From Hyphomicrobiales bacterium (GTDB lineage Bacteria; Pseudomonadota; Alphaproteobacteria; Rhizobiales; Xanthobacteraceae), in assembly GCA_013911975.1 (NCBI GenBank), contig JACESF010000008.1, positions 27,377 through 91,376 of the forward strand: a stretch of DNA of 64,000 bases, read 5' to 3'. Every line of letters starts with the position of its first letter. Positions within the stretch are counted from its first letter, which is position 1. The notes under the pieces are model-generated. The model searched no databases. It worked only from the letters and a program-made list of their open reading frames with translations, and was not told where the DNA came from. Shown one piece after another: positions 1-64,000 of this stretch. Position numbers and translations under genes: made by a program.

Positions 1-1
1 G

Positions 2-307
2 ATGCACCTGAAGGTCCGCGACACCGGGGCCGGCATGCGCGCGGCGGACGTGGAGCGGCTGGGCGAACCCTTCTTCCAGGCCGGGGACATGGACCAGCGC
101 CGCGCGGGCATCGGCCTCGGGCTGGCGGTGGTGCGGGCCCTGGTGGAGCTGCACCGGGGCGTGTTCCAGGTGGCGAGCGTCCTGGGCGTGGGCACCACCG
201 TCACCGTGGCCCTTCCCCTGTGCGGTCCCGAGGGCGTGGCGGCCACGCCGCTGCGGCCCGTCCTGCCCCTGTCCGAAGCGGGCATGGATGACCGGAGGTC
301 CGCATGA
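2..307 (+). CDS. Sensor histidine kinase, C-terminal fragment (truncated by window edge)
   Basis: HATPase G-box motifs: DTGAGM, GIGLGLAVVRALVELHRG, GVGTTVTVALP. Confidence 0.8.
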   Translation: MHLKVRDTGAGMRAADVERLGEPFFQAGDMDQRRAGIGLGLAVVRALVELHRGVFQVASVLGVGTTVTVALPLCGPEGVAATPLRPVLPLSEAGMDDRRSA

Positions 308-1278
308 GCCGAGCCGCCGACGCGCGTCATTATGCGGATTCGCACCCCGACGAGGAGGACGTCGGCCGCGCCGGGCGCATCGCCCATCGCGTCGCGGACG
401 GGTTCGCCGCGCTCGTCGCCGTGGCGGCCACCGGCGCGGTGATCGCCAACGTCTTCTTCCTCCAGCATGCCACCCTGCGCTCGGCGTCCACGGGCGCCAC
501 CACCGTTTCCGTGGAGCCGAAGGGCCGCGCCGCCACGTCCGGCGGCGCGCCCGGCACGCCCGCCATGATCTTCGGGCCGCCCGCCGCCGCCACTGCCCCG
601 GCGGCGGCCCAGGCCGCGCGGCCTCCGGTCGCCGCCGCCCCGCCGCCCGCGCCGCCGTCCCCGGCTGCGAGCGAGGCCGCCGCGCTCCTGCCGCCCGCCA
701 GCCTTCCCACGCCGCGCACGCCCACGCCCCTGGTGGCGGAGATCCAGCGCGAGCTGGCCCGTCGCGGCTTCTATGACGGCGCGGTGGACGGCCTCAGCGG
801 GCCGCGCACCGAGGCTGCGGTGCGCGCCTTCGAGCAGGCCGCGCGCCTCAAGGTATCCAGCGGTGACCCGAACGAGGCCGTGCTGGGCGAGCTGCGCCGC
901 GTCCCGGCGGCTGCCGCCGTGGCGGCCGCTGCCCCGCCGCCGGCTGCGGCGCGTCCCGCCGCCGCGCCCGCCACCACCGTTCCCGTCGCTGCCGGGCGCC
1001 CGATGCTGCCTCCGGCGGCGGTGCCCGGCGATGCGGGCATCACCGGCTCCGTGCGTCCGCCGGGAGACCTCCAGGCCGGCTCGCCGCGCATCCTGTCGGT
1101 GCAGAAGGCCCTGGCGCGGCTCGGCTACGGACCCATCAAGCTGGACGGGCAGCCGGGCACCGAGACGCGCCTCGCCATCCAGCGCTTCGAGCGGGACAGG
1201 AACCTGCCCGCCTCGGGCGAGATCACCGACCGCATGGTCCGCGAGCTGGCGGCCGTCTCCGGCGCGCCGATCGAGTGA
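304..1278 (+). CDS. Peptidoglycan-binding (PG_binding_1) domain protein, one N-terminal TM segment
   Basis: Two repeats: LARRGFYDGAVDGLSGPRTEAAVRAFEQ and LARLGYGPIKLDGQPGTETRLAIQRFERDRNLPASGEI; Ala/Pro linker. Confidence 0.85.
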   Translation: MSRAADARHYADSHPDEEDVGRAGRIAHRVADGFAALVAVAATGAVIANVFFLQHATLRSASTGATTVSVEPKGRAATSGGAPGTPAMIFGPPAAATAPAAAQAARPPVAAAPPPAPPSPAASEAAALLPPASLPTPRTPTPLVAEIQRELARRGFYDGAVDGLSGPRTEAAVRAFEQAARLKVSSGDPNEAVLGELRRVPAAAAVAAAAPPPAAARPAAAPATTVPVAAGRPMLPPAAVPGDAGITGSVRPPGDLQAGSPRILSVQKALARLGYGPIKLDGQPGTETRLAIQRFERDRNLPASGEITDRMVRELAAVSGAPIE

Positions 1279-1634
1279 TGCGGCTCAAGAGCGCCATCTT
1301 CGTCGCCGCCCTGGTGCGCACCGCCAATGGCGCGGGCGCCTTCGCCGCCGTCCGCCGCCGGGGCTCGGAGGAGGCCGGCGCGGTGTTCGTGAAGGTGGCC
1401 ACGCTGGACGGGCGCGCGGCGCTCTATGTGCCCGCGCCCCAGAGCGCGTTCGACGCCTCCTTCCCCGCCGACCGCCTGTTCCGCCTCGCCGTGGGCCCGG
1501 AGCGGCAGGAGGCGGACAGCGAGGAGCGGATGGCCAAGGAAGTGCGCTTCGATCCCGACCTGTGGTTCGTGGAGATCGAGGATCGCGAGGGCCGCAGCTT
1601 CATCGACGTGGCCCCGGAGGAGACCGGGCCTTAA
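1278..1634 (+). CDS. DUF1491-like protein
   Basis: MRLKSAIFVAALVR..VRRRGSEEAGAVFVKVATLDGRAALYVPAPQ; start overlaps upstream stop (ATGA-type coupling). Confidence 0.75.
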   Translation: MRLKSAIFVAALVRTANGAGAFAAVRRRGSEEAGAVFVKVATLDGRAALYVPAPQSAFDASFPADRLFRLAVGPERQEADSEERMAKEVRFDPDLWFVEIEDREGRSFIDVAPEETGP

Positions 1635-1700
1635 GCTTCGCGAAACCATCCGCGCTTAAAGAGAGTTGTCATCACGCTACTCCCAGATCGGAGACAGGTG

Positions 1701-1883
1701 ATGGGCATGGTGATTGCTTTCCCCTTCGAGCGTGCCGCGCGCCGAAGTGAGCGCGCGCAGCCGGAACACGGTGCGGACATCGTCATTCTTCCGGTGGTGC
1801 GGATCGAGCGCCAGTTCGGGCCTCTTCCCGCCGCCATTCTCCAGGGCCCGCAGCCCGACACCTCCGGGCGCCGGGTTCGCTGA
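1701..1883 (+). CDS. Small hypothetical protein
   Basis: ORF of about 60 aa preceded by GGAGACAGG. Confidence 0.4.
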   Translation: MGMVIAFPFERAARRSERAQPEHGADIVILPVVRIERQFGPLPAAILQGPQPDTSGRRVR

Positions 1884-1898
1884 TCCGCCTTCGCCGTC

Positions 1899-2564
1899 TC
1901 AGTTGGACGGGGTACAGCTTGCCGCCTCGAGCTGGCGGCGGATCTGGCCGCGCAGGTCCGGATAGCGGGCATAGGCGCGGATCAGCACGATCCCCCGGTC
2001 CGAGGGGGATTCCACCACGAGGCGGTCCGCCGCCGTGATTTCCTCGTCCTCCGGCAACGCCGCCCTCTGGCTGGGGGAGAGCAGGTCCAATTCGATCACG
2101 CGGCCCGCCGCCTGGTCGTTGAGCGCGTAGAAGGCCAGCCCGCGTGCGGTATAGAAGGACACCGACGTGTAATCCTCGGTGGCCGGGACCCGCACCCGCA
2201 GCGGCCGCGCGCGCAGGTCATACAGGCACACGGCGCTGACGAAGGCCGGATCCGTCATGGGCAGGGTCATCTGCGCGGGCGTGGCATCCGCGAGCAGCGT
2301 CATCTGGTTCGGCTGCGCGATGTCCGACAGGCGCTGGTAGGCGCTGCGTTCCGCCAGCAGCGGCATGGCCAGGATCGACACCAGATGCACGATCCCCGCG
2401 ATCACCAGGATGAATGCGAAGGGCAGCAGCACATGCTGCGGCAGGGCAGCGCGCATGCGATCGAATGCCCGCCGCAACCGGCGCAGCGGATGCAGGCGCC
2501 CGGTGCGGGGAATGAGGCGCTGGCGACGCAGCGGGGCAAAGAAGTCGGCGACGCTCACGGGCAT
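1899..2564 (-). CDS. DUF1254-type membrane-anchored protein
   Basis: N-terminal TM segment plus AYQRLSDIAQPNQ...DPAFVSAVCLYDL; paired and overlapping with the upstream DUF1214-like gene. Confidence 0.65.
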   Translation of the reverse strand: MPVSVADFFAPLRRQRLIPRTGRLHPLRRLRRAFDRMRAALPQHVLLPFAFILVIAGIVHLVSILAMPLLAERSAYQRLSDIAQPNQMTLLADATPAQMTLPMTDPAFVSAVCLYDLRARPLRVRVPATEDYTSVSFYTARGLAFYALNDQAAGRVIELDLLSPSQRAALPEDEEITAADRLVVESPSDRGIVLIRAYARYPDLRGQIRRQLEAASCTPSN

Positions 2565-3130
2565 AGCTCCGTCGTCACCTGGGGCAGCTTCGAGCTTTCG
2601 CCCGTGGCCGAGGAGAAGCTGAAGGGGGCGTCATAGAGCCGGAGCGCCACCTTGACCCGCCCCTTCGCGCCCGTGGGGAGCCAGTTGCCCGGCCGGGCGC
2701 GCGGCGAGAGCACCACGTCGATGGCGCCGTCGGGCCGGTAGACCAGTTCGTTGCTGGTGAACCCGTAGCGCTGCGCGTCGTTGGGGATCAGGTGGCCCTC
2801 CTCGTCCATGAGGGTCACGGTCCAGACCTGCGCCTGCGGCAGCAGGCCGGAAATGCGGATGTCGCAGCGCCCGTCCAGGGGCGCACCGGCGGAATCCTGC
2901 GTGGCGAGGAACAGCAGGCCGTCCGCCAGCTCCAGCGGGAGCTCGCCGGAGCGGGCGAAGGTCGCACGGGCATAGGGGTCCGCCTGGGTGGTGCCGGAGC
3001 GGGGCCAGCCGGTCCAGGCGCCGGACCGCACCGCGTCCATGCCCCGCGACTGGGTCACGGACACATAGGTGAGGGCGAGGCCGAGCGTCGCGGCCGCGGC
3101 GAGGGTGACGGCGAGGGGCAGGGGGCGCAC
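2555..3130 (-). CDS. DUF1214 domain protein
   Basis: YARATFARSGELPLELADGLLFLATQDSAGAPLDGRCDIRISG...VVLSPRARPGNWLPTG. Confidence 0.7.
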   Translation of the reverse strand: MRPLPLAVTLAAAATLGLALTYVSVTQSRGMDAVRSGAWTGWPRSGTTQADPYARATFARSGELPLELADGLLFLATQDSAGAPLDGRCDIRISGLLPQAQVWTVTLMDEEGHLIPNDAQRYGFTSNELVYRPDGAIDVVLSPRARPGNWLPTGAKGRVKVALRLYDAPFSFSSATGESSKLPQVTTELCP

Positions 3131-3134
3131 GGCG

Positions 3135-5297
3135 TCAGTTGGCCTTGGTGGTGGCGCCGGGGATGGCGGCGGTCGGCCCCGTGGCGGGCACCGGCGGCAC
3201 CGTGCGCCGGAACAGCTTCTCCAGGTCCGTCAGCCGCGCGGCCGAGCGCGGGGACAGGGTGATGGGGCGCGTGGAGGAATCCAGGCCCGGCACGTCCAGC
3301 GGCGCGGGCGGCTCGTCCAGCTTCGGCGCGGGCTGGTTGCCGATGCCGGGAATGTATTTCGGCTCGATGCCCTGGTGGGCATAGGCCATCACCTTCTGCC
3401 ACGTCATGGCGGGCAGGGAGCCGCCGGTCATGCGGTTCATGGAGGTGTAGTCGTCGTTTCCAAACCAGACGCCGCCCACATAATTGCCGGTGAAGGCCAT
3501 GAACCACGCGTCGCGATAGGCATTGGTGGTGCCGGTCTTGCCCGCCACCTTCACATCAGGCAGGCGCGAGCGGCGGCCCGTGCCGTTCTCGATCACGTTG
3601 TTCAGCATGGGGTTGATCATGTCGATGACCGAGGGCGGGATGACCTGGAGCGGCTGGGGCGCGTCGCGGTCGTAGCGCCACACCACGTCGCCGGTACCGA
3701 TGCGCATCTCCACCACCGCGTGGGGATAGACGCTCTTGCCGCCATTGGCGAACACCGCATAGGCGGTGGTCATGTCCACCACCGTCACCTCCACCGCGCC
3801 GAGGGGGAGGGGAGCGGTGAGGGTGAGGTTGGCGGTGATGCCCATCTTGTGGGCGAGGTCGACGATCTTCTGGCGGCCGAACCGCTCCGCGAGCCGCACC
3901 GCCACCGTGTTCAGCGAATGCTGGAGCGCGGTCTGGAGGGTGATGTTGCCCATATAGGAGCGCCCGTAATTCTGCGGGCACCAGTTGCCGAGGCAGATGG
4001 GGGCGTCCTGGACCATGGTGTTGGGCTTCATGCCGTTCATGAGCGCCACGGTGTAGACGAACGGCTTGAAGGAGGAGCCGGGCTGGCGCAGGGCGTCGGT
4101 GGCGCGGTTGAACTGGCTCTCGCCATAGTCGCGCCCGCCCACCATGGCCCGCAGCGTGCCGTTCGGCTCCATGATGACGATGGCGCCCTGGTTCACCTTG
4201 TAGTCCTTGCCGAACTGGCGCAGCGAGGAATCCAGCGAGGCTTCCGACACCTTCTGGATGTTCGGGTCGAGCCCGGTGCGCACCACGAAGATGCGCTCCG
4301 TGACGGTCTTGGGGAACGCGTCCACCAGCCGCCGGACCTCGGAGAAGGCATAGTCGAGATAATAGTCCGGCACCGCCATGTCGCGCCGGTCCATGGGGGT
4401 CGCGGGGTTGCGGCGGGCGCCGAACACCTGGCCTTCGGTCATGAAGCCCGCGTCCACCAGATTGTCGAGCACGGTGGAGGCGCGCGCGCGGGCGGCGGGC
4501 AGGTTGACGTGGGGGGCGAACTTGGAGGGCGCCTTGAACAGGCCCGCCAGCATGGCGGCTTCCGCGAGATTCACCTCGCGGATGGACTTGCCGAAATAGT
4601 ATTTCGCCGCCGCGTCCGCCCCATAGGCGCCGCCGCCCAGATAGGCGCGGTCGAGATAGAGCTTGAGGATCTGGCTCTTGGTCAGGCGGCTTTCCAGCCA
4701 CAAGGCGAGGAACGCCTCCTTCACCTTGCGCTCGATGGTGCGCTCGTTGGAGAGGAACAGGTTCTTGGCGAGCTGCTGGGAGAGCGAGGACCCGCCCTGC
4801 CGCACGCCGCCCGCCCGGGCGTTCGTGACCACCGCGCGCAGCGTGCCTGCGACATCGATGCCGAAATGCTCGTAGAAGCGCCGGTCCTCGGTGGCGAGCA
4901 CGGCCTTCAGCATGTAGTCGGGAAAGTCCTCCAGCGGCACCGTGTCGTTCTGCCGGACCCCGCGCTCGCCGATCACGTTGCCGTAGCGGTCGAGGAAGGT
5001 GACGGCGAGTTCCGTGCGCTTCAGCCAGTCGTCCGACGTCTCCCGGAAGGCGGGGAGGGCGAGCGCGAGCAGGGCGATGGCGCCGAACGTGCCCAGCGTG
5101 AATCCCTCGGAGGTCAGGCCCACCAGCCAGCGCCGCCAGCCCGAGAGCGAAAAGCGCTCCATGAAGGCGGAATAGGCGGAAGCCACCCGCATGAAGGCGG
5201 AACCGGCGCGGAACAGCGAGGAATCGATGCGCGCATCCGCGTCCAGCCACGCATTGCGCAGCCGCTTCTTCGAGGATGGATCTTCGCTCTCGCTCAC
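3135..5297 (-). CDS. Penicillin-binding protein 1A family (transglycosylase/transpeptidase)
   Basis: LATEDRRFYEHFGIDVAGTLRA, GGSSLSQQLAKNLFLSNERT, RQPGSSFKPFVY, KTGTTNAYRDAWF. Confidence 0.95.
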   Translation of the reverse strand: MSESEDPSSKKRLRNAWLDADARIDSSLFRAGSAFMRVASAYSAFMERFSLSGWRRWLVGLTSEGFTLGTFGAIALLALALPAFRETSDDWLKRTELAVTFLDRYGNVIGERGVRQNDTVPLEDFPDYMLKAVLATEDRRFYEHFGIDVAGTLRAVVTNARAGGVRQGGSSLSQQLAKNLFLSNERTIERKVKEAFLALWLESRLTKSQILKLYLDRAYLGGGAYGADAAAKYYFGKSIREVNLAEAAMLAGLFKAPSKFAPHVNLPAARARASTVLDNLVDAGFMTEGQVFGARRNPATPMDRRDMAVPDYYLDYAFSEVRRLVDAFPKTVTERIFVVRTGLDPNIQKVSEASLDSSLRQFGKDYKVNQGAIVIMEPNGTLRAMVGGRDYGESQFNRATDALRQPGSSFKPFVYTVALMNGMKPNTMVQDAPICLGNWCPQNYGRSYMGNITLQTALQHSLNTVAVRLAERFGRQKIVDLAHKMGITANLTLTAPLPLGAVEVTVVDMTTAYAVFANGGKSVYPHAVVEMRIGTGDVVWRYDRDAPQPLQVIPPSVIDMINPMLNNVIENGTGRRSRLPDVKVAGKTGTTNAYRDAWFMAFTGNYVGGVWFGNDDYTSMNRMTGGSLPAMTWQKVMAYAHQGIEPKYIPGIGNQPAPKLDEPPAPLDVPGLDSSTRPITLSPRSAARLTDLEKLFRRTVPPVPATGPTAAIPGATTKAN

Positions 5298-5544
5298 GTC
5301 CCGACGGTCTCGCGTTCGTGGACGCGCCGCAGCCCAGCGTCCGTCTCGGCCAGCCTGACCCCCGGCCGGCGGCGGTGCCGCGCGGCCTCGGGTCCGTTCA
5401 CTTCCCGCCCCACATCCTTCATGGTCGCGATCCGGGGCGGAAACGCGGCAGGAAGGCGCCCTGCCTCGTCTATAGCGCGCGGCGCCGCGAACCGCGAGTC
5501 GCGTGCCCCTTTGCGCGGGTGCCCGGGACCGTTAGGAAGACGGA

Positions 5545-6030
5545 ATGGTTGACGTCCCCTTCTGGCGCCGCAAGGCGCTCGCCGAACTCACGCCCACGGA
5601 GTGGGAGAGCCTGTGCGACCGCTGCGGGCGCTGCTGCCTCGTGAAGCTGGAGGACGAGGACAGCGGCGAGATCGCCTATACGGACGTGGCCTGCCGCCTG
5701 TTCGACACCGGCGCCTGCCGCTGCGCCGATTATGAGAACCGCCAGGCCAAGGTGCCCGATTGCGTGCGGCTGACGCCCGAGACGGTGGAGAGCATCGGCT
5801 GGCTGCCGCCCACCTGCGGCTATCGCCTCGTGGCGGAGGGGCAGGACCTGCCCTGGTGGCATCCCCTGGTCTCCGGCGACCCGGAAACCGTCCACACGGC
5901 CGGGATTTCCGTGCGCGGCCGCGTGGCGGGCCTGGAAGGCGCCTATGCCGTCTTCGAGCTGGTGGACCAGATCGTGTCCTGGCCGCTCAAATGGCCGCGC
6001 GGGGCGCGCGGGCGCCGCCGCGCGCCTTGA
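5545..6030 (+). CDS. YcgN family cysteine-cluster protein
   Basis: [47 protein letters not shown]. Confidence 0.9.
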
Positions 6031-6033
6031 GCG

Positions 6034-7824
6034 TCAGGCGCTCTTGGCCCGGCTGGCGGCGAATGCCCGGAAGCCGCCATAGGCGGTGATGTCGGGGCAG
6101 CCTTCGGTGCCCGCCGCCTCCGCCAGGAAGCCCGCCACCTCGCGTCCGTCGGACAGGACCACCCGCCCGAGCCCCAGCGGCGCCGGGATGCGGGCGAGAA
6201 GCCGCCCGATGCCCTCGAAGGGCAGCGACCACACCTCGCCGGCAATGGCGGCGCCTCCGCTCGCGACGCGAGTAACGCCCGGGCGGGGCACCGCGCCCTT
6301 GAGCAGCGTCATGCGATAGAGCGGGGCGGTTTCCACCGGCGCCACGAGGCGGGCGCCCAGTTCCAGCAATTCGCCGTTGAGGCCCATGCCGGAGAGATGG
6401 GCGCCGAACACGCACAGGTCCATGCGGCCGGCTTCCACCAGGGGAGGCAGTTCGGGCGCGGGCGCCCGCGCGCCGCTGGCGCCGAGGGGCAAGTCCCCCG
6501 CCGCCACGAAGGCACGGGCGATGGAGGCCACTTCCGCGTCCCGCCCGGCGGGGGCCAGCAGGGTGATGCCGTAGGGAATGCCGTCGGCCGAGATGGTGTT
6601 GGGCACCGCCGTCCCGCACAGGTCCATCAGGTTCACGAAATTGGTGTAGGTGCCGTTGCGCGAATTGAGGCGGATATTGTCCGCCAACACTGCCTCCAGC
6701 GTATAGGCCGTGGGCGCGGTGGGCAGGAGGATGGCGTCGAGGTCCGCCAGGATGGGATCCACCTTCGCCTTCAGTTCCCGCAGGCGGTAGGTGGCGCGGA
6801 AGGCATCCGCCGCGCTCGCCGTGCCGCCCGGCTCGGTGATGGCGCGGGTGACGGGGTGCACCGCGTCTGGCTGCGTGGTGAGCAGGGGCTCTGCCACGAT
6901 CCAGCGCTCGGCCACCCACGGCCCCTCATAGAGAAGCCGGGCGCACTCGGCGAAGGGGGCATAGTCGAACGGTACCAGCTCCGCGCCGAGCGCCTTGAAC
7001 CGGGCGATGGCCGCCTCGTAGGCGGCGGCCGCTTCAGGATCACCGAAGAATTCCCGCTGGTCGGGCGGCAGGATGCCGAGCCGGGGCGGGGCGGAAAGGC
7101 TGCCCAGTTTGCCCAGCGGGAGCGGCCGGGAGAAAGCGTCGGCGGCGTCCGGGCCGGCCATCACCTCCAGGGCGGCCATGGCGTCGTCTACCGTGAGAGC
7201 GAAGACGGAGATGCAGTCCAGCGTCTTGCAGGCGGGGACGAGGCCGGTATTGGGCACGAGGCCGAGGCTCGGCTTCACGCCCACGATGTTCTGGAGCATG
7301 GCCGGCACGCGGCCCGAGCCGGCGGTGTCCGTGCCCAGCGCGAGGGGCACGATGCCCGCCGACACCGCGCTCGCGGAACCGGAAGAAGATCCGCCCGGCA
7401 CCAGCGATGCGTTGAAGGCGTTGCGGGGCACGCCATAGGGCGAGCGCGTGCCCACGAGGCCGGTGGCGAACTGGTCGAGATTGGTCTTGCCGACGATGAG
7501 CGCGCCCGCCGCCTTCAGGCGGGCCACCACGGTGGCGTTGGCGCTCGCCTCATAGGCGAAGGCGGGGCAGGCGGCGGTGGTGGGCAGGCCCGCCACGTCG
7601 ATATTGTCCTTTATCGCCATGGGGATGCCGTAGAGCGGCAGGTCGGATTTGCCTTCCGCCTCCAGCTTCGCGGCCTCCGCCAGAAGGTCGGCCTCGGGGC
7701 GCAGGGTGATGAACAAAGCGGGGTCGTCATGGGCTGCGATGCGCCGGTAGGTCTCCCGCACGGTCTCGCTCGGCGTGCGCCGTCCTTCGCGGTGGGCGGA
7801 CAGAAGGGAGGCGAGCGTGTCCAT
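6034..7824 (-). CDS. atzF: Allophanate hydrolase (amidase domain plus C-terminal domain)
   Basis: Amidase signature GGSSSGSASAVSAGIVPLALGTDTAGSGRVPA; C-terminal FGAHLSGMGLNGELLELGARLV; start chosen at MDTLASLLSAH. Confidence 0.9.
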   Translation of the reverse strand: MDTLASLLSAHREGRRTPSETVRETYRRIAAHDDPALFITLRPEADLLAEAAKLEAEGKSDLPLYGIPMAIKDNIDVAGLPTTAACPAFAYEASANATVVARLKAAGALIVGKTNLDQFATGLVGTRSPYGVPRNAFNASLVPGGSSSGSASAVSAGIVPLALGTDTAGSGRVPAMLQNIVGVKPSLGLVPNTGLVPACKTLDCISVFALTVDDAMAALEVMAGPDAADAFSRPLPLGKLGSLSAPPRLGILPPDQREFFGDPEAAAAYEAAIARFKALGAELVPFDYAPFAECARLLYEGPWVAERWIVAEPLLTTQPDAVHPVTRAITEPGGTASAADAFRATYRLRELKAKVDPILADLDAILLPTAPTAYTLEAVLADNIRLNSRNGTYTNFVNLMDLCGTAVPNTISADGIPYGITLLAPAGRDAEVASIARAFVAAGDLPLGASGARAPAPELPPLVEAGRMDLCVFGAHLSGMGLNGELLELGARLVAPVETAPLYRMTLLKGAVPRPGVTRVASGGAAIAGEVWSLPFEGIGRLLARIPAPLGLGRVVLSDGREVAGFLAEAAGTEGCPDITAYGGFRAFAASRAKSA

Positions 7825-7990
7825 GGCAACTCCTGAAACCGGTCCGCATCCCGGCGCGCGGCGCCGGTTGCGCATGGAACGATCTAAGCAGGAAGCGCGC
7901 CAGTTGGCGCCGAGGCCGGATAAAATCGCAAGCCTTTGAGGAATATTTGTTTTTCGCTCGCCTGAGGCGCCTTTTCCGTGCCGGGCAAAA

Positions 7991-8067
7991 GCATGCAAGA
8001 GGTGAAAAACAGATTATGAAATAGGCAAAATGGACATTTCATAATCAGAAATCCGCCAGTTGCATGC
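7991..8067. promoter_or_regulatory. Concentric double inverted repeat (candidate operator)
   Basis: gcatgcaa(7991-7998)/ttgcatgc(8060-8067) and gattatgaaat(8012-8022)/atttcataatc(8036-8046), both centred on 8029. Confidence 0.5.
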
Positions 8068-8081
8068 AGGTGTCGCCATTC

Positions 8082-8231
8082 TTAGCGGGCCGGTGCGGCG
8101 GGGCTGGCGGGGACGTTGGCGGGGGCGCTTTCCGTCGGCTCGGGGATGCCGCGGCCGGAAAACATGACGGCGGCGCCGAGCGCCGCCGCAAAGATGATCG
8201 CGCCGAAAACCAAGGTCGTGGTGCGGGACAT
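8082..8231 (-). CDS. 49-aa single-TM small protein
   Basis: MSRTTTLVFGAIIFAAALGAAVMFSGRGIPEPTESAPANVPASPAAPAR; below the size cut-off of the supplied ORF track. Confidence 0.5.
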   Translation of the reverse strand: MSRTTTLVFGAIIFAAALGAAVMFSGRGIPEPTESAPANVPASPAAPAR

Positions 8232-8305
8232 GGTGCGTCACTCCGATGATCTTTCGGACATAACGCTGGGGAAGCGGAGTTGTTTCGCCTCCGCTTCGTG
8301 TCCGC

Positions 8306-9175
8306 TCAGTCGCGGAACACCACGGTCTTGCTGCCGTTCAGCAGCACCCGGTCCTCCAGATGCCAGGAAATGGCCCGCGCCAGCACGCGCCGCTCGATGT
8401 CGCGGCCCTTGCGGACCAGATCGTCGGGCGTGTCCTGGTGGGAGATGCGCTCCACGTCCTGCTCGATGATTGGCCCCTCGTCGAGGTCGGACGTCACGTA
8501 ATGGGCGGTGGCGCCCATGAGCTTCACGCCGCGGGCGTGGGCCTGGTGATAGGGCTTGGCGCCCTTGAAGCCGGGCAGGAAGGAATGGTGGATGTTGATG
8601 CAGCGCCCGCTCAGCTTGGCGGACAGACCATCGGACAGGACCTGCATGTACCGCGCGAGGACCGCCAATTCCGAGCCTGTTTCGCGGAAGATCCGCCAGA
8701 TCTCCGCTTCCTGTTCCAGCTTCGTCGCCTTCGTCACCGGCAGGTGATAAAATGGTATCGGTGTAAGGTCGAGATGGGCATAGGTCTCGCGGGGGTGGTT
8801 GGAGATGATGCCGGAGATCTCCATGGGGATCTCGCCGATGCGCCAGCGATAGAGCAGGTCGGCGAGGCAGTGGTCGAACTTGGAGGCGAGCAGCAGGACG
8901 CGGCGCTTCTCCGTCCGGTCGCGCATCTGCCAGTTCAGGGCGAACGCCTCGGCCACCTCGGCGAAGCCGGCGCGGATGGCGTCCAGGCTTTCCTCGCCCG
9001 CCACCACGTTGAAGACCACGCGCATGAAGAAGCGATTGCTCTCCGTGTCGTCATATTGCTGCGCATCGAGGATGTTGCAGCCCTTCTCGAACAGGAAGGT
9101 GGACACCCGCGCGACGATGCCGGGGCGGTTGGTGCAGGAGAGGGTGAGGATGTACTGGCGATCGGGCGCGGTCAT
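8306..9175 (-). CDS. purU: Formyltetrahydrofolate deformylase
   Basis: [36 protein letters not shown]; formyltransferase core [35 protein letters not shown]. Confidence 0.95.
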
Positions 9176-9237
9176 GATGCGTCTCGTGAGGAAAGGGATG
9201 TGAAGGGGCGGGGAGGGCAGCGCGCGCCGCGCCGCCG

Positions 9238-9849
9238 TCAACCTCGCGCGGGGCCCACCATGTCGAGGCCGAATTCCGCCGCCGCGCCCGCCAGGGCCCG
9301 CAGGAAGGCGGGGCCGAAGGAGCGGGGCACCGCGAAGCGGTAGGCCGGGGTGTCGTTGAGCTGCCAGAAGGTGAGGGGCATCAGCGCCACGAGGGTCGCG
9401 GCGGCATCGCCCGGGCCGAACACGCTGGGATCGAGGTCCAGCGGCACGAGCTTGGCCAGGGTGGGCGTGACCTGCGGCCCGTAGAGGTCGAGCACCAGAT
9501 TGGCGTCGCTCTGGTCGGTGAGGGCCGCGAGGTCGCCGAAGGCGTCGCGCAGCCGCGCCAGGAGGGCGTCCGGCGCCTGCGACGCGCTCACCAGCCAGCG
9601 GCCGGGGCCGATGCCGATGAAGGAGATGTCGCCAAAGAAGCTCACTTTCGGGCCATCCTCCAGCGCGATGCCGAAGGCGCCGAGCGTGGCGGAAGCCACC
9701 TGAGGCACCATCCCCTTGCGCGCGACGAGGGTGGCGAGGGCGAGGCGCGGCACGGGGTGGGCGATGACACCCGCTTCCCCGTCCGGGCGCCCGTGGCGGC
9801 CGGGGGGCACGAGGTCGGTCACGGCCATGTGGGACAGGATTTCAGACAC
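9238..9849 (-). CDS. soxG: Sarcosine oxidase gamma subunit family / candidate N-methylglutamate dehydrogenase subunit D (MgdD)
   Basis: Position in soxBDAG order, overlap with sox[51 protein letters not shown]. Confidence 0.85.
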
Positions 9850-12802
9850 GCAGCCGCTCCCCTTCCGGATCGACGAAGGCGGGATTGCAGATTTCCACGG
9901 GAATGTCGCCCCCCCGCACCGGGTCAAAGGCGCGCACCGTCTCGCCGATCCGCTCCGGCCCGCGCGCGATGAGGCCGAGGCCGATCCAGTGGCCGAGCGT
10001 GGGCGAATAGGCCACCGAGGTCATGTAGCCCTCGTCATTGGCCGTGGTGCCGCTGCGCCCGTGCGGGATGAAGTGGGCCCCCGCGCGCAGGCGGTCGCCC
10101 ACATTGACGGGCTTGAAGCCCACGAAGGTCGGACGCTCCGTTTCCAGGAAGGCGGGGCGCTGGGACAGGACGCGGCCCACATAATCCTTCTTGGTGGAGG
10201 CCATGCGGCCGAGCCCGAGGTCGCGGGCGGAGGTCTGCCCGTTCAGTTCGTTGCCCGAGACATGGCCCTTCTCGATGCGCATGACGCCCAGCGCCTCGGT
10301 GCCGTAGGGCGTGATGCCGAACGGCGCCCCGGCGGCCATGAGCGCTTCCGTGAGCCGCCGCCCTTGCCGCGAGGGCACGGCGATCTCGTAGCCCAGTTCC
10401 CCCGAGAAGGAGACGCGGAAGATGCGGGCGGGCACGCCGCCGAGCACCGTGCCCTGGGCGACGCCCATATATGGCAGCGCCGCGTTGGACACGTCGAGGC
10501 CGTCCACCACCTGCTCCAGCACCTTGCGGGCCTGCGGTCCGGCGATGGAGATCTGCGCCCATTGCTCGGAGACCGAGGCCATCTGCACGTCCAGCTCCGG
10601 CCACAGCACCTGGAGGCAGAATTCCAGGTGCTGGTAGACCTTGGCGGCGTTGGCCGTGGTGGTGGTCATCAGGTAATGGCCCTCGCCGAGGCGCGAGGTG
10701 GTTCCGTCGTCCATCACGATCCCGTCCTCGCGCAGCATCACGCCGTAGCGCGCGCGGCCCACGGGAAGGGTCGAGAAGGTGTTGATATAGGCCCGGTCCA
10801 GGAAGGCGGCCGCGTCGGGCCCCTGGATGTCGATCTTGCCGAAGGTGGACACGTCGATGAGGCCGACGCCCGAGCGGGTGGCCGTCACCTCGCGGTTCAC
10901 CGTCTCCAGCCAGTCCTTTTCCCCGGCGCGCGGGAAATATTGCGCGCGCAGCCACAGGCCGGCTTCCACGAACACCGCGCCGTTCTCCCGCGCCCAGTCA
11001 TGGGTGGGGGTGGGGCGGGTGGCCCGGAAATCCTTGCCGCGATGGTGCCCGGCCAGCGCGCCCACCGCGACGGGCGTGTAGGGCGGGCGGAACAGGGTGG
11101 TGCCGGTGGCGCCCACGTCCTGGCCGGTGAGGGCTGCCATGATGGCAAGGCCGGTCACGCTGGAGGTGCGACCCTGGTCGGTGGCCATGCCGAGCGTGGT
11201 GTAGCGCTTCAGCAGTTCCACCGCCCGGAACCCTTCCGTGTGGGCGATCGCCACGTCCTTCGCCGTCACGTCGTTCTGAAGGTCCACGAAGGCCGGTCCG
11301 CGCGAGGCGGCCACATGCCAGAAGGGCGACACGGTGATGGGATTGTCCCGCGCCTGGGGCACCGGGGTCGCCTGCGCGGCAAAGCCCAGTTCGCCCACGG
11401 CATCCGCCGCCTCGGCGGCGCCCGCCGCGAGGCAGCGGGCGAGGGAATAATCGCCCCGCGCCGCGCCCGCGACCCGCATGCCGGGCGGGCACGCGCCGGG
11501 CACGAAGCCGGCGATGTCCGGCCGGTAGACCGGCTTGCCGCCGAAATGGCTGGTGAGGCCCACATTGGGGCTGGACCCGCCGGAGATAGCCAGCACGTCG
11601 GCGGCGATCTTCTCCTCGCCGCGCGTGGTGCGCACGGTCACGGACGAGAGCAGGCGGCCGGACGTCGCCACCACTTGGCCGCCGGAAATCACCCGCACGC
11701 CGCGCTTCCTGGCGCGCTCGATCTGGATCGGCGGCGCCTCGTCGCGCACGTCCACGATGGCGGCGATCTCCATGCCGGCGGCCGCCGCGTCGAATGCGGC
11801 GGACCAGGCATAGCCGTTATTGGCGAACACCACGGCCCGCTTGCCGGGCGCGGCCGCGTAGCGCACCGCATAGGTGCGCAGCGCCTGGGCCGACATGACG
11901 CCGGGCCGGTCGTTGCCGCCGAACACGATGGGCCGGTCGATGGCGCCCGCGCACAGCAGGGAGCGCTTGGCGACGATCTTCCAATAGCGCTGGCGGGCGG
12001 TGAAGGCGGCGGGCACGGGCAGGTGGTCCGACACCCGCTCCACCGCGCCGAACGTGCCGCCGTCATAGGCGCCGAACACGGTCGTGCGCGGCAGCAGGCG
12101 CACATTGGGCAGGGCCGCGAGTTCCGCCACGGCCTTCTCCACGAAGGCCAGCGCCGGGGCGTCGTCGATCTGGTCACGCTCCGCCAGGAGGCGGCCGCCG
12201 AAGCGGAAATCCTCGTCCGCGAGGATCACCCGCGCGCCGCTGCGGGCGGCGGTGAGCGCGGCCATGAGCCCGGCCGCGCCGCCGCCGATCACCAGCAGGT
12301 CGCAGAAGGCGAAGGACTTTTCGTACGAGTCCGGGTCCGGCGCCTCGGCGGCGCGCCCGAGGCCCGCCGCGCGGCGGATGACGGGCTCGTAGAGCTTCTC
12401 CCACAGCGCCGCCGGCCACATGAAGGTCTTGTAGTAGAAGCCGGCGCCGAGCAGCGGGCCGAACAGGCCGTTCACCGCCTGGACGTCGAAATCGAGGCTC
12501 GGCCAGCGGTTCTGGCTCGCGGCCGAGAGGCCGTCATACAATTCCACCACGGTGGCGCGGGTGTTGGGCTCGCGCCGGGCGCCCTCGCGCAGCTCCACCA
12601 GCGCGTTGGGCTCCTCGGATCCGGCCGAGAAGATGCCGCGCGGGCGGTGATACTTGAAGGAGCGGCCCACCAGACGCACGTCGTTGGCGAGCAGCGCGGA
12701 AGCCAGCGTGTCGCCCGCATAGCCGCGCATCGCCTTGCCGTCGAATGTGAAGGCGAGGGGCTTGGAGCGGTCGATCAACCCCCCTTCGGACAGGCGGCTC
12801 AT
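9842..12802 (-). CDS. soxA: Sarcosine oxidase alpha subunit family / candidate N-methylglutamate dehydrogenase subunit C (MgdC)
   Basis: DRSKPLAFTFDGKAMRGYAGDTLASALLAN, LLVIGGGAAGLMAALTAARSGARVILADED, C-terminal GcvT-like domain. Confidence 0.95.
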   Translation of the reverse strand: MSRLSEGGLIDRSKPLAFTFDGKAMRGYAGDTLASALLANDVRLVGRSFKYHRPRGIFSAGSEEPNALVELREGARREPNTRATVVELYDGLSAASQNRWPSLDFDVQAVNGLFGPLLGAGFYYKTFMWPAALWEKLYEPVIRRAAGLGRAAEAPDPDSYEKSFAFCDLLVIGGGAAGLMAALTAARSGARVILADEDFRFGGRLLAERDQIDDAPALAFVEKAVAELAALPNVRLLPRTTVFGAYDGGTFGAVERVSDHLPVPAAFTARQRYWKIVAKRSLLCAGAIDRPIVFGGNDRPGVMSAQALRTYAVRYAAAPGKRAVVFANNGYAWSAAFDAAAAGMEIAAIVDVRDEAPPIQIERARKRGVRVISGGQVVATSGRLLSSVTVRTTRGEEKIAADVLAISGGSSPNVGLTSHFGGKPVYRPDIAGFVPGACPPGMRVAGAARGDYSLARCLAAGAAEAADAVGELGFAAQATPVPQARDNPITVSPFWHVAASRGPAFVDLQNDVTAKDVAIAHTEGFRAVELLKRYTTLGMATDQGRTSSVTGLAIMAALTGQDVGATGTTLFRPPYTPVAVGALAGHHRGKDFRATRPTPTHDWARENGAVFVEAGLWLRAQYFPRAGEKDWLETVNREVTATRSGVGLIDVSTFGKIDIQGPDAAAFLDRAYINTFSTLPVGRARYGVMLREDGIVMDDGTTSRLGEGHYLMTTTTANAAKVYQHLEFCLQVLWPELDVQMASVSEQWAQISIAGPQARKVLEQVVDGLDVSNAALPYMGVAQGTVLGGVPARIFRVSFSGELGYEIAVPSRQGRRLTEALMAAGAPFGITPYGTEALGVMRIEKGHVSGNELNGQTSARDLGLGRMASTKKDYVGRVLSQRPAFLETERPTFVGFKPVNVGDRLRAGAHFIPHGRSGTTANDEGYMTSVAYSPTLGHWIGLGLIARGPERIGETVRAFDPVRGGDIPVEICNPAFVDPEGERLRV

Positions 12803-13074
12803 GAGGCGTCTCCCGAAGCGCTGGCGGCGAAGGTGGCACCCGCAACGGCATGGGTGCGGGTGTCCCGCTCCACCACGATCCAGCGGCGGCAGCCCGCGCC
12901 GTGGTACCACAGCTCGCGCAGGGCGCCCGCCGGGTTGTCGCGCAGATAGACGTAGTCGTGGAAGGCGTCCGCCGCGTCGGGGGCGGCGGGGTCGGGACGG
13001 CGCGGGGCGGCATCTCCCAGATAGGAGAATTCATGGGCGTCGCGCACGCCGCAATAGGGACAGGGAAGGCGCAT
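12799..13074 (-). CDS. soxD: Sarcosine oxidase delta subunit family / candidate MgdB
   Basis: MRLPCPYCGVRDAHEFSYLGDA...YVYLRDNPAGALRELWYHGAGCRRWIVVERDTRTH. Confidence 0.95.
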   Translation of the reverse strand: MRLPCPYCGVRDAHEFSYLGDAAPRRPDPAAPDAADAFHDYVYLRDNPAGALRELWYHGAGCRRWIVVERDTRTHAVAGATFAASASGDAS

Positions 13075-13091
13075 GGCTCGCGTGCCTCGCT

Positions 13092-13200
13092 CAGAGCACG
13101 TTCCGATCTGATTGCTTCGCGAGCAGATCGGAAAAACGTTCTCGATCAATGAATTGAGAGACTGATTCACCGATCAGGTTGGTTCACCCTGACCGGATCT
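13092..13200. repeat. Palindromic intergenic repeat-like element between soxB and soxD
   Basis: Stem ttccgatctg(13101-13110)/cagatcggaa(13124-13133), then further imperfect dyads up to about 13200. Confidence 0.5.
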
Positions 13201-13204
13201 GGCC

Positions 13205-14461
13205 TTAGTGAAGGTTCGGCTGCGCGCCGACCCCCTTCTCGTCGATGATGTGTCCGGTGCGGAAGCGGTCGAGCCGGTAGGCGGCGTTCAGCGCGTGGGG
13301 CGCGTCCTTGGCCAGCGTCCAGGCGAAGCACCAGCCGGAGGCGGGCGTCGCCTTGAAGCCCCCGTAGTTCCAGCCGCAATTCAGATAGAGGCCGGGCAGG
13401 GGGCCCACATCGATGATGGGCGAGCCGTCCATGCTCATGTCCATGATGCCCCCCCAGGTGCGCAGGACGCGCAGGCGGCCGATCTGCGGCATCAGCGCCA
13501 TGCCCGCCTCGCACACATCCTCCACCACGGGGAGGTTGCCGCGCTGGGCATAGGAATTGTAGCCGTCGATGTCGCCGCCGAAGACCAGGCCGCCCTTGTC
13601 GGACTGGCTCACATAGAAATGCCCCGCGCCGAAGGTGACGACACCAGGCACCAGCGGCTTCAGTCCCTCGGACACGAAAGCGGTGAGCACATGGCTCTCG
13701 ATGGGCATGCGCAGGTCCAGAAGGCGCGTGAGGCGCGAGGTGGAGCCGGCCACCGCGAGGCCCACCTTGCCCGCGCGGATCGGGCCGCGCGTGGTCTCGA
13801 CGCCCACCACCACGCCATTCTCGCGGATGAAGCCCGTGACCTCGCAATTCTGCACGATGTCCACGCCCAGCCGGTCGGCGGCACGGGCATAGCCCCACAC
13901 CACCGCGTCATGGCGCGCGGTGCCGCCCCGGCGCTGGAGCAGCCCGCCCTTGATGGGGAAGCGCGCGTCGCTGAAATTCAGGAACGGGGCGTAGGCGCGC
14001 ACGCCTGCCTCGTCCAGAAGCTCGCTGTCCGCGCCCGCCATGCGCATGGAATTGGCGCGCCGGGCATAGGCGTCGCGCTGGGCGTCCGTGTGGCACAGGT
14101 TGAGCACGCCGCGCTGGGAGACCATCGCGTTGTAATTGACGTCCTGCTCCAGCCCTTCCCAGAGCTTCATGGACCATTCGTAGAAGGGCTCGTTGCCCGG
14201 CAGCAGGTAGTTGGAGCGGATGATGGTGGTGTTGCGCCCCGCATTGCCCGAGCCGATATGGCCCTTCTCCAGCACCGCGACGTTGCGGATGCCGTGTTCC
14301 TTGGCGAGGTAATAGGCGGTGGCGAGCCCATGCCCGCCGCCGCCCACCACGATCACGTCGTAGCTCGGCTTGGGCGTGGCATCGCGCCAGGCCGGGCCCC
14401 AGCCCTTGTTGCCGGACAGGGCGTTGGCGATGAGGGAGAAGACCGAATAGCGGCTCTGCAT
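13205..14461 (-). CDS. soxB: Sarcosine oxidase beta subunit family / candidate N-methylglutamate dehydrogenase subunit A (MgdA)
   Basis: YDVIVVGGGGHGLATAYYLAKEHGIRNVAVLEKGHIGSGNAGRNTTIIRSNYLLPGN. Confidence 0.95.
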   Translation of the reverse strand: MQSRYSVFSLIANALSGNKGWGPAWRDATPKPSYDVIVVGGGGHGLATAYYLAKEHGIRNVAVLEKGHIGSGNAGRNTTIIRSNYLLPGNEPFYEWSMKLWEGLEQDVNYNAMVSQRGVLNLCHTDAQRDAYARRANSMRMAGADSELLDEAGVRAYAPFLNFSDARFPIKGGLLQRRGGTARHDAVVWGYARAADRLGVDIVQNCEVTGFIRENGVVVGVETTRGPIRAGKVGLAVAGSTSRLTRLLDLRMPIESHVLTAFVSEGLKPLVPGVVTFGAGHFYVSQSDKGGLVFGGDIDGYNSYAQRGNLPVVEDVCEAGMALMPQIGRLRVLRTWGGIMDMSMDGSPIIDVGPLPGLYLNCGWNYGGFKATPASGWCFAWTLAKDAPHALNAAYRLDRFRTGHIIDEKGVGAQPNLH

Positions 14462-14572
14462 GGCTCACAGGCTCCGCCGGAAGGGCGTTTCGATGATTAC
14501 GATTACTGAATATCTCACCTTAACTCATGCTATGATATAAAACTTACTTATAGTGTGGCGGGAGGGCCGGAC

Positions 14573-15544
14573 ATGGCGCGCGGCGAAGCGATTCCGTTCG
14601 ACCTGCGGACCTTGGACATCTTCCTGGCGGTCTGCGACGTGGGCTCCATGGCGGGCGCGGCGCGGCACCTGTCGCTCACCCAGCCGGCGGTCTCCCAGTC
14701 CATCGCGGAGCTGGAGGCGCGCACCGGCGCCATCCTGTTCGACCGCTCCGTCCGGCCTCTCGCCCTCACGCCCGCGGGCGGCGTGCTGCGCCAGCGGGCG
14801 AGCGCGCTGCTCACCGAGGCGCGCCAGATCGCTCCGGCGCTGCGCGACACGGAGCGCTCGCGCTATCCGCTGCTGCGGGTGGGGCTGGTGGATTCGCTCT
14901 CCCGCGCGCTGGCCGCGCCGCTGGGCGCGCACCTCCTGGCGCAGGCGGACGAGGTGTCGGTGCTGGCGGGGCTCACCGCCTCCCATGCCAGCGCGCTCCT
15001 CACGCGCCAGCTCGATCTGCTGCTGGGCGCGGACGAGCTGGACGAGGTGGAGGGCCTGGAGCGCCTGCCCATCCTGACCGAGCCCTATATCCTGCTGGCC
15101 CCGCGCGGCACGCCGCGCCCCGCCCGGCTGGAGGATCTGGCGGCGCTGGCGGGGCGGCTGCCCTTCGTGCGCTATTCGGCGCGCTCCAAGACCGGCATCG
15201 AGGTGGAGCGGCATCTGCGGCGGGTGAAGCTGGACCTGCCGCGCCGCCTGGAATTCGATACCCCTCAAGGCGTGACGGCGGTGGTGCTGCGGGGGGAGGG
15301 CTTCGCCATCTCGACGCCCCTGTGCTGCTACGAGGCGCAGGCGCCCGCCGAGGGCCTCGCCTGCTGGCCCCTGCCGGGCCCGGCGGCGGTTCGGCGCATG
15401 ATGCTGGTGGCGCGCCGCCAGGAACTGGGGCGCCTGCCGCGCGAGGTGGCGGCCTTCTGCCGGGAGGACCTGGAGGCGAATGTGTGCCCCGCGCTGCGCG
15501 ACGCCATGCCCTGGCTGGGCACGGCATTGGCGGTGGGCACCTGA
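14573..15544 (+). CDS. LysR family transcriptional regulator
   Basis: LRTLDIFLAVCDVGSMAGAARHLSLTQPAVSQSIAELEARTGAILFDRSVRPLALTPAG. Confidence 0.95.
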   Translation: MARGEAIPFDLRTLDIFLAVCDVGSMAGAARHLSLTQPAVSQSIAELEARTGAILFDRSVRPLALTPAGGVLRQRASALLTEARQIAPALRDTERSRYPLLRVGLVDSLSRALAAPLGAHLLAQADEVSVLAGLTASHASALLTRQLDLLLGADELDEVEGLERLPILTEPYILLAPRGTPRPARLEDLAALAGRLPFVRYSARSKTGIEVERHLRRVKLDLPRRLEFDTPQGVTAVVLRGEGFAISTPLCCYEAQAPAEGLACWPLPGPAAVRRMMLVARRQELGRLPREVAAFCREDLEANVCPALRDAMPWLGTALAVGT

Positions 15545-15589
15545 GCGGCCGCGCGCCGAAGCCGCGCCCCTCGCGGGGCGCGGTGGATG

Positions 15590-16945
15590 TCAGATGTCCA
15601 GCGTGTTGTCCCGCTCCCACTGGGTGAGGTGGCGGCAATAGGCGTTCCATTCCTCGGTCTTCAGCTTGAGATAGCCGGACACGAAGGCATCGCCCAGCGT
15701 GTCCCGCATCACCTTGGACTTCTCCAGGGCGCGCATGGCGTCCAGCAGGTTGAGGGGCAGCTTCTTGGCGCCCTTCACCTTGTGGCCGTCCGTGTACATG
15801 TTGATGTCGAGCCGCTTGCCGGGATCGCGGCTGTTGGCGATGCCGTCGAGGCCCGCCGCCAGCATGCCCGCCTGGAGCAGGTAGGGGTTGGCCGCACCGT
15901 CCGCGAGGCGGAACTCGAACCGACCCGCGTCCGGGATGCGGATCATGTGGGTGCGGTTGTTGCCGGTATAGGTGACGGAATTGGGCGCCCAGGTGGCACC
16001 GGAGAGGGTGCGCGGGGCGTTGATGCGCTTGTAGGAATTCACCGTGGGATTGGTGAGCGCGCACAGCGCGTCCGCATTGTGGATGAGGCCGCCGATGAAA
16101 TTGTAGCCGAGCGCCGAGACGCCCAGCTCGCCCTTGGGATCGGAGAAGGCGTTCTTGCCCTTCTTCCACAGCGACACATGGGCGTGGCAGCCGGAGCCCG
16201 TGAGGTTGATGAAGGGCTTGGGCATGAAGGTGGCGCGCAGGCCGTGCTTCTCGGCGATGCTCTTCACCATGTATTTGAAGAAGACGTGCCGGTCTGCGGT
16301 CAGCAGCGCCTCGTCATAGTTCCAGTTCATCTCGAACTGGCCGTTGGCGTCCTCGTGGTCGTTCTGGTACGCGCCCCAGCCGAGCGCCAGCATGCTGTCG
16401 CAGATTTCCTTGATCACCTCGTAGCGGCGCATCAGGGCGGACTGGTCGTAGCAGGGCTTCTCCGCCGTGTCGGCGCCGTCCGAGATGGCCTTTCCGTCCG
16501 GCGAGATGAGGAAATACTCGCACTCGACGCCGGTCTTCATCTCGTAGCCGAGGGTGCGCAGCGCGCCGAGCTGGGCCTTGAGCACCGAGCGGGGCGCCTG
16601 CGCCACCAATTCGCCGCCCATATAGAGGTCGGAGGCGAGCCAGCCGATTTCGGGCTTCCAGGGCAGCTGGATGAGCGAGGCGGCGTCCGGCACCGCGAAC
16701 AGGTCCGGGTCGGCGGGCGTCATGTCCAGCCAGGTGGCGAAGCCCGCGAAACCCGCGCCGGCGGACTGCATCTCCTTGATGGCGGAGGCGGGCACCAGCT
16801 TGGCCCGCAGGCCGCCGAACAGGTCCACATAGGAGATGAGGAAATATTTGATGCCCTTCTCCTTGGCCACCTTCTCCAAATCGATGGAGGAGGAAGAGGA
16901 AGAGCGGCCTTCGGCGTCGCGCGCGGCTTGAGGAAAGCGGATCAT
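15590..16945 (-). CDS. glnT: Glutamine synthetase type III family / candidate gamma-glutamylmethylamide synthetase (GmaS)
   Basis: GLRAKLVPASAIKEMQSAGAGFAGFATW, GVECEYFLISPDGK, NDHEDANGQFEMNW, GSGCHAHVSLW, TGNNRTHMIRIPDAGRFEFRLADGAANPYL. Confidence 0.9.
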   Translation of the reverse strand: MIRFPQAARDAEGRSSSSSSIDLEKVAKEKGIKYFLISYVDLFGGLRAKLVPASAIKEMQSAGAGFAGFATWLDMTPADPDLFAVPDAASLIQLPWKPEIGWLASDLYMGGELVAQAPRSVLKAQLGALRTLGYEMKTGVECEYFLISPDGKAISDGADTAEKPCYDQSALMRRYEVIKEICDSMLALGWGAYQNDHEDANGQFEMNWNYDEALLTADRHVFFKYMVKSIAEKHGLRATFMPKPFINLTGSGCHAHVSLWKKGKNAFSDPKGELGVSALGYNFIGGLIHNADALCALTNPTVNSYKRINAPRTLSGATWAPNSVTYTGNNRTHMIRIPDAGRFEFRLADGAANPYLLQAGMLAAGLDGIANSRDPGKRLDINMYTDGHKVKGAKKLPLNLLDAMRALEKSKVMRDTLGDAFVSGYLKLKTEEWNAYCRHLTQWERDNTLDI

Positions 16946-17030
16946 CGTCGGGTTCCCTGGAAGGTCTGGAAGGCGTTATTCGTTGATTGTCATGCAACCG
17001 CCGCGCCATCGAGGGCGCGGCGGGAAGAGG

Positions 17031-18365
17031 TCAGTAGCCGCCGCGGCCGGGAATCCAGTCGGTGCCGGCGAGCGGAACGCCCGCCATGGCCGCGGCTTCC
17101 ACGGTGAGGGCCACGAGGTCCTCCGGCTCCAGATTGTGCAGGTGGCTCTTGCCGCAGGCGCGGGCGATGGTCTGCGCCTCCAGCGTCAGCACGCCGAGAT
17201 AATTGGCGAGGCGGCGGCCCGCCTTCACGGGGTCGAGCCGGGCCCACAATTCCGGGTCCTGGGTGGTGATGCCGGAGGGGTCGCGGCCCTCGTGCCAGTC
17301 GTCATAGGCACCCGCCGTGGACCCCAGCGCCTGGTAGTCCGCCTCATAGGCCGGGTCGTTGTCGCCCAACGCCACCAAAGCGGCGGTGCCGATGGCCACC
17401 GCGTCGGCGCCCAGCGCCAGGGCCTTCGCCACGTCCGCGCCGGAGCGGATGCCGCCGGAGACGATCAACTGCACCTTGCGGTGCATGCCCAGGTCCCGCA
17501 GCGCCTGCACGGCGGGGCGGATGGCGGAGAGGATCGGGATGCCCACATGTTCGATGAAGACGTCCTGCGTGGCGGCGGTGCCGCCCTGCATGCCGTCCAG
17601 CACCACCACGTCAGCGCCGGACTTCACGGCGAGGGAGATGTCGTAATAGGGCCGCGAGGCGCCCACCTTCACATAGATGGGCTTCTCCCAGTCGGTGATC
17701 TCGCGCAATTCCTCGATCTTGATCTCCAGATCGTCCGGCCCGGTCCAGTCGGGATGGCGGCAGGCGGAGCGCTGGTCGATGCCCTTGGGCAGGGTGCGCA
17801 TGGCGGCCACGCGGTCGGAGATCTTCTGGCCCAGCAGCATGCCGCCGCCGCCCGGCTTGGCGCCCTGGCCGATCACCACCTCGATGGCGTCCGCCTTGCG
17901 CAAATCGTCCGGGTTCATGCCGTAGCGCGAGGGGAGATACTGGTAGACGAGGGTGGAGGAATGGCCGCGCTCCTCCGGCGTCATGCCGCCGTCGCCGGTG
18001 GTGGTGGAGGTGCCCATGGCGGAGGCGCCGCGCCCGAGCGCTTCCTTGGCGGGCGCGGAGAGGGCGCCGAAGCTCATGCCCGCGATGGTCACGGGGGTCT
18101 TCAGGTGGATGGGCTTCTTGGCGAAGCGGGTGCCCAGCACCACCTCCGTCCCGCACTTCTCGCGATAGCCCTCCAGCGGATAGCGGGAGACCGAGGCGCC
18201 GAGGAACAGCAGGTCGTCGAAATGGGGCAGCTTGCGCTTCGTGCCGCCGCCCCGGATGTCGTAGATGCCGGTCGCGGCCGCGCGGCGGATCTCCGACAGG
18301 GTGTGGGGATCGAAGGTGGAGGAGAAGCGCGGCAGGGTGCGCGGGATATTGGGATGGGAGGTCAT
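17031..18365 (-). CDS. glxD: FMN-binding glutamate synthase family (GlxD-like) / candidate N-methylglutamate synthase subunit C (MgsC)
   Basis: PVTIAGMSFGALSAPAKEALGRGASAMGTSTTTGDGGM, GQGAKPGGGGMLLGQKISDRVA, LDGMQGGTAATQDVFIEHVGIP. Confidence 0.93.
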   Translation of the reverse strand: MTSHPNIPRTLPRFSSTFDPHTLSEIRRAAATGIYDIRGGGTKRKLPHFDDLLFLGASVSRYPLEGYREKCGTEVVLGTRFAKKPIHLKTPVTIAGMSFGALSAPAKEALGRGASAMGTSTTTGDGGMTPEERGHSSTLVYQYLPSRYGMNPDDLRKADAIEVVIGQGAKPGGGGMLLGQKISDRVAAMRTLPKGIDQRSACRHPDWTGPDDLEIKIEELREITDWEKPIYVKVGASRPYYDISLAVKSGADVVVLDGMQGGTAATQDVFIEHVGIPILSAIRPAVQALRDLGMHRKVQLIVSGGIRSGADVAKALALGADAVAIGTAALVALGDNDPAYEADYQALGSTAGAYDDWHEGRDPSGITTQDPELWARLDPVKAGRRLANYLGVLTLEAQTIARACGKSHLHNLEPEDLVALTVEAAAMAGVPLAGTDWIPGRGGY

Positions 18366-18398
18366 GGGATCCTCACGCGGGAAGAGGGACGGCGACGA

Positions 18399-18536
18399 CC
18401 CCTCTCCCCTTGCGGGAGAGGGTGCCGAGCGGAGCGAGGCGGGTGAGGGGGGCGGTGCCGCTTGGAGGGATCTGTGAGGTCAGCGCGAACGCAAGCGCCC
18501 CCTCACCCCATCCCTCTCCCGCGAGGGGAGAGGGGG
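18399..18536. repeat. Intergenic palindromic repeat element between glxC and glxD
   Basis: cctctccccttgcgggagagg ... gggtgaggggggcg // cgccccctcaccc ... ccctctcccgcgaggggagaggg; nested local and long-range inverted repeats. Confidence 0.7.
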
Positions 18537-18565
18537 CCCGTGGCACCAGGCCCTGTGGGCCCGTC

Positions 18566-19273
18566 TCAATACGCATCGGCATTGTCGATGTGGAAATTGT
18601 AGAGCTTGCGGGCCGAGCCGTAGCGCTTGAACTCGCCGATATCGACGGAGCCGGACAGGCCCGCCGCTTCCAGCTTCTCGGCGATCAGCGCCTTGTGCTT
18701 GTCGCGCATCGTCTTCTCGATGCAGTCGGCGCCGAGGCTCTTCACGGTGCCGCGCACGAACAGCTTGGCTTCATAGAGGCTGTCGCCCAGGGCCTCGCCC
18801 GCGTCGCCGAACACGATGAGCGCGCCGGACTGGCCCATGAAGGCGCTCATGTGCCCCACCGAGCCCTGGACGATGATGTCCACGCCCTTCATGGAGATGC
18901 CGCAGCGGGCCGAGGCGTTGCCGTCGATGCGCAGCAGGCCGCCATGGGCGGTGGCGCCCGCCGCCTGGCTGGCATCGCCCATGACATGGACGAAGCCGCT
19001 CATCATGTTCTCGGCGACGCCCACCCCGGCATTGCCGTGGATGATGACGCGCGCCTGCTGGTTCATGCCCGCGCAATAATAGCCCACATGGCCGTCCACC
19101 TCGACGGTGAGGGGGGCGTTGACGCCCGCCGCCACGGCGTGGCGGCCATTGGGGTTGCGCACGCGCCAGAGCCGCGCATTGCTCTCGCCGCTCGCCTTGT
19201 GGAGCGCGGAATTCAATTCGCGCAGCGGCGTCTCGGCGAGGTCGAAGGTGAGGTCGGGGCTGACGGCGTTCAT
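18566..19273 (-). CDS. glxC: GlxC-like glutamate synthase alpha (GXGXG) domain protein / candidate MgsB
   Basis: Repeated G-x-x-x-G beta-helix: VEVDGHVGYYCAGMNQQARVIIHGNAGVGVAENMMSG...MGQSGALIVFGDAGEALGDSLYEA. Confidence 0.9.
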   Translation of the reverse strand: MNAVSPDLTFDLAETPLRELNSALHKASGESNARLWRVRNPNGRHAVAAGVNAPLTVEVDGHVGYYCAGMNQQARVIIHGNAGVGVAENMMSGFVHVMGDASQAAGATAHGGLLRIDGNASARCGISMKGVDIIVQGSVGHMSAFMGQSGALIVFGDAGEALGDSLYEAKLFVRGTVKSLGADCIEKTMRDKHKALIAEKLEAAGLSGSVDIGEFKRYGSARKLYNFHIDNADAY

Positions 19274-20166
19274 GCGGCGCGGTCCCAGAAATAGACGGTG
19301 GCGGGCTCGGGCTCGAAGACCTTGGCGTCGGCGATGCCGGGCAGGTCCACCAGCGCGCGGTATTCGGAGCCGAAGGCGACGTAGCGGTCGGTCTCGGCCA
19401 TGACGGCGGGCTTGCAGGCGATGGGGTCGCGGAGCACGCCGAAGCCGCTCTCGGTGCCCACCACGAAGGTGAAGAAGCCGTCCAGGTCCTTCAGGCCCGC
19501 TTCCAGCGCCTCGCCCAGCGACGCACCCTGGCGCATGCGCCAGGTGAGATAGCCGGCGGCCACCTCGCTGTCGTTGTCGGTGGCGAAGGCGATGCCCTCG
19601 CGGCGCAGCGAACGGCGCAGGTCGTTGTGGTTGGAGAGCGAGCCGTTGTGCACCAGGCACTGGTCGGCGCCGGTGGAGAAGGGATGGGCGCCCGCCGTGG
19701 TCACGGCGCTTTCCGTGGCCATGCGGGTGTGGCCGATGCCGTGGGTGCCGCGCATGCCCGACAGGCCGAAGCGCCCGGCCACGTCGCGCGGCAGGCCGAT
19801 CTCCTTGAAGATCTCCATGCGCGCCCCGGCGCCCACCACCGCCACATCGGGATGGGCGGCGAGGGCGGCGCGCACCTCGGCCTCGTGGGCGGCGGGCACC
19901 TCGATGACCGCATGGGTGGAGCGCACGCTCACCTTGGGCGCGCCGCCGGAAGTGAGGGACAGGGAATTGGCGAGGCCCTGGAAATCATAGCCCTCGGCCG
20001 CGCGCAGGGAGAGCTTCACATGCCCCGGCGCGCCCTCGCCATAGACCGCGAAGCCGGCGCTGTCCGGCCCCCGGTCCGTCATCACGCAGAGCATGGACGC
20101 GAGCATGGCGCCCAGTTCAGGCTCCAGCTTCGGGTCCTTCAGGAAGATACCGACAATTCCGCACAT
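19270..20166 (-). CDS. glxB: Class II glutamine amidotransferase (GlxB-like) / candidate MgsA
   Basis: MCGIVGIFLKDPKLEPELGAMLASMLCVMTDRGPDSAGFAVYG; GIGHTRMATESAVTTAGAHPFSTG. Confidence 0.93.
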   Translation of the reverse strand: MCGIVGIFLKDPKLEPELGAMLASMLCVMTDRGPDSAGFAVYGEGAPGHVKLSLRAAEGYDFQGLANSLSLTSGGAPKVSVRSTHAVIEVPAAHEAEVRAALAAHPDVAVVGAGARMEIFKEIGLPRDVAGRFGLSGMRGTHGIGHTRMATESAVTTAGAHPFSTGADQCLVHNGSLSNHNDLRRSLRREGIAFATDNDSEVAAGYLTWRMRQGASLGEALEAGLKDLDGFFTFVVGTESGFGVLRDPIACKPAVMAETDRYVAFGSEYRALVDLPGIADAKVFEPEPATVYFWDRAA

Positions 20167-20291
20167 ACCGCGCTCCCGCGCCCCAGACGGCGTCCCGGTC
20201 GGGGACTTCAGAGGGGGCTTTCGGGAAAAGTGGTACGGCGGGCCGCGAGGGCCGTCAATGCATCAGGAATAATTTTTTCTTGGAAAGAAAC

Positions 20292-21059
20292 TCAGCGTCG
20301 CTCGTCTCGGGCATAGACGATGACGGACAGGTAGCTCATGGGCCGCACCAGCAGCGCCTCCGGGCCGTGGGCGGCGCCGGAATCGAACATGAGGGAATCG
20401 CCGGGCCGCAGGTGGTAGGCGCGGTCGGCGTGCCGGTACATGACCTCGCCGGACAGCATGAAGAGGAACTCCACCCCCGCGTGCCGGAACTCGGTGTAGG
20501 GCACCGCTTCCTCGGACAGGGTGATGAGATAGGGCTCGATGACGATGTCGCCGCCGAGCCCGTGGCCCAGCAACTCATACTGGTGGCCGACCTTGGTGCC
20601 GCGCCGCTCGATCACCACGCCCTGGCCCGCCCGCACGAAGGAACAGTCGCGCCGCTCCTCGAAGGCGGAGAACAGGGTGGTGATGGGCACGTTCAGCGCC
20701 TTGGCGATGGACTGGAGCGTGGCGAGGGACGGCGAGATCTGGCCGTTCTCGATCTTGGAGAGCATGCCCACCGAGATGCCCGCCGCGCCCGCGAGATCGG
20801 AGACCGTGAGGTCGAGCTGGCGCCGCAGAACGCGCACCTGCGCGCCCAGGGCACCTTCCAGCGTGCCTTCCCGCGCCGCGGGTGCCCCGGAGCCGGTGTG
20901 ATAGGTCGCGGGCTCCGCCTCGGCCGCCGCCGCCTTCGATCCGCCCGCCCGCGATCCGTCCGCCTTCGCCTTGCGCTCCGCCACGCGATCCCATCCTTGT
21001 TTCCGCACAGGAAAACTATCCGCGATGGCGCGGGGTGGGAAGGGCTTCGCCCGCGTCAT
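20292..21059 (-). CDS. XRE-type HTH plus cupin transcriptional regulator (start uncertain; GTG near 20984 also possible)
   Basis: LGAQVRVLRRQLDLTVSDLAGAAGISVGMLSKIENGQISPSLATLQSIAKAL; cupin FRHAGVEFLFMLSGEVMYRHADRAYHLRPGDSLMFDSGAAHGPE. Confidence 0.9.
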   Translation of the reverse strand: MTRAKPFPPRAIADSFPVRKQGWDRVAERKAKADGSRAGGSKAAAAEAEPATYHTGSGAPAAREGTLEGALGAQVRVLRRQLDLTVSDLAGAAGISVGMLSKIENGQISPSLATLQSIAKALNVPITTLFSAFEERRDCSFVRAGQGVVIERRGTKVGHQYELLGHGLGGDIVIEPYLITLSEEAVPYTEFRHAGVEFLFMLSGEVMYRHADRAYHLRPGDSLMFDSGAAHGPEALLVRPMSYLSVIVYARDERR

Positions 21060-22327
21060 CCCATGCGGCGGTCCGCCTCTTGCGCGCATTCCCGCTCCAG
21101 CCGGTCCAGATGGGTGCGGATATGGGCCGCCTCGGCGGGGGTGTTGGCGAGTGCGATGGCTTGCCCGAAGGCGGTGCGCGCCTCCGCGCTGCGGCCGAGC
21201 TGAAGCAGGAGCGCGCCGCGCAGGCCGTGGAAATGGAAATAGCCGGACAGCCGGTCGCCCAGAGGCTCCACCATGTCGAGCGCGGCCTGCGGCCCGCGCA
21301 CCTTCGAGACCGCCACCGCCCGGTTGAGCCGCACCACGGGGGAGGGCTCGAACCGTTCCAGCGCCCCGTAGAGCAGCTCGATCTGCGCCCAGTCGGTCTC
21401 CTGCGGGCGCGCCGCGCGGGCATGCAGGGCCGCGATGGCCGCCTGGAGCTGGTAGGGCCCGGGGCTGCGGTGGCGCATGGCCTTGTCGATGAGCGCCAGC
21501 CCCTCGGTCGTCGCCTTGCGGTCCCACAAAGCGCGGTCCTGCTCCTCCAGCACGATCACCTCGCCGGAGGGCGCGAAGCGCGCGGGCAGGCGGGCATGCT
21601 GGATCAGCATCAGCGCGGCGAGGCCGAGGATCTCAGGCTCGGAGGGGAACAGGCGCAGCAGCAGGCGGGCGAGGCGGATCGCCTCCTCGCACAGCGGCGC
21701 GCGCGCCGCCTGCTCCTGCGCCACCACCGAATAGCCCTCGTTGAAGATGAGGTAGATGACCGCCGCCACCGCCGCGAGGCGCTCGGCCCGCTCCACGGCG
21801 CCCGGCGCCTCGAACGGCACGTCCGCCGCCGCGATGCGCGCCTTGGCGCGGGTGATGCGCTGCTCCATGGCCGCCTCGGACACCAGGAAGGCGCGGGCGA
21901 TCTGGCGCACCGACAGGCCGCATACGATGCGCAGCGCCAAGGCCACCTGGTGGGTGGCCTGGAGGTCCGGGTGGCAGCACACGAACAGCAGCCGCAGGAT
22001 GTCGTCGCGGAAATGGGCTTCGTCCAGCCGGTCCGCCAGCGGCGCCTCCGCGTCGTCCAGGTCGGAGAGCGCGGTGTCCTCCGGCAGCGCCACATGGCGC
22101 GACCGCTTGCGCACCGCGTCGAGGGCGGCATTGCGGCCCACCAGGATCAGCCACGCCGCCGGATCGCGCGGCGGGCCGTTGAGCGGCCAGGAGGACAGGG
22201 CCCGCAGGCAGGCTTCCTGGAATGCCTCCTCCGCCGTGTCCAGGTCGCGGAAATAGCGCAGTAGCGCCGCCACCGCCTTGGGCCGCGCGCCGGTCAGCGA
22301 GGCGGCGATCCAGGCGGTGTCGCTCAT
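21056..22327 (-). CDS. ECF-type RNA polymerase sigma factor with long C-terminal extension (DUF6596-like)
   Basis: DTAEEAFQEACLRALSSWPLNGPPRDPAAWLILVGRNAALDAVRKRSR; CGLSVRQIARAFLVSEAAMEQRITRAKARI; FNEGYS. Confidence 0.9.
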   Translation of the reverse strand: MSDTAWIAASLTGARPKAVAALLRYFRDLDTAEEAFQEACLRALSSWPLNGPPRDPAAWLILVGRNAALDAVRKRSRHVALPEDTALSDLDDAEAPLADRLDEAHFRDDILRLLFVCCHPDLQATHQVALALRIVCGLSVRQIARAFLVSEAAMEQRITRAKARIAAADVPFEAPGAVERAERLAAVAAVIYLIFNEGYSVVAQEQAARAPLCEEAIRLARLLLRLFPSEPEILGLAALMLIQHARLPARFAPSGEVIVLEEQDRALWDRKATTEGLALIDKAMRHRSPGPYQLQAAIAALHARAARPQETDWAQIELLYGALERFEPSPVVRLNRAVAVSKVRGPQAALDMVEPLGDRLSGYFHFHGLRGALLLQLGRSAEARTAFGQAIALANTPAEAAHIRTHLDRLERECAQEADRRMG

Positions 22328-22710
22328 GCCGCGCCCTCGACGGCGCCGGGCGTGCCGGGGAAGAATAGGCCCACGGGGCGGATCTCGTACGACCCGCCGG
22401 GATTGGCCCGCCCCAGCTCGCGGGCGATCTCCAGCGCCTCCTCCAGGTTCGCGCAGTCGATGATGTAGAAGCCGAGCAACTGCTCCTTGGTCTCCGCGAA
22501 CGGCCCGTCCAGCACCAGAGCGGGCTCGGTGTGCTTGCGCAGGGTGGTGGCGGCGGAGGTGGGCAGCAGGCGCGCTACGGGGCCGAGCTTGCCCTCGCGG
22601 GCGAGCTTCTCGTGCACCACCATCAGCCGGGCCATGACGGCGTCGTCCTCTTCCTTGCTCCAGGCGCAGACGACATCTTCCGAGTGGTAGCACAGGATCG
22701 CATAATGCAT
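22324..22710 (-). CDS. YCII/DGPF domain protein
   Basis: MHYAILCYHSEDVVCAWSKEEDDAVMARLMVVHEKL...ALVLDGPFAETKEQLLGFYIIDCANLEEALEIA; overlaps sigma factor start. Confidence 0.92.
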   Translation of the reverse strand: MHYAILCYHSEDVVCAWSKEEDDAVMARLMVVHEKLAREGKLGPVARLLPTSAATTLRKHTEPALVLDGPFAETKEQLLGFYIIDCANLEEALEIARELGRANPGGSYEIRPVGLFFPGTPGAVEGAA

Positions 22711-22884
22711 GGCGGGGCTCCGTTTCCTCCAAGGACGCGGACGCGAGGTTAGCCCCGACACGTGCATGAAAAAATGCCCCGGCCCCCGTTGCATGTCGGT
22801 CATGGGCGGTGCCTAGAGCATGGTTCGGCCCGGTCGCACTTTTTTGGAGTGCTGTGGTACCGTGCGCCGTCGGCGGGGGGAGTG

Positions 22885-24174
22885 ATGCGGCGTCCGTTCT
22901 ACAAGATCCTCTACGTGCAGGTGCTGATGGCGGTGGTGGCGGGCATTCTGCTCGGCCACTTCGTGCCCCATGTGGGCGAGGCCATGAAGCCGCTCGGGGA
23001 CGGCTTCATCAAGCTGGTGAAGATGATCATCGCGCCGGTGGTGTTCTGCACCGTGGTGGTGGGCATCGCCAATATGGGCGACGTGAAGAAGGTGGGCCGG
23101 GTGGGCGGCAAGGCGCTCATCTATTTCGAGGTGGTCTCCTCCATCGCCCTGGTGATCGGCCTGCTCGTGGGCAAGATCGTGCAGCCCGGCGCAGGCTTCA
23201 ACGTGGACGCCACCAAGCTGGACGCCAAGTCCGTCTCCGCCTTCACCAGTGGGGCGTCCCATTCCTCCTTCACCGACTTCGTGCTGCACATCATCCCGGA
23301 CACGATCGTGGGCGCGCTGGCGCAGGGAGAGATCCTCCAGGTGCTGTTCGTGGCGATCCTCACCGGCTTCGCGCTGAGCGCCATGGGCCCGGCGGGCGAG
23401 CCGGTATTGCGGGCGGTGAAGGCGGCCGAGCAGGTGATCTTCACCATCGTCGGCATCGTCATGCGCGCCGCGCCCGTGGGCGCGTTCGGCGCCATGGCCT
23501 TCACCATCGGCGCCTACGGCCTCGCCTCCATCGGCAACCTCCTGGAGCTGATCGCCACCTTCTACCTCACGGCCCTGCTGTTCGTGCTGCTGGTGCTGGG
23601 GCTGATCGGGCGCGTGGTCGGCTTCAGCATCCTGAAGCTGCTGCGCTACATCAAGGAGGAGCTGCTGATCGTGCTCGGCACCTCCTCCTCGGAAAGCGCG
23701 CTGCCGGCGCTCATGCGCAAGCTGGAGCATGCCGGGGCGCCCAAGGGCGTGGTCTCCCTCGTGGTGCCGACCGGCTATTCCTTCAATCTCGACGGCACCA
23801 ACATCTACATGACCCTGGCGACGCTGTTCATCGCCCAGGCCACCAACACGCCGCTGACGCTGGAGCATGAACTCATGATCCTGGCGGTGGCCATGCTCAC
23901 CTCCAAGGGGGCGGCGGCGGTGGCAGGCGGTGGATTCATCACGCTTGCCGCCACGCTCCAGGTGGTGCCGGAGATCCCCGTGGTGGGCATCGCGCTGATC
24001 CTCGGCGTGGACCGCTTCATGTCGGAATGCCGCTCGCTCACCAATTTCGTGGGCAATGCGGTGGCGACGCTGGTGGTGGCGCGCTGGGAAGGCGAACTGG
24101 ACGTGGAGCGCCTGAACGCGGTGCTGAACGGTACCGGGGATCTTCCGGCCGTCCCGGAGGCGCACAGGTCCTAA
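22885..24174 (+). CDS. dctA: C4-dicarboxylate/H+ symporter, DAACS family
   Basis: [84 protein letters not shown]. Confidence 0.95.
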
Positions 24175-24215
24175 GCAGGCCGCTCCGGCTTTGCGCGGCG
24201 GGGGCGGCGCCCCCG

Positions 24216-24698
24216 TCAGTCGGCCAGCCAGCGCGCGGCCGCGTGGTCGTCGGCGTCCTTCGCCGCCACCCAGTCGCCGCCGTCCGCGCGCTCCTCCTTC
24301 TTCCAGAAGGGCGCGCTGGTCTTCAGCCAGTCCATGAGGAAGCTCGCGGCGCTGAACGCCGCCTCCCGATGGGCGGAAGCCGTCACCACGAGGACGATCT
24401 GCTCGCCCGGAACGATGCGGCCGAAACGGTGGATGACGCGCGCGCCCAGCAGCGGCCAGCGGGCGCGGGCCTCGTCCAGCAGGCGTTCCATCTCCGCTTC
24501 CGCCATGCCGGGATAATGCTCCAGCACCAGGGCCGTGAGCGGCGGCGCGTCGTTCCCGGCGCCCTTGTCCGCCCGGCAGAAGCCGGTGAAGGAGACCACG
24601 GCCCCCACATCCCCGGTGCCCGAGAGCGCGGCGATCTCGCCCGCCGGGTCGAACGGCTCCGCCTGCACGCGGACGGAGAAGGGGAGGGGGCCGGCCAT
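24216..24698 (-). CDS. moaE: Molybdopterin synthase catalytic subunit
   Basis: GAVVSFTGFCRADKG...LVLEHYPGMAEAEMERL...IHRFGRIVPGEQIVLVVTASAHREAAFSAASFLMDWLKTSAPFWKKE. Confidence 0.95.
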   Translation of the reverse strand: MAGPLPFSVRVQAEPFDPAGEIAALSGTGDVGAVVSFTGFCRADKGAGNDAPPLTALVLEHYPGMAEAEMERLLDEARARWPLLGARVIHRFGRIVPGEQIVLVVTASAHREAAFSAASFLMDWLKTSAPFWKKEERADGGDWVAAKDADDHAAARWLAD

Positions 24699-24700
24699 GG

Positions 24701-24952
24701 TCAGCCCCCGGTCATGGGCGGGAAGAACGCCACTTCGCGCGCGCCGGCGATGGGAGCGGTGGGCTTCACATGGCGCCGGTCCAGCGCCGCGCGCACCACG
24801 CCCGGCGTCTCGAAGGCATGGGCATGGCCCGGGCCCCGGCCCGCCAGCCACGTCGCGAGATCGGCCACCGTGTGCACGCTGTCGGGCGGACTCACCTCTT
24901 CTTCCGCGAGGCCCACGCGCTCGCGCAGCCAGGCGAAATAGAGAATCTTCAT
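24701..24952 (-). CDS. moaD: Molybdopterin synthase sulfur-carrier subunit
   Basis: MKILYFAWLRERVGLAEEEV...AREVAFFPPMTGG (C-terminal GG). Confidence 0.95.
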   Translation of the reverse strand: MKILYFAWLRERVGLAEEEVSPPDSVHTVADLATWLAGRGPGHAHAFETPGVVRAALDRRHVKPTAPIAGAREVAFFPPMTGG

Positions 24953-25584
24953 CACGGCTCCTCCACGAGGTGGCGCGCGCCCGCCCGGAAATAGTCGAAG
25001 CCGGTATAAAGCGTGAGCACCGCCGAGACCCAGAGCAGGATCAGGCCGAGAAGGGTGATGCCGGGCACCAGCTTGTCGCCCGCCGGGCCCGCCAGCAGCA
25101 CGCCCACGGACACGAGCTGGAGGGTGGTCTTCCACTTGGCGAGCCGGGAAACCGGCACGCTCACCCGCAGCTCCGCCAGGAACTCCCGAAGTCCCGAGAC
25201 GAGGATCTCACGGCACAGGATGACCACCGCCGCCCAGAGCGACCAGCCGCGGATGGTGCCGTCCGAGGCCAGCATGAGCAGGCTGGTGGAGACCAGCAGC
25301 TTGTCGGCGATGGGGTCCAGCATGCGGCCGATGGCCGATTGCTGCGACAGGGCGCGGGCGAGGTATCCGTCGAAGAAGTCCGTCACCGCCGCCGCGATGA
25401 ACAGGCCGAGCGCCACCCAGCGCAGCCAGACGCCGCCATGGAGGATGTCGGCCCAGAACAGGCACGCGGCCACCAGCGGAACGGCCGCGCAGCGGGAATA
25501 GGTGAGGAGGTTCGGCAGCGACAGGGCGCTTCCCCGCCCGGCAGGGCGTTCTGAGGGGCGTGTCGTGGCGTTGGCCATGTCCAT
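24952..25584 (-). CDS. pgsA: CDP-diacylglycerol--glycerol-3-phosphate 3-phosphatidyltransferase
   Basis: LPNLLTYSRCAAVPLVAACLF; CDP-alcohol transferase motif ATDFFDGYLARALSQQSAIGRMLDPIADK. Confidence 0.95.
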   Translation of the reverse strand: MDMANATTRPSERPAGRGSALSLPNLLTYSRCAAVPLVAACLFWADILHGGVWLRWVALGLFIAAAVTDFFDGYLARALSQQSAIGRMLDPIADKLLVSTSLLMLASDGTIRGWSLWAAVVILCREILVSGLREFLAELRVSVPVSRLAKWKTTLQLVSVGVLLAGPAGDKLVPGITLLGLILLWVSAVLTLYTGFDYFRAGARHLVEEP

Positions 25585-25691
25585 TCGGTCTGCTCTTCTG
25601 CTGCGGGCGGGCAGCGAGGGGAACTGGGCGGAAATCTGCACCCGGAAGCGGGCGCGGTCGAGGCGGCTGAGCCGGCCTCGACCGGTTTCCG

Positions 25692-27779
25692 TCATTGCGG
25701 CGGCTGTTCGTGGAAATAGCCGTAGATGGCCAGTGCCGTCGAGGCATTGATTCCGGCGACCTGCTCAAGATCGGCCAGGGAGGCGCGCTCGATGGCCTTC
25801 AGGGTGCCGAAATGGCGCAGCAAAGCGCGCTTGCGCGTGGGGCCGACGCCGGGGATCGCCTGGAGGCCAGCTTCGCTGATGGCCTTCTTCCGCCGCGCCC
25901 GGTGGGAGCCGATGGCGAAGCGGTGGGCCTCGTCGCGCAGGCGCTGGATGAAATAAAGCACGGGGTCGCGCGGCTCCATGCGGAACGGCGCGCGGCCGGG
26001 CATGTGGAACAGCTCGCGCCCCGCCTCGCGGTCCATGCCCTTGGCGACGCCCACCATGGGCACATGGGTGACGCCCAATTCCCGCGCCACCTCCAGCGCC
26101 GCGTTGAGCTGGCCCTGGCCGCCGTCGATGAGCACGAGGTCGGGCCAGCCCGTGGCCTCCTCGGGCGCGACGTCCACCGCAGGGACATCGCCCGCCACCA
26201 CGTCCTCGGCCACCACGTCCCCGACCATCTCGGCGTTCTCCTCGGCCGCCGCCGGGGCGGCCTGGGGCGCTTCCTTCAGCAGGCGGGAGAAGCGGCGGTG
26301 GAGCACCTCCCGCATCATGCCGTAATCGTCGCCCGGGGTGATGTGCGCCGACTTGATGTTGAACTTGCGGTACTGATTCTTCCGGAAGCCCTCGGGCCCG
26401 GCCACGATCATGCCGCCCACCGCATTGGTGCCCATGATGTGGGAATTGTCGTAGACCTCGATGCGGCGCGGCGTGGCCGGCAGCCCGAAGGCGGCGGCGA
26501 CGCCCTCCAGCAGGCGGGTCTGGGTGGCGGTCTCCGCGAGCTTGCGGCCCAGCGCCTCGCGCGCGTTCTGAAGCGCATGGTCCACGAGGTCGCGCTTCTC
26601 GCCCCGCTTGGGCGCGGCGATCTCCACCTTGTAGCCGGACCGGGCGGACAGCGCCTCGGAGAGCAGCGCCTGCTCCTCCACGTCGTGGCTCAGCAGCACG
26701 AGGCGCGGGCAGGGCTTGTCCTCGTAGAATTGCGCCAGGAATGCCCCCAGCACCTCCGCTTCGCTGAGCGAGCGGTCGGCGCGCGGATAATAGGCGCGGT
26801 TGCCCCAGTTCTGGCCGGTGCGGAAGAAGAAGACCTCCACGCAGGTGGCCCCGCCCTCCTGGTGGCAGGCGAACACGTCCGCTTCCTCCACCGAGCGCGG
26901 ATTGATGCCCTGGCTGCCCTGCACGGCGGACAAGGCGGCGAGGCGATCGCGCAGGCGCGCGGCGCGCTCGAATTCCAGCGCCTCGGACGCCGCCTCCATC
27001 TCGTGGGCCAGCTCCTCCTTCACGGCGCGCGAGCGGCCGGAGAGGAAGGCCCGCGCCTCGCGCACCAGCTCGGCATAGTCGGAATGGCTCAGCTCGCCGG
27101 TGCAGGGGCCGGAGCAGCGCTTGATCTGGAACAGCAGGCAGGGGCGCGTGCGATTCTCGTAATAGCTGTCCGAGCAGGAGCGCAGCAGGAAGGCGCGCTG
27201 GAGCGCGTTGATGGTGCGGTCCACCGCCCAGACGCTGGCGAAGGGGCCGTAATAATCCCCTGGCCGGCTGCGCGCCCCCCGGTGCTTGGCGATCTGCGGG
27301 GAGACGTGGTCGGCGGTGATGAGGATGTAGGGAAACGACTTGTCGTCGCGCAGCAGCACGTTGAAGCGCGGCTTCAACTGCTTGATGAGGTTGGCTTCCA
27401 GCAGCAGCGCCTCGGGCTCCGTGCGGGTGGAGACGAACTCCATGGCGCAGGTGGCCGCGATCATCCGGGCGATGCGATTCGTATGGCCGATGGGGCGCGT
27501 GTAGCTCAGTACCCGCTTCTTGATGCTCTTGGCCTTGCCCACATAAAGGACAGACCCGTCCGCTGCGATCATGCGGTAGACGCCGGGGCCGAGAGGCGCA
27601 TGGCGCGCCGCCTGGGCGATGGCCGCACGGCCCACTGCCAGCGGGCCATCCTCCACCAGGACGTCTTCTTCAGATTCGATGAGAAGCGGCGCGTCCTCCT
27701 CCGCGTCTGGCGCGTCGGGGGCGAGGGCGGTGGGGTCGATCTCTTCGGCCGGCGGAGACAGGGGAGGGCGGGCGGTCAT
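25692..27779 (-). CDS. uvrC: Excinuclease ABC subunit C
   Basis: [81 protein letters not shown]. Confidence 0.97.
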
Positions 27780-27993
27780 GCCCCAGAAGTAAGGCGTCGG
27801 GCCCGCGAGGGCCAGAGGCGCCCCGCCGGGGCCTGCGCCTTAACCGACTGTTCACCCCAGCTTCTAACCGCTGATTCACCACGCTTTCTCATGGTGCGCC
27901 GCAAACGCTTGGTGGCCAGATTTCGTTTGCGATTTCGCCCTAATCCTGGCGGCACGTCACGCGGCACTGCCGTCGGGCTTAAAGGAGTTGACG

Positions 27994-28608
27994 ATGAAAC
28001 ACCGTCTCGTGGCGGGCCTGGCCACGCTGGGGGCGCTGGCGCTTCCCGCCGCCGCCGCCGACATGAACGGCGGCTATGGCTACGGCTACGCCCCCGCGGC
28101 GGCGTCGGCGCCCATGTCGTGGACCGGATTCTATATCGGCGCCAATGCCGGCTACGGCTGGGGCACGGCGGGTCCTTATTCCCCCGGTGGTTTCCTGGGC
28201 GGGCTGCAGGCCGGCTATAACTGGCAGTTCACGGGCTCGGCCTTCGTGGCCGGCCTGGAGACGGACTTCGCCTGGACGGGCATGAACGAGGGGCCGTACA
28301 GCGTCAGCTATATCGGCACCGTGCGGGCGCGCCTCGGATTCGCGTTCGACCGCTTCCTCGCCTACGGCACCGCGGGCCTCGCTTATGGTGCGGGACAATA
28401 TGAAATCGCAGGTCTGAGCAACGATCAGACCCATACTGGCTGGACGCTCGGCGTGGGTGGCGAGTTTGCCCTTGATCGTAACTGGAGCGCTCGCGCTGAA
28501 TATCTGTACGTTGATCTTGGTAGTTCGACATACAATTCTTTAACCGGTCCCGCGTCCCTGGGCTTTGATGGAAACATCATCAGGGGCGGCGTGAACTATC
28601 GTTTCTGA
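27994..28608 (+). CDS. Outer-membrane beta-barrel protein (Omp25/RopB-like), paralog 1
   Basis: Signal peptide; MSWTGFYIGANAGYGWG, GGLQAGYNWQFTG, YIGTVRARLGFAFDRFLAYGTAGLAYG, C-terminal GGVNYRF. Confidence 0.9.
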   Translation: MKHRLVAGLATLGALALPAAAADMNGGYGYGYAPAAASAPMSWTGFYIGANAGYGWGTAGPYSPGGFLGGLQAGYNWQFTGSAFVAGLETDFAWTGMNEGPYSVSYIGTVRARLGFAFDRFLAYGTAGLAYGAGQYEIAGLSNDQTHTGWTLGVGGEFALDRNWSARAEYLYVDLGSSTYNSLTGPASLGFDGNIIRGGVNYRF

Positions 28609-28816
28609 ACTATTAACGCTGTTAACGTGCGCGGAAGTGACTGTCTGCGAACGATTTGTGACCGGCCTTGAACGCTTTTGTGTTCACATGTAGGCTGTTA
28701 ACCACATTCCCGCCTCGTTTTCTTGGGGTGGGTGTTGCGGAAGAGTGACAGACGACCAAGCCGGCCCGGTGTATATCCGAGCCATCGTGTTTCGTATCTC
28801 AACGAAGGGTGTATCC

Positions 28817-29524
28817 ATGTTGAAGCGCGCTCTCGCCGGGGTCTCCGCCCTGGCTCTCCTCGGCGGTGCGGCCTCTGCGGCTGACCTCGCCACCAAGTAT
28901 CCGGTGAAGGCGCCGGTGGTGGTCCCCGTGTTCTCCTGGACCGGCTTCTATATCGGCGCGAACGTCGGCTGGGCCTGGCAGAACAACGACCTCTCCGTGT
29001 CTCCGTCGTTCGGCATCCCTGCCACGAACATCAATGTCGGCTCGTCCAACGGCTTCACCGGTGGTCTGCAGGCTGGCTACAACTGGCAGTTCGCCAACAA
29101 CGTGGTGCTCGGCCTCGAGGCTGACATCAACTGGACCGACCTCGGCAGCAACGGCGTCGTCGTCGTGAGCCCCGGCTTCGGTGTGGCTTCCGGCCTCGCC
29201 ACCGGCTCGATGGACTACCTCGGCACGATCCGCGCTCGCCTCGGCTACGCGTTCGATCGCGTTCTGCCGTACATCACCGGCGGTGTCGCTTACGGCAAGA
29301 CCGACTTCGGCAACATCTATGGTCTCTCCACCTCCGAGACCAACTGGGGCTGGACGATCGGCGCTGGCGTCGAGTACGCCTTCACCAACAACATCACCGC
29401 CAAGCTCGAGTACCTGTACGTCGATCTGAACGGTTCCAACTACACGATCCCGAGCACCCTCGGTTCCGTGGAAGCCGACACCAACACCTCGCTCCTCAAG
29501 GTCGGCGTGAACTACAAGTTCTGA
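28817..29524 (+). CDS. Outer-membrane beta-barrel protein (Omp25/RopB-like), paralog 2
   Basis: MLKRALAGVSALALLGGAASAADL; FSWTGFYIGANVGWAWQ; C-terminal VGVNYKF; followed by a strong terminator. Confidence 0.93.
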   Translation: MLKRALAGVSALALLGGAASAADLATKYPVKAPVVVPVFSWTGFYIGANVGWAWQNNDLSVSPSFGIPATNINVGSSNGFTGGLQAGYNWQFANNVVLGLEADINWTDLGSNGVVVVSPGFGVASGLATGSMDYLGTIRARLGYAFDRVLPYITGGVAYGKTDFGNIYGLSTSETNWGWTIGAGVEYAFTNNITAKLEYLYVDLNGSNYTIPSTLGSVEADTNTSLLKVGVNYKF

Positions 29525-29552
29525 TCGCTGCCTTTTCGAGACGTGTTGAGAA

Positions 29553-29579
29553 CCCCGGGCGAAAGCCCGGGGTTTTTTG
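29553..29579 (+). terminator. Rho-independent terminator
   Basis: ccccgggc-gaaa-gcccgggg-tttttt. Confidence 0.93.
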
Positions 29580-29734
29580 TTGCGCGCCGGAACGAACGCC
29601 CTCCATCGCGGGTTGGCCGACACGGAGAGACCCCGTGGCCGCCACCGCTTCGCCACGCGTGGGTCACGGACCTGCCGAGGTGAAGGTGCATGGATGGCAC
29701 CAGAGCCTGGAATGGCCTGGAAGAGGTGCGTGGA

Positions 29735-30370
29735 ATGAAATCGGTTTTCCTGATCGGGGCAGTGGCGGGCGTGCTGGCGGCTGGACCGGCCTTCGCCGCC
29801 GACCTTGCCCCCGCTGCCGCGATGCCCGTGAAGGCGCCGGTGGCCCAGCCCGCGCCGGTCTTCTCCTGGACCGGATTCTATATCGGCGGCAATGCCGGCT
29901 ATAGCTGGGGCTCCGGCAAGGCCGGCCTCAGCGGCGTCGATCCCGACGGATGGCTGGCCGGCGGCCAGCTCGGCTACAATTACCAGTTCCAGAACAACGT
30001 GCTGGTGGGCCTCGAGGCCGACATCCAGGGCGGCGACGTGAGCGGGAGCACGCTGGGGCTCGACAGCAATCTGGACTATCTCGGCACCGTGCGCGCGCGC
30101 CTCGGCTACGCCATGGACCGCGTGCTGCCTTATGTGACGGGCGGCCTCGCCTATGGGCGCAACTCCATCACCGATTACGGGTTCGAATCGGCTAAGACCC
30201 ATGTGGGCTGGACCGCGGGCGCCGGCATCGAGTATGCGCTGACCAACAACTGGACCGCGCGCGCCGAATATCTCTATACGGACCTTGGTTCGAAGACCTA
30301 CGACAATATCGGCACCGATGCGGGACTGACGAGTTCCAGCGCCAGGCTCGGAATCAATTATAAGTTCTGA
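29735..30370 (+). CDS. Outer-membrane beta-barrel protein (Omp25/RopB-like), paralog 3
   Basis: MKSVFLIGAVAGVLAAGPAFAADL; FSWTGFYIGGNAGYSWG; YLGTVRARLGYAMDRVLPYVTGGLAYG; C-terminal LGINYKF. Confidence 0.92.
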   Translation: MKSVFLIGAVAGVLAAGPAFAADLAPAAAMPVKAPVAQPAPVFSWTGFYIGGNAGYSWGSGKAGLSGVDPDGWLAGGQLGYNYQFQNNVLVGLEADIQGGDVSGSTLGLDSNLDYLGTVRARLGYAMDRVLPYVTGGLAYGRNSITDYGFESAKTHVGWTAGAGIEYALTNNWTARAEYLYTDLGSKTYDNIGTDAGLTSSSARLGINYKF

Positions 30371-30388
30371 TGCCGTAAGGGTCGGTAC

Positions 30389-30419
30389 GGGGCGCGTCGG
30401 ATCCCGGGCGCGCCCTTTT
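30389..30419 (+). terminator. Probable rho-independent terminator
   Basis: gggcgcg...cgcgccc-tttt. Confidence 0.6.
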
Positions 30420-30576
30420 GCTGTCCGCCGTCCCCGGGATGCCCCGGCGCCGCCGGTAATATGCCGACGCAATTGTTGAACGTTTCCGCACAGCCGGGGG
30501 ACGGCCTGCGTCTCGCTTGCGCCCCGCCTCCCGTGATAGAGCCGGGACAAGTGATTTGTCAGACATGAGGATCGAC

Positions 30577-31563
30577 ATGGCTCAGACCGACACCGCGCGT
30601 CCGCTCCGCGTGGGCGTGGCGGGAATCGGGATCATGGGATCCAACCACGCCCGCGTGCTGGCCGAGCTTCCCGGCGCCGAGCTGGTGGCGATCGCCGATC
30701 CGGACATGGCCCAGGCGGGCCGGGTGGCGAACTTCCTGGGCTGCGAGGCGGTGGAGGACCATCACGCGCTCATCGCGCGCGGGCTCGACGCCATCATCGT
30801 GGCCGCGCCCACCCACCTGCATCATCCGGTGGCGCTGGACATCATCAATTCCGGCACCTCGGTGCTGGTGGAGAAGCCGGTGGCCTCCACGGTGGAGGAG
30901 GGGCGCGAGATCGTGCAGGCCGCGCGGGCGAAGAACGTCACGCTCATGGTCGGCCATGTGGAGCGCTTCAACCCGGCGGTCCAGGCGGTGAAGAAGGCCA
31001 TCGCCAACGAGGAGCTCCTGTCCATCGCCATCACGCGGGTCGGCCCGTTCCCGCCGCGCATGTCCAATGTGGGCGTGGTGATCGACCTCGCGGTGCACGA
31101 CATCGACCTGATCCGCTGGTTCACCGGCTCGGATATCATCGAGGTGCAGCCGCAGACCTCCTCCGCCGTGGCGGAGCGGGAGGACATCGCGCTGCTCCAG
31201 TTCCGCACCGCCTCCGGCGTGCTGGCGCACATCAACACCAACTGGCTCACGCCCTTCAAGGCGCGCACGGTGCATGTCGCCACGCGCAAGAAGTATGTGA
31301 TCGGCGATCTTCTCACCCGTCAGGTGACGGAGTGCTTCGACTACCGGCCCGACGGCTCCTATTCCATGCGCCACCTGCCGGTGGCCTATGCGGAGCCGCT
31401 GCGCGCGGAGCTGGAGCAGTTCCTCGACGCGGTGCGCGGCGGCAAACCGCCGGCCGTGACCGGCGACGAGGGCGTCGCCAGCCTGGAGATCGCCATTTCC
31501 TGCCTCACTGGCCGCTCAGAGGCCAGCCGCTCCTCCGCCGACCGCCGCCGCGCGGTGGGCTGA
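30577..31563 (+). CDS. Gfo/Idh/MocA family NAD(P)-dependent oxidoreductase
   Basis: RVGVAGIGIMGSNHARVLAELPGAELVAIADPD; VEKPVASTVEEG; GHVERFNPAVQAV. Confidence 0.93.
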   Translation: MAQTDTARPLRVGVAGIGIMGSNHARVLAELPGAELVAIADPDMAQAGRVANFLGCEAVEDHHALIARGLDAIIVAAPTHLHHPVALDIINSGTSVLVEKPVASTVEEGREIVQAARAKNVTLMVGHVERFNPAVQAVKKAIANEELLSIAITRVGPFPPRMSNVGVVIDLAVHDIDLIRWFTGSDIIEVQPQTSSAVAEREDIALLQFRTASGVLAHINTNWLTPFKARTVHVATRKKYVIGDLLTRQVTECFDYRPDGSYSMRHLPVAYAEPLRAELEQFLDAVRGGKPPAVTGDEGVASLEIAISCLTGRSEASRSSADRRRAVG

Positions 31564-31584
31564 CAACCGAGAATCGAAGGCCGA

Positions 31585-32733
31585 ATGACCACGCATGTGA
31601 CCAGCCAGATGGCCCCCATTCCCTTCATCGACGTCGCCACCCAGCGCGCCCGCCTCGGCGCGCGTATCGACCGGGCGGTGGGCGCGGTCCTGGAAAGCTG
31701 CCGCTTCATCAACGGCCCGGAAGTCTCGATCCTGGAAGAGCAGCTCGCCGCCTTCGCGGGCGCGAAGCACGCCATCGCCTGTTCCAGCGGCACCGATGCG
31801 CTGGCCATGCTCCTGATGGCCTGGGGCATCGGCAAGGGCGACGCGGTGTTCTGCCCGGCCTTCACCTTCTGCGCCACCGCCGAGGTGGTGCCGTGGGTGG
31901 GCGCGACCCCGGTGTTCGTGGACGTGAAGCCCGACACCTTCAACATGGACGCGGACAGCCTGGATCGCGCCGTGGCGGTGGCCAAGGCGGCGGGGCTCAG
32001 CCCCAAGGTGGTCATTCCCGTGGACCTGTTCGGTCAGGCGGCGGACTATGACGCGATCCTGCCGGTGGCGCAGAAGCATGGCCTGAAGGTGCTGTGCGAC
32101 ACTGCTCAGGGCTTCGGCGCCGAATGGCATGGCCGGCGCACGGGCAGCATCGGCGATGCCTCCGCCACCTCCTTCTTCCCCGCCAAGCCGCTCGGCTGCT
32201 ACGGCGACGGCGGCGCGGTCTTCACCGATGACGACGCCCTCGTGCCGGTGCTCAAGAGCGTGCGCGAGCACGGGCAGGGCGTGGACAAGTACGAGAATGT
32301 CCGGATCGGCATGACCGCCCGCCTCGACACCATCCAGGCGGCGGTGCTGATCGAGAAGCTGGACATCTTCCCCGACGAGATCGCCGCCCGCGCGCGCATC
32401 GCGGCGCGCTACAACACGCTCCTGGCGGACGTTGCCATCGTTCCCGCTTTGGCGGAGGGCGCCACTTCCACCTGGGCGCAATACACGATCCGCCTCGCCC
32501 CCGGCCGCCGCGACGCCCTCGCGGACGCGCTGCGCAAGGAGGGCGTGCCCACGGCGGTCTATTACCGGATCCCCATGCACAAGCAGCCGGCCTATGCGTC
32601 GTTCCCGGGGGACAGCCTGCCGGTGAGCGAGGCGCTGTGCGCGGAAGTCATCAGCCTGCCCATGCATGCCTATCTGGACGACGCCACCCAGGACCGCATC
32701 GTCGCCGCCGTCCGCCGCGCTTTGGCGGCGTGA
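31585..32733 (+). CDS. DegT/DnrJ/EryC1/StrS family PLP-dependent aminotransferase
   Basis: FINGPEVSILEEQLAAFAGAKHAIACSSGTDALAMLLMAWGIGKGDAVFCPAFTFCATAE; LCDTAQGFGAEW; ATSFFPAKPLGCYGDGGAVFTDD. Confidence 0.95.
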   Translation: MTTHVTSQMAPIPFIDVATQRARLGARIDRAVGAVLESCRFINGPEVSILEEQLAAFAGAKHAIACSSGTDALAMLLMAWGIGKGDAVFCPAFTFCATAEVVPWVGATPVFVDVKPDTFNMDADSLDRAVAVAKAAGLSPKVVIPVDLFGQAADYDAILPVAQKHGLKVLCDTAQGFGAEWHGRRTGSIGDASATSFFPAKPLGCYGDGGAVFTDDDALVPVLKSVREHGQGVDKYENVRIGMTARLDTIQAAVLIEKLDIFPDEIAARARIAARYNTLLADVAIVPALAEGATSTWAQYTIRLAPGRRDALADALRKEGVPTAVYYRIPMHKQPAYASFPGDSLPVSEALCAEVISLPMHAYLDDATQDRIVAAVRRALAA

Positions 32734-32800
32734 GGGCAGGGGGCGCTGGACGGCGGCCTCTCCCGGTCTCGCCCCTTTCCCCCTCCCAACCCTCCCCCGC

Positions 32801-33600
32801 TTTCCCAGGTCATGGCCGGGCTTGTCCCGGCCATCCACGCGGCTCCGCCTTGTGGTGACGAACGGAAGGGCGTGGATGCCCGGGACAAGCCCGGGCATGA
32901 CGGCTGCAACGGATCGGGACCAGCGGGTTCCTGACTTGCGATGCGTCGGTTCGCTCACCGCTTTCCCATGTCATGGCCGGGCTTGTCCCGGCCATCCACG
33001 CGGCTCCGCCTTGTGGTGGCGAAGGGGAGGGCGTGGATGCCCGGGACAAGCCCGGGCATGACGGCTGCGACGGATCGGGACCAGCGGGTTCCTGATTTGC
33101 GATGCGTCGGTTCGCTCACCGCTTTCCCATGTCATGGCGGGGCTTGTCCCGGCCATCCACGCGGCTCCGCCTTGTGGTGACGAACGGGAGGGCGTGGATG
33201 CCCGGGACAGGCCCGGGCATGACGGCTGCGACGGATCGGGACCGGCGGGTTCCTGACTTGCGATGCGTCAGTTCGCTTACCGCTTTCCCAGGTCATGGCC
33301 GGGCTTGTCCCGGCCATCCACGCGGCTCCGCCTTGTGGTGACGAACGGGAGGGCGTGGGTGCCCGGGTCAAGTCCGGGCATGACGCATGCGACGGATCGG
33401 GACCAGCGGGTTCCTGACTTGCGATGCGTCGGTTCGCTCACCGCTTTCCCAGGTCATGGCCGGGCTTATCCCGACCATCCACGCGGCTCCGCCATGTGGG
33501 GCGAAGGGGGGAGGGCGTGGATGCCCGGGTCAAGCCCGGGCATGACGGCTGCGACCACAATGACGGCGGCGACGGATCGGAACCGGCGGGTTTCTGAGCG
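32801..33600. repeat. 161-bp tandem repeat array, five copies (fifth diverged)
   Basis: Copies begin at 32801, 32962, 33123, 33284, 33445 (exact 161-nt period); each contains atggccgggCTTGTcccggccat and atgcccgggACAAGcccgggcat. Confidence 0.95.
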
Positions 33601-33824
33601 GAGATCCCTCCTCGCCCGGCGGCGCATGCCTGCCCGGCATGAGCGCGGGATTGAAGGGCGAGCTGTCCAGAAGAGGGCAGGCGGCGGGCGACGGGCTCGA
33701 TCCTGACCGTTCCGAGACCCGCGCCGCGCGGGGCGCCCTCCACGCCCGGGGCAGATTGCAGCTACACTCCACACCCTGCCTGTTCTAGGCATGTGAGACC
33801 AAGCCACCCCGCGAATCGCGAACC

Positions 33825-35387
33825 ATGCTGCGCTCCATTCTTTCCGTCGGCGGATTGACGCTGGTCTCGCGGCTGGCGGGGTTCGTGCGCGACGTGGTCA
33901 TGGCGGCGGTGCTGGGCGCGGGGCCGGTGGCGGACGCCTTCCTCGTGGCGTTCCGCCTGCCCAACCATTTCCGGGCCATCTTCGCGGAAGGCGCCTTCAA
34001 CGCCGCTTTCGTGCCCACCTATGCCCGGCTGAAAGAGCAGGACGGCATCCCCGTGGCCCGTGGCTTCGCCGACGAGGTGCTCACCGCCATGGCGATGGTG
34101 CACGGCGTGCTGCTGGCGCTGGCGCTGGGCCTGACCCCGCAATTCGTCGGCCTGCTGGCGCCGGGCCTCGCCGAGGATCCGGCGCGGTTCGACCTCGCCG
34201 TGACGCTCACGCGCATCACCTTTCCCTATCTCGCCCTCATCTCGGTGGCGACGCTGGCCTCCGGCGCCCTGAACGCGGTCGATCGCTTCGCCATGGCGGC
34301 GGCCTCGCCCATCCTGCTCAACATCTGCATGATCGGCACGCTCCTGTGCGCGGGCCTGTTCCCCACCGCCGGGCATGCGGCGGCGTGGGGCGTGCTCCTG
34401 TCGGGCGTAGGGCAGGTGCTGCTGCTGCTGTGGGACGCGGAGCGCTCCGGCATCGGGCTGAGGCTCGCCCGGCCGAAGCTCGATCCCGGCACCAAGCGGT
34501 TCCTGAAGGCGCTCGGCCCGGCCATCATCGGCTCGGCGGGGGTGCAGATCGCGCTGTTCGCGGACACGATCATCGCCACCTTCCTGCCTTCGGGAGCGCT
34601 CTCCGCCCTCTATTACGCCGACCGCATCAACCAATTGCCCATCGGGGTGGTGGGGATCGCGGTGGGCACCGTGCTGCTGCCCGAAATGTCCCGGCGCCTC
34701 GCCGCGAAGGACGATGTGGGCGCCGCCAAGGCGCAGGCGCGGGCAGTGGAGTTCGCCGTGCTGCTGGCCGCGCCCTTCGTGGTCGCCTCGCTGATGATTC
34801 CCGACCTCACCATGCGCGCCCTGTTCGCGCGCGGCGCCTTCACGGCGGGTGACGCGGCGGCGGCGGCGGCGACGCTCCAGGCCTATGCGGTCGGCCTCAT
34901 CGCCTTCGTGGTGCTGCGCGGCTTCATCGCGCCGTTCCACGCGCGCAGCGACACCACCACGCCCATGATCGCCTCGCTGAGCGCGGTGGCGGTGAACGTG
35001 GCGCTGAAATTCGCGCTCATGGGCACGCTGGCCCAGGTGGGGCTCGCGCTGGCCACCGCCATCGGCGGCTGGATCAACCTCGCGCTGCTCATCATCTTCG
35101 CCCGCCGCCAGGGCTTGCCGCTGGGCGACGACCTGCTGGCGGGACGGCTGGTGCGGCTGTTCATCTGCGCCCTGGTCCTCGCCGGGACGCTGTGGGGCGT
35201 GCTCCCCTTCGCCCGGTCTCTCGCCGCCCGCCTGCCGGACGCACGCGAGGAGGTGACGCTGCTGCTTGTGGTTGCCGCCGGCGGCTTTGCCTATATAGTT
35301 GCGGTCATTGCCCTTTTGGGACGTGGCGTGCTGCGCCCGCTGTTGCGGCGGGCCGGCGGCAAGCCGCCTCAAACTCCTGCGAATTGA
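33825..35387 (+). CDS. murJ: Lipid II flippase MurJ (MviN)
   Basis: MLRSILSVGGLTLVSRLAGFVRDVVMAAVLGAGPVADAFLVAFRLPNHFRAIFAEGAFNAAFVPTYA. Confidence 0.97.
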   Translation: MLRSILSVGGLTLVSRLAGFVRDVVMAAVLGAGPVADAFLVAFRLPNHFRAIFAEGAFNAAFVPTYARLKEQDGIPVARGFADEVLTAMAMVHGVLLALALGLTPQFVGLLAPGLAEDPARFDLAVTLTRITFPYLALISVATLASGALNAVDRFAMAAASPILLNICMIGTLLCAGLFPTAGHAAAWGVLLSGVGQVLLLLWDAERSGIGLRLARPKLDPGTKRFLKALGPAIIGSAGVQIALFADTIIATFLPSGALSALYYADRINQLPIGVVGIAVGTVLLPEMSRRLAAKDDVGAAKAQARAVEFAVLLAAPFVVASLMIPDLTMRALFARGAFTAGDAAAAAATLQAYAVGLIAFVVLRGFIAPFHARSDTTTPMIASLSAVAVNVALKFALMGTLAQVGLALATAIGGWINLALLIIFARRQGLPLGDDLLAGRLVRLFICALVLAGTLWGVLPFARSLAARLPDAREEVTLLLVVAAGGFAYIVAVIALLGRGVLRPLLRRAGGKPPQTPAN

Positions 35388-35524
35388 ACGCAACTGGCAT
35401 TTTGCACCGCAAAGAAGCTGTGCTATGCGACGCGAGCGGAACCGGCTCGACAGTTGCGGGAGATGTCGATTTCGCCACTGACACCCCTCGCGGCGCTTCA
35501 AGGTGCCCGATCGGAGCCACGAGA

Positions 35525-36718
35525 ATGCTGGTTTCCCCGCGCCTGATCAAATCGCTCGCGTTCCTCGCCCCCGCGCTTCTTCTGGCCGCCTGCGGCCAGC
35601 CGCAGCAGCAGCAGGGCGGCGGCGCCCCGCCTCCGCCGACCGTGACGGTCGCGAAGCCGGTGTCCCGCGACATCACCGAATATGACGAGTATGTGGGCCG
35701 GTTCGTGGCCATCAACCACGTCCAGGTGAACGCGCGCGTCTCCGGATACCTGGAGAAGATCAGCTTCACCGACGGCCAGATGGTGAAGGAGGGAGACCTG
35801 CTCTTCACCCTCGACCAGCGGCCCTACAAGATCGCGCTCCAGCAGGCCGAGGCGAACCTCGCGCAGGCGAAGGCCAATCTCGACTTCGCCACCACCGACC
35901 TCGAACGCGCCCGCACGCTGATCGAGGATAAGAATTCCAACGCCATCTCGAAGCAGGCGTTCGACCAGCGCACCCAGACCCAGCGGACCGCCACGGCCAC
36001 CGTGCAGGCGCAGGAGGCGGCGGTCGCGCAGGCGAAGCTCGACCTTCAGTTCACCGAGCTGCGCGCGCCCGTGTCCGGCCGCATCGGCGACCGGCGGGTG
36101 TCCATCGGCAATTACGTCATCGGCGGCACGGGCGCCTCGCCCACGCTGCTGGCGCTGATCGTCTCCACCGATCCCATCTATTTCGAGTTCACCTTCGACG
36201 AAGCCTCCCTGCTGCGCTACCAGCGCGCCATGCAGAGCGGGGGCATCGACGGCTCCGCGGTCGATCTCAAGCTGATCGACGACAAGGGCTGGCCCTACAA
36301 GGGCAAGATGGACTTCCTGAACAACGTGGTGGACCGGGAGACCGGCACCATCCGCGGCCGCGCCGTGTTCGAGAACAAGAGCGAGCTGTTCCGCCCCGGC
36401 ATGTTCGCCCGCGTCCGCCTGCCGGCCAGCGCGCCGTACAAGGCGCTGACCGTGCCGGATGTCGCCATCGGCAGCGAGCAGACCCAGAAGTTCGTCTATG
36501 TGGTGGGACCGGAGAACACCGTGCAGATCCGCCCGGTGGTGCTCGGCCCGCTGGACGGGACGCGCCGCGTGGTGAAGTCCGGCCTCACGGCCGACGACGT
36601 GGTCGTGGTGAACGGCCTCATGCGGGTGCGCCCGGGCATCAAGGTGACGCCACAGGAGGAGAAGCCTCCGGCGCCGGCGGACGCGAAGGCGCCCAACGGC
36701 TCCGCGTCGGCGAAGTGA
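35525..36718 (+). CDS. RND efflux periplasmic adaptor lipoprotein (HlyD/AcrA family)
   Basis: Lipobox LLLAACGQ; TVTVAKPVSRDITEYDEYVGRFVAINHVQVNARVSGYLEKISFTDGQMVKEGDLLFTLDQRPYK. Confidence 0.95.
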   Translation: MLVSPRLIKSLAFLAPALLLAACGQPQQQQGGGAPPPPTVTVAKPVSRDITEYDEYVGRFVAINHVQVNARVSGYLEKISFTDGQMVKEGDLLFTLDQRPYKIALQQAEANLAQAKANLDFATTDLERARTLIEDKNSNAISKQAFDQRTQTQRTATATVQAQEAAVAQAKLDLQFTELRAPVSGRIGDRRVSIGNYVIGGTGASPTLLALIVSTDPIYFEFTFDEASLLRYQRAMQSGGIDGSAVDLKLIDDKGWPYKGKMDFLNNVVDRETGTIRGRAVFENKSELFRPGMFARVRLPASAPYKALTVPDVAIGSEQTQKFVYVVGPENTVQIRPVVLGPLDGTRRVVKSGLTADDVVVVNGLMRVRPGIKVTPQEEKPPAPADAKAPNGSASAK

Positions 36719-36731
36719 GGAGGGCGACCCC

Positions 36732-39700
36732 ATGCGCTTGTCCCACTTCTTCATCGACCGCCCCATCTTCGCCTGGGTGGTCTCCATCGTCGTGATGCTG
36801 CTGGGCGGCATCTCCTACCTGCGCCTGCCCGTGGCGCAGTATCCCGACATCGCGCCCCCGGTCATCAACGTGACCGGCCAGTTCCCCGGCGCCAGCGCCG
36901 AGACCGTGGCCGACACCGTGGTCGCGCCCATCGAGCAGCAGATCAACGGCGTGGAAGGGATGCTCTACATCTCGTCCAACTCCACCGCCGACGGACGCTT
37001 CTCCATCGCGGTGACGTTCGACCTCGGCGTCGATCTCGACATCGCCCAGGTGCAGGTGCAGAACCGCGTCGCCATCGCCATGCCCCGCCTGCCGCAGGAA
37101 GTGCAGCAGATCGGCGTCGTCACGGCGAAAAGCTCGCCGGACCTGATGCTGGTGGTGAGCCTCTATTCGCCGGACGGCTCGCGCGACCCGCTGTTCATCT
37201 CCAACGTGGCCAACGTCCAGATCAAGGACGTGCTCTCGCGCATCGACGGCGTCGGCTCCATCACGGTGTTCGGCAACCGCGACTATGCCATGCAGGTGTG
37301 GCTCGACCCCACGCGCCTCCAGGAACTGAACCTGACGGTGGGCGACGTGGTCTCGGCCCTCCAGGCGCAGAACGTGCAGGTGGCCTCGGGCGTGCTGAAC
37401 CAGCCACCCGTGCCGCAGCAGCGCGCGTTCCAGATCGCCGTACGAACGCTCGGCCGACTAACGACGCCGGAACAGTTCGGCGACGTGGTCATCAAGCAGA
37501 CCGAGACGGCCCTGGTGCGGCTGAGGGACGTGGCCCGCGTGGAGATTTCCGCGCAGGACTATTCCTCCACGTCCTATCTCGACCGCGACCTGTCCATCTC
37601 GCTCGGCGTGTTCCAGCGCCCCGGCTCCAATGCGCTCGCCACCGGCAACGCCGTGGTCCAGCAGATGAAGGAGCTGGGCAAGCAACTGCCGGAGGGCGTG
37701 AAGTACGCCATCTATTACAACCCGACCGAGTATATCCAGCAGTCCGTGGACGCGGTGGTGCACACCATCATCGAAGCGGTGGTGCTGGTGGTGATCGTGG
37801 TGCTGCTGTTCCTCCAGACCTGGCGGGCGGCGATCATTCCCATCGTGGCGATCCCCATCTCGCTCATCGGCACCTTCTTCTTCATGTCGTTGTTCGGCTT
37901 CTCGCTGAACAACCTCTCCCTGTTCGGCCTCGTGCTCGCCATCGGCATCGTCGTGGACGATGCCATCGTGGTGGTGGAGAACGTGGAGCGGAACATCGCG
38001 GCCGGGCTCTCGCCGCGCGATGCCGCCTACCGCACCATGGACGAGGTGGGCGGGGCGCTGGTGGCCATCTCGCTGGTGCTGGCCTCGGTGTTCATCCCGA
38101 GCGCCTTCATCACCGGCATCTCGGGCGAGTTCTACCGCCAGTTCGCGCTCACCATCGCGGGCTCCACCATCATCTCGCTCATGGTGTCGCTGACGCTGTC
38201 GCCCGCCATGTGCGCGCTGCTTCTGAAGCCCCACCGGGCGGGCCATGCGGTGCCCTGGTATGCCAAGCCCATCGCCGGCTTCTTCAACGGCTTCAACCGG
38301 GCCTTCGAGGGCCTGGGCAACGGCTATGCCTGGCTCACCTCGCGCCTCGTGCGCGTGGTGGCGCTCATGCTCATCGTCTATGCGGGGCTCGTGGCGTTCG
38401 GCGGCTACCTGTTCACCACCACGCCCCAGGGCTTCATCCCGCAGCAGGACCGCGGCTATCTCATCATCGCGGCCCAGCTTCCGCCGGGCGCCTCCATGGA
38501 GCGCACGCAGGACGTGATGACCCGCGCCGCCGACCGGGTGTTGGGCACGCCGGGCGTGGGCCACATCGTCAACATCGTCGGCTTCTCGGGCGCCACCTTC
38601 ACGAACGCCCCCAATGCCGGCGCCATGTTCGTGATCCTGGAGCCGTTCAGCGAGCGCGGCGGCGATCCCACCCGCACCGCGACCGCCGTGCAGCGGACCC
38701 TGTTCGGCAAGCTCGCCTCCATCGAGGAGGCGATGCTCATCGTCGTGCAGCCGCCGCCCGTGCAGGGCATCGGCAATGCGGGCGGCTTCCGCATGATGGT
38801 GGAGGACCGCGCCGGCCACGGCTACGCGGCGCTCCAGAACACGGTCTATGCCATGATGGGCGCGGCGGCGCAGACGCCGGGCCTCATGCAGGTCTACTCG
38901 CTGTTCGAGACCTCCACCCCGCAAATGTATCTCGACATCGACCGCGCCCGGGCCCAGTTGCTCCAGGTGAACATGGCCAACGTGTTCGGCGCGCTGCAGA
39001 CCTATATCGGCTCCACCTATGTGAACGACTTCAACCTGTTCACCCGCACCTTCCGCGTGCAGGTGCAGGCGGACGCGGCGTTCCGCATGGATCCGAACGA
39101 CCTGCTGAAGATCCGCGTGCGCAACGCGGTGGGCGACACGGTGCCGATCGGCTCCTTCGCCACGCTGAAGGATCTCTCCGGCCCCTATCGCGTGCCGCGC
39201 TACAACCTCTACCCCGCCGCCGAGCTGGACGGCTCCCCGGCGGCCGGCTACTCGCAGGGCCAGGCCATGCAGATCATGCAGGGCCTCGCCACCCGCATCC
39301 TGCCCCAGGGCTTCGCCTATGAATGGACCGCGCTCGCCTACCAGCAGCAGCGGGCCGGCAACACCGCCATCTTCGCCTTCGCGCTGGGCGTGGTGTTCGT
39401 CTTCCTGGTGCTGGCGGCACAATATGAGAGCCTGACCCTCCCATTGGCGGTCATCCTCATCGTGCCCATGTGCCTCGTGGCGGCACTCATCGGCGTGCTG
39501 TTGCGAGGGCAGGACAACAACATCCTGACCCAGGTGGGCTTCATCGTGCTGATCGGCCTCGCGGCCAAGAACGCGATCCTCATCGTGGAGTTCGCCAAGC
39601 AGCTTGAGGACCAGGGGCAAGGGCGCCAGGCGGCGGCGGTGGAAGCGGCGCGGCTGCGGCTGCGTCCCATCATCATGACCTCGCTGGCCTTCATCCTCGG

Positions 39701-39935
39701 CGTCGTGCCGCTGGTCTGGGCCGTGGGCGCGGGCGCCGAACTGCGCCAGTCCCTGGGCACGGCGGTGTTCGCCGGCATGATCGGCGTGACGGGCTTCGGC
39801 CTCATCTTCACGCCCATCTTCTACGTCTTCGCCCGCTGGCTCGCCTCCTTCGGCGAGAAGCGCAAGGCGAAGCGGGAGGCGGGGGCGGACGACGACCACA
39901 CGCCCCACACCAACCATCCGGCTCCGGCCGAATGA
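36732..39935 (+). CDS. RND multidrug efflux permease (HAE1/AcrB family)
   Basis: [78 protein letters not shown]. Confidence 0.97.
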   Translation: [1067 protein letters not shown]

Positions 39936-39941
39936 GCGAAG

Positions 39942-39970
39942 CGGCCGGGCACGTCCCGGCCGTTTTCTTT
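39942..39970 (+). terminator. Rho-independent terminator
   Basis: cggccggg-cacgt-cccggccg-ttttctttt. Confidence 0.9.
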
Positions 39971-40219
39971 TGGGGCGGCATCGCGCCTTCCGGCACCCGC
40001 CCATCCTCTCCGCGACGCCTGACCTTTCTCTCCCGCCCGCCGGGGAGGGGCAGCGCGCGGGACGGCGCCCCGCCCCCGCCGGGACTTGACCCCCGGCGCC
40101 CGGTCGGAGACAGATGCCGCGCCCGCGTCAGAGTGCGATCGATCCCCATCCCCGATTGGGGGCTGTTTCGCCTTCAGGCGCTCACGCCTGACGGCCTCAG
40201 GCTCCAGACTGGTTTTCCC

Positions 40220-41245
40220 ATGCAGACCACGCCCACCGGCCTTCCCTTCGACGACATCCGCAACCTCATCGCCTCCATGCCCGGCCCGGATGAGGCCGCG
40301 CGGGCCATGGCGCGCGACCGGCAGGACGAATTGCTGAAGCCCCCGGGCGCGCTGGGGCGCCTGGAGGAGATCGCCATCCACCTTGCCGCCTGGCAGGGCA
40401 AGGCCATCCCCACCGCCAACCGGCCCATGGTGGCGGTGTTCGCGGGCACCCATGGCGTGACCGCGCAGGGCGTCTCGCCCTATCCCTCCGCCGTGACCCG
40501 GCAGATGCTGGACGCGTTCACCGCCGGAAAGGCGGCGGTGAACCAGATCTGCTCCACCTTCGAGGCGGGGCTGCGGGTGTTCGATCTCGCGCTGGACATT
40601 CCCACCGGGGACATCACCCAGGAGGCGGCGCTGGACGAGCGCGCCTGCGCCGCCACCATGGCGTTCGGTATGCAGGCCATCGCGGGCGGCGCGGACGTGC
40701 TGGTGCTGGGGGAGATGGGCATCGGCAACACCACGGTGGCCGCCGCCGTCTGCCACGGCCTCTATGGCGGGGCTCCGGAGGATTGGGTCGGCGCGGGCAC
40801 CGGCGCGAGCGGCGACGTCCTCGCGCGCAAGATCGAGGCCGTGCGCGCCGCCGTCGCGCTGCACGGGGCGGCCTTATCGGACCCGCTGGAGGTGCTGCGG
40901 CGCCTCGGCGGGCGCGAGCTGGCGGCCATTGCCGGCGCCATCCTGTCCGCCCGCCACGAGCGGGTGCCGGTGGTGCTGGACGGCTATGTGGTGACGGCGG
41001 CGGCGGCGGTGCTCCATGCGCTGGACCCGTCCGCGCTCGACCATTGCCTTGCCGGCCATGTCTCGGCCGAGCAGGCCCATGGCCGCCTCCTGGATCGGCT
41101 CGGCCTCAACCCGCTGCTGGATCTCGGCATGCGGCTCGGGGAGGGCTCGGGCGGCGCGCTGGCCGTGGCCGTGGTGAAGGCGGCGGTCGCCTGCCACAAG
41201 GGCATGTCCACCTTCGCCGAGGCGGGCGTTTCAGACGCGCAGTGA
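40220..41245 (+). CDS. cobT: Nicotinate-nucleotide--dimethylbenzimidazole phosphoribosyltransferase
   Basis: KPPGALGRLEEIAIHLAAWQGKAIPTANRPMVAVFAGTHGVTAQGVSPYPSAVTRQM; LGEMGIGNTTVAAAV. Confidence 0.95.
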   Translation: MQTTPTGLPFDDIRNLIASMPGPDEAARAMARDRQDELLKPPGALGRLEEIAIHLAAWQGKAIPTANRPMVAVFAGTHGVTAQGVSPYPSAVTRQMLDAFTAGKAAVNQICSTFEAGLRVFDLALDIPTGDITQEAALDERACAATMAFGMQAIAGGADVLVLGEMGIGNTTVAAAVCHGLYGGAPEDWVGAGTGASGDVLARKIEAVRAAVALHGAALSDPLEVLRRLGGRELAAIAGAILSARHERVPVVLDGYVVTAAAAVLHALDPSALDHCLAGHVSAEQAHGRLLDRLGLNPLLDLGMRLGEGSGGALAVAVVKAAVACHKGMSTFAEAGVSDAQ

Positions 41246-41246
41246 T

Positions 41247-42311
41247 TTAAACGCGCAGCGGCGTGGATGCCCGCGCCGTCGCGGGCGTGTCGAACGGCGG
41301 CAGGAGCCGCGCGGGCGGGAAGGTGACCCGGGCGCGCGTGCCGCCCTCGGGCCGCGCCGCCAGGGTCAGTTCGGCGCCGTGGAGCCCGGCTAGGGCCCGC
41401 ACGATGGTAAGGCCCAGGCCCGCCCCGCGCCCGGTGGACGGATCGAGCGTGCTCTCCCGGTGGCGTGCGGCGAGGTCCAGCGGCAATTCCGCCTCGCCGA
41501 TGCCCGGCCCCGTGTCCGACACGTCGAGGAACGGCGCGCCGCGTCCGTCCAGGCCCGCCCGCACCTCCACCGCGCCGCCCTGGGGCGTGAACTTCACGGC
41601 ATTGCCGATGAGGTTCAGCGCCATCTGACGGAGCGCCCGCTCGTCCGCCCATAGGCGCAGGGGCGCGTCCTCGGGGGCGCAGACAAGCGCGACCGACCGG
41701 GCGGCGGCGGAGAGGCGCATCATGTGCGTGCAGTCGCCCGCGAGGTCCGCCAGCGGCACCGCCGTCTCCAGCAGCGCCCGGTGGCCGGTCTCGATGCGGG
41801 CAAGGTCCAGGATGTCGTCGGCGAGCGCCAGCAGGTGCCGGCCGGACGTGTGGATGTCCCGCGCATATTCGCCATAGGTGGGCACCGCGTGGGGGCCGAA
41901 CACCTCGTGTGCCATCATCTCGGAAAAGCCGATCACCGCGTTCAGCGGGGTGCGCAGCTCGTGGCTCATTTCCGCGAGGAAGCGTGACTTGGCGGCGTTT
42001 TCCTCCTGCGCCCGGGCGAGGGCATCCTCATGGCCGCGCGCGAGCGCCAGAGCCCGGTCCCGTGCCAGCGCGAGGCGCGCCCGGCCTTCGGCCAGCGCGA
42101 GGGCCAGTAGGCCCGCGCCGCACAGGGCGCCGCCCGCAAGCGCCGCGCCGGGGTCGGATGCGTGAAGGCCGAGGGCGGCGAGGCCCGCGCCCGCGAGGAG
42201 GGCGCCTGAGGCCGCCAGCGTGCCCAGCCACCTCCGGAATCCGGCCTCCCGCCCCGTTTCCGCCCGCGCGGAAAGGGCACCGGAAGCGCCAGAGGGGAGG
42301 GAAAGCGTCAT
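41247..42311 (-). CDS. Membrane sensor histidine kinase
   Basis: FLAEMSHELRTPLNAVIGFSEMMAHEVFG; NLIGNAVKFTPQGG; DVSDTGPGIG; GAGLGLTIVRALAGLHGAELTL. Confidence 0.95.
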   Translation of the reverse strand: MTLSLPSGASGALSARAETGREAGFRRWLGTLAASGALLAGAGLAALGLHASDPGAALAGGALCGAGLLALALAEGRARLALARDRALALARGHEDALARAQEENAAKSRFLAEMSHELRTPLNAVIGFSEMMAHEVFGPHAVPTYGEYARDIHTSGRHLLALADDILDLARIETGHRALLETAVPLADLAGDCTHMMRLSAAARSVALVCAPEDAPLRLWADERALRQMALNLIGNAVKFTPQGGAVEVRAGLDGRGAPFLDVSDTGPGIGEAELPLDLAARHRESTLDPSTGRGAGLGLTIVRALAGLHGAELTLAARPEGGTRARVTFPPARLLPPFDTPATARASTPLRV

Positions 42312-42462
42312 GGCCCTCGATCCGCGCCCCGCCGGGAGGGTGAGTCCCGCCGGGAAAGGTTAGGAGACGACTCCTGGGCCAAGAGGGTTAGCGAAGTGTT
42401 AACGCCGCAAACCCGCGCGGAGATTCATTTTCACCCTGACGGGCGAACCCGGCGTGCCGGTA

Positions 42463-43155
42463 TCAGGCGGGGGTGAGGTTGAAGGCGGAGATCGCCGCGT
42501 CCAGCTCTGAATAATGGGAAATGACCTGTTCGGCGCCGAGGTCCCGGGCGGGCACTTCCGTATAGCCGAACGTCACCGCCACGCAGGGCACGCGTGCCGC
42601 CTTCGCGGTGGCGACGTCGGTGGCGCTGTCGCCCACCATGACGGCCCGGGATGGGTCGCCCCCGCAGGCGGCGATGGTGGAGAGCAGGGGATGGGCGTCG
42701 GGCTTCGCCACGCCATAGGTGTCCGCGCCCGTGATGGCGGCGAAGCGGGCCGTCAGGTCAAGACGGTCCAGCAGCAGGCGGGCGAGGCGCTCGGTCTTGT
42801 TGGTGCAGACCGCGAGCCGCGCTCCGCGCGCCGCCAGCCGGTCCAGCGCGGCGTCCAGGCCGGGGAAGGGGCGCGAATCGTCCGCGATATGGTCGGCGTA
42901 ATGGTCGATGAAGCGGCGGGTGAGCGCGTCCACGGTGGCCGGGTCCGGCAGGGCGCCGGCCCGCTCCAGCGCCCGCACCAGCAGCATGCGCGCCCCGGCG
43001 CCGATCATGTTGCGGGTGGCCTCGCGGTCCACGGGTGCGACGCCGTACTCTTTCAGGATGACGTCCAGCGTGTTGAGCAGGTCCGGCGCGCTGTCCACCA
43101 GGGTGCCATCCAGGTCGAACGCGATCACCAGGGGAAAGTCCGGCATGGATGTCAT
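42463..43155 (-). CDS. gph: Phosphoglycolate phosphatase (HAD family)
   Basis: VIAFDLDGTLVDSAPDLLNTLDVIL; RLAVCTNKTERLARLLLDRL; MVGDSATDVATAKAARVPCVAVTFGY. Confidence 0.92.
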   Translation of the reverse strand: MTSMPDFPLVIAFDLDGTLVDSAPDLLNTLDVILKEYGVAPVDREATRNMIGAGARMLLVRALERAGALPDPATVDALTRRFIDHYADHIADDSRPFPGLDAALDRLAARGARLAVCTNKTERLARLLLDRLDLTARFAAITGADTYGVAKPDAHPLLSTIAACGGDPSRAVMVGDSATDVATAKAARVPCVAVTFGYTEVPARDLGAEQVISHYSELDAAISAFNLTPA

Positions 43156-43244
43156 CCTTTCGCGGTAGTCTGCCGCCGGGAAGTGCCTACAATCCTGCCG
43201 CTTTTGCTGTCCAGCCTTTCTCGGGCCTTCGGTCGGAGGGAATC

Positions 43245-43697
43245 ATGTTCGGGGTGTCTTTTTTCAATGGCGGGCGGGCGCGCATGCGCGCCGGCGCGCT
43301 CGGTCTTCTCGCGGCGCTCGCGTTCGCGCCCGCCGCGCAGGCGCAGCAGCCTCAGCCCGCGCCGCTGGGGAATTTCTCCTTCGCCGCGCCGCCGTCGGAC
43401 AAGGCGAACCGCGTCTATTCCACGAACCGCCAGACCGGCGAGATGAATGCCTGCCAGTTCGAGCGGCCGGACGCCGCACAGGTGGGCCTCACCCGCTGCT
43501 TCACCAAGGGCGACGGCGCGGGCCCGCAGCCCAACGGCGCGTATTTCCTGGTCTCCACGGGCTTCGCGGGCGAGACCGGCGTGTTCCGCGTGAACGCCAA
43601 TACCGGCGAGATGAGCATCTGCTACGTGCGCGACGTGCCCAAGGCGGGCGGCGGCGGCAACGAGCCGAAGATTCTCTGCACGCCCCAGGGCAAGTAA
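43245..43697 (+). CDS. Hypothetical secreted protein
   Basis: Signal-peptide-like N-terminus LGLLAALAFAPAAQAQQ; duplicated pattern NRQTGEMNACQF / NANTGEMSICYV. Confidence 0.7.
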   Translation: MFGVSFFNGGRARMRAGALGLLAALAFAPAAQAQQPQPAPLGNFSFAAPPSDKANRVYSTNRQTGEMNACQFERPDAAQVGLTRCFTKGDGAGPQPNGAYFLVSTGFAGETGVFRVNANTGEMSICYVRDVPKAGGGGNEPKILCTPQGK

Positions 43698-43838
43698 TGT
43701 CCTGGAGCACGTAAGCCCTTCGCGCCTTGCCGCAGGCGGGCGGGCGCGATAGAGCAACCGGGACCGGGAGGGCCTGCGGCCGCGCCGCGGGCTGCCCGTC
43801 GCCCGTCAAGCGACCTTCCCTCTCACTGCGAGCCGACC

Positions 43839-44543
43839 ATGTCCGATGCCGAAGCCCTGAAGCGCCAGGCCGCCGCCCGCGCGCTGGAATTCGTGACCGA
43901 CGGAATGCGGCTCGGCCTCGGTACCGGCTCCACCGCCAAGCATTTCGTGGACCTTTTGGCGGAGCGCGTGAAGGGCGGCCTGAACGTGGTGGGCGTGCCC
44001 ACATCTGAGCGCACGCGGGAGCAGGCGCTTTCGCTCGGCGTGCCGCTGGCGACCCTGGACGAGCAGCCGCAGCTCGACCTGTGCATCGACGGCGCCGACG
44101 AGGTGGGCCCCGGCCTTGCGCTGGTAAAGGGCGGCGGCGGCGCGCTGCTGCGCGAGAAGCTGGTGGCGAGCGCCGCGAAGGAGATGGTGGTCATCGCCGA
44201 CGCCTCCAAGCACGTTGAGATGCTGGGGGCCTTCCCGCTGCCCATCGAGGTGGTGGATTTCGGCCTTGCAGCCCTGCTGCCGCGCCTGGAGGCGGCCATC
44301 GCCTCCGCCGGCTGCGGCGGGCCGCTGGAACTGCGCCGTGATGCCGCCGGCGCGCCCTACCGCACCGACCAGGGCAACGTGATCATCGACGCCCGCCTCG
44401 GCCGCATTCCCGACCCCGCCGCCCTGGCGCGGGCGCTGGACGGCGTGGTGGGCGTGGTGGAGCACGGCCTGTTCCTGGGCCTCGCCCGCCGCGTGGTGCT
44501 GGCGGCGCCCGAGGGTGTGCGGCTCCTCGTCAATCCGGCCTGA
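43839..44543 (+). CDS. rpiA: Ribose-5-phosphate isomerase A
   Basis: [68 protein letters not shown]. Confidence 0.97.
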
Positions 44544-44654
44544 GGCCCGTCGGCCTCGCCGGCCTGAAAACCATGGGAGAGGGATCGCCATCCGCCGGGC
44601 GCGTTGCCGAGGCGCGGGACGTGATCTAGAACCATTCGCAAATCGGAGAACGCC

Positions 44655-45197
44655 ATGCGCCGCTCGACTGCCAGCCGCCTCGGTCTCGGGGCCCTCTTCC
44701 TCGCGCTGTCCCTGGGCACCGCCGCCGCCCAGGCGCCGGCCCCAGCTCCCGCGGCTCCCGCCACCTCCGCACAGCCGCCGAGCGCCAGCGAGATGCAGGT
44801 GGCGCGCGATCTGGTCCAGGCGAACGGCGAGGCCGCGTCCTTCAACGGCGTGCTCCAGAATCTCCTGGACGGCGCCGCCCTCGGCTTCCTCCAGACCAAT
44901 CCCGACCTCGCGCCGCAGCTGCGCGACACGGCCATCGCTCTGCGTCCCGAATTCGAGAAGCGCCAGAACGAGATCGTGGACATCCTCGCCACCGCCTATG
45001 CGGAGCATTTCACCGAGGACGAGCTGAAGCAGGCGCTCACCTTCTACCGGTCCCCCGTGGGCAAGAAGCTGGTGACCGACCGTCCGGCCATCGTCCAGCA
45101 GGCGGTGCAGAACATCCAGCAATGGGGTGCCCGCGTGAATGCCGAGGCCATGGAGCGCATCCGCGCCGAGATGAAGAAGAAGGGCTACGACATCTGA
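44655..45197 (+). CDS. DUF2059 domain protein, secreted
   Basis: Signal peptide; IVDILATAYAEHFTEDELKQALTFYRSPVGKKLVTDRPAIVQQ. Confidence 0.88.
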   Translation: MRRSTASRLGLGALFLALSLGTAAAQAPAPAPAAPATSAQPPSASEMQVARDLVQANGEAASFNGVLQNLLDGAALGFLQTNPDLAPQLRDTAIALRPEFEKRQNEIVDILATAYAEHFTEDELKQALTFYRSPVGKKLVTDRPAIVQQAVQNIQQWGARVNAEAMERIRAEMKKKGYDI

Positions 45198-45227
45198 TCG
45201 CGGCGCTTCATCGTCCGACGCGCTCCG

Positions 45228-45254
45228 AAGGCGGCCCGGCGGGCCGCCTTTTTT
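45228..45254 (+). terminator. Rho-independent terminator
   Basis: aaggcggccc-ggc-gggccgcctt-tttt. Confidence 0.92.
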
Positions 45255-45297
45255 CGTGGCGCGCGCCGGATCGTGGCGGCGCCCGGCGGAACAGGCC

Positions 45298-47460
45298 TCA
45301 GATGCCGTCCGTGCGCGGGTCGCGCGGGCCTTCGGGGGCCTCGGCGAGGGCGGCGTGCAGGCTCACGCGGGAGAGGTTGGGATTGTAGTGGGGGTCCACC
45401 AGGGTCCGCGTGCCCCACAGGTCCTCCATGCGCCGGCGCTGCGCCTTCAGCCGGTTGCGGTGCTCTCGGGTGCGCCGCCGTCCGCGCGAGGCGGATTCGT
45501 GATGGATCAGGCAGGCGAAGGCGGTGAACACCACCTCGAACCCCGCCCGCCGGGCCCGCAGGCACAGGTCGATGTCGTTGCAATCCTCCGCGAACCGCTC
45601 CGCGTCCAGCGGGCCGGTGGCCTCCCACACATCGCGGCGGATCATGAGGCACGCGCCCGTCACCGCGCTCACATTGGCGCGGGTGACGAGGCGGCCGAAC
45701 GGGCCGGGAAGGTCGCGGTCGGCGTGGGAGAACCAGTGGGCGGCATAGCGGAACAGCCCGACGATGACGCCCGCGTGCTGGATGGTGCGGTCGGGGAACA
45801 ACAGCTTCGCGCCCACGATGCCGGTGCGGGGCAGGCTGGCCAGGGCCACCATCTCGTCCAGCCAGCGCCCGTCCACCACCTCGATGTCGTTGTTCAGCAG
45901 GCAGATGAGGCTGCCGCGCGCCGCCGCCACGCCCGCATTGCAGATGCGGGGATAGTTGAACGGCCCGTCGTCGCGCACCACCACGGTATCCGGCCAGGCG
46001 GCCTTGATCTCCTCGAACAGGGCGAAGGTGGCGGGCTCCACGGAGCCGTTGTCCACGATGACGATCTCGAAATTGCGGTAGTCCGTCTCGCCGATGAGGG
46101 AGCGCAGCGCCATGCCCATGAGGTCCGCCCGGTCGCGGGTGGGCACCACGAAGGAGACCAAGGGCAGCGGGTCGGGCATGGGCAGGCGCGGCCGCAGGCG
46201 GCCGTCCGCGAGGATCGTCACCGACGCCCCGAGGGCGTCCTCCAGCGCGCGGGCGGCGGGGTGCGGATCGGCCACGGGCGCCGCCGGGCCGCCGAAGGCG
46301 ATGCGCGGGATATGGCGGATCGCGGACGCGGGCAGGCTTTCGGCGAGCCGCAGGAGCAGGTGGTAGCGCGCCGCCGGGCCATGGCGCGGGTCGATGCCGC
46401 CCACCGCCTGCACCGCGTCCGCCCGCGCGGCCACGAGATGGCCGACATAGTCCTGGGCCTGGAGCAGGTGGCGGTTGAAGGCGGGCTTGAACACCCCCGC
46501 CTCCGGGCGCCCCTCGGCGTCCAGCACCTCCTCGTCCGTATAAGCGAGGCGGCAGTCGGGCGACCGGGCGAAGGCGTCCCGGAGCATGGCGACCGCGTCG
46601 CGGGTCGGCTGGCCGCTGGCGGGCAGCAGGCACACGAGGCCCCGCGCGATACCCGCCACGACGACGTGCAGCGCCTCCGCGTCGTCGGCCTGGGTTTCCA
46701 CGAGCCGCAGGCGCGGCTCGCTCCCCGCCGCCGCGTGTGCCCAGCGGGCGAGGTCCGGCGGTGCATCGGCGGGGAGGGCCGCATGCCAGGTCCAGTGCGG
46801 ATCGCTCTGGGCCCGCAGCGCGTCCAGCCGGAGCGTCGCCTCGGCGGGGCCGGGCGGCAGCGGTCCCGCGAAGCACAGGGGCAGGTCCTGCCGTTCCAGC
46901 AGGACGTGTTCGAAATCCTCGACGAACCGCGCCCGGTAGGCCCGGTAGGCGGCAGCGCGCTCGGCCCGGCGGGCCGGGGAATTCTCCATCAGCGCCGCAT
47001 GGATGCCTCGCAGGTCGCGCGCCGCCGCGCCGGCTTCCTTCCAACGCCGCAGGGGCGGCGTGCCGGGAAAGGCGCCCGCCAGGACGGCGTGCAGCTTCAG
47101 GCCGAGCTTGGAGCGCGGATAGATGCCCAGCGGCGCGCCGGCCTCCAGGGCGACGGAGATTTCCGCCGTGCCCCTGGGCAGGAACACCGCCTCCAGGGGC
47201 GCGGACATGCGCGCCTCGCCGAGCACGCGGCCCGCGCCGTCCAGCAGGCGCAGGGCGAGTCCGTCGCCCTCCGCGGCGGCCGGAAGGTCCAGCACATAGG
47301 CGCCGCCCGCCCGCGCCAGCCACAGGCGGAAGGCGAGGGGCAGGGCGAAACGGCGGGCACCGTCCGCCGCCGGCCGGGATGCCAGCCGGACGGGGCCGAT
47401 GCCGTGCGGCGCCTGCGCCGGAGCGCTCTCGCGGGTGCGGACCATGGGGCCTTGAAGCAT
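45298..47460 (-). CDS. Large family 2 glycosyltransferase (start uncertain)
   Basis: VSFVVPTRDRADLMGMALRSLIGETDYRNFEIVIVDNGS; RGSLICLLNNDIEVVDGRWLDEMVALA; upstream YTDEEVLD segment. Confidence 0.88.
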   Translation of the reverse strand: MLQGPMVRTRESAPAQAPHGIGPVRLASRPAADGARRFALPLAFRLWLARAGGAYVLDLPAAAEGDGLALRLLDGAGRVLGEARMSAPLEAVFLPRGTAEISVALEAGAPLGIYPRSKLGLKLHAVLAGAFPGTPPLRRWKEAGAAARDLRGIHAALMENSPARRAERAAAYRAYRARFVEDFEHVLLERQDLPLCFAGPLPPGPAEATLRLDALRAQSDPHWTWHAALPADAPPDLARWAHAAAGSEPRLRLVETQADDAEALHVVVAGIARGLVCLLPASGQPTRDAVAMLRDAFARSPDCRLAYTDEEVLDAEGRPEAGVFKPAFNRHLLQAQDYVGHLVAARADAVQAVGGIDPRHGPAARYHLLLRLAESLPASAIRHIPRIAFGGPAAPVADPHPAARALEDALGASVTILADGRLRPRLPMPDPLPLVSFVVPTRDRADLMGMALRSLIGETDYRNFEIVIVDNGSVEPATFALFEEIKAAWPDTVVVRDDGPFNYPRICNAGVAAARGSLICLLNNDIEVVDGRWLDEMVALASLPRTGIVGAKLLFPDRTIQHAGVIVGLFRYAAHWFSHADRDLPGPFGRLVTRANVSAVTGACLMIRRDVWEATGPLDAERFAEDCNDIDLCLRARRAGFEVVFTAFACLIHHESASRGRRRTREHRNRLKAQRRRMEDLWGTRTLVDPHYNPNLSRVSLHAALAEAPEGPRDPRTDGI

Positions 47461-47562
47461 CCCCCGCGCCGTCCCGCAAGCCAGGCCTGACATGGACGCG
47501 CTTGACGCCGCGCTCCGCGGGGGCTTGAACGGACGCCCCATGTCCGTTTGGAAGGCCGTGCC

Positions 47563-48924
47563 ATGACCGAGACCGAGGTGGATCTGTTCGTCATCGGCGG
47601 AGGCTCAGGCGGCGTGCGGGCCGGGCGCATCGCGGCGCGCCACGGCGCCAAGGTGATGATGGCGGAGGAGTACCGCATGGGCGGAACCTGCGTCATCCGG
47701 GGTTGCGTGCCCAAGAAGCTGTTCGTCTATGCGGGCCGCTTCGCCCACGACCTGGAGGACATGGCGGGCTTCGGCTGGAGCGTCGCCGACGCGCGCTTCG
47801 ACTGGCCGACCCTGATCGCCAACAAGGACAAGGAGATCGCGCGCCTCGAATCCATCTACCGCAGGAATGCGGAAGGCGCGGGCGTGACCATCGTGAACAG
47901 CCGGGCCGTCGTGGAAGGGCCGAACACGGTGCGCCTGCTCTCCACCGGCGAGGTGGTGAAGGCGCGGACCATTCTTGTCGCCACGGGCGCGAAGCCCACG
48001 TTGGGGCCGGACATTCCCGGGCGGGAATTCGCCATCACCTCCAACGAGGCCTTCCACCTGGAAGCGCTTCCGCGCCGGGTGCTCGTGCAGGGCGGCGGCT
48101 ATATCGCGGTGGAGTTCGCCAGCCTGTTCCGGGCGCTCGGCAGCGAAGTGACCCTCGTGCAGCGGGCGGACGTGATCCTGCGCGGTTTCGACGAGGAGGT
48201 GCGGACGCACCTCGCGGCGGAAATGGAGCGCTCGGGCATCCGCATGCTGTGCGGGCGCACGCTCTCCTCCATCACGCCCACCCCCGGCGGCAAGGCGGTG
48301 CGCCTGTCCGACGGGACCGAGGTGGAAGTGGACGTGGTGATGCTCGCCATCGGCCGCCTGCCCAACACCGCCGGGCTCGGCCTGGAAACGGCGGGCGTGG
48401 AACTGGACGCGGTGGGCGCGGTGAAGGTGGACGCCCAGTCGCGGACCAACGTGCCGAGCATCTATGCCGTGGGCGACGTGACCAACCGCGTGAACCTGAC
48501 GCCCGTTGCCATCCGCGAGGGGCACGCCTTCGCCGACACGGTGTTCGGCGGCAAGCCCTGGACCGTGGACCACAGCCTCATCGCCACCGCCGTCTTCTCC
48601 GAGCCGGAAGTGGGCACCGTGGGCCTCACCGAGGAGGCGGCGCGCCGGCAGGGCAAGGAACTGGACATCTACACCGCCACCTTCCGGCCGCTGAAGGCGA
48701 CCCTGTCGGGCCGCCAGACGCGCAGCCTCATGAAGCTGGTGGTGGAGCAGGGGAGCGAGAAGGTTCTGGGCGTCCACATCGTGGGGCCCGACGCGGGCGA
48801 GATGATCCAGCTCGCCGCCGTGGCGGTGGGCCTCGGCGCCACCAAGACGGACTTCGACCGCACGGTCGCGGTGCATCCCACCGCCGCCGAGGAATTGGTG
48901 ACCATGCGGGAGAAGACGCGCTGA
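47563..48924 (+). CDS. gor: Glutathione-disulfide reductase
   Basis: DLFVIGGGSGGVRAGRIAARHGAKVMMAEEYRMGGTCVIRGCVPKKLFVYA; AVHPTAAEELVTM. Confidence 0.95.
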   Translation: MTETEVDLFVIGGGSGGVRAGRIAARHGAKVMMAEEYRMGGTCVIRGCVPKKLFVYAGRFAHDLEDMAGFGWSVADARFDWPTLIANKDKEIARLESIYRRNAEGAGVTIVNSRAVVEGPNTVRLLSTGEVVKARTILVATGAKPTLGPDIPGREFAITSNEAFHLEALPRRVLVQGGGYIAVEFASLFRALGSEVTLVQRADVILRGFDEEVRTHLAAEMERSGIRMLCGRTLSSITPTPGGKAVRLSDGTEVEVDVVMLAIGRLPNTAGLGLETAGVELDAVGAVKVDAQSRTNVPSIYAVGDVTNRVNLTPVAIREGHAFADTVFGGKPWTVDHSLIATAVFSEPEVGTVGLTEEAARRQGKELDIYTATFRPLKATLSGRQTRSLMKLVVEQGSEKVLGVHIVGPDAGEMIQLAAVAVGLGATKTDFDRTVAVHPTAAEELVTMREKTR

Positions 48925-49079
48925 TCCCTCGACCGGGGGTGGGCCGTCCACGGCACTGTGCGCCGGCCTTGCCGACGGACGCTGGGGAAGCGTCAACTTA
49001 GGCTTGATTTTCGGCGCGGGGAGCGGTTGGAGAGGGGGCCGCGTGTGCGGCGCACCCCAATTCGCTCCCGGAGGTCCCC

Positions 49080-49367
49080 GTGCGGACGTTTGTGCTGGTG
49101 GCCGCGAGCCTTTGCCTCGCGTCCGGCGCCCTTGCCGACCCGATCCTGCCCACCCAGGACAAGGCGGGCTCCCTGCTGAAATATCAGGCGCTCACCACCG
49201 CCGACCGGCGGGCGACGCTGGAAGCCTTCAGCGGCCAGTCCATGAAGTCGGACTCCACCTTCGAGAATCTCGATGCCTGCACCCTGCGCCAGACCACCGA
49301 GGACAATGCCGCCTCCCTGCGGCTGTCCAAGGCCGTCGCGGGCTGCGTGAAGGAACTGGGGCTCTGA
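49080..49367 (+). CDS. Hypothetical secreted protein (GTG start)
   Basis: MRTFVLVAASLCLASGALADP signal peptide. Confidence 0.6.
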   Translation: MRTFVLVAASLCLASGALADPILPTQDKAGSLLKYQALTTADRRATLEAFSGQSMKSDSTFENLDACTLRQTTEDNAASLRLSKAVAGCVKELGL

Positions 49368-49377
49368 GGCGCGCGCC

Positions 49378-50628
49378 TCAGAGCTGTCCGTCCCTATGGG
49401 CTGAGAACAGGCGGCCATTCTCCGCGATGGCCACCAACCCCGTGGCGAGCGCGCCCAGGACCAGGTAGCCGAAGCCGAGCGGCAGGATGGTGCCGTCGAA
49501 CGCCCGTCCGACCACGAGGCCGAGGCCCGCGCCCAGCAGCGTCGTGTAGAAGCCGATGAAGGAGGACGCGGTGCCCGCCACCGCGCCCATGGGCTCCATG
49601 GCGATGGAGTTGAAGTTCGGCACGGTGATCGCGAACAGCGCCTGCGCCAGCGCCAGGAGCGCGCAGAACAGAATCACCGGCGGCACGCCGTCCCACACCA
49701 GCCCCGAGACGACCAGCGCGAGCCCCGTGAGGGTGAAGCCGCACACGCCGAAATGCGACAGCCGGCGCATGCCGACGGAGCGCACCAGCTTGGCGTTCAC
49801 GAAGGAGGCGATGCCCATCACGCCCGCGATCACTGCGAAGGCGAGGGGGAACAGCTTGCCGAGATGGTAGACGCCATCCTCGAAGATCTGCTGGGACGCC
49901 GCCACATAAGCCATGAGGCATCCCATCATGAGGCCCATGCAGGTGGTGTAGAGCAGGGTCCGCCGGTTGCTGACGGCGAGCTTCATGCCCGCTCCGATCC
50001 CGCGCATGGAGAAGGGCACGCGGAATTCCGGACGCAGCGTCTCCGGCATGCGCAGCCCGAACCACAGGCCGAGCACGGCGCACAGGCCCAGCATGGCGCC
50101 GAAGATCATGTGCCACTCGGCCACCAGCAGCACGCCCGAGGCGAAGGTGGGGGCGATCACCGGGATGATCAGGAAGACCATCATGGAGAAGGACATGACC
50201 TGCGCCATCTCCCGCCCCTCATAGCGGTCGCGGACGATGGCGACGGACAGCACGCGCGAGGCGGCGGCACCGAGCCCCTGGATGACGCGGGCGACCAGAA
50301 GCAGCGTGTAGGTGTCCGCCACCATGGCCAGCGCGCAGCCGAAGGCATAGATGGCGAGGCCCGCCATGAGCGTCTTCTTGCGCCCCACCACGTCCGAGAC
50401 CGTGCCGAACACGATCTGCATCACCCCGAACCCCACCATGTAGGCGGTGATGAGGAGCTGGAGGTCGTTCGGATTTTCCAGCCGGTAGTGCGCGCGGATG
50501 GGACCGAAGGCGGGCAGCAGATTGTCGATGGAGAAGGCGGTCATGCCCATCATCAGCGCGATGATGGCGACGAACTCGGCGAATCCGGGCGCGGCCGGGT
50601 CCGGCCTGCCGGAGCGGTGAGTGGGCAT
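49378..50628 (-). CDS. Bcr/CflA-type MFS drug transporter
   Basis: FVAIIALMMGMTAFSIDNLLPAFGPIRAHY; GFGVMQIVFGTVSDVVGRKKTLMAGLAIYAFGC. Confidence 0.92.
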   Translation of the reverse strand: MPTHRSGRPDPAAPGFAEFVAIIALMMGMTAFSIDNLLPAFGPIRAHYRLENPNDLQLLITAYMVGFGVMQIVFGTVSDVVGRKKTLMAGLAIYAFGCALAMVADTYTLLLVARVIQGLGAAASRVLSVAIVRDRYEGREMAQVMSFSMMVFLIIPVIAPTFASGVLLVAEWHMIFGAMLGLCAVLGLWFGLRMPETLRPEFRVPFSMRGIGAGMKLAVSNRRTLLYTTCMGLMMGCLMAYVAASQQIFEDGVYHLGKLFPLAFAVIAGVMGIASFVNAKLVRSVGMRRLSHFGVCGFTLTGLALVVSGLVWDGVPPVILFCALLALAQALFAITVPNFNSIAMEPMGAVAGTASSFIGFYTTLLGAGLGLVVGRAFDGTILPLGFGYLVLGALATGLVAIAENGRLFSAHRDGQL

Positions 50629-50829
50629 GGGGAATGCTCTGATTGGGCGCCGGAGCGGCGCGGTCGATATATTGCATCGCTTTCTAGACCCCCCGCCGGG
50701 CAATGAGAAGCCGCGAGGGGCGGGGCTCCCGCGTCACCCATGCCGCTCGCGCAATGCTCCTGCTTCGCGCCGGGGAACGCGCCGTTCTTCCCTGCGTTGG
50801 AGCCTTCCGAAGCGGCAGGGAGGTGAGCC

Positions 50830-51435
50830 ATGGGCGAGGGACTGATGCACGGGCGCCCTGCCGACGCGGTGCATCTGTGCGTGGACATGCAGCGCCTGTT
50901 CTCGGGCGAAGGCCCCTGGCCGACACCCTGGATGGAGCGGGTGCGGCCTGTGGTGGAGCGCATCGTTGCCCACCGGCCCGCGCGCACGCTGTTCACGCGC
51001 TTTCTCCCGCCCCGCGTGCCGCAGGAGCGGCCGGGCCTGTGGCGGGCCTATTTCGAGCGGTGGCGGAACGCGACCCTGGAGGAGATGGATCCGGCCCTGG
51101 TGGATCTGATGCCGGCACTCGCCCGCTTCGCGCCGCCGGCGCAGGTGTTCGACAAGCCCGGCTATTCGGCGTTCAGCGCCCCGGCCCTGCTGCCATTCCT
51201 GCGGGACAAGCAGGTGCGATGCGTGATCGTGACCGGCGCGGAGACAGATGTGTGCGTGCTGTCCACGATCATGGGGGCGGTGGACCTGGGGCTGCGGGTC
51301 ATCCTGGTGGAGGACGGGGTGTGCTCGTCATCGGACCAGGGGCATGACTTCCTGCTGACCCTGTTCCGCAACCGCTTCTCGTCCCAGGTGGAGACCGTGG
51401 CGGCGGACCAGCTCCTGGAGCAATGGTCCGCCTGA
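50830..51435 (+). CDS. Isochorismatase-family cysteine hydrolase
   Basis: AVHLCVDMQRLFSGEGPW; VRCVIVTGAETDVCVLSTIMGAVDLGLRVILVEDGVCSS. Confidence 0.92.
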   Translation: MGEGLMHGRPADAVHLCVDMQRLFSGEGPWPTPWMERVRPVVERIVAHRPARTLFTRFLPPRVPQERPGLWRAYFERWRNATLEEMDPALVDLMPALARFAPPAQVFDKPGYSAFSAPALLPFLRDKQVRCVIVTGAETDVCVLSTIMGAVDLGLRVILVEDGVCSSSDQGHDFLLTLFRNRFSSQVETVAADQLLEQWSA

Positions 51436-51443
51436 GCGCGCCT

Positions 51444-53591
51444 TCAGCGCGCCGCCACGGGCTGCGGGCGGCTGATGCCGAAGCGCGCCTGATAGACGTT
51501 GTAATTCTCCACCACGCGCTGGACGTAGTTGCGGGTCTCGGAGAAGGGGATCATCTCCACCCAGTCCACCGCGTCCACGTCCTTGTCGCGCGGGTCGCCG
51601 TAGCGCTCGAACCATTTGCGCACGCTGCCGCGGCCCGCATTGTAGGCGGCGAAGACGAGGGCCGGATGGCCGTCGTAATTGTCCATGAGCATGCCCAGCT
51701 CCGCCGCGCCGAACTGGACGTTGTAGGACTGGTCGCTCATGAGGCGCGCCTCGTTGTAGGCGGCGCCGGTCTGCTTGGCCACCTCGCGCCCGGCCGCGGG
51801 CGTCACCTGCATGAGGCCCATGGCCTTGGCGCTGGAGAGGGTGCGCGGATTGAACTGGCTCTCCTGGCGGGCCACCGCATAGATCATGGCCTTGTCCACC
51901 GGCGTGCCGATGGGCGAGTAGGAGGGCAGGCCGAAGGTGGGGAAGGCCTGGGCGTCGAGGGGGTGGCCCTCATAGACGCTCTCCTTGCCCACCACGAGCG
52001 CGCCGCGCGGGTCGCCGTTCGCCTCCGCGAGCTGCGACAGCAGCACGAGCTGCGCGCTGTCCTCCATGCGCCAGGCGAGGTCGTAATAGATGGTCATCGG
52101 CGTATCGCGGTCGCCGATGGCATAGAGCAGCTTGATGGCGCGCACCGGCTCCAGCCGGTCGAAGGTGGCGCGGGCCATGGTGGTGTCCGGCGCGCGGCGC
52201 AGCGCCACCGGGGGCAGGCCCAGGCGCTGGCGGGCGAGCTGGCCGTAATAGGTGGTGGAATGCTTGGCGGCCGCCTCGTAGCGCGCCCGGGCGGTGCCCA
52301 TGTCGCCCATGGCCTCCGCCGAGCGGCCGAGCCAGTAGCCGGCGCGGGACAGCGTGATGGGATTGGTCTGCCCCTCCACCGCCTTGGCGAAATGCCCGGC
52401 GGCGACACTGGGCTGGTTCAGGAAGCGCAGGGCGATCCAGCCGGCGGTCCAGGAGGCCTCGGAGCGGTAATTGTCGGCGGTCGGCGTGGCGGCGTCGGCC
52501 ACCACCTTGTAGGCGGTGCGGGGATCGCCCTCGTCGAGAAGCTCGCGCGCCACCAGACGGCGCTCGATCCACCATTCGTTGGTGTCCACCTGCGCGTCGG
52601 GGCTGTCGGGCGCGGCGAGCAGCGCCTGGGCTGCCTCCTTGGTGCGATCGGCGCGGCGGGCGAGCTGGGACTTGGCAAACAGATAGGCCGGGTCGTTGCC
52701 CAGCGTCATGGGCACCTGGGCCAGCAGGCTCGCGCCGTTCGCCTCCTTGCGGGCGATGGCGAGCCGGGCGCGGGTGAGGGCGACCACGTCGGAACCCGCA
52801 CGACCGGCGGCGCGCATGGCGCGCTCGGTGTCGGGCTCATAGCTGAACTTGTCGGCACGCGCCTTGTGGTCGGCGCGGGTGATCATGGTGCCGAACTCGG
52901 TGAGGATCACCTGCTCGGACGATTCGGACAGGTCGTCAGAGCGGTAGGCGTCGCGCACCAGCGCCGCCGTCATGCGGGTGTCGCCCGAGGCGGCAAAGGC
53001 GCGGGCGAGCGCGATCTTGCCAGGGCCGGTGAGGGGGGCCTGGTCGCCGAAGAAGGCGCGCACCACCTGGGGCGAGCGCTTTTCCGCGAACAGCACGCCC
53101 TCGGCCTTGCGGCGCAGGGTGGTCTGGGTCGGCCAGCCCGGCTTGTCGCGCAGGAAGGCGGCGATGGCGTCGAACCCGAGATCATTGGGCGCGCTGCGGA
53201 TCACCAGCCACGTCACGAGGGACCGGGCGACCGGGTCGTCGAGGGACTGGGCGGCGGCCAGCGCCTCGGAGCCCTTGGCGTTCTTCGCGAGGGTGACGGC
53301 GGTGCGCAGCGTGCCGAGATCGCCCTGGAGGGCAGGGGCGGGCGCGGCGGCGAGGGTGGGCGGCGCGCCCTTGGCGGCGGTGGCCTTGGGAGCAGGCTTG
53401 GGCGCCGCCTTGGCGTCGGCCTTCTTGCTGTCGCTCTTCTTCGTGTCCTTCGCGGCCGTGGGCTTCGCGGCGGGCTTGGGGGCGCTGCTCTTGCTGGAAC
53501 TGTCCTGCGCCGACGCGACCGCAGCCGGCATCGCGCAGGCGAGGGCGATCGCCAGAGCGGTGCGGGAGATCAGGCTCTTGGCAGGCGGCAT
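51444..53591 (-). CDS. Soluble lytic murein transglycosylase family protein
   Basis: AVARQESQFNPRTLSSAKAMGLMQVTPAAGREVAKQTGAAYNEARLMSDQSYNVQFGAAELGMLMDNYDGHPALVFAAYNAGRGSVRKWF. Confidence 0.95.
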   Translation of the reverse strand: MPPAKSLISRTALAIALACAMPAAVASAQDSSSKSSAPKPAAKPTAAKDTKKSDSKKADAKAAPKPAPKATAAKGAPPTLAAAPAPALQGDLGTLRTAVTLAKNAKGSEALAAAQSLDDPVARSLVTWLVIRSAPNDLGFDAIAAFLRDKPGWPTQTTLRRKAEGVLFAEKRSPQVVRAFFGDQAPLTGPGKIALARAFAASGDTRMTAALVRDAYRSDDLSESSEQVILTEFGTMITRADHKARADKFSYEPDTERAMRAAGRAGSDVVALTRARLAIARKEANGASLLAQVPMTLGNDPAYLFAKSQLARRADRTKEAAQALLAAPDSPDAQVDTNEWWIERRLVARELLDEGDPRTAYKVVADAATPTADNYRSEASWTAGWIALRFLNQPSVAAGHFAKAVEGQTNPITLSRAGYWLGRSAEAMGDMGTARARYEAAAKHSTTYYGQLARQRLGLPPVALRRAPDTTMARATFDRLEPVRAIKLLYAIGDRDTPMTIYYDLAWRMEDSAQLVLLSQLAEANGDPRGALVVGKESVYEGHPLDAQAFPTFGLPSYSPIGTPVDKAMIYAVARQESQFNPRTLSSAKAMGLMQVTPAAGREVAKQTGAAYNEARLMSDQSYNVQFGAAELGMLMDNYDGHPALVFAAYNAGRGSVRKWFERYGDPRDKDVDAVDWVEMIPFSETRNYVQRVVENYNVYQARFGISRPQPVAAR

Positions 53592-53878
53592 TGCAAGTCC
53601 TCACGCAGGGTTCGCAGCTTGGCCTATTTCTCGGCCAGCATCATTGACGAAGTCCTAAGAGAAGCGCGGGCCGCGTCCCCATTCCCGAAGCCCGGAGCAG
53701 CGGCGCACAGACGGGACCACTCAAACCCGGCGAAAGCAGGGCTTTGCCCGAGGGAGCGCGTCTTCCCGGGAAGTTTGTGCCGCGAACCCTTTCCGATCCG
53801 CCCGCAACAGTTTATCTGATGCGATCCGCCCGGGCCCAAACCCGGGCGGCATCGTCAATCACAACAAGGCATCAGGCC

Positions 53879-54778
53879 ATGTCCACCCCCTCGTCCCCGG
53901 AGCGCTTCCGCGGTTCCTTCACCGCTCTCGTCACGCCTTTCCGCGACGGGTCCGTGGACGAGAAAGCCTTCCGCGACCTGGTGGAATGGCAGATCGCCGA
54001 GGGCACGCACGGCCTCGTGCCGGTGGGCACCACGGGCGAAAGCCCCACCCTCAGCCATGCCGAGCACGAAAAGGTGATCGAGTGGTGCGTGGACCAGGCC
54101 AAGGGCCGGGTCCCCGTGATCGCGGGCGCCGGCTCCAACAGCACGTCGGAGGCGGTGGCCTTCTCGCGCCATGCGGAGCGCGTGGGCGCGGACGCGGTGC
54201 TGGTGGTGACGCCCTATTACAACAAGCCCACCCAGGAAGGGCTCTACCAGCACTTCAAGGCGGTGAACGACGCCATCGGCCTGCCGATCTTCATCTACAA
54301 CATCCCGAGCCGCTCGGTGATCGACATGTCGGTGGAGACCATGAAGCGGCTGTTCGCGCTGAAGAACATCGCGGGCGTGAAGGACGCCACCGCCAATCTG
54401 GCGCGCGTGTCGCTCCAGCGGCAGGAACTGGGGCCGGACTTCATCCAGATGTCCGGCGAGGACGCCACCGCGCTCGGCTTCAACGCCCATGGCGGCGTGG
54501 GCTGCATCTCGGTGACGGCCAACGTGGCGCCGCGCCTGTGCGCGCAGTTCCAGGAAGCGACGCTGGCCGGCGACTATGCCGCCGCCCTGGCCATCCAGGA
54601 CAAGCTGATGCCGCTGCACACCAACCTGTTCATCGAAACCAATCCCTCGCCCGCGAAATTCGCGCTCGCGGCGCTCGGCCGGATCCAGGAAGACGTGCGC
54701 CTGCCCATGGTGCCGCTCTCCGACAATTCCCGCGCCGCCGTCACGCGTGCGCTGGTGCATGCGGGCCTGACCAATTGA
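53879..54778 (+). CDS. dapA: 4-hydroxy-tetrahydrodipicolinate synthase
   Basis: [85 protein letters not shown]. Confidence 0.97.
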
Positions 54779-54809
54779 GGCAGGCGGGGCACCGCCCCGC
54801 CGGGAAGCC

Positions 54810-55289
54810 ATGAGCGAAAAGAAGAAGAAGGACCTGCCGCGCAAGGTGGTCGCCGACAACCGGCGCGCCAGGTTCGACTATGACATCGGCGAGGTCTTCG
54901 AGGCGGGCATCGCCCTCACGGGGACCGAGGTGAAGAGCCTGCGCAACGGCAAGGCGACGGTGGGCGAGAGCTATGCCGCCTCCAAGGGGGGGGAGATGTG
55001 GCTCTACAACGCCTTCATCCCTGAATACCTGGAAGCCAACCGCTTCAACCATGAGACGCGCCGCCCCCGCAAGCTGCTGCTGCACAAGCGGCAGATCAGC
55101 AAGCTCGCCCATGCGGTGGAGCGCGAGGGCATGACGGTGGTGCCGCTGAAGATCTACTTCAACGAGCAGGGCCGCGCGAAGGTGGAGATCGCCCTCGCCA
55201 AGGGCCGCAAGACCCATGACAAGCGCGAGGCCGTGAAGGAGCGCGACTGGTCGCGCGACAAGGCCCGGCTGATGCGCGAGAAGGGCTGA
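54810..55289 (+). CDS. smpB: SsrA-binding protein
   Basis: [73 protein letters not shown]. Confidence 0.97.
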
Positions 55290-55372
55290 GGGCGTCGGCG
55301 GGAGATTGCGCGCCGGCCGCCATCTCGGGCAAGATCAGCCCCAGGCACAGGACGAGACCGAGCGAGACCGCC

Positions 55373-55936
55373 GTGAGCGATTGGACCCAGCTTCCCGAGA
55401 CCCTGACCGCCCCCGAGGATGACGGGGCCGCCTCGCACCTGCCGGGGCTGGAACTGCCCATCGTCCGCCTTCCGGGCACCCATGGGCAGATGGTGGACCT
55501 CTCCGCCCTTTCGGGCCGCGCGGTGATCTATTGCTATCCGCGCACCGGCGTTCCCGGCGTGCCGAACCCGGACGGGTGGGACGAGATCCCCGGCGCGCGC
55601 GGCTGCACGCCCCAGTCCTGCGCCTTCCGCGACAATTTCCAGGATCTGACGGCCCGGGGCGTGTCCCACGTGTTCGGCCTGTCCACCCAGACCACCGAGT
55701 ATCAGAGCGAGGCGGCGCAGCGTCTCGACCTGCCGTTCCCGCTGCTGTCGGACCATCTCCTGTCCTTCACCCGCCGGGTCAACCTGCCCACCTTCACGGC
55801 GGACGGCATGACCCTGGTGAAGCGCATCACGCTGGTGATCGAGGACGGCGTCATCACGCACGTCTTCTACCCGGTCTTCCCGCCCCACCTGAATGCCGAG
55901 GAAGTGGTGGCCTTCCTCGACCGTCACCGCAGATAG
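55373..55936 (+). CDS. Peroxiredoxin (AhpC/TSA, redoxin domain)
   Basis: YCYPRTGVPG...GARGCTPQSCAFRDNFQDLTARGVSHVFGLSTQTTEYQSEAAQRLDLPFPLLSD. Confidence 0.88.
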   Translation: MSDWTQLPETLTAPEDDGAASHLPGLELPIVRLPGTHGQMVDLSALSGRAVIYCYPRTGVPGVPNPDGWDEIPGARGCTPQSCAFRDNFQDLTARGVSHVFGLSTQTTEYQSEAAQRLDLPFPLLSDHLLSFTRRVNLPTFTADGMTLVKRITLVIEDGVITHVFYPVFPPHLNAEEVVAFLDRHRR

Positions 55937-56586
55937 GCGCGCACCTGCGCGAACACCGCGCGGAACATGTCGGGCGTCAGAACGCGAGTGTTCGTGTTGT
56001 AGCGGGAGCAGTGATAGCTGGAGAAGATCTCCAGCCCGCCCACGCTCGCCCGCCCGCCATGGCTGAAGCGCACATGAGCCGGGCGCGCGCCCAGGGCCGC
56101 GACGGTGGAATCGTGGGCGATCTTGCCCAGCGTCACCACGGCCTTCAGGTTCGCCATCTCCCCCATGGGGGCGGTGAGGAAGCTGCGGCAGGTGCGGATT
56201 TCCGGGGGCAGGGGCTTGTTCTGCGGCGGCACGCAGCGCACCGCATTGATGATCCGCGCATCCCGCAGCGTCAGGCCGTCATCGGGCCGGGCCGCGTATT
56301 CGCCCTCCGCGAAACCGTATTCCTTCAAGGTGGCGTAGAGCAGGTCGCCGGCATAGTCGCCCGTGAACGGGCGCCCGGTGCGGTTCGCGCCGCGCAGGCC
56401 GGGCGCGAGACCGACGATGAGTAGGCGCGCGTCCTGCGGCCCGAAGGCGGGCACGGGCGCGTTGAACCAGCCGGGCTCGGCGGCGCGCCACTCGTCGCGG
56501 AAGGCGGCGAGGCGGGGGCAGAGCGGGCAGTCCCGCCCGGGCTCGGTGGTCACGGGATCAGGACTCGTGCGGCTCCGCGGGCGCAC
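55924..56586 (-). CDS. Uracil-DNA glycosylase family (type 5, UdgB-like)
   Basis: CPLCPRLAAFRDEW; LLIVGLAPGLRGANRTGRPFTGDYAGDLLYATL; INAVRCVPPQNKPLPPEIRTCRSFL. Confidence 0.92.
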   Translation of the reverse strand: MRPRSRTSPDPVTTEPGRDCPLCPRLAAFRDEWRAAEPGWFNAPVPAFGPQDARLLIVGLAPGLRGANRTGRPFTGDYAGDLLYATLKEYGFAEGEYAARPDDGLTLRDARIINAVRCVPPQNKPLPPEIRTCRSFLTAPMGEMANLKAVVTLGKIAHDSTVAALGARPAHVRFSHGGRASVGGLEIFSSYHCSRYNTNTRVLTPDMFRAVFAQVRAYLR

Positions 56587-57160
56587 CGCGCCGTTCCAGG
56601 AAGCGCGGGGTCTCCTGCATACGGCCCTGGCGCTCGGACGGGTCGCGGCCGATCTTGGGCTGAAGCTCCACGAGGTCGATGAACACGTCCGCCTGACGGC
56701 GCAGGTCGTCGGCGATGAGGGGCGGCTGGGTGGCGATGGTGGAGACCACGCTCACTCGCATGCCCTTGCGCTGCAACGCTTCCACGAGGGAGCGGAAATC
56801 GCCGTCGCCGGAGAACAGGATGACGTGGTCCACATGGCCCGCCAGCTCCATGGCGTCCACGGCGATCTCGATATCCATGTTTCCGCGCACGCGACGCCGG
56901 CCCTGGGCGTCGGTGAACTCCTTGGCGAGCTTCGTGACGACGGAATAGCCGTTATAGTCCAGCCAATCTAGAAGAGGTCTAATTGACGAATATTCCTGAT
57001 CTTCGATCAGCGTCGTATAATAGAAGGCGCGCAGAAGATAACCGCGAGACTGGAATTCCTTCAACAGTCTCTTGTAGTCGATATCAAATCCAAGAGCTTT
57101 TGTAGCCGAGTAGAGGTTCGCGCCATCGATGAGTAGCGCAATCTTTTCATTTGATATCAT
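56558..57160 (-). CDS. NYN domain (LabA/DUF88) protein
   Basis: KIALLIDGANLYSATKALGFDIDYKRLL; GNMDIEIAVDAMELAGHVDHVILFSGDGDFRSLVEALQRKGMRVSVVS. Confidence 0.95.
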   Translation of the reverse strand: MISNEKIALLIDGANLYSATKALGFDIDYKRLLKEFQSRGYLLRAFYYTTLIEDQEYSSIRPLLDWLDYNGYSVVTKLAKEFTDAQGRRRVRGNMDIEIAVDAMELAGHVDHVILFSGDGDFRSLVEALQRKGMRVSVVSTIATQPPLIADDLRRQADVFIDLVELQPKIGRDPSERQGRMQETPRFLERRGAPAEPHES

Positions 57161-57358
57161 GTAAGGCCCGCAACGTGAAAATCGGACGGTTTAAGCGGTT
57201 ATTCTTGAAAGGTCGCTTCTTTTCGACCTTTTCCTATGATTTGAAAGAAAGCGCAAGCGAAATCGCGGGCGTGGGGTTGCGTGGCCAAATTTTTTACGGT
57301 AGTAAGGCCGGCTTCCGAAATCACATCCAGATTATCCTGCACCAGGAGTCCCGAGTCC

Positions 57359-57748
57359 ATGGCCCGTGTCACTGTTGAGGACTGCATCGACAAGGTGGAT
57401 AACCGCTTCGAGCTGGTCCTCCTCGCCGGCCACCGCGCCCGCATGATCTCCTCCGGCTCGCCCATCACCGTGGATCGCGACAACGACAAGAATCCCGTCG
57501 TGGCGCTGCGTGAGATCGCCGACGAGACCGTGAGCCCCGAGGATCTGAAGGAAGACCTGATCCACTCGCTCCAGCGCTATACCGAGGTGGACGAGCCCGA
57601 GCCCGAGGCGGTGCCGCTTATCGCCTCCAGCGAATCGGGTTCGGCCGACGACGCGGACGTGGTGATGGACCGCATGACCGAGGAAGAGCTCCTGGCCGGC
57701 CTCCAGGGCCTCGTGCCGCCTGAGCATTCGGACGACGACGAGGGCTGA
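57359..57748 (+). CDS. rpoZ: DNA-directed RNA polymerase omega subunit
   Basis: [58 protein letters not shown]. Confidence 0.97.
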
Positions 57749-57783
57749 CGCGCCCCGCGCGACAGCGGAAGCGATGGAATACG

Positions 57784-57815
57784 AAAGCGCGGTCCCCAGG
57801 GGCCGCGCTTTTTTG
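57784..57815 (+). terminator. Rho-independent terminator after rpoZ
   Basis: aaagcgcgg-tccccagggg-ccgcgcttttttg. Confidence 0.9.
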
Positions 57816-58030
57816 TTGTTCTGTCGATGGAGGCGCGGCGCGTTCGCGAGGGGGTGCAAGGACGAGGCGCGCGCAGGGCAGGGGAGCGCGTTCGCCGGGT
57901 GGCGGGCGCCGGAAGGCCCAACGGTGCGCGCGAGACGTCTGTCTCAGAGAGGTGATTGCCTTGCGAGACGTTTGCTTATCTCTCAAGTGCTTATGAGAGA
58001 ATGTTCACCTCGTGCGTCAGGCGCCGGGTG

Positions 58031-59374
58031 TCAGAACCCGACCGCCGTCCCGCGCAGGTCATAGGCGTCCGCACTGTCAATCTTCACGCTGGCGATCTCG
58101 CCCACCCGCAGCGGGCGGCGCGAGGCGATGTGCACGCGGCCGTCGATCTCGGGCGCGTCGCCCTTGGTGCGGCCAACCGCGCCCTGGGGCGTCACCGCAT
58201 CGATGATCACCTGCTGGCGGGTGCCCACCTTGCGCTTCAGGCGCCGGGCGGAGATGGCCTGCTGGGTGCGCATGAAGCGGTCATAGCGCTCCGCCTTCAC
58301 CTCGTCGGGCACCGGCGCGGCGATGGCGTTGGCCGGGGCGCCCGCCACAGGCTCGAACTTGAAGCAGCCCACCCGGTCCAGTTCCGCCTCTTCCAGGAAG
58401 GCCAGCAGGTCCGCGAACTCCGCCTCGGTCTCGCCGGGGAAGCCGACGATGAAGGTGGAGCGGAGCGTCAGGTCCGGCACGGCGGCGCGCCACGCCTGCA
58501 CCCGGGCCAGGGTCTTCTCCTGGGAGGCCGGGCGCTTCATGCGCCGGAGCACGTCCGGGTTGGAATGCTGGAAGGGGATGTCGAGATAAGGCAGCACCTT
58601 GCCCGCCGACATCAGCTCCATCACCCGGTCCACATGGGGATAGGGATAGACATAATGGAGGCGCACCCACGCGCCCAGCTCGCCCAGCGCCTCTGCGAGG
58701 TCGAAGAAGCGGGCGGCGCGCTCCTTGTCCCGCCACACGCTAGGCGCGTATTTCAGGTCCACGCCATAGGCCGACGTGTCCTGGGAGATGACCAGCAGCT
58801 CCTTCACGCCCGCCTTCACGAGGCGCTCGGCCTCGCGCATCACGTCCGCCAGAGGGCGGCTCACCAGATCGCCGCGCAGCTTGGGGATGATGCAGAAGGT
58901 GCAGCGGTTGTTGCAGCCCTCGGAAATCTTCAGATAGGCATAGTGGCGCGGCGTCAGCTTCACCCCGTGCTCGGGCACGAGGTCGAGGAACGGGTCGTGG
59001 CTGGGCGGCACCGCCTGGTGCACGGCCGCGAGCACGCTCTCATATTGCTGCGGGCCGGTCACGGCCAGCACGCCGGGATGGGCGGCATGGATCTGCTCGG
59101 GCTCGGCGCCCATGCAGCCCGTCACCACCACCTTGCCGTTCTCCGCCAGCGCATCGCCGATGGCCGCGAGGCTCTCCGCCTTGGCGCTGTCCAGGAAGCC
59201 GCAGGTATTGACGATGACGAGGTCGGCGCCCGCATGGGTCTTGGTCAGCTCGTAGCCTTCGGCGCGCAGGCGCGTGACGATGCGCTCGCTGTCCACGAGA
59301 GCCTTGGGGCATCCCAGCGAGACGAAGGAGATACGGGGCGCGTGCGGCGCGGCTTTGGGCGCGAGATCGGCCAT
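58031..59374 (-). CDS. rimO: Ribosomal protein S12 methylthiotransferase
   Basis: [29 protein letters not shown]; radical [27 protein letters not shown]. Confidence 0.97.
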
Positions 59375-59567
59375 GAGGCGGCGACAGTCATTTCCATTGA
59401 GAAGCTGTGAGGCGTTAAGGGAGCCGGGCCCCCGCGTCAATCCTGGAGGCGTTCCAAGGCGGGTCCCGCCGCGCGCCGGGGCATCAAAATCCGGCGAGCG
59501 CATTTGTCTATTGCGCGCGCCGCCGGGGCGCTGTCTGGTCCGCGCCACTGCGTGGGTGGGGAGCGCC

Positions 59568-60929
59568 ATGGCCTATGTGATCGCCTGCATTGCAGCCCTT
59601 GCGGGGCTGTTGACCGGCTATGACGAAAGCGTCATCACCGCCACGCTGGCGCCCCTGGGCAAAACGCTCCTGGCCGAGCCCATGGAAGCGGGCCTGATGA
59701 CCGTGACCTTGCCGCTGGGCGCCTTCGCGGGCGCCTTCACGGGGGCGCTGCTGGCGCCGGCCTGGGGGCGGCGCAGCCTCCTCATGGCCGCGGCCGCGCT
59801 GTTCACCCTGGGTGCGCTGCTGTGCGCGGTGGCGCCGGGCATCATCCTGCATGCGCTCGGCCGGTTCGTGCTCGGGGTCGCCATCGGCATCGGCGCCATC
59901 ATGGCGCCCGCCTATATCGCCGAGACCGCGCCCGCCGCCCGTCGCGGCATGCTGGCCTGCGCCTATCCCATCGCCTTCTCGCTGGGGGTTCTCGCTGCCT
60001 ATCTCGTGGGCGTCCGGGTGGCGGACGACTGGCGCATCCTGTTCGCAACGGCCGCCGTGCCGGGCCTCGTGCTGCTGGTGGGGCTCTGGCGGCTGCCGGA
60101 GACGCCCGCCGCCCTGGTCCAGGCGGGGCGGGAGGGGGAGGCGGGGCTTCTCCTGGCGCGCCTCAATGGTTGGAAAAGCCGGGATCCTAAGGTGGCGGCG
60201 CGGGTCGCGGCCCTCCGGACGGCGGCACGCGCGGACATGCGCAACGGCAATTGGCGCGAGCTTCTGGCGCCCGACATCCGCCCCGCCTTGGTGGCCGGCG
60301 CGGGCCTGTTCTTCTTCCAGCAGGTGACGGGGATCGGGGCCGCGATCCATTTCGCGCCCACCGTCTTCGCCCAGGCCGGGTTCGACGACGGCGGCGCACG
60401 GGTTGCCACCACGCTGGGATTCGGCGCCCTGAACATCGCCGTCATGATCCTCGCCATGGTCCTGATGGACCGGGTGGGGCGGCGCCTGCTCCTGTTCGTC
60501 GGCTTTGGCGGGGCGGCGCTCAGCCTCGCCATGCTGGCCGGCGTCGCGGCCATCGGCACGCCTGATGTGCAGGTGTTCGCCTTCATGGGACTGGCGCTCT
60601 ATGGCGCGTCCTTCTCGCTCGCCATCGGCCCCTTGCCCTGGGTGCTGGCGGCGGAAGTCTTCCCGCTCACCCTGCGGGGCGCGGGGCTCGCCTTCGCGAC
60701 CCTGTCCAACTGGGTGTTCGGCCTCCTGGCGCTCCTGGCGCTGCCCGCCCTGGAGGCGGCGATGGGCTTCGCGGGCGTGTTCGCGCTCTCGGCGCTCATG
60801 AGCGTGCTGGCCCTCCTGTTCGGGGCGCGCTGCATTCCCGAGACGAAGGGCTTGGCGCTGGAGGAGATCGAGGCGCACCTGCGCTCCGGCCGGCCCCTGC
60901 GGACCCTCGGTGCCCCCGCCCGGCGCTGA
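59568..60929 (+). CDS. MFS sugar porter family transporter
   Basis: [76 protein letters not shown]. Confidence 0.93.
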
Positions 60930-60952
60930 GGCGCGCCGGGCGGAAAGCGGCG

Positions 60953-63055
60953 TCAGAAGGTCATCTTGGTGCCCACATAGACCGCGCGGCCGTTGCCCGG
61001 CTCGAACAGCGCCTGGTTGGGCGAGGCCAGCGCCGTGACGCTGACGCTGGCGATATAGGCTTCGTTGAACAGGTTGCGCGCGTCCAGATAGACCGAGAAG
61101 CGCCCGCCCGGCGGCTCGTAGCCCATCTTGAAGTTGAGCAGGGCATAGGGCGAGGTGTTCAGCGTGTTCGCGTCGTCCACATAATAGGCGAGCGGCACCC
61201 ATTCCACGTTCGGCCCGGCATAGAAGCCGCTGGGATGCTTGTAGAGCAACTCCGCCCGCAGATAGTGGCGCGGAATGCCGGGAAGCTGGTTGTTGCCCCA
61301 CACCGGGTCATTGTCGAAGAAGAAGTCGGAATAGGTATAGGCGAAGTTGAGCCACAGCCCGTCCTGCGCCATGGACGGCGTGTTCACCAGGACGCCTTGC
61401 AGGAAGTTCCAGTTGGCGCCCGCCTCCACGCCTTGGTGGATGGTGTTGGAGAGGTTCACCACGGTGCAGGTGAGCCCCATGAGCACGCCCGTGTCCTGGC
61501 ACTGAAGCTCGTTCTCCACCCAGGAGCGGTAGAGCGACACGTCCCAGGAAAAGGTCGGTGTCTGGCCGCGCGAGCCGATTTCCACCGTGGTCGCGGTCTG
61601 CGCCTTCAGGTTGGCGATGTCGCCCACGGCGAAATTGGTCAGTTCCGAGAAGGTGGGCGCCTCGCCGGAGCGGGAGACGTTGCCGAAGAGCTGCGCGTTG
61701 GGCGCCAGCTCCCAGATGAACCCGCCCTTTGGCAGGAAGAGCTGGTAGTCGTTGCCCCCGGACACGGTGCCCAGATAGGCGATGCGCCCGAGGCTCGCGT
61801 CGAGATACTGGAACGCACCCACCAGGGCGAATTGCGGCGTGAGGTAGAAATTGTCCTCCGCATAGATTGTGGTGGTCGTGGCCTCGTCATTGGACATGTA
61901 GACGAGGTTCGCGGCGTTTCCGTAGACATTGGTGTAGCGCTGGGCATCCACGGTGCCGGTGCCGTAATTCACGCCCATGACGAGGCGGTTGTTGAAGCCG
62001 CCGATGACGCGCTCGTCCACGAGGCGCGTGAAGGCGCCGTAATCCTGGTAGCCATAGTCCAGCACCTGGAAGATGGGGTGCACCAGGGACTTGTCGTTGT
62101 AATAGACCCCCACGTCGAGCCGGGTCGTGTCGGCCAGGATGAAGGTGGTCTTGTTGGCCACCCGCACCGACTGGATGTTGCGCTCATAGTCCAGCGCCAC
62201 ATTGGTGGGGTTGGCGCTCTGGGGCGAATGGAGCGCCACATATTTCGAGACCGCGCCGGGAATGTCCTGCTGGACGTCGGTGGCGTTGAAATAGAAGCGC
62301 GTCTCGATGTTCTCGTTGGCCTGCCAGCCGAAATTCGCGCTGCCCCGCAGGTTGGTTCCCGATGAGTGATCGCGGAACCCGCCCTGGGAGATGTAGGAGG
62401 CGGTCACGAAGCCGTCGAAGGCGCCGTTCACGCCGCCCACATTGGATTGCAGCCGGTAGAAATCGAAGGCGCCGGCATCGAGCCGTACGCCGATGCCGGG
62501 CGTGGAGCGGCCGGTGGGCGAGACGAAGTTGATGGCCCCGCCCAGCGCGTTCGCGCCGTACTGGTAGCCGTTGGCGCCCTTGAACACCTCCACATACTGG
62601 TAGGCGGTGGGGTCGATCTCCTGGAAGTCGCCGCCCCCGTCCGCGAACGAGATGGGGACGCCGTCCTGGTAGAGGGTGACGCCCCGCAGATGCGCGTTGC
62701 GCGACACGCCGGAGCCGCGAATGGACAGGCGGGTGTCCTCGCCCCATTTGGGCTGCGCGAACACGCCCGGCACATAGTCCAGCATGTCCTTGATGGTGGT
62801 GGCCTGCGTGTCACGCCACTGGTCCGCCGTCACCAGCGCAACGCCGCCGGGGATGAGTTCGAGCTGGGCCTGTGCCTGGGCGGGCGTGAGCACCGTGAGG
62901 CTGCCCGCCTGCCCGCCGGTGATGGTGATGACCGGCAGCTCGGCCGCCTGCTCCTGGGCAAGTGCGGTGCCGGTGAAGGTGATGGCGGGGAGGGCGGTGG
63001 AGGCGAGCCAGGCAAGGAGAAGCGCGCGTCGGCGCGCGGGGAAGGGAAGGGGCAT
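60953..63055 (-). CDS. TonB-dependent outer-membrane receptor (FecA-like)
   Basis: Plug TIKDMLDYVPGVFAQPKWGEDTRLSIRGSGVSRNAHLRGVTLYQDGVPI; C-terminal beta-barrel ending GTKMTF. Confidence 0.95.
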   Translation of the reverse strand: MPLPFPARRRALLLAWLASTALPAITFTGTALAQEQAAELPVITITGGQAGSLTVLTPAQAQAQLELIPGGVALVTADQWRDTQATTIKDMLDYVPGVFAQPKWGEDTRLSIRGSGVSRNAHLRGVTLYQDGVPISFADGGGDFQEIDPTAYQYVEVFKGANGYQYGANALGGAINFVSPTGRSTPGIGVRLDAGAFDFYRLQSNVGGVNGAFDGFVTASYISQGGFRDHSSGTNLRGSANFGWQANENIETRFYFNATDVQQDIPGAVSKYVALHSPQSANPTNVALDYERNIQSVRVANKTTFILADTTRLDVGVYYNDKSLVHPIFQVLDYGYQDYGAFTRLVDERVIGGFNNRLVMGVNYGTGTVDAQRYTNVYGNAANLVYMSNDEATTTTIYAEDNFYLTPQFALVGAFQYLDASLGRIAYLGTVSGGNDYQLFLPKGGFIWELAPNAQLFGNVSRSGEAPTFSELTNFAVGDIANLKAQTATTVEIGSRGQTPTFSWDVSLYRSWVENELQCQDTGVLMGLTCTVVNLSNTIHQGVEAGANWNFLQGVLVNTPSMAQDGLWLNFAYTYSDFFFDNDPVWGNNQLPGIPRHYLRAELLYKHPSGFYAGPNVEWVPLAYYVDDANTLNTSPYALLNFKMGYEPPGGRFSVYLDARNLFNEAYIASVSVTALASPNQALFEPGNGRAVYVGTKMTF

Positions 63056-63130
63056 GGATGGTTTCCGCGATCCGGCGCGCGCATGGGCGGCCGGTCGAGC
63101 CGGGAGACGGCTGCCGAGGCAGCGGCGATG

Positions 63131-63571
63131 TCAGGCTCGTGCGGAGGCGGGCGGCGCGCGGGGCCGGGCGTGCTCGTGGACCGGCGGCGCAAGGGGCGTC
63201 GCGCTGGGCAGGACCGGGGCGGTGACGTCGAGCCCCGTGCGGGGCGCGGGCGCCTCGGCCAACGGAGGGGCGGCGAGGACCGGCGTCGAGCCGCCCAGCG
63301 GGCAGAGAATGCAATGGACCGCATGGTCCATGCCGCCGGGGGCATCGGGGCCGGCCTCGTCATGGACCGTGCAGAACAGGGACGCGGCGTCCGCCGAGGC
63401 CGGGGAGAGCGCCTGCGCCGCCAGGGCGCCGGCCGCTATGCCGCCGAGAATCAGGTGGACCAGCAGCAGGTAGGAGAGGCACCAGCCCGTCAGGCGCGCG
63501 GCATAGGACAGGCGCCCGCGCGACCGAAGTCGCGCGCCGACCTTGCCCATCCAGCGTGCCGATGACGCCAT
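63131..63571 (-). CDS. DUF2946-like small membrane/periplasmic protein with HCILC motif
   Basis: One TM segment; DEAGPDAPGGMDHAVHCILCPLGGSTPVL; immediately upstream of the TonB receptor. Confidence 0.65.
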   Translation of the reverse strand: MASSARWMGKVGARLRSRGRLSYAARLTGWCLSYLLLVHLILGGIAAGALAAQALSPASADAASLFCTVHDEAGPDAPGGMDHAVHCILCPLGGSTPVLAAPPLAEAPAPRTGLDVTAPVLPSATPLAPPVHEHARPRAPPASARA

Positions 63572-63822
63572 GCGCTCCCCAACCCCACCGGAAATTGCCG
63601 GCCCCAACGCCCTGCCGCGCGACGCCGAAAAGCGCCGTGGGCGAAGGGCGCAGACTGCGCGAGACGCCGCCGGCTGTCCCTGCGTCATCGCGGCGCGTGC
63701 GCTCTTGCACTGCAAAAACGCTTAACCTCGCCCCCCGTCACGGGCTATAGTGCGCCGCAGCCAGCCATTCCGCAGCGCGGATCGCCAGCCAAACCAGCTC
63801 CATTTTCGACGCCGGTGACGCG

Positions 63823-64000
63823 ATGACGATACGCGATTCTATGGATTTGCCTTCGGTTTCCAGCCGTGGGGTGATTCCGACCGTTCTGGCGGCGCTTGTG
63901 GTTTGCGCCGCGCTTGGAACGGCGCACGCGCAAGCCCCGGCCGCCTCCCCCCAGATGTCCGCCCCGCCGGCCGCGGCGCCGGCGGGGCGGACATCTGGGG
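63823..64000 (+). CDS. Secreted protein, N-terminal fragment (runs off window)
   Basis: MTIRDSMDLPSVSSRGVIPTVLAALVVCAALGTAHAQAPAAS; signal-peptide-like. Confidence 0.5.
   Translation, partial: MTIRDSMDLPSVSSRGVIPTVLAALVVCAALGTAHAQAPAASPQMSAPPAAAPAGRTSG
63949..64000. repeat. Perfect inverted repeat, 23-bp arms, 6-nt loop, ending at the window boundary
   Basis: ccccagatgtccgccccgccggc-cgcggc-gccggcggggcggacatctgggg. Confidence 0.97.

Follow-up and report, generated by a model that had tools for sequence, protein, structure and literature searches.

Tandem duplication of CGTC-tagged REP heterodimers in a Xanthobacteraceae genome and a small GIY-YIG nuclease gene embedded among the repeats

The closest described counterparts of the repeats reported here are the CGTC REPs surveyed by Di Nocera et al. 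(2013, PMC3733652), which combine a terminal unpaired CGTC (or TGTC/CCTC) tag with a stem of 8-9 bp starting from AT, a loop of 4-5 nt and a CCA tail. According to that survey, they are predominantly arranged as head-to-head (HH) dimers, with heterodimers being the rule in CGTC-2 and CGTC-3, and are rarely clustered save in Wolbachia and in the Neisseriae, whose dRS3 is a CGTC-1 REP; no associated enzyme or dedicated transposase is named for them (PMC3733652). Tandem clusters are on record for another type of repeat: P. fluorescens SBW25 has 16 tandem REPIN clusters composed of near-identical dimers along with their flanks (Bertels and Rainey 2011, PMC3116915), and these resemble the array described below in that a short stretch between the units is unrepeated while the flanks are repeated (PMC3116915).

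Our analysis concerns a 64,000-nucleotide stretch of a Hyphomicrobiales draft genome of the family Xanthobacteraceae (hereafter, the window). In its one tandem array, the repeating unit pairs two CGTC-tagged REPs head-to-head as a heterodimer, to which the local flank is added, and as such it belongs to a known alphaproteobacterial class: it has in common with CGTC-3/4, the class with 9-bp stems, the tag, the length of an AT-initial stem, the 5-nt loop and the CCA tail, as well as the arrangement in HH heterodimers and the alphaproteobacterial host. The first-pass annotation of this DNA had recognized a familiar intergenic repeat type of Rhizobiales, and the match to the CGTC REP anatomy bears this out. 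By description, the unit is also like RIME1 and the other rhizobial mosaic elements, which are intergenic elements of ~100 bp with two palindromes found in Rhizobiales. In contrast to the rarely clustered CGTC REPs of the 2013 survey, this genome displays at least ten flank-containing tandem arrays, whereas its congener conforms to the survey in having none; likewise, the surveyed REPs came without a reported enzyme, whereas those of the present genome show a strong association with a GIY-YIG gene. The SBW25 clusters, for their part, feature GTAG-type REPs and a RAYT; the REPs of the window array carry a GTC tag instead, and a search for a RAYT/Y1 transposase (PF01797), a check proposed by the first-pass annotation, yielded no match in this genome, which is 91.5% complete.

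On the enzyme side, the nearest parallel is offered by the Ssn proteins of Neisseria, reportedly described by Chenal et al. in Nature Communications in 2025 as GIY-YIG site-specific single-strand nucleases of the NTS repeats, which they are said to cut in single-stranded DNA. The two systems are alike in that each has a small GIY-YIG protein of one domain, whose catalytic residues are conserved, and in that copies of a multi-copy repeat adjoin the nuclease gene. The present system differs in its Xanthobacteraceae host, its close heterodimers, its tandem arrays and the genes placed exactly within an HH pair. Elsewhere in the phylum, GIY-YIG genes adjoin repeats in which CGTC is followed by ATTCCCGC..GCGGGAAT, which resemble the dRS3 form. 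If the Ssn work covers CGTC REPs, the link to the enzyme would already be partly known, with the arrays and the heterodimer contrast remaining as what is new.

The array between the aminotransferase gene and murJ

In the window, TRF detects a single array (32797..33555, +) with a period of 161, 93% matches and no indels, and reading of the sequence agrees, thereby upholding the earlier description of five head-to-tail copies at an exact 161-nt period. The count of five is as assembled in a draft genome of 132 contigs. Its two neighbors run in the same direction: upstream is a gene for an aminotransferase of the DegT/DnrJ type (31585..32733, +; named by sequence resemblance) and downstream is murJ for the lipid II flippase (33825..35387, +), whose product matches two Aquabacter records at 90% and 86%, which makes the host an Aquabacter-like member of its family. 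Each 161-bp unit consists of a REP dimer and its local flank. In copy 1, REP A (32809..32837, +) comprises a GTC tag, a 9-bp stem, a CTTGT loop and a CCA tail, and REP B (32873..32901, -) is REP A inverted, with C:G rather than G:C at stem position 4. The A and B elements, on the + and - strands respectively, follow at 32970..32998 and 33034..33062 in copy 2, 33131..33159 and 33195..33223 in copy 3, 33292..33320 and 33356..33384 in copy 4, and 33453..33481 and 33518..33546 in copy 5. Thus, both hairpins were found in all five units as originally quoted, along with the deviations noted for them: a single stem mismatch in REP A of copy 3, two stem changes in REP B of copy 4, both G-U compatible, and changes in the stem and loop of REP A of copy 5. 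On the A side the base preceding GTC is G or T. For the core motif of the REP, the window has 10 occurrences where shuffled sequence would give 0.09, and the copies diverge by ~5-9%. Between successive dimers lies a repeated 67-bp spacer (for example, 32903..32969, unstranded), which runs from the right flank of one dimer through ~23 bp to 12 bp of left flank; of this, the 12 bp on the left and ~32 bp on the right are shared with the outer flanks of the array, and the middle ~23 bp is absent from both of them.

Upstream of murJ, four congeners are devoid of the element. The congener of locus L070 has another inverted repeat (CCCTCCCCCGCAAGCGGGAGAGGG) at the position of the array, and the left edge of the array (window ~32770-32808) retains a piece (CCCAACCCTCCCCCG) of the congener's inverted repeat. 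The array is also crossed by long spurious open reading frames, such as 31516-32958 (-), with the peptide MPGLVPGIHA..DGRDKPGHD; these are produced by the REP sequence itself, which is a likely cause of false gene calls. Matches of the array to microRNA entries in Rfam were below threshold and were rejected as being caused by the hairpin. Further upstream in the window (27988-30370), three adjacent open reading frames code for related outer-membrane beta-barrel proteins of the WTGFYIGANAGY type.

REP dimers and arrays across the genome and its relatives

The anatomy of the repeat was established on 243 hairpins, drawn from this genome together with two of its congeners. Of these, 211 have CGTC as their tag and 14 have TGTC, with the GTC being followed by AT; the stems are of 9 bp, AT-initial and of the form ATGGCCGGG or ATGCCCGGG, the loops are of 5 nt, the tail is CCACG in 208 of the 243, and the dimers of the set are in HH order. 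The G:C versus C:G difference between REPs A and B had earlier been read as a sign of selection on the local stems. However, exactly this combination recurs in 104/108 dimers, and a second, structural detector classified 109/109 close HH dimers as heterodimers, with no homodimer among them; the difference is a fixed trait of the whole REP family rather than a local signature of selection.

The dimer is the basic unit of the family, and the REPs form a non-coding population scattered over the genome. A BLAST search of the genome with the array unit recovered at least ~70 dimers and several clusters, and one array that escaped this first search surfaced later. Altogether, the genome has at least ten tandem arrays, whereas none was seen at the 32 repeat loci of the congener G001. 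The tandem amplification is indeed unusual, as the first-pass annotation held, but the array is not unique in its genome. Its origin is the local duplication of a single dimer together with its own flank. Nine or more further loci of this lineage have undergone the same, and none of those checked in the congener has. Each array has its own spacer and its own period, from 161 to ~290 bp per unit, or longer if a unit is missing, and in two of them, L035 and L038, the 3′ end of the neighboring gene seems to be part of the repeated flank. Within a single lineage, a REP dimer can thus be the seed of recurrent local duplication at no fewer than ten sites, and some of these duplications apparently extend into gene ends. 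Over 707 kb of this genome, including the window, the only intergenic arrays of at least three copies are the window array and a second one (L198), both built of REPs; the other tandem signals have two copies or fall within open reading frames. A comparable higher-order array, with 13 REPs in units of ~340-460 bp, was found in the single-contig genome of another genus (L242; G041:C1:734900-738100). Finally, we aligned a site at which the sister has a dimer and this genome none; both flanks are rearranged there, and no clean insertion junction is readable.

The GIY-YIG nuclease gene among the REPs

The second array in the 707 kb contains within it a gene for a 95-aa GIY-YIG protein (~6291-6575 of L198; G000:C1:144290-144574), which is single-domain and matches PF01541 with E = 1.7e-12. 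No further small GIY-YIG gene turned up in this genome; the only additional match lies inside a 715-aa frame that is probably uvrC. Across 70 homologues, the near-invariant residues are YxG, R28, H32, E53, E65, K69 and N84. The sole plausible match in the PDB is 1zg2, a UPF0213 protein; matches to WD-40 proteins were rejected as compositional. In the congener G001, the orthologous gene is bracketed by two single dimers, and homologues are present in 119 of the 150 family genomes searched.

Among the best-scoring loci, the GIY-YIG gene has a CGTC REP no more than 200 bp away in 28/28 cases in the family, 18/23 in the class and 14/19 in the phylum, these denominators comprising the loci with the gene placed and leaving out 14 that the gene finder missed; the REP density at 80 murJ loci gives an expectation of 0.6% (0.0056). 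At 14 loci of the family, four of the class and three of the phylum, the REPs closest to the gene bracket it in HH order, mostly with short gaps. Because top-ranked loci are a biased sample, we extended the analysis to 20 lower-ranked loci of the family and to 18 that represent other GIY-YIG subfamilies. The strict REP detector scored only 4/20 of the lower-ranked loci, and most of the others carry palindromes that are related but deviate in tag or loop. As the detector overlooks such variants, we added a test for inverted-repeat flanks that is free of any REP model, with murJ loci as controls: these flanks occur at 74/97 GIY-YIG loci (55/77 and 19/20) as against 0/61 murJ loci, and at 6/18 loci of the other subfamilies. 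At the level of whole genomes, the median number of REP-like seeds is 78 with the gene and 42 without it (p = 1.4e-4, kinship ignored); REPs are also present in genomes in which no GIY-YIG gene was detected, and some of these have many (257 seeds in G117 and 140 in G022). Taken together, these data establish that this REP class is strongly linked to the gene for the 95-aa GIY-YIG nuclease, which is embedded among the REPs, and the nuclease may act on this class.

Several loci of the other GIY-YIG subfamilies (L358, L362, L363, L365, L371 and L372) are flanked by a palindrome of the CTTCGACAAGCTCAGGATGA type, possibly representing a second nuclease-repeat pairing. Distant GIY-YIG genes within the family (L339, L340, L341, L344, L347 and L355) have as their flanks long-loop palindromes, GTCATTCCGGGGCG...CCCGGAATCCA, apparently a related REP class.

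Origin of the arrays and the heterodimer rule

We favor, at roughly even confidence, an explanation in which the arrays belong to a nuclease-associated REP population that has undergone lineage-specific tandem duplication. Under this proposal, the GIY-YIG nuclease would recognize the REP hairpin in single-stranded DNA and thereby disperse or maintain the REPs; nicks that it might introduce at replication forks could give rise to short out-of-register duplications, which could then grow by unequal recombination. Should the array influence transcripts between the aminotransferase gene and murJ, this would be a secondary effect. As the congener has the nuclease gene and no arrays, the nuclease alone is insufficient and something further is needed.

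That same congener, with its nuclease and REPs and no arrays, also speaks for an alternative, namely that the nuclease has no part in making the arrays: these would result from slippage of the ordinary kind and from unequal recombination where inverted repeats are long, with the association of the nuclease reflecting REP dispersal only. Replication is known to stall at long hairpins (Di Nocera et al. 2013, PMC3733652), and the flank-containing tandem REPIN clusters of SBW25 occur alongside an unrelated enzyme, the RAYT (PMC3116915). Slippage leaves unexplained, however, why ten loci were amplified in one lineage and none among the congener loci checked; it is a real possibility, though one that falls short of being probable.

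It is also conceivable that the array is kept because it serves, as RNA or as DNA, the expression of murJ or the aminotransferase gene, be it as a 3′ stabilizer, an attenuator or a gyrase or IHF site, in the way of the BIMEs of E. coli. Its position between co-directional genes would suit such a role, as would the fact that REP segments inside the arrays are 95-99% identical while the spacers are mostly at 84-94% (L035, with 98%, being the exception); but conversion could also keep the REPs alike. Moreover, the element is missing at the murJ locus of the four congeners, and the arrays adjoin unrelated genes. The first-pass annotation had made an excess of pair-preserving changes the touchstone of selection, and within the species such an excess is not supported: the REP set has 108 single stem changes, 40 of them giving G-U, and, of the transitions, 49 are compatible with G-U pairing while 36 are not (p = 0.19). 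Double changes are few in the set; no genuine one was seen in this genome, and a few occur between species. We therefore regard a role in expression as improbable.

Still less can be said for kissing loops or twin local hairpins as the selected structure, which we consider very improbable. The loops are reverse complements, as had been reported, in every intact dimer, and most copies keep their local stems paired; yet inversion suffices to yield this complementarity, because A and B are one REP in opposite orientations. Loop identity inside dimers (57/108) is only slightly above the 46.9 obtained by shuffling, so that loop covariation is slight, and the predicted fold of the core strongly favors one long hairpin (-74.3 kcal/mol) over two local ones (-35.6). 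These loop counts, transition counts and folding energies do not support kissing loops and covariation within the genome. An assembly artefact, which a draft genome might suggest, is scarcely credible, given that the ten arrays differ in their flanks, that a similar array exists in the single-contig genome of another genus, and that the divergence among the copies makes a simple assembly echo unlikely.

The nuclease-associated reading also admits a stronger version, which we put forward tentatively as possible. Here, the CGTC REPs would be the ends of an autonomous element of ~370 bp, consisting of a REP, the GIY-YIG nuclease gene and an inverted REP, with the HH dimers as its gene-less derivatives and the nuclease driving both their dispersal and the arrays. 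The association with the nuclease gene in itself points to a candidate enzyme for the main alphaproteobacterial REP class, where the 2013 survey could name none. On the stronger version, close dimers would have to be heterodimers because the long hairpin of a perfect pair with a short spacer is not tolerated; close homodimers would be excluded, while pairs separated by the gene may match. The heterodimer rule, which had lacked an explanation, is in this way given a reason that can be tested. The REP pairs that bracket the gene are identical in 6/14 cases in the family and 13/21 overall, as opposed to 0/109 close dimers (Fisher p = 7e-7 for the family against the close dimers, with fewer independent cases than counted since copies are related by descent), a contrast in line with the proposal made by Di Nocera et al. 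(2013, PMC3733652) that perfect long hairpins get cleared.
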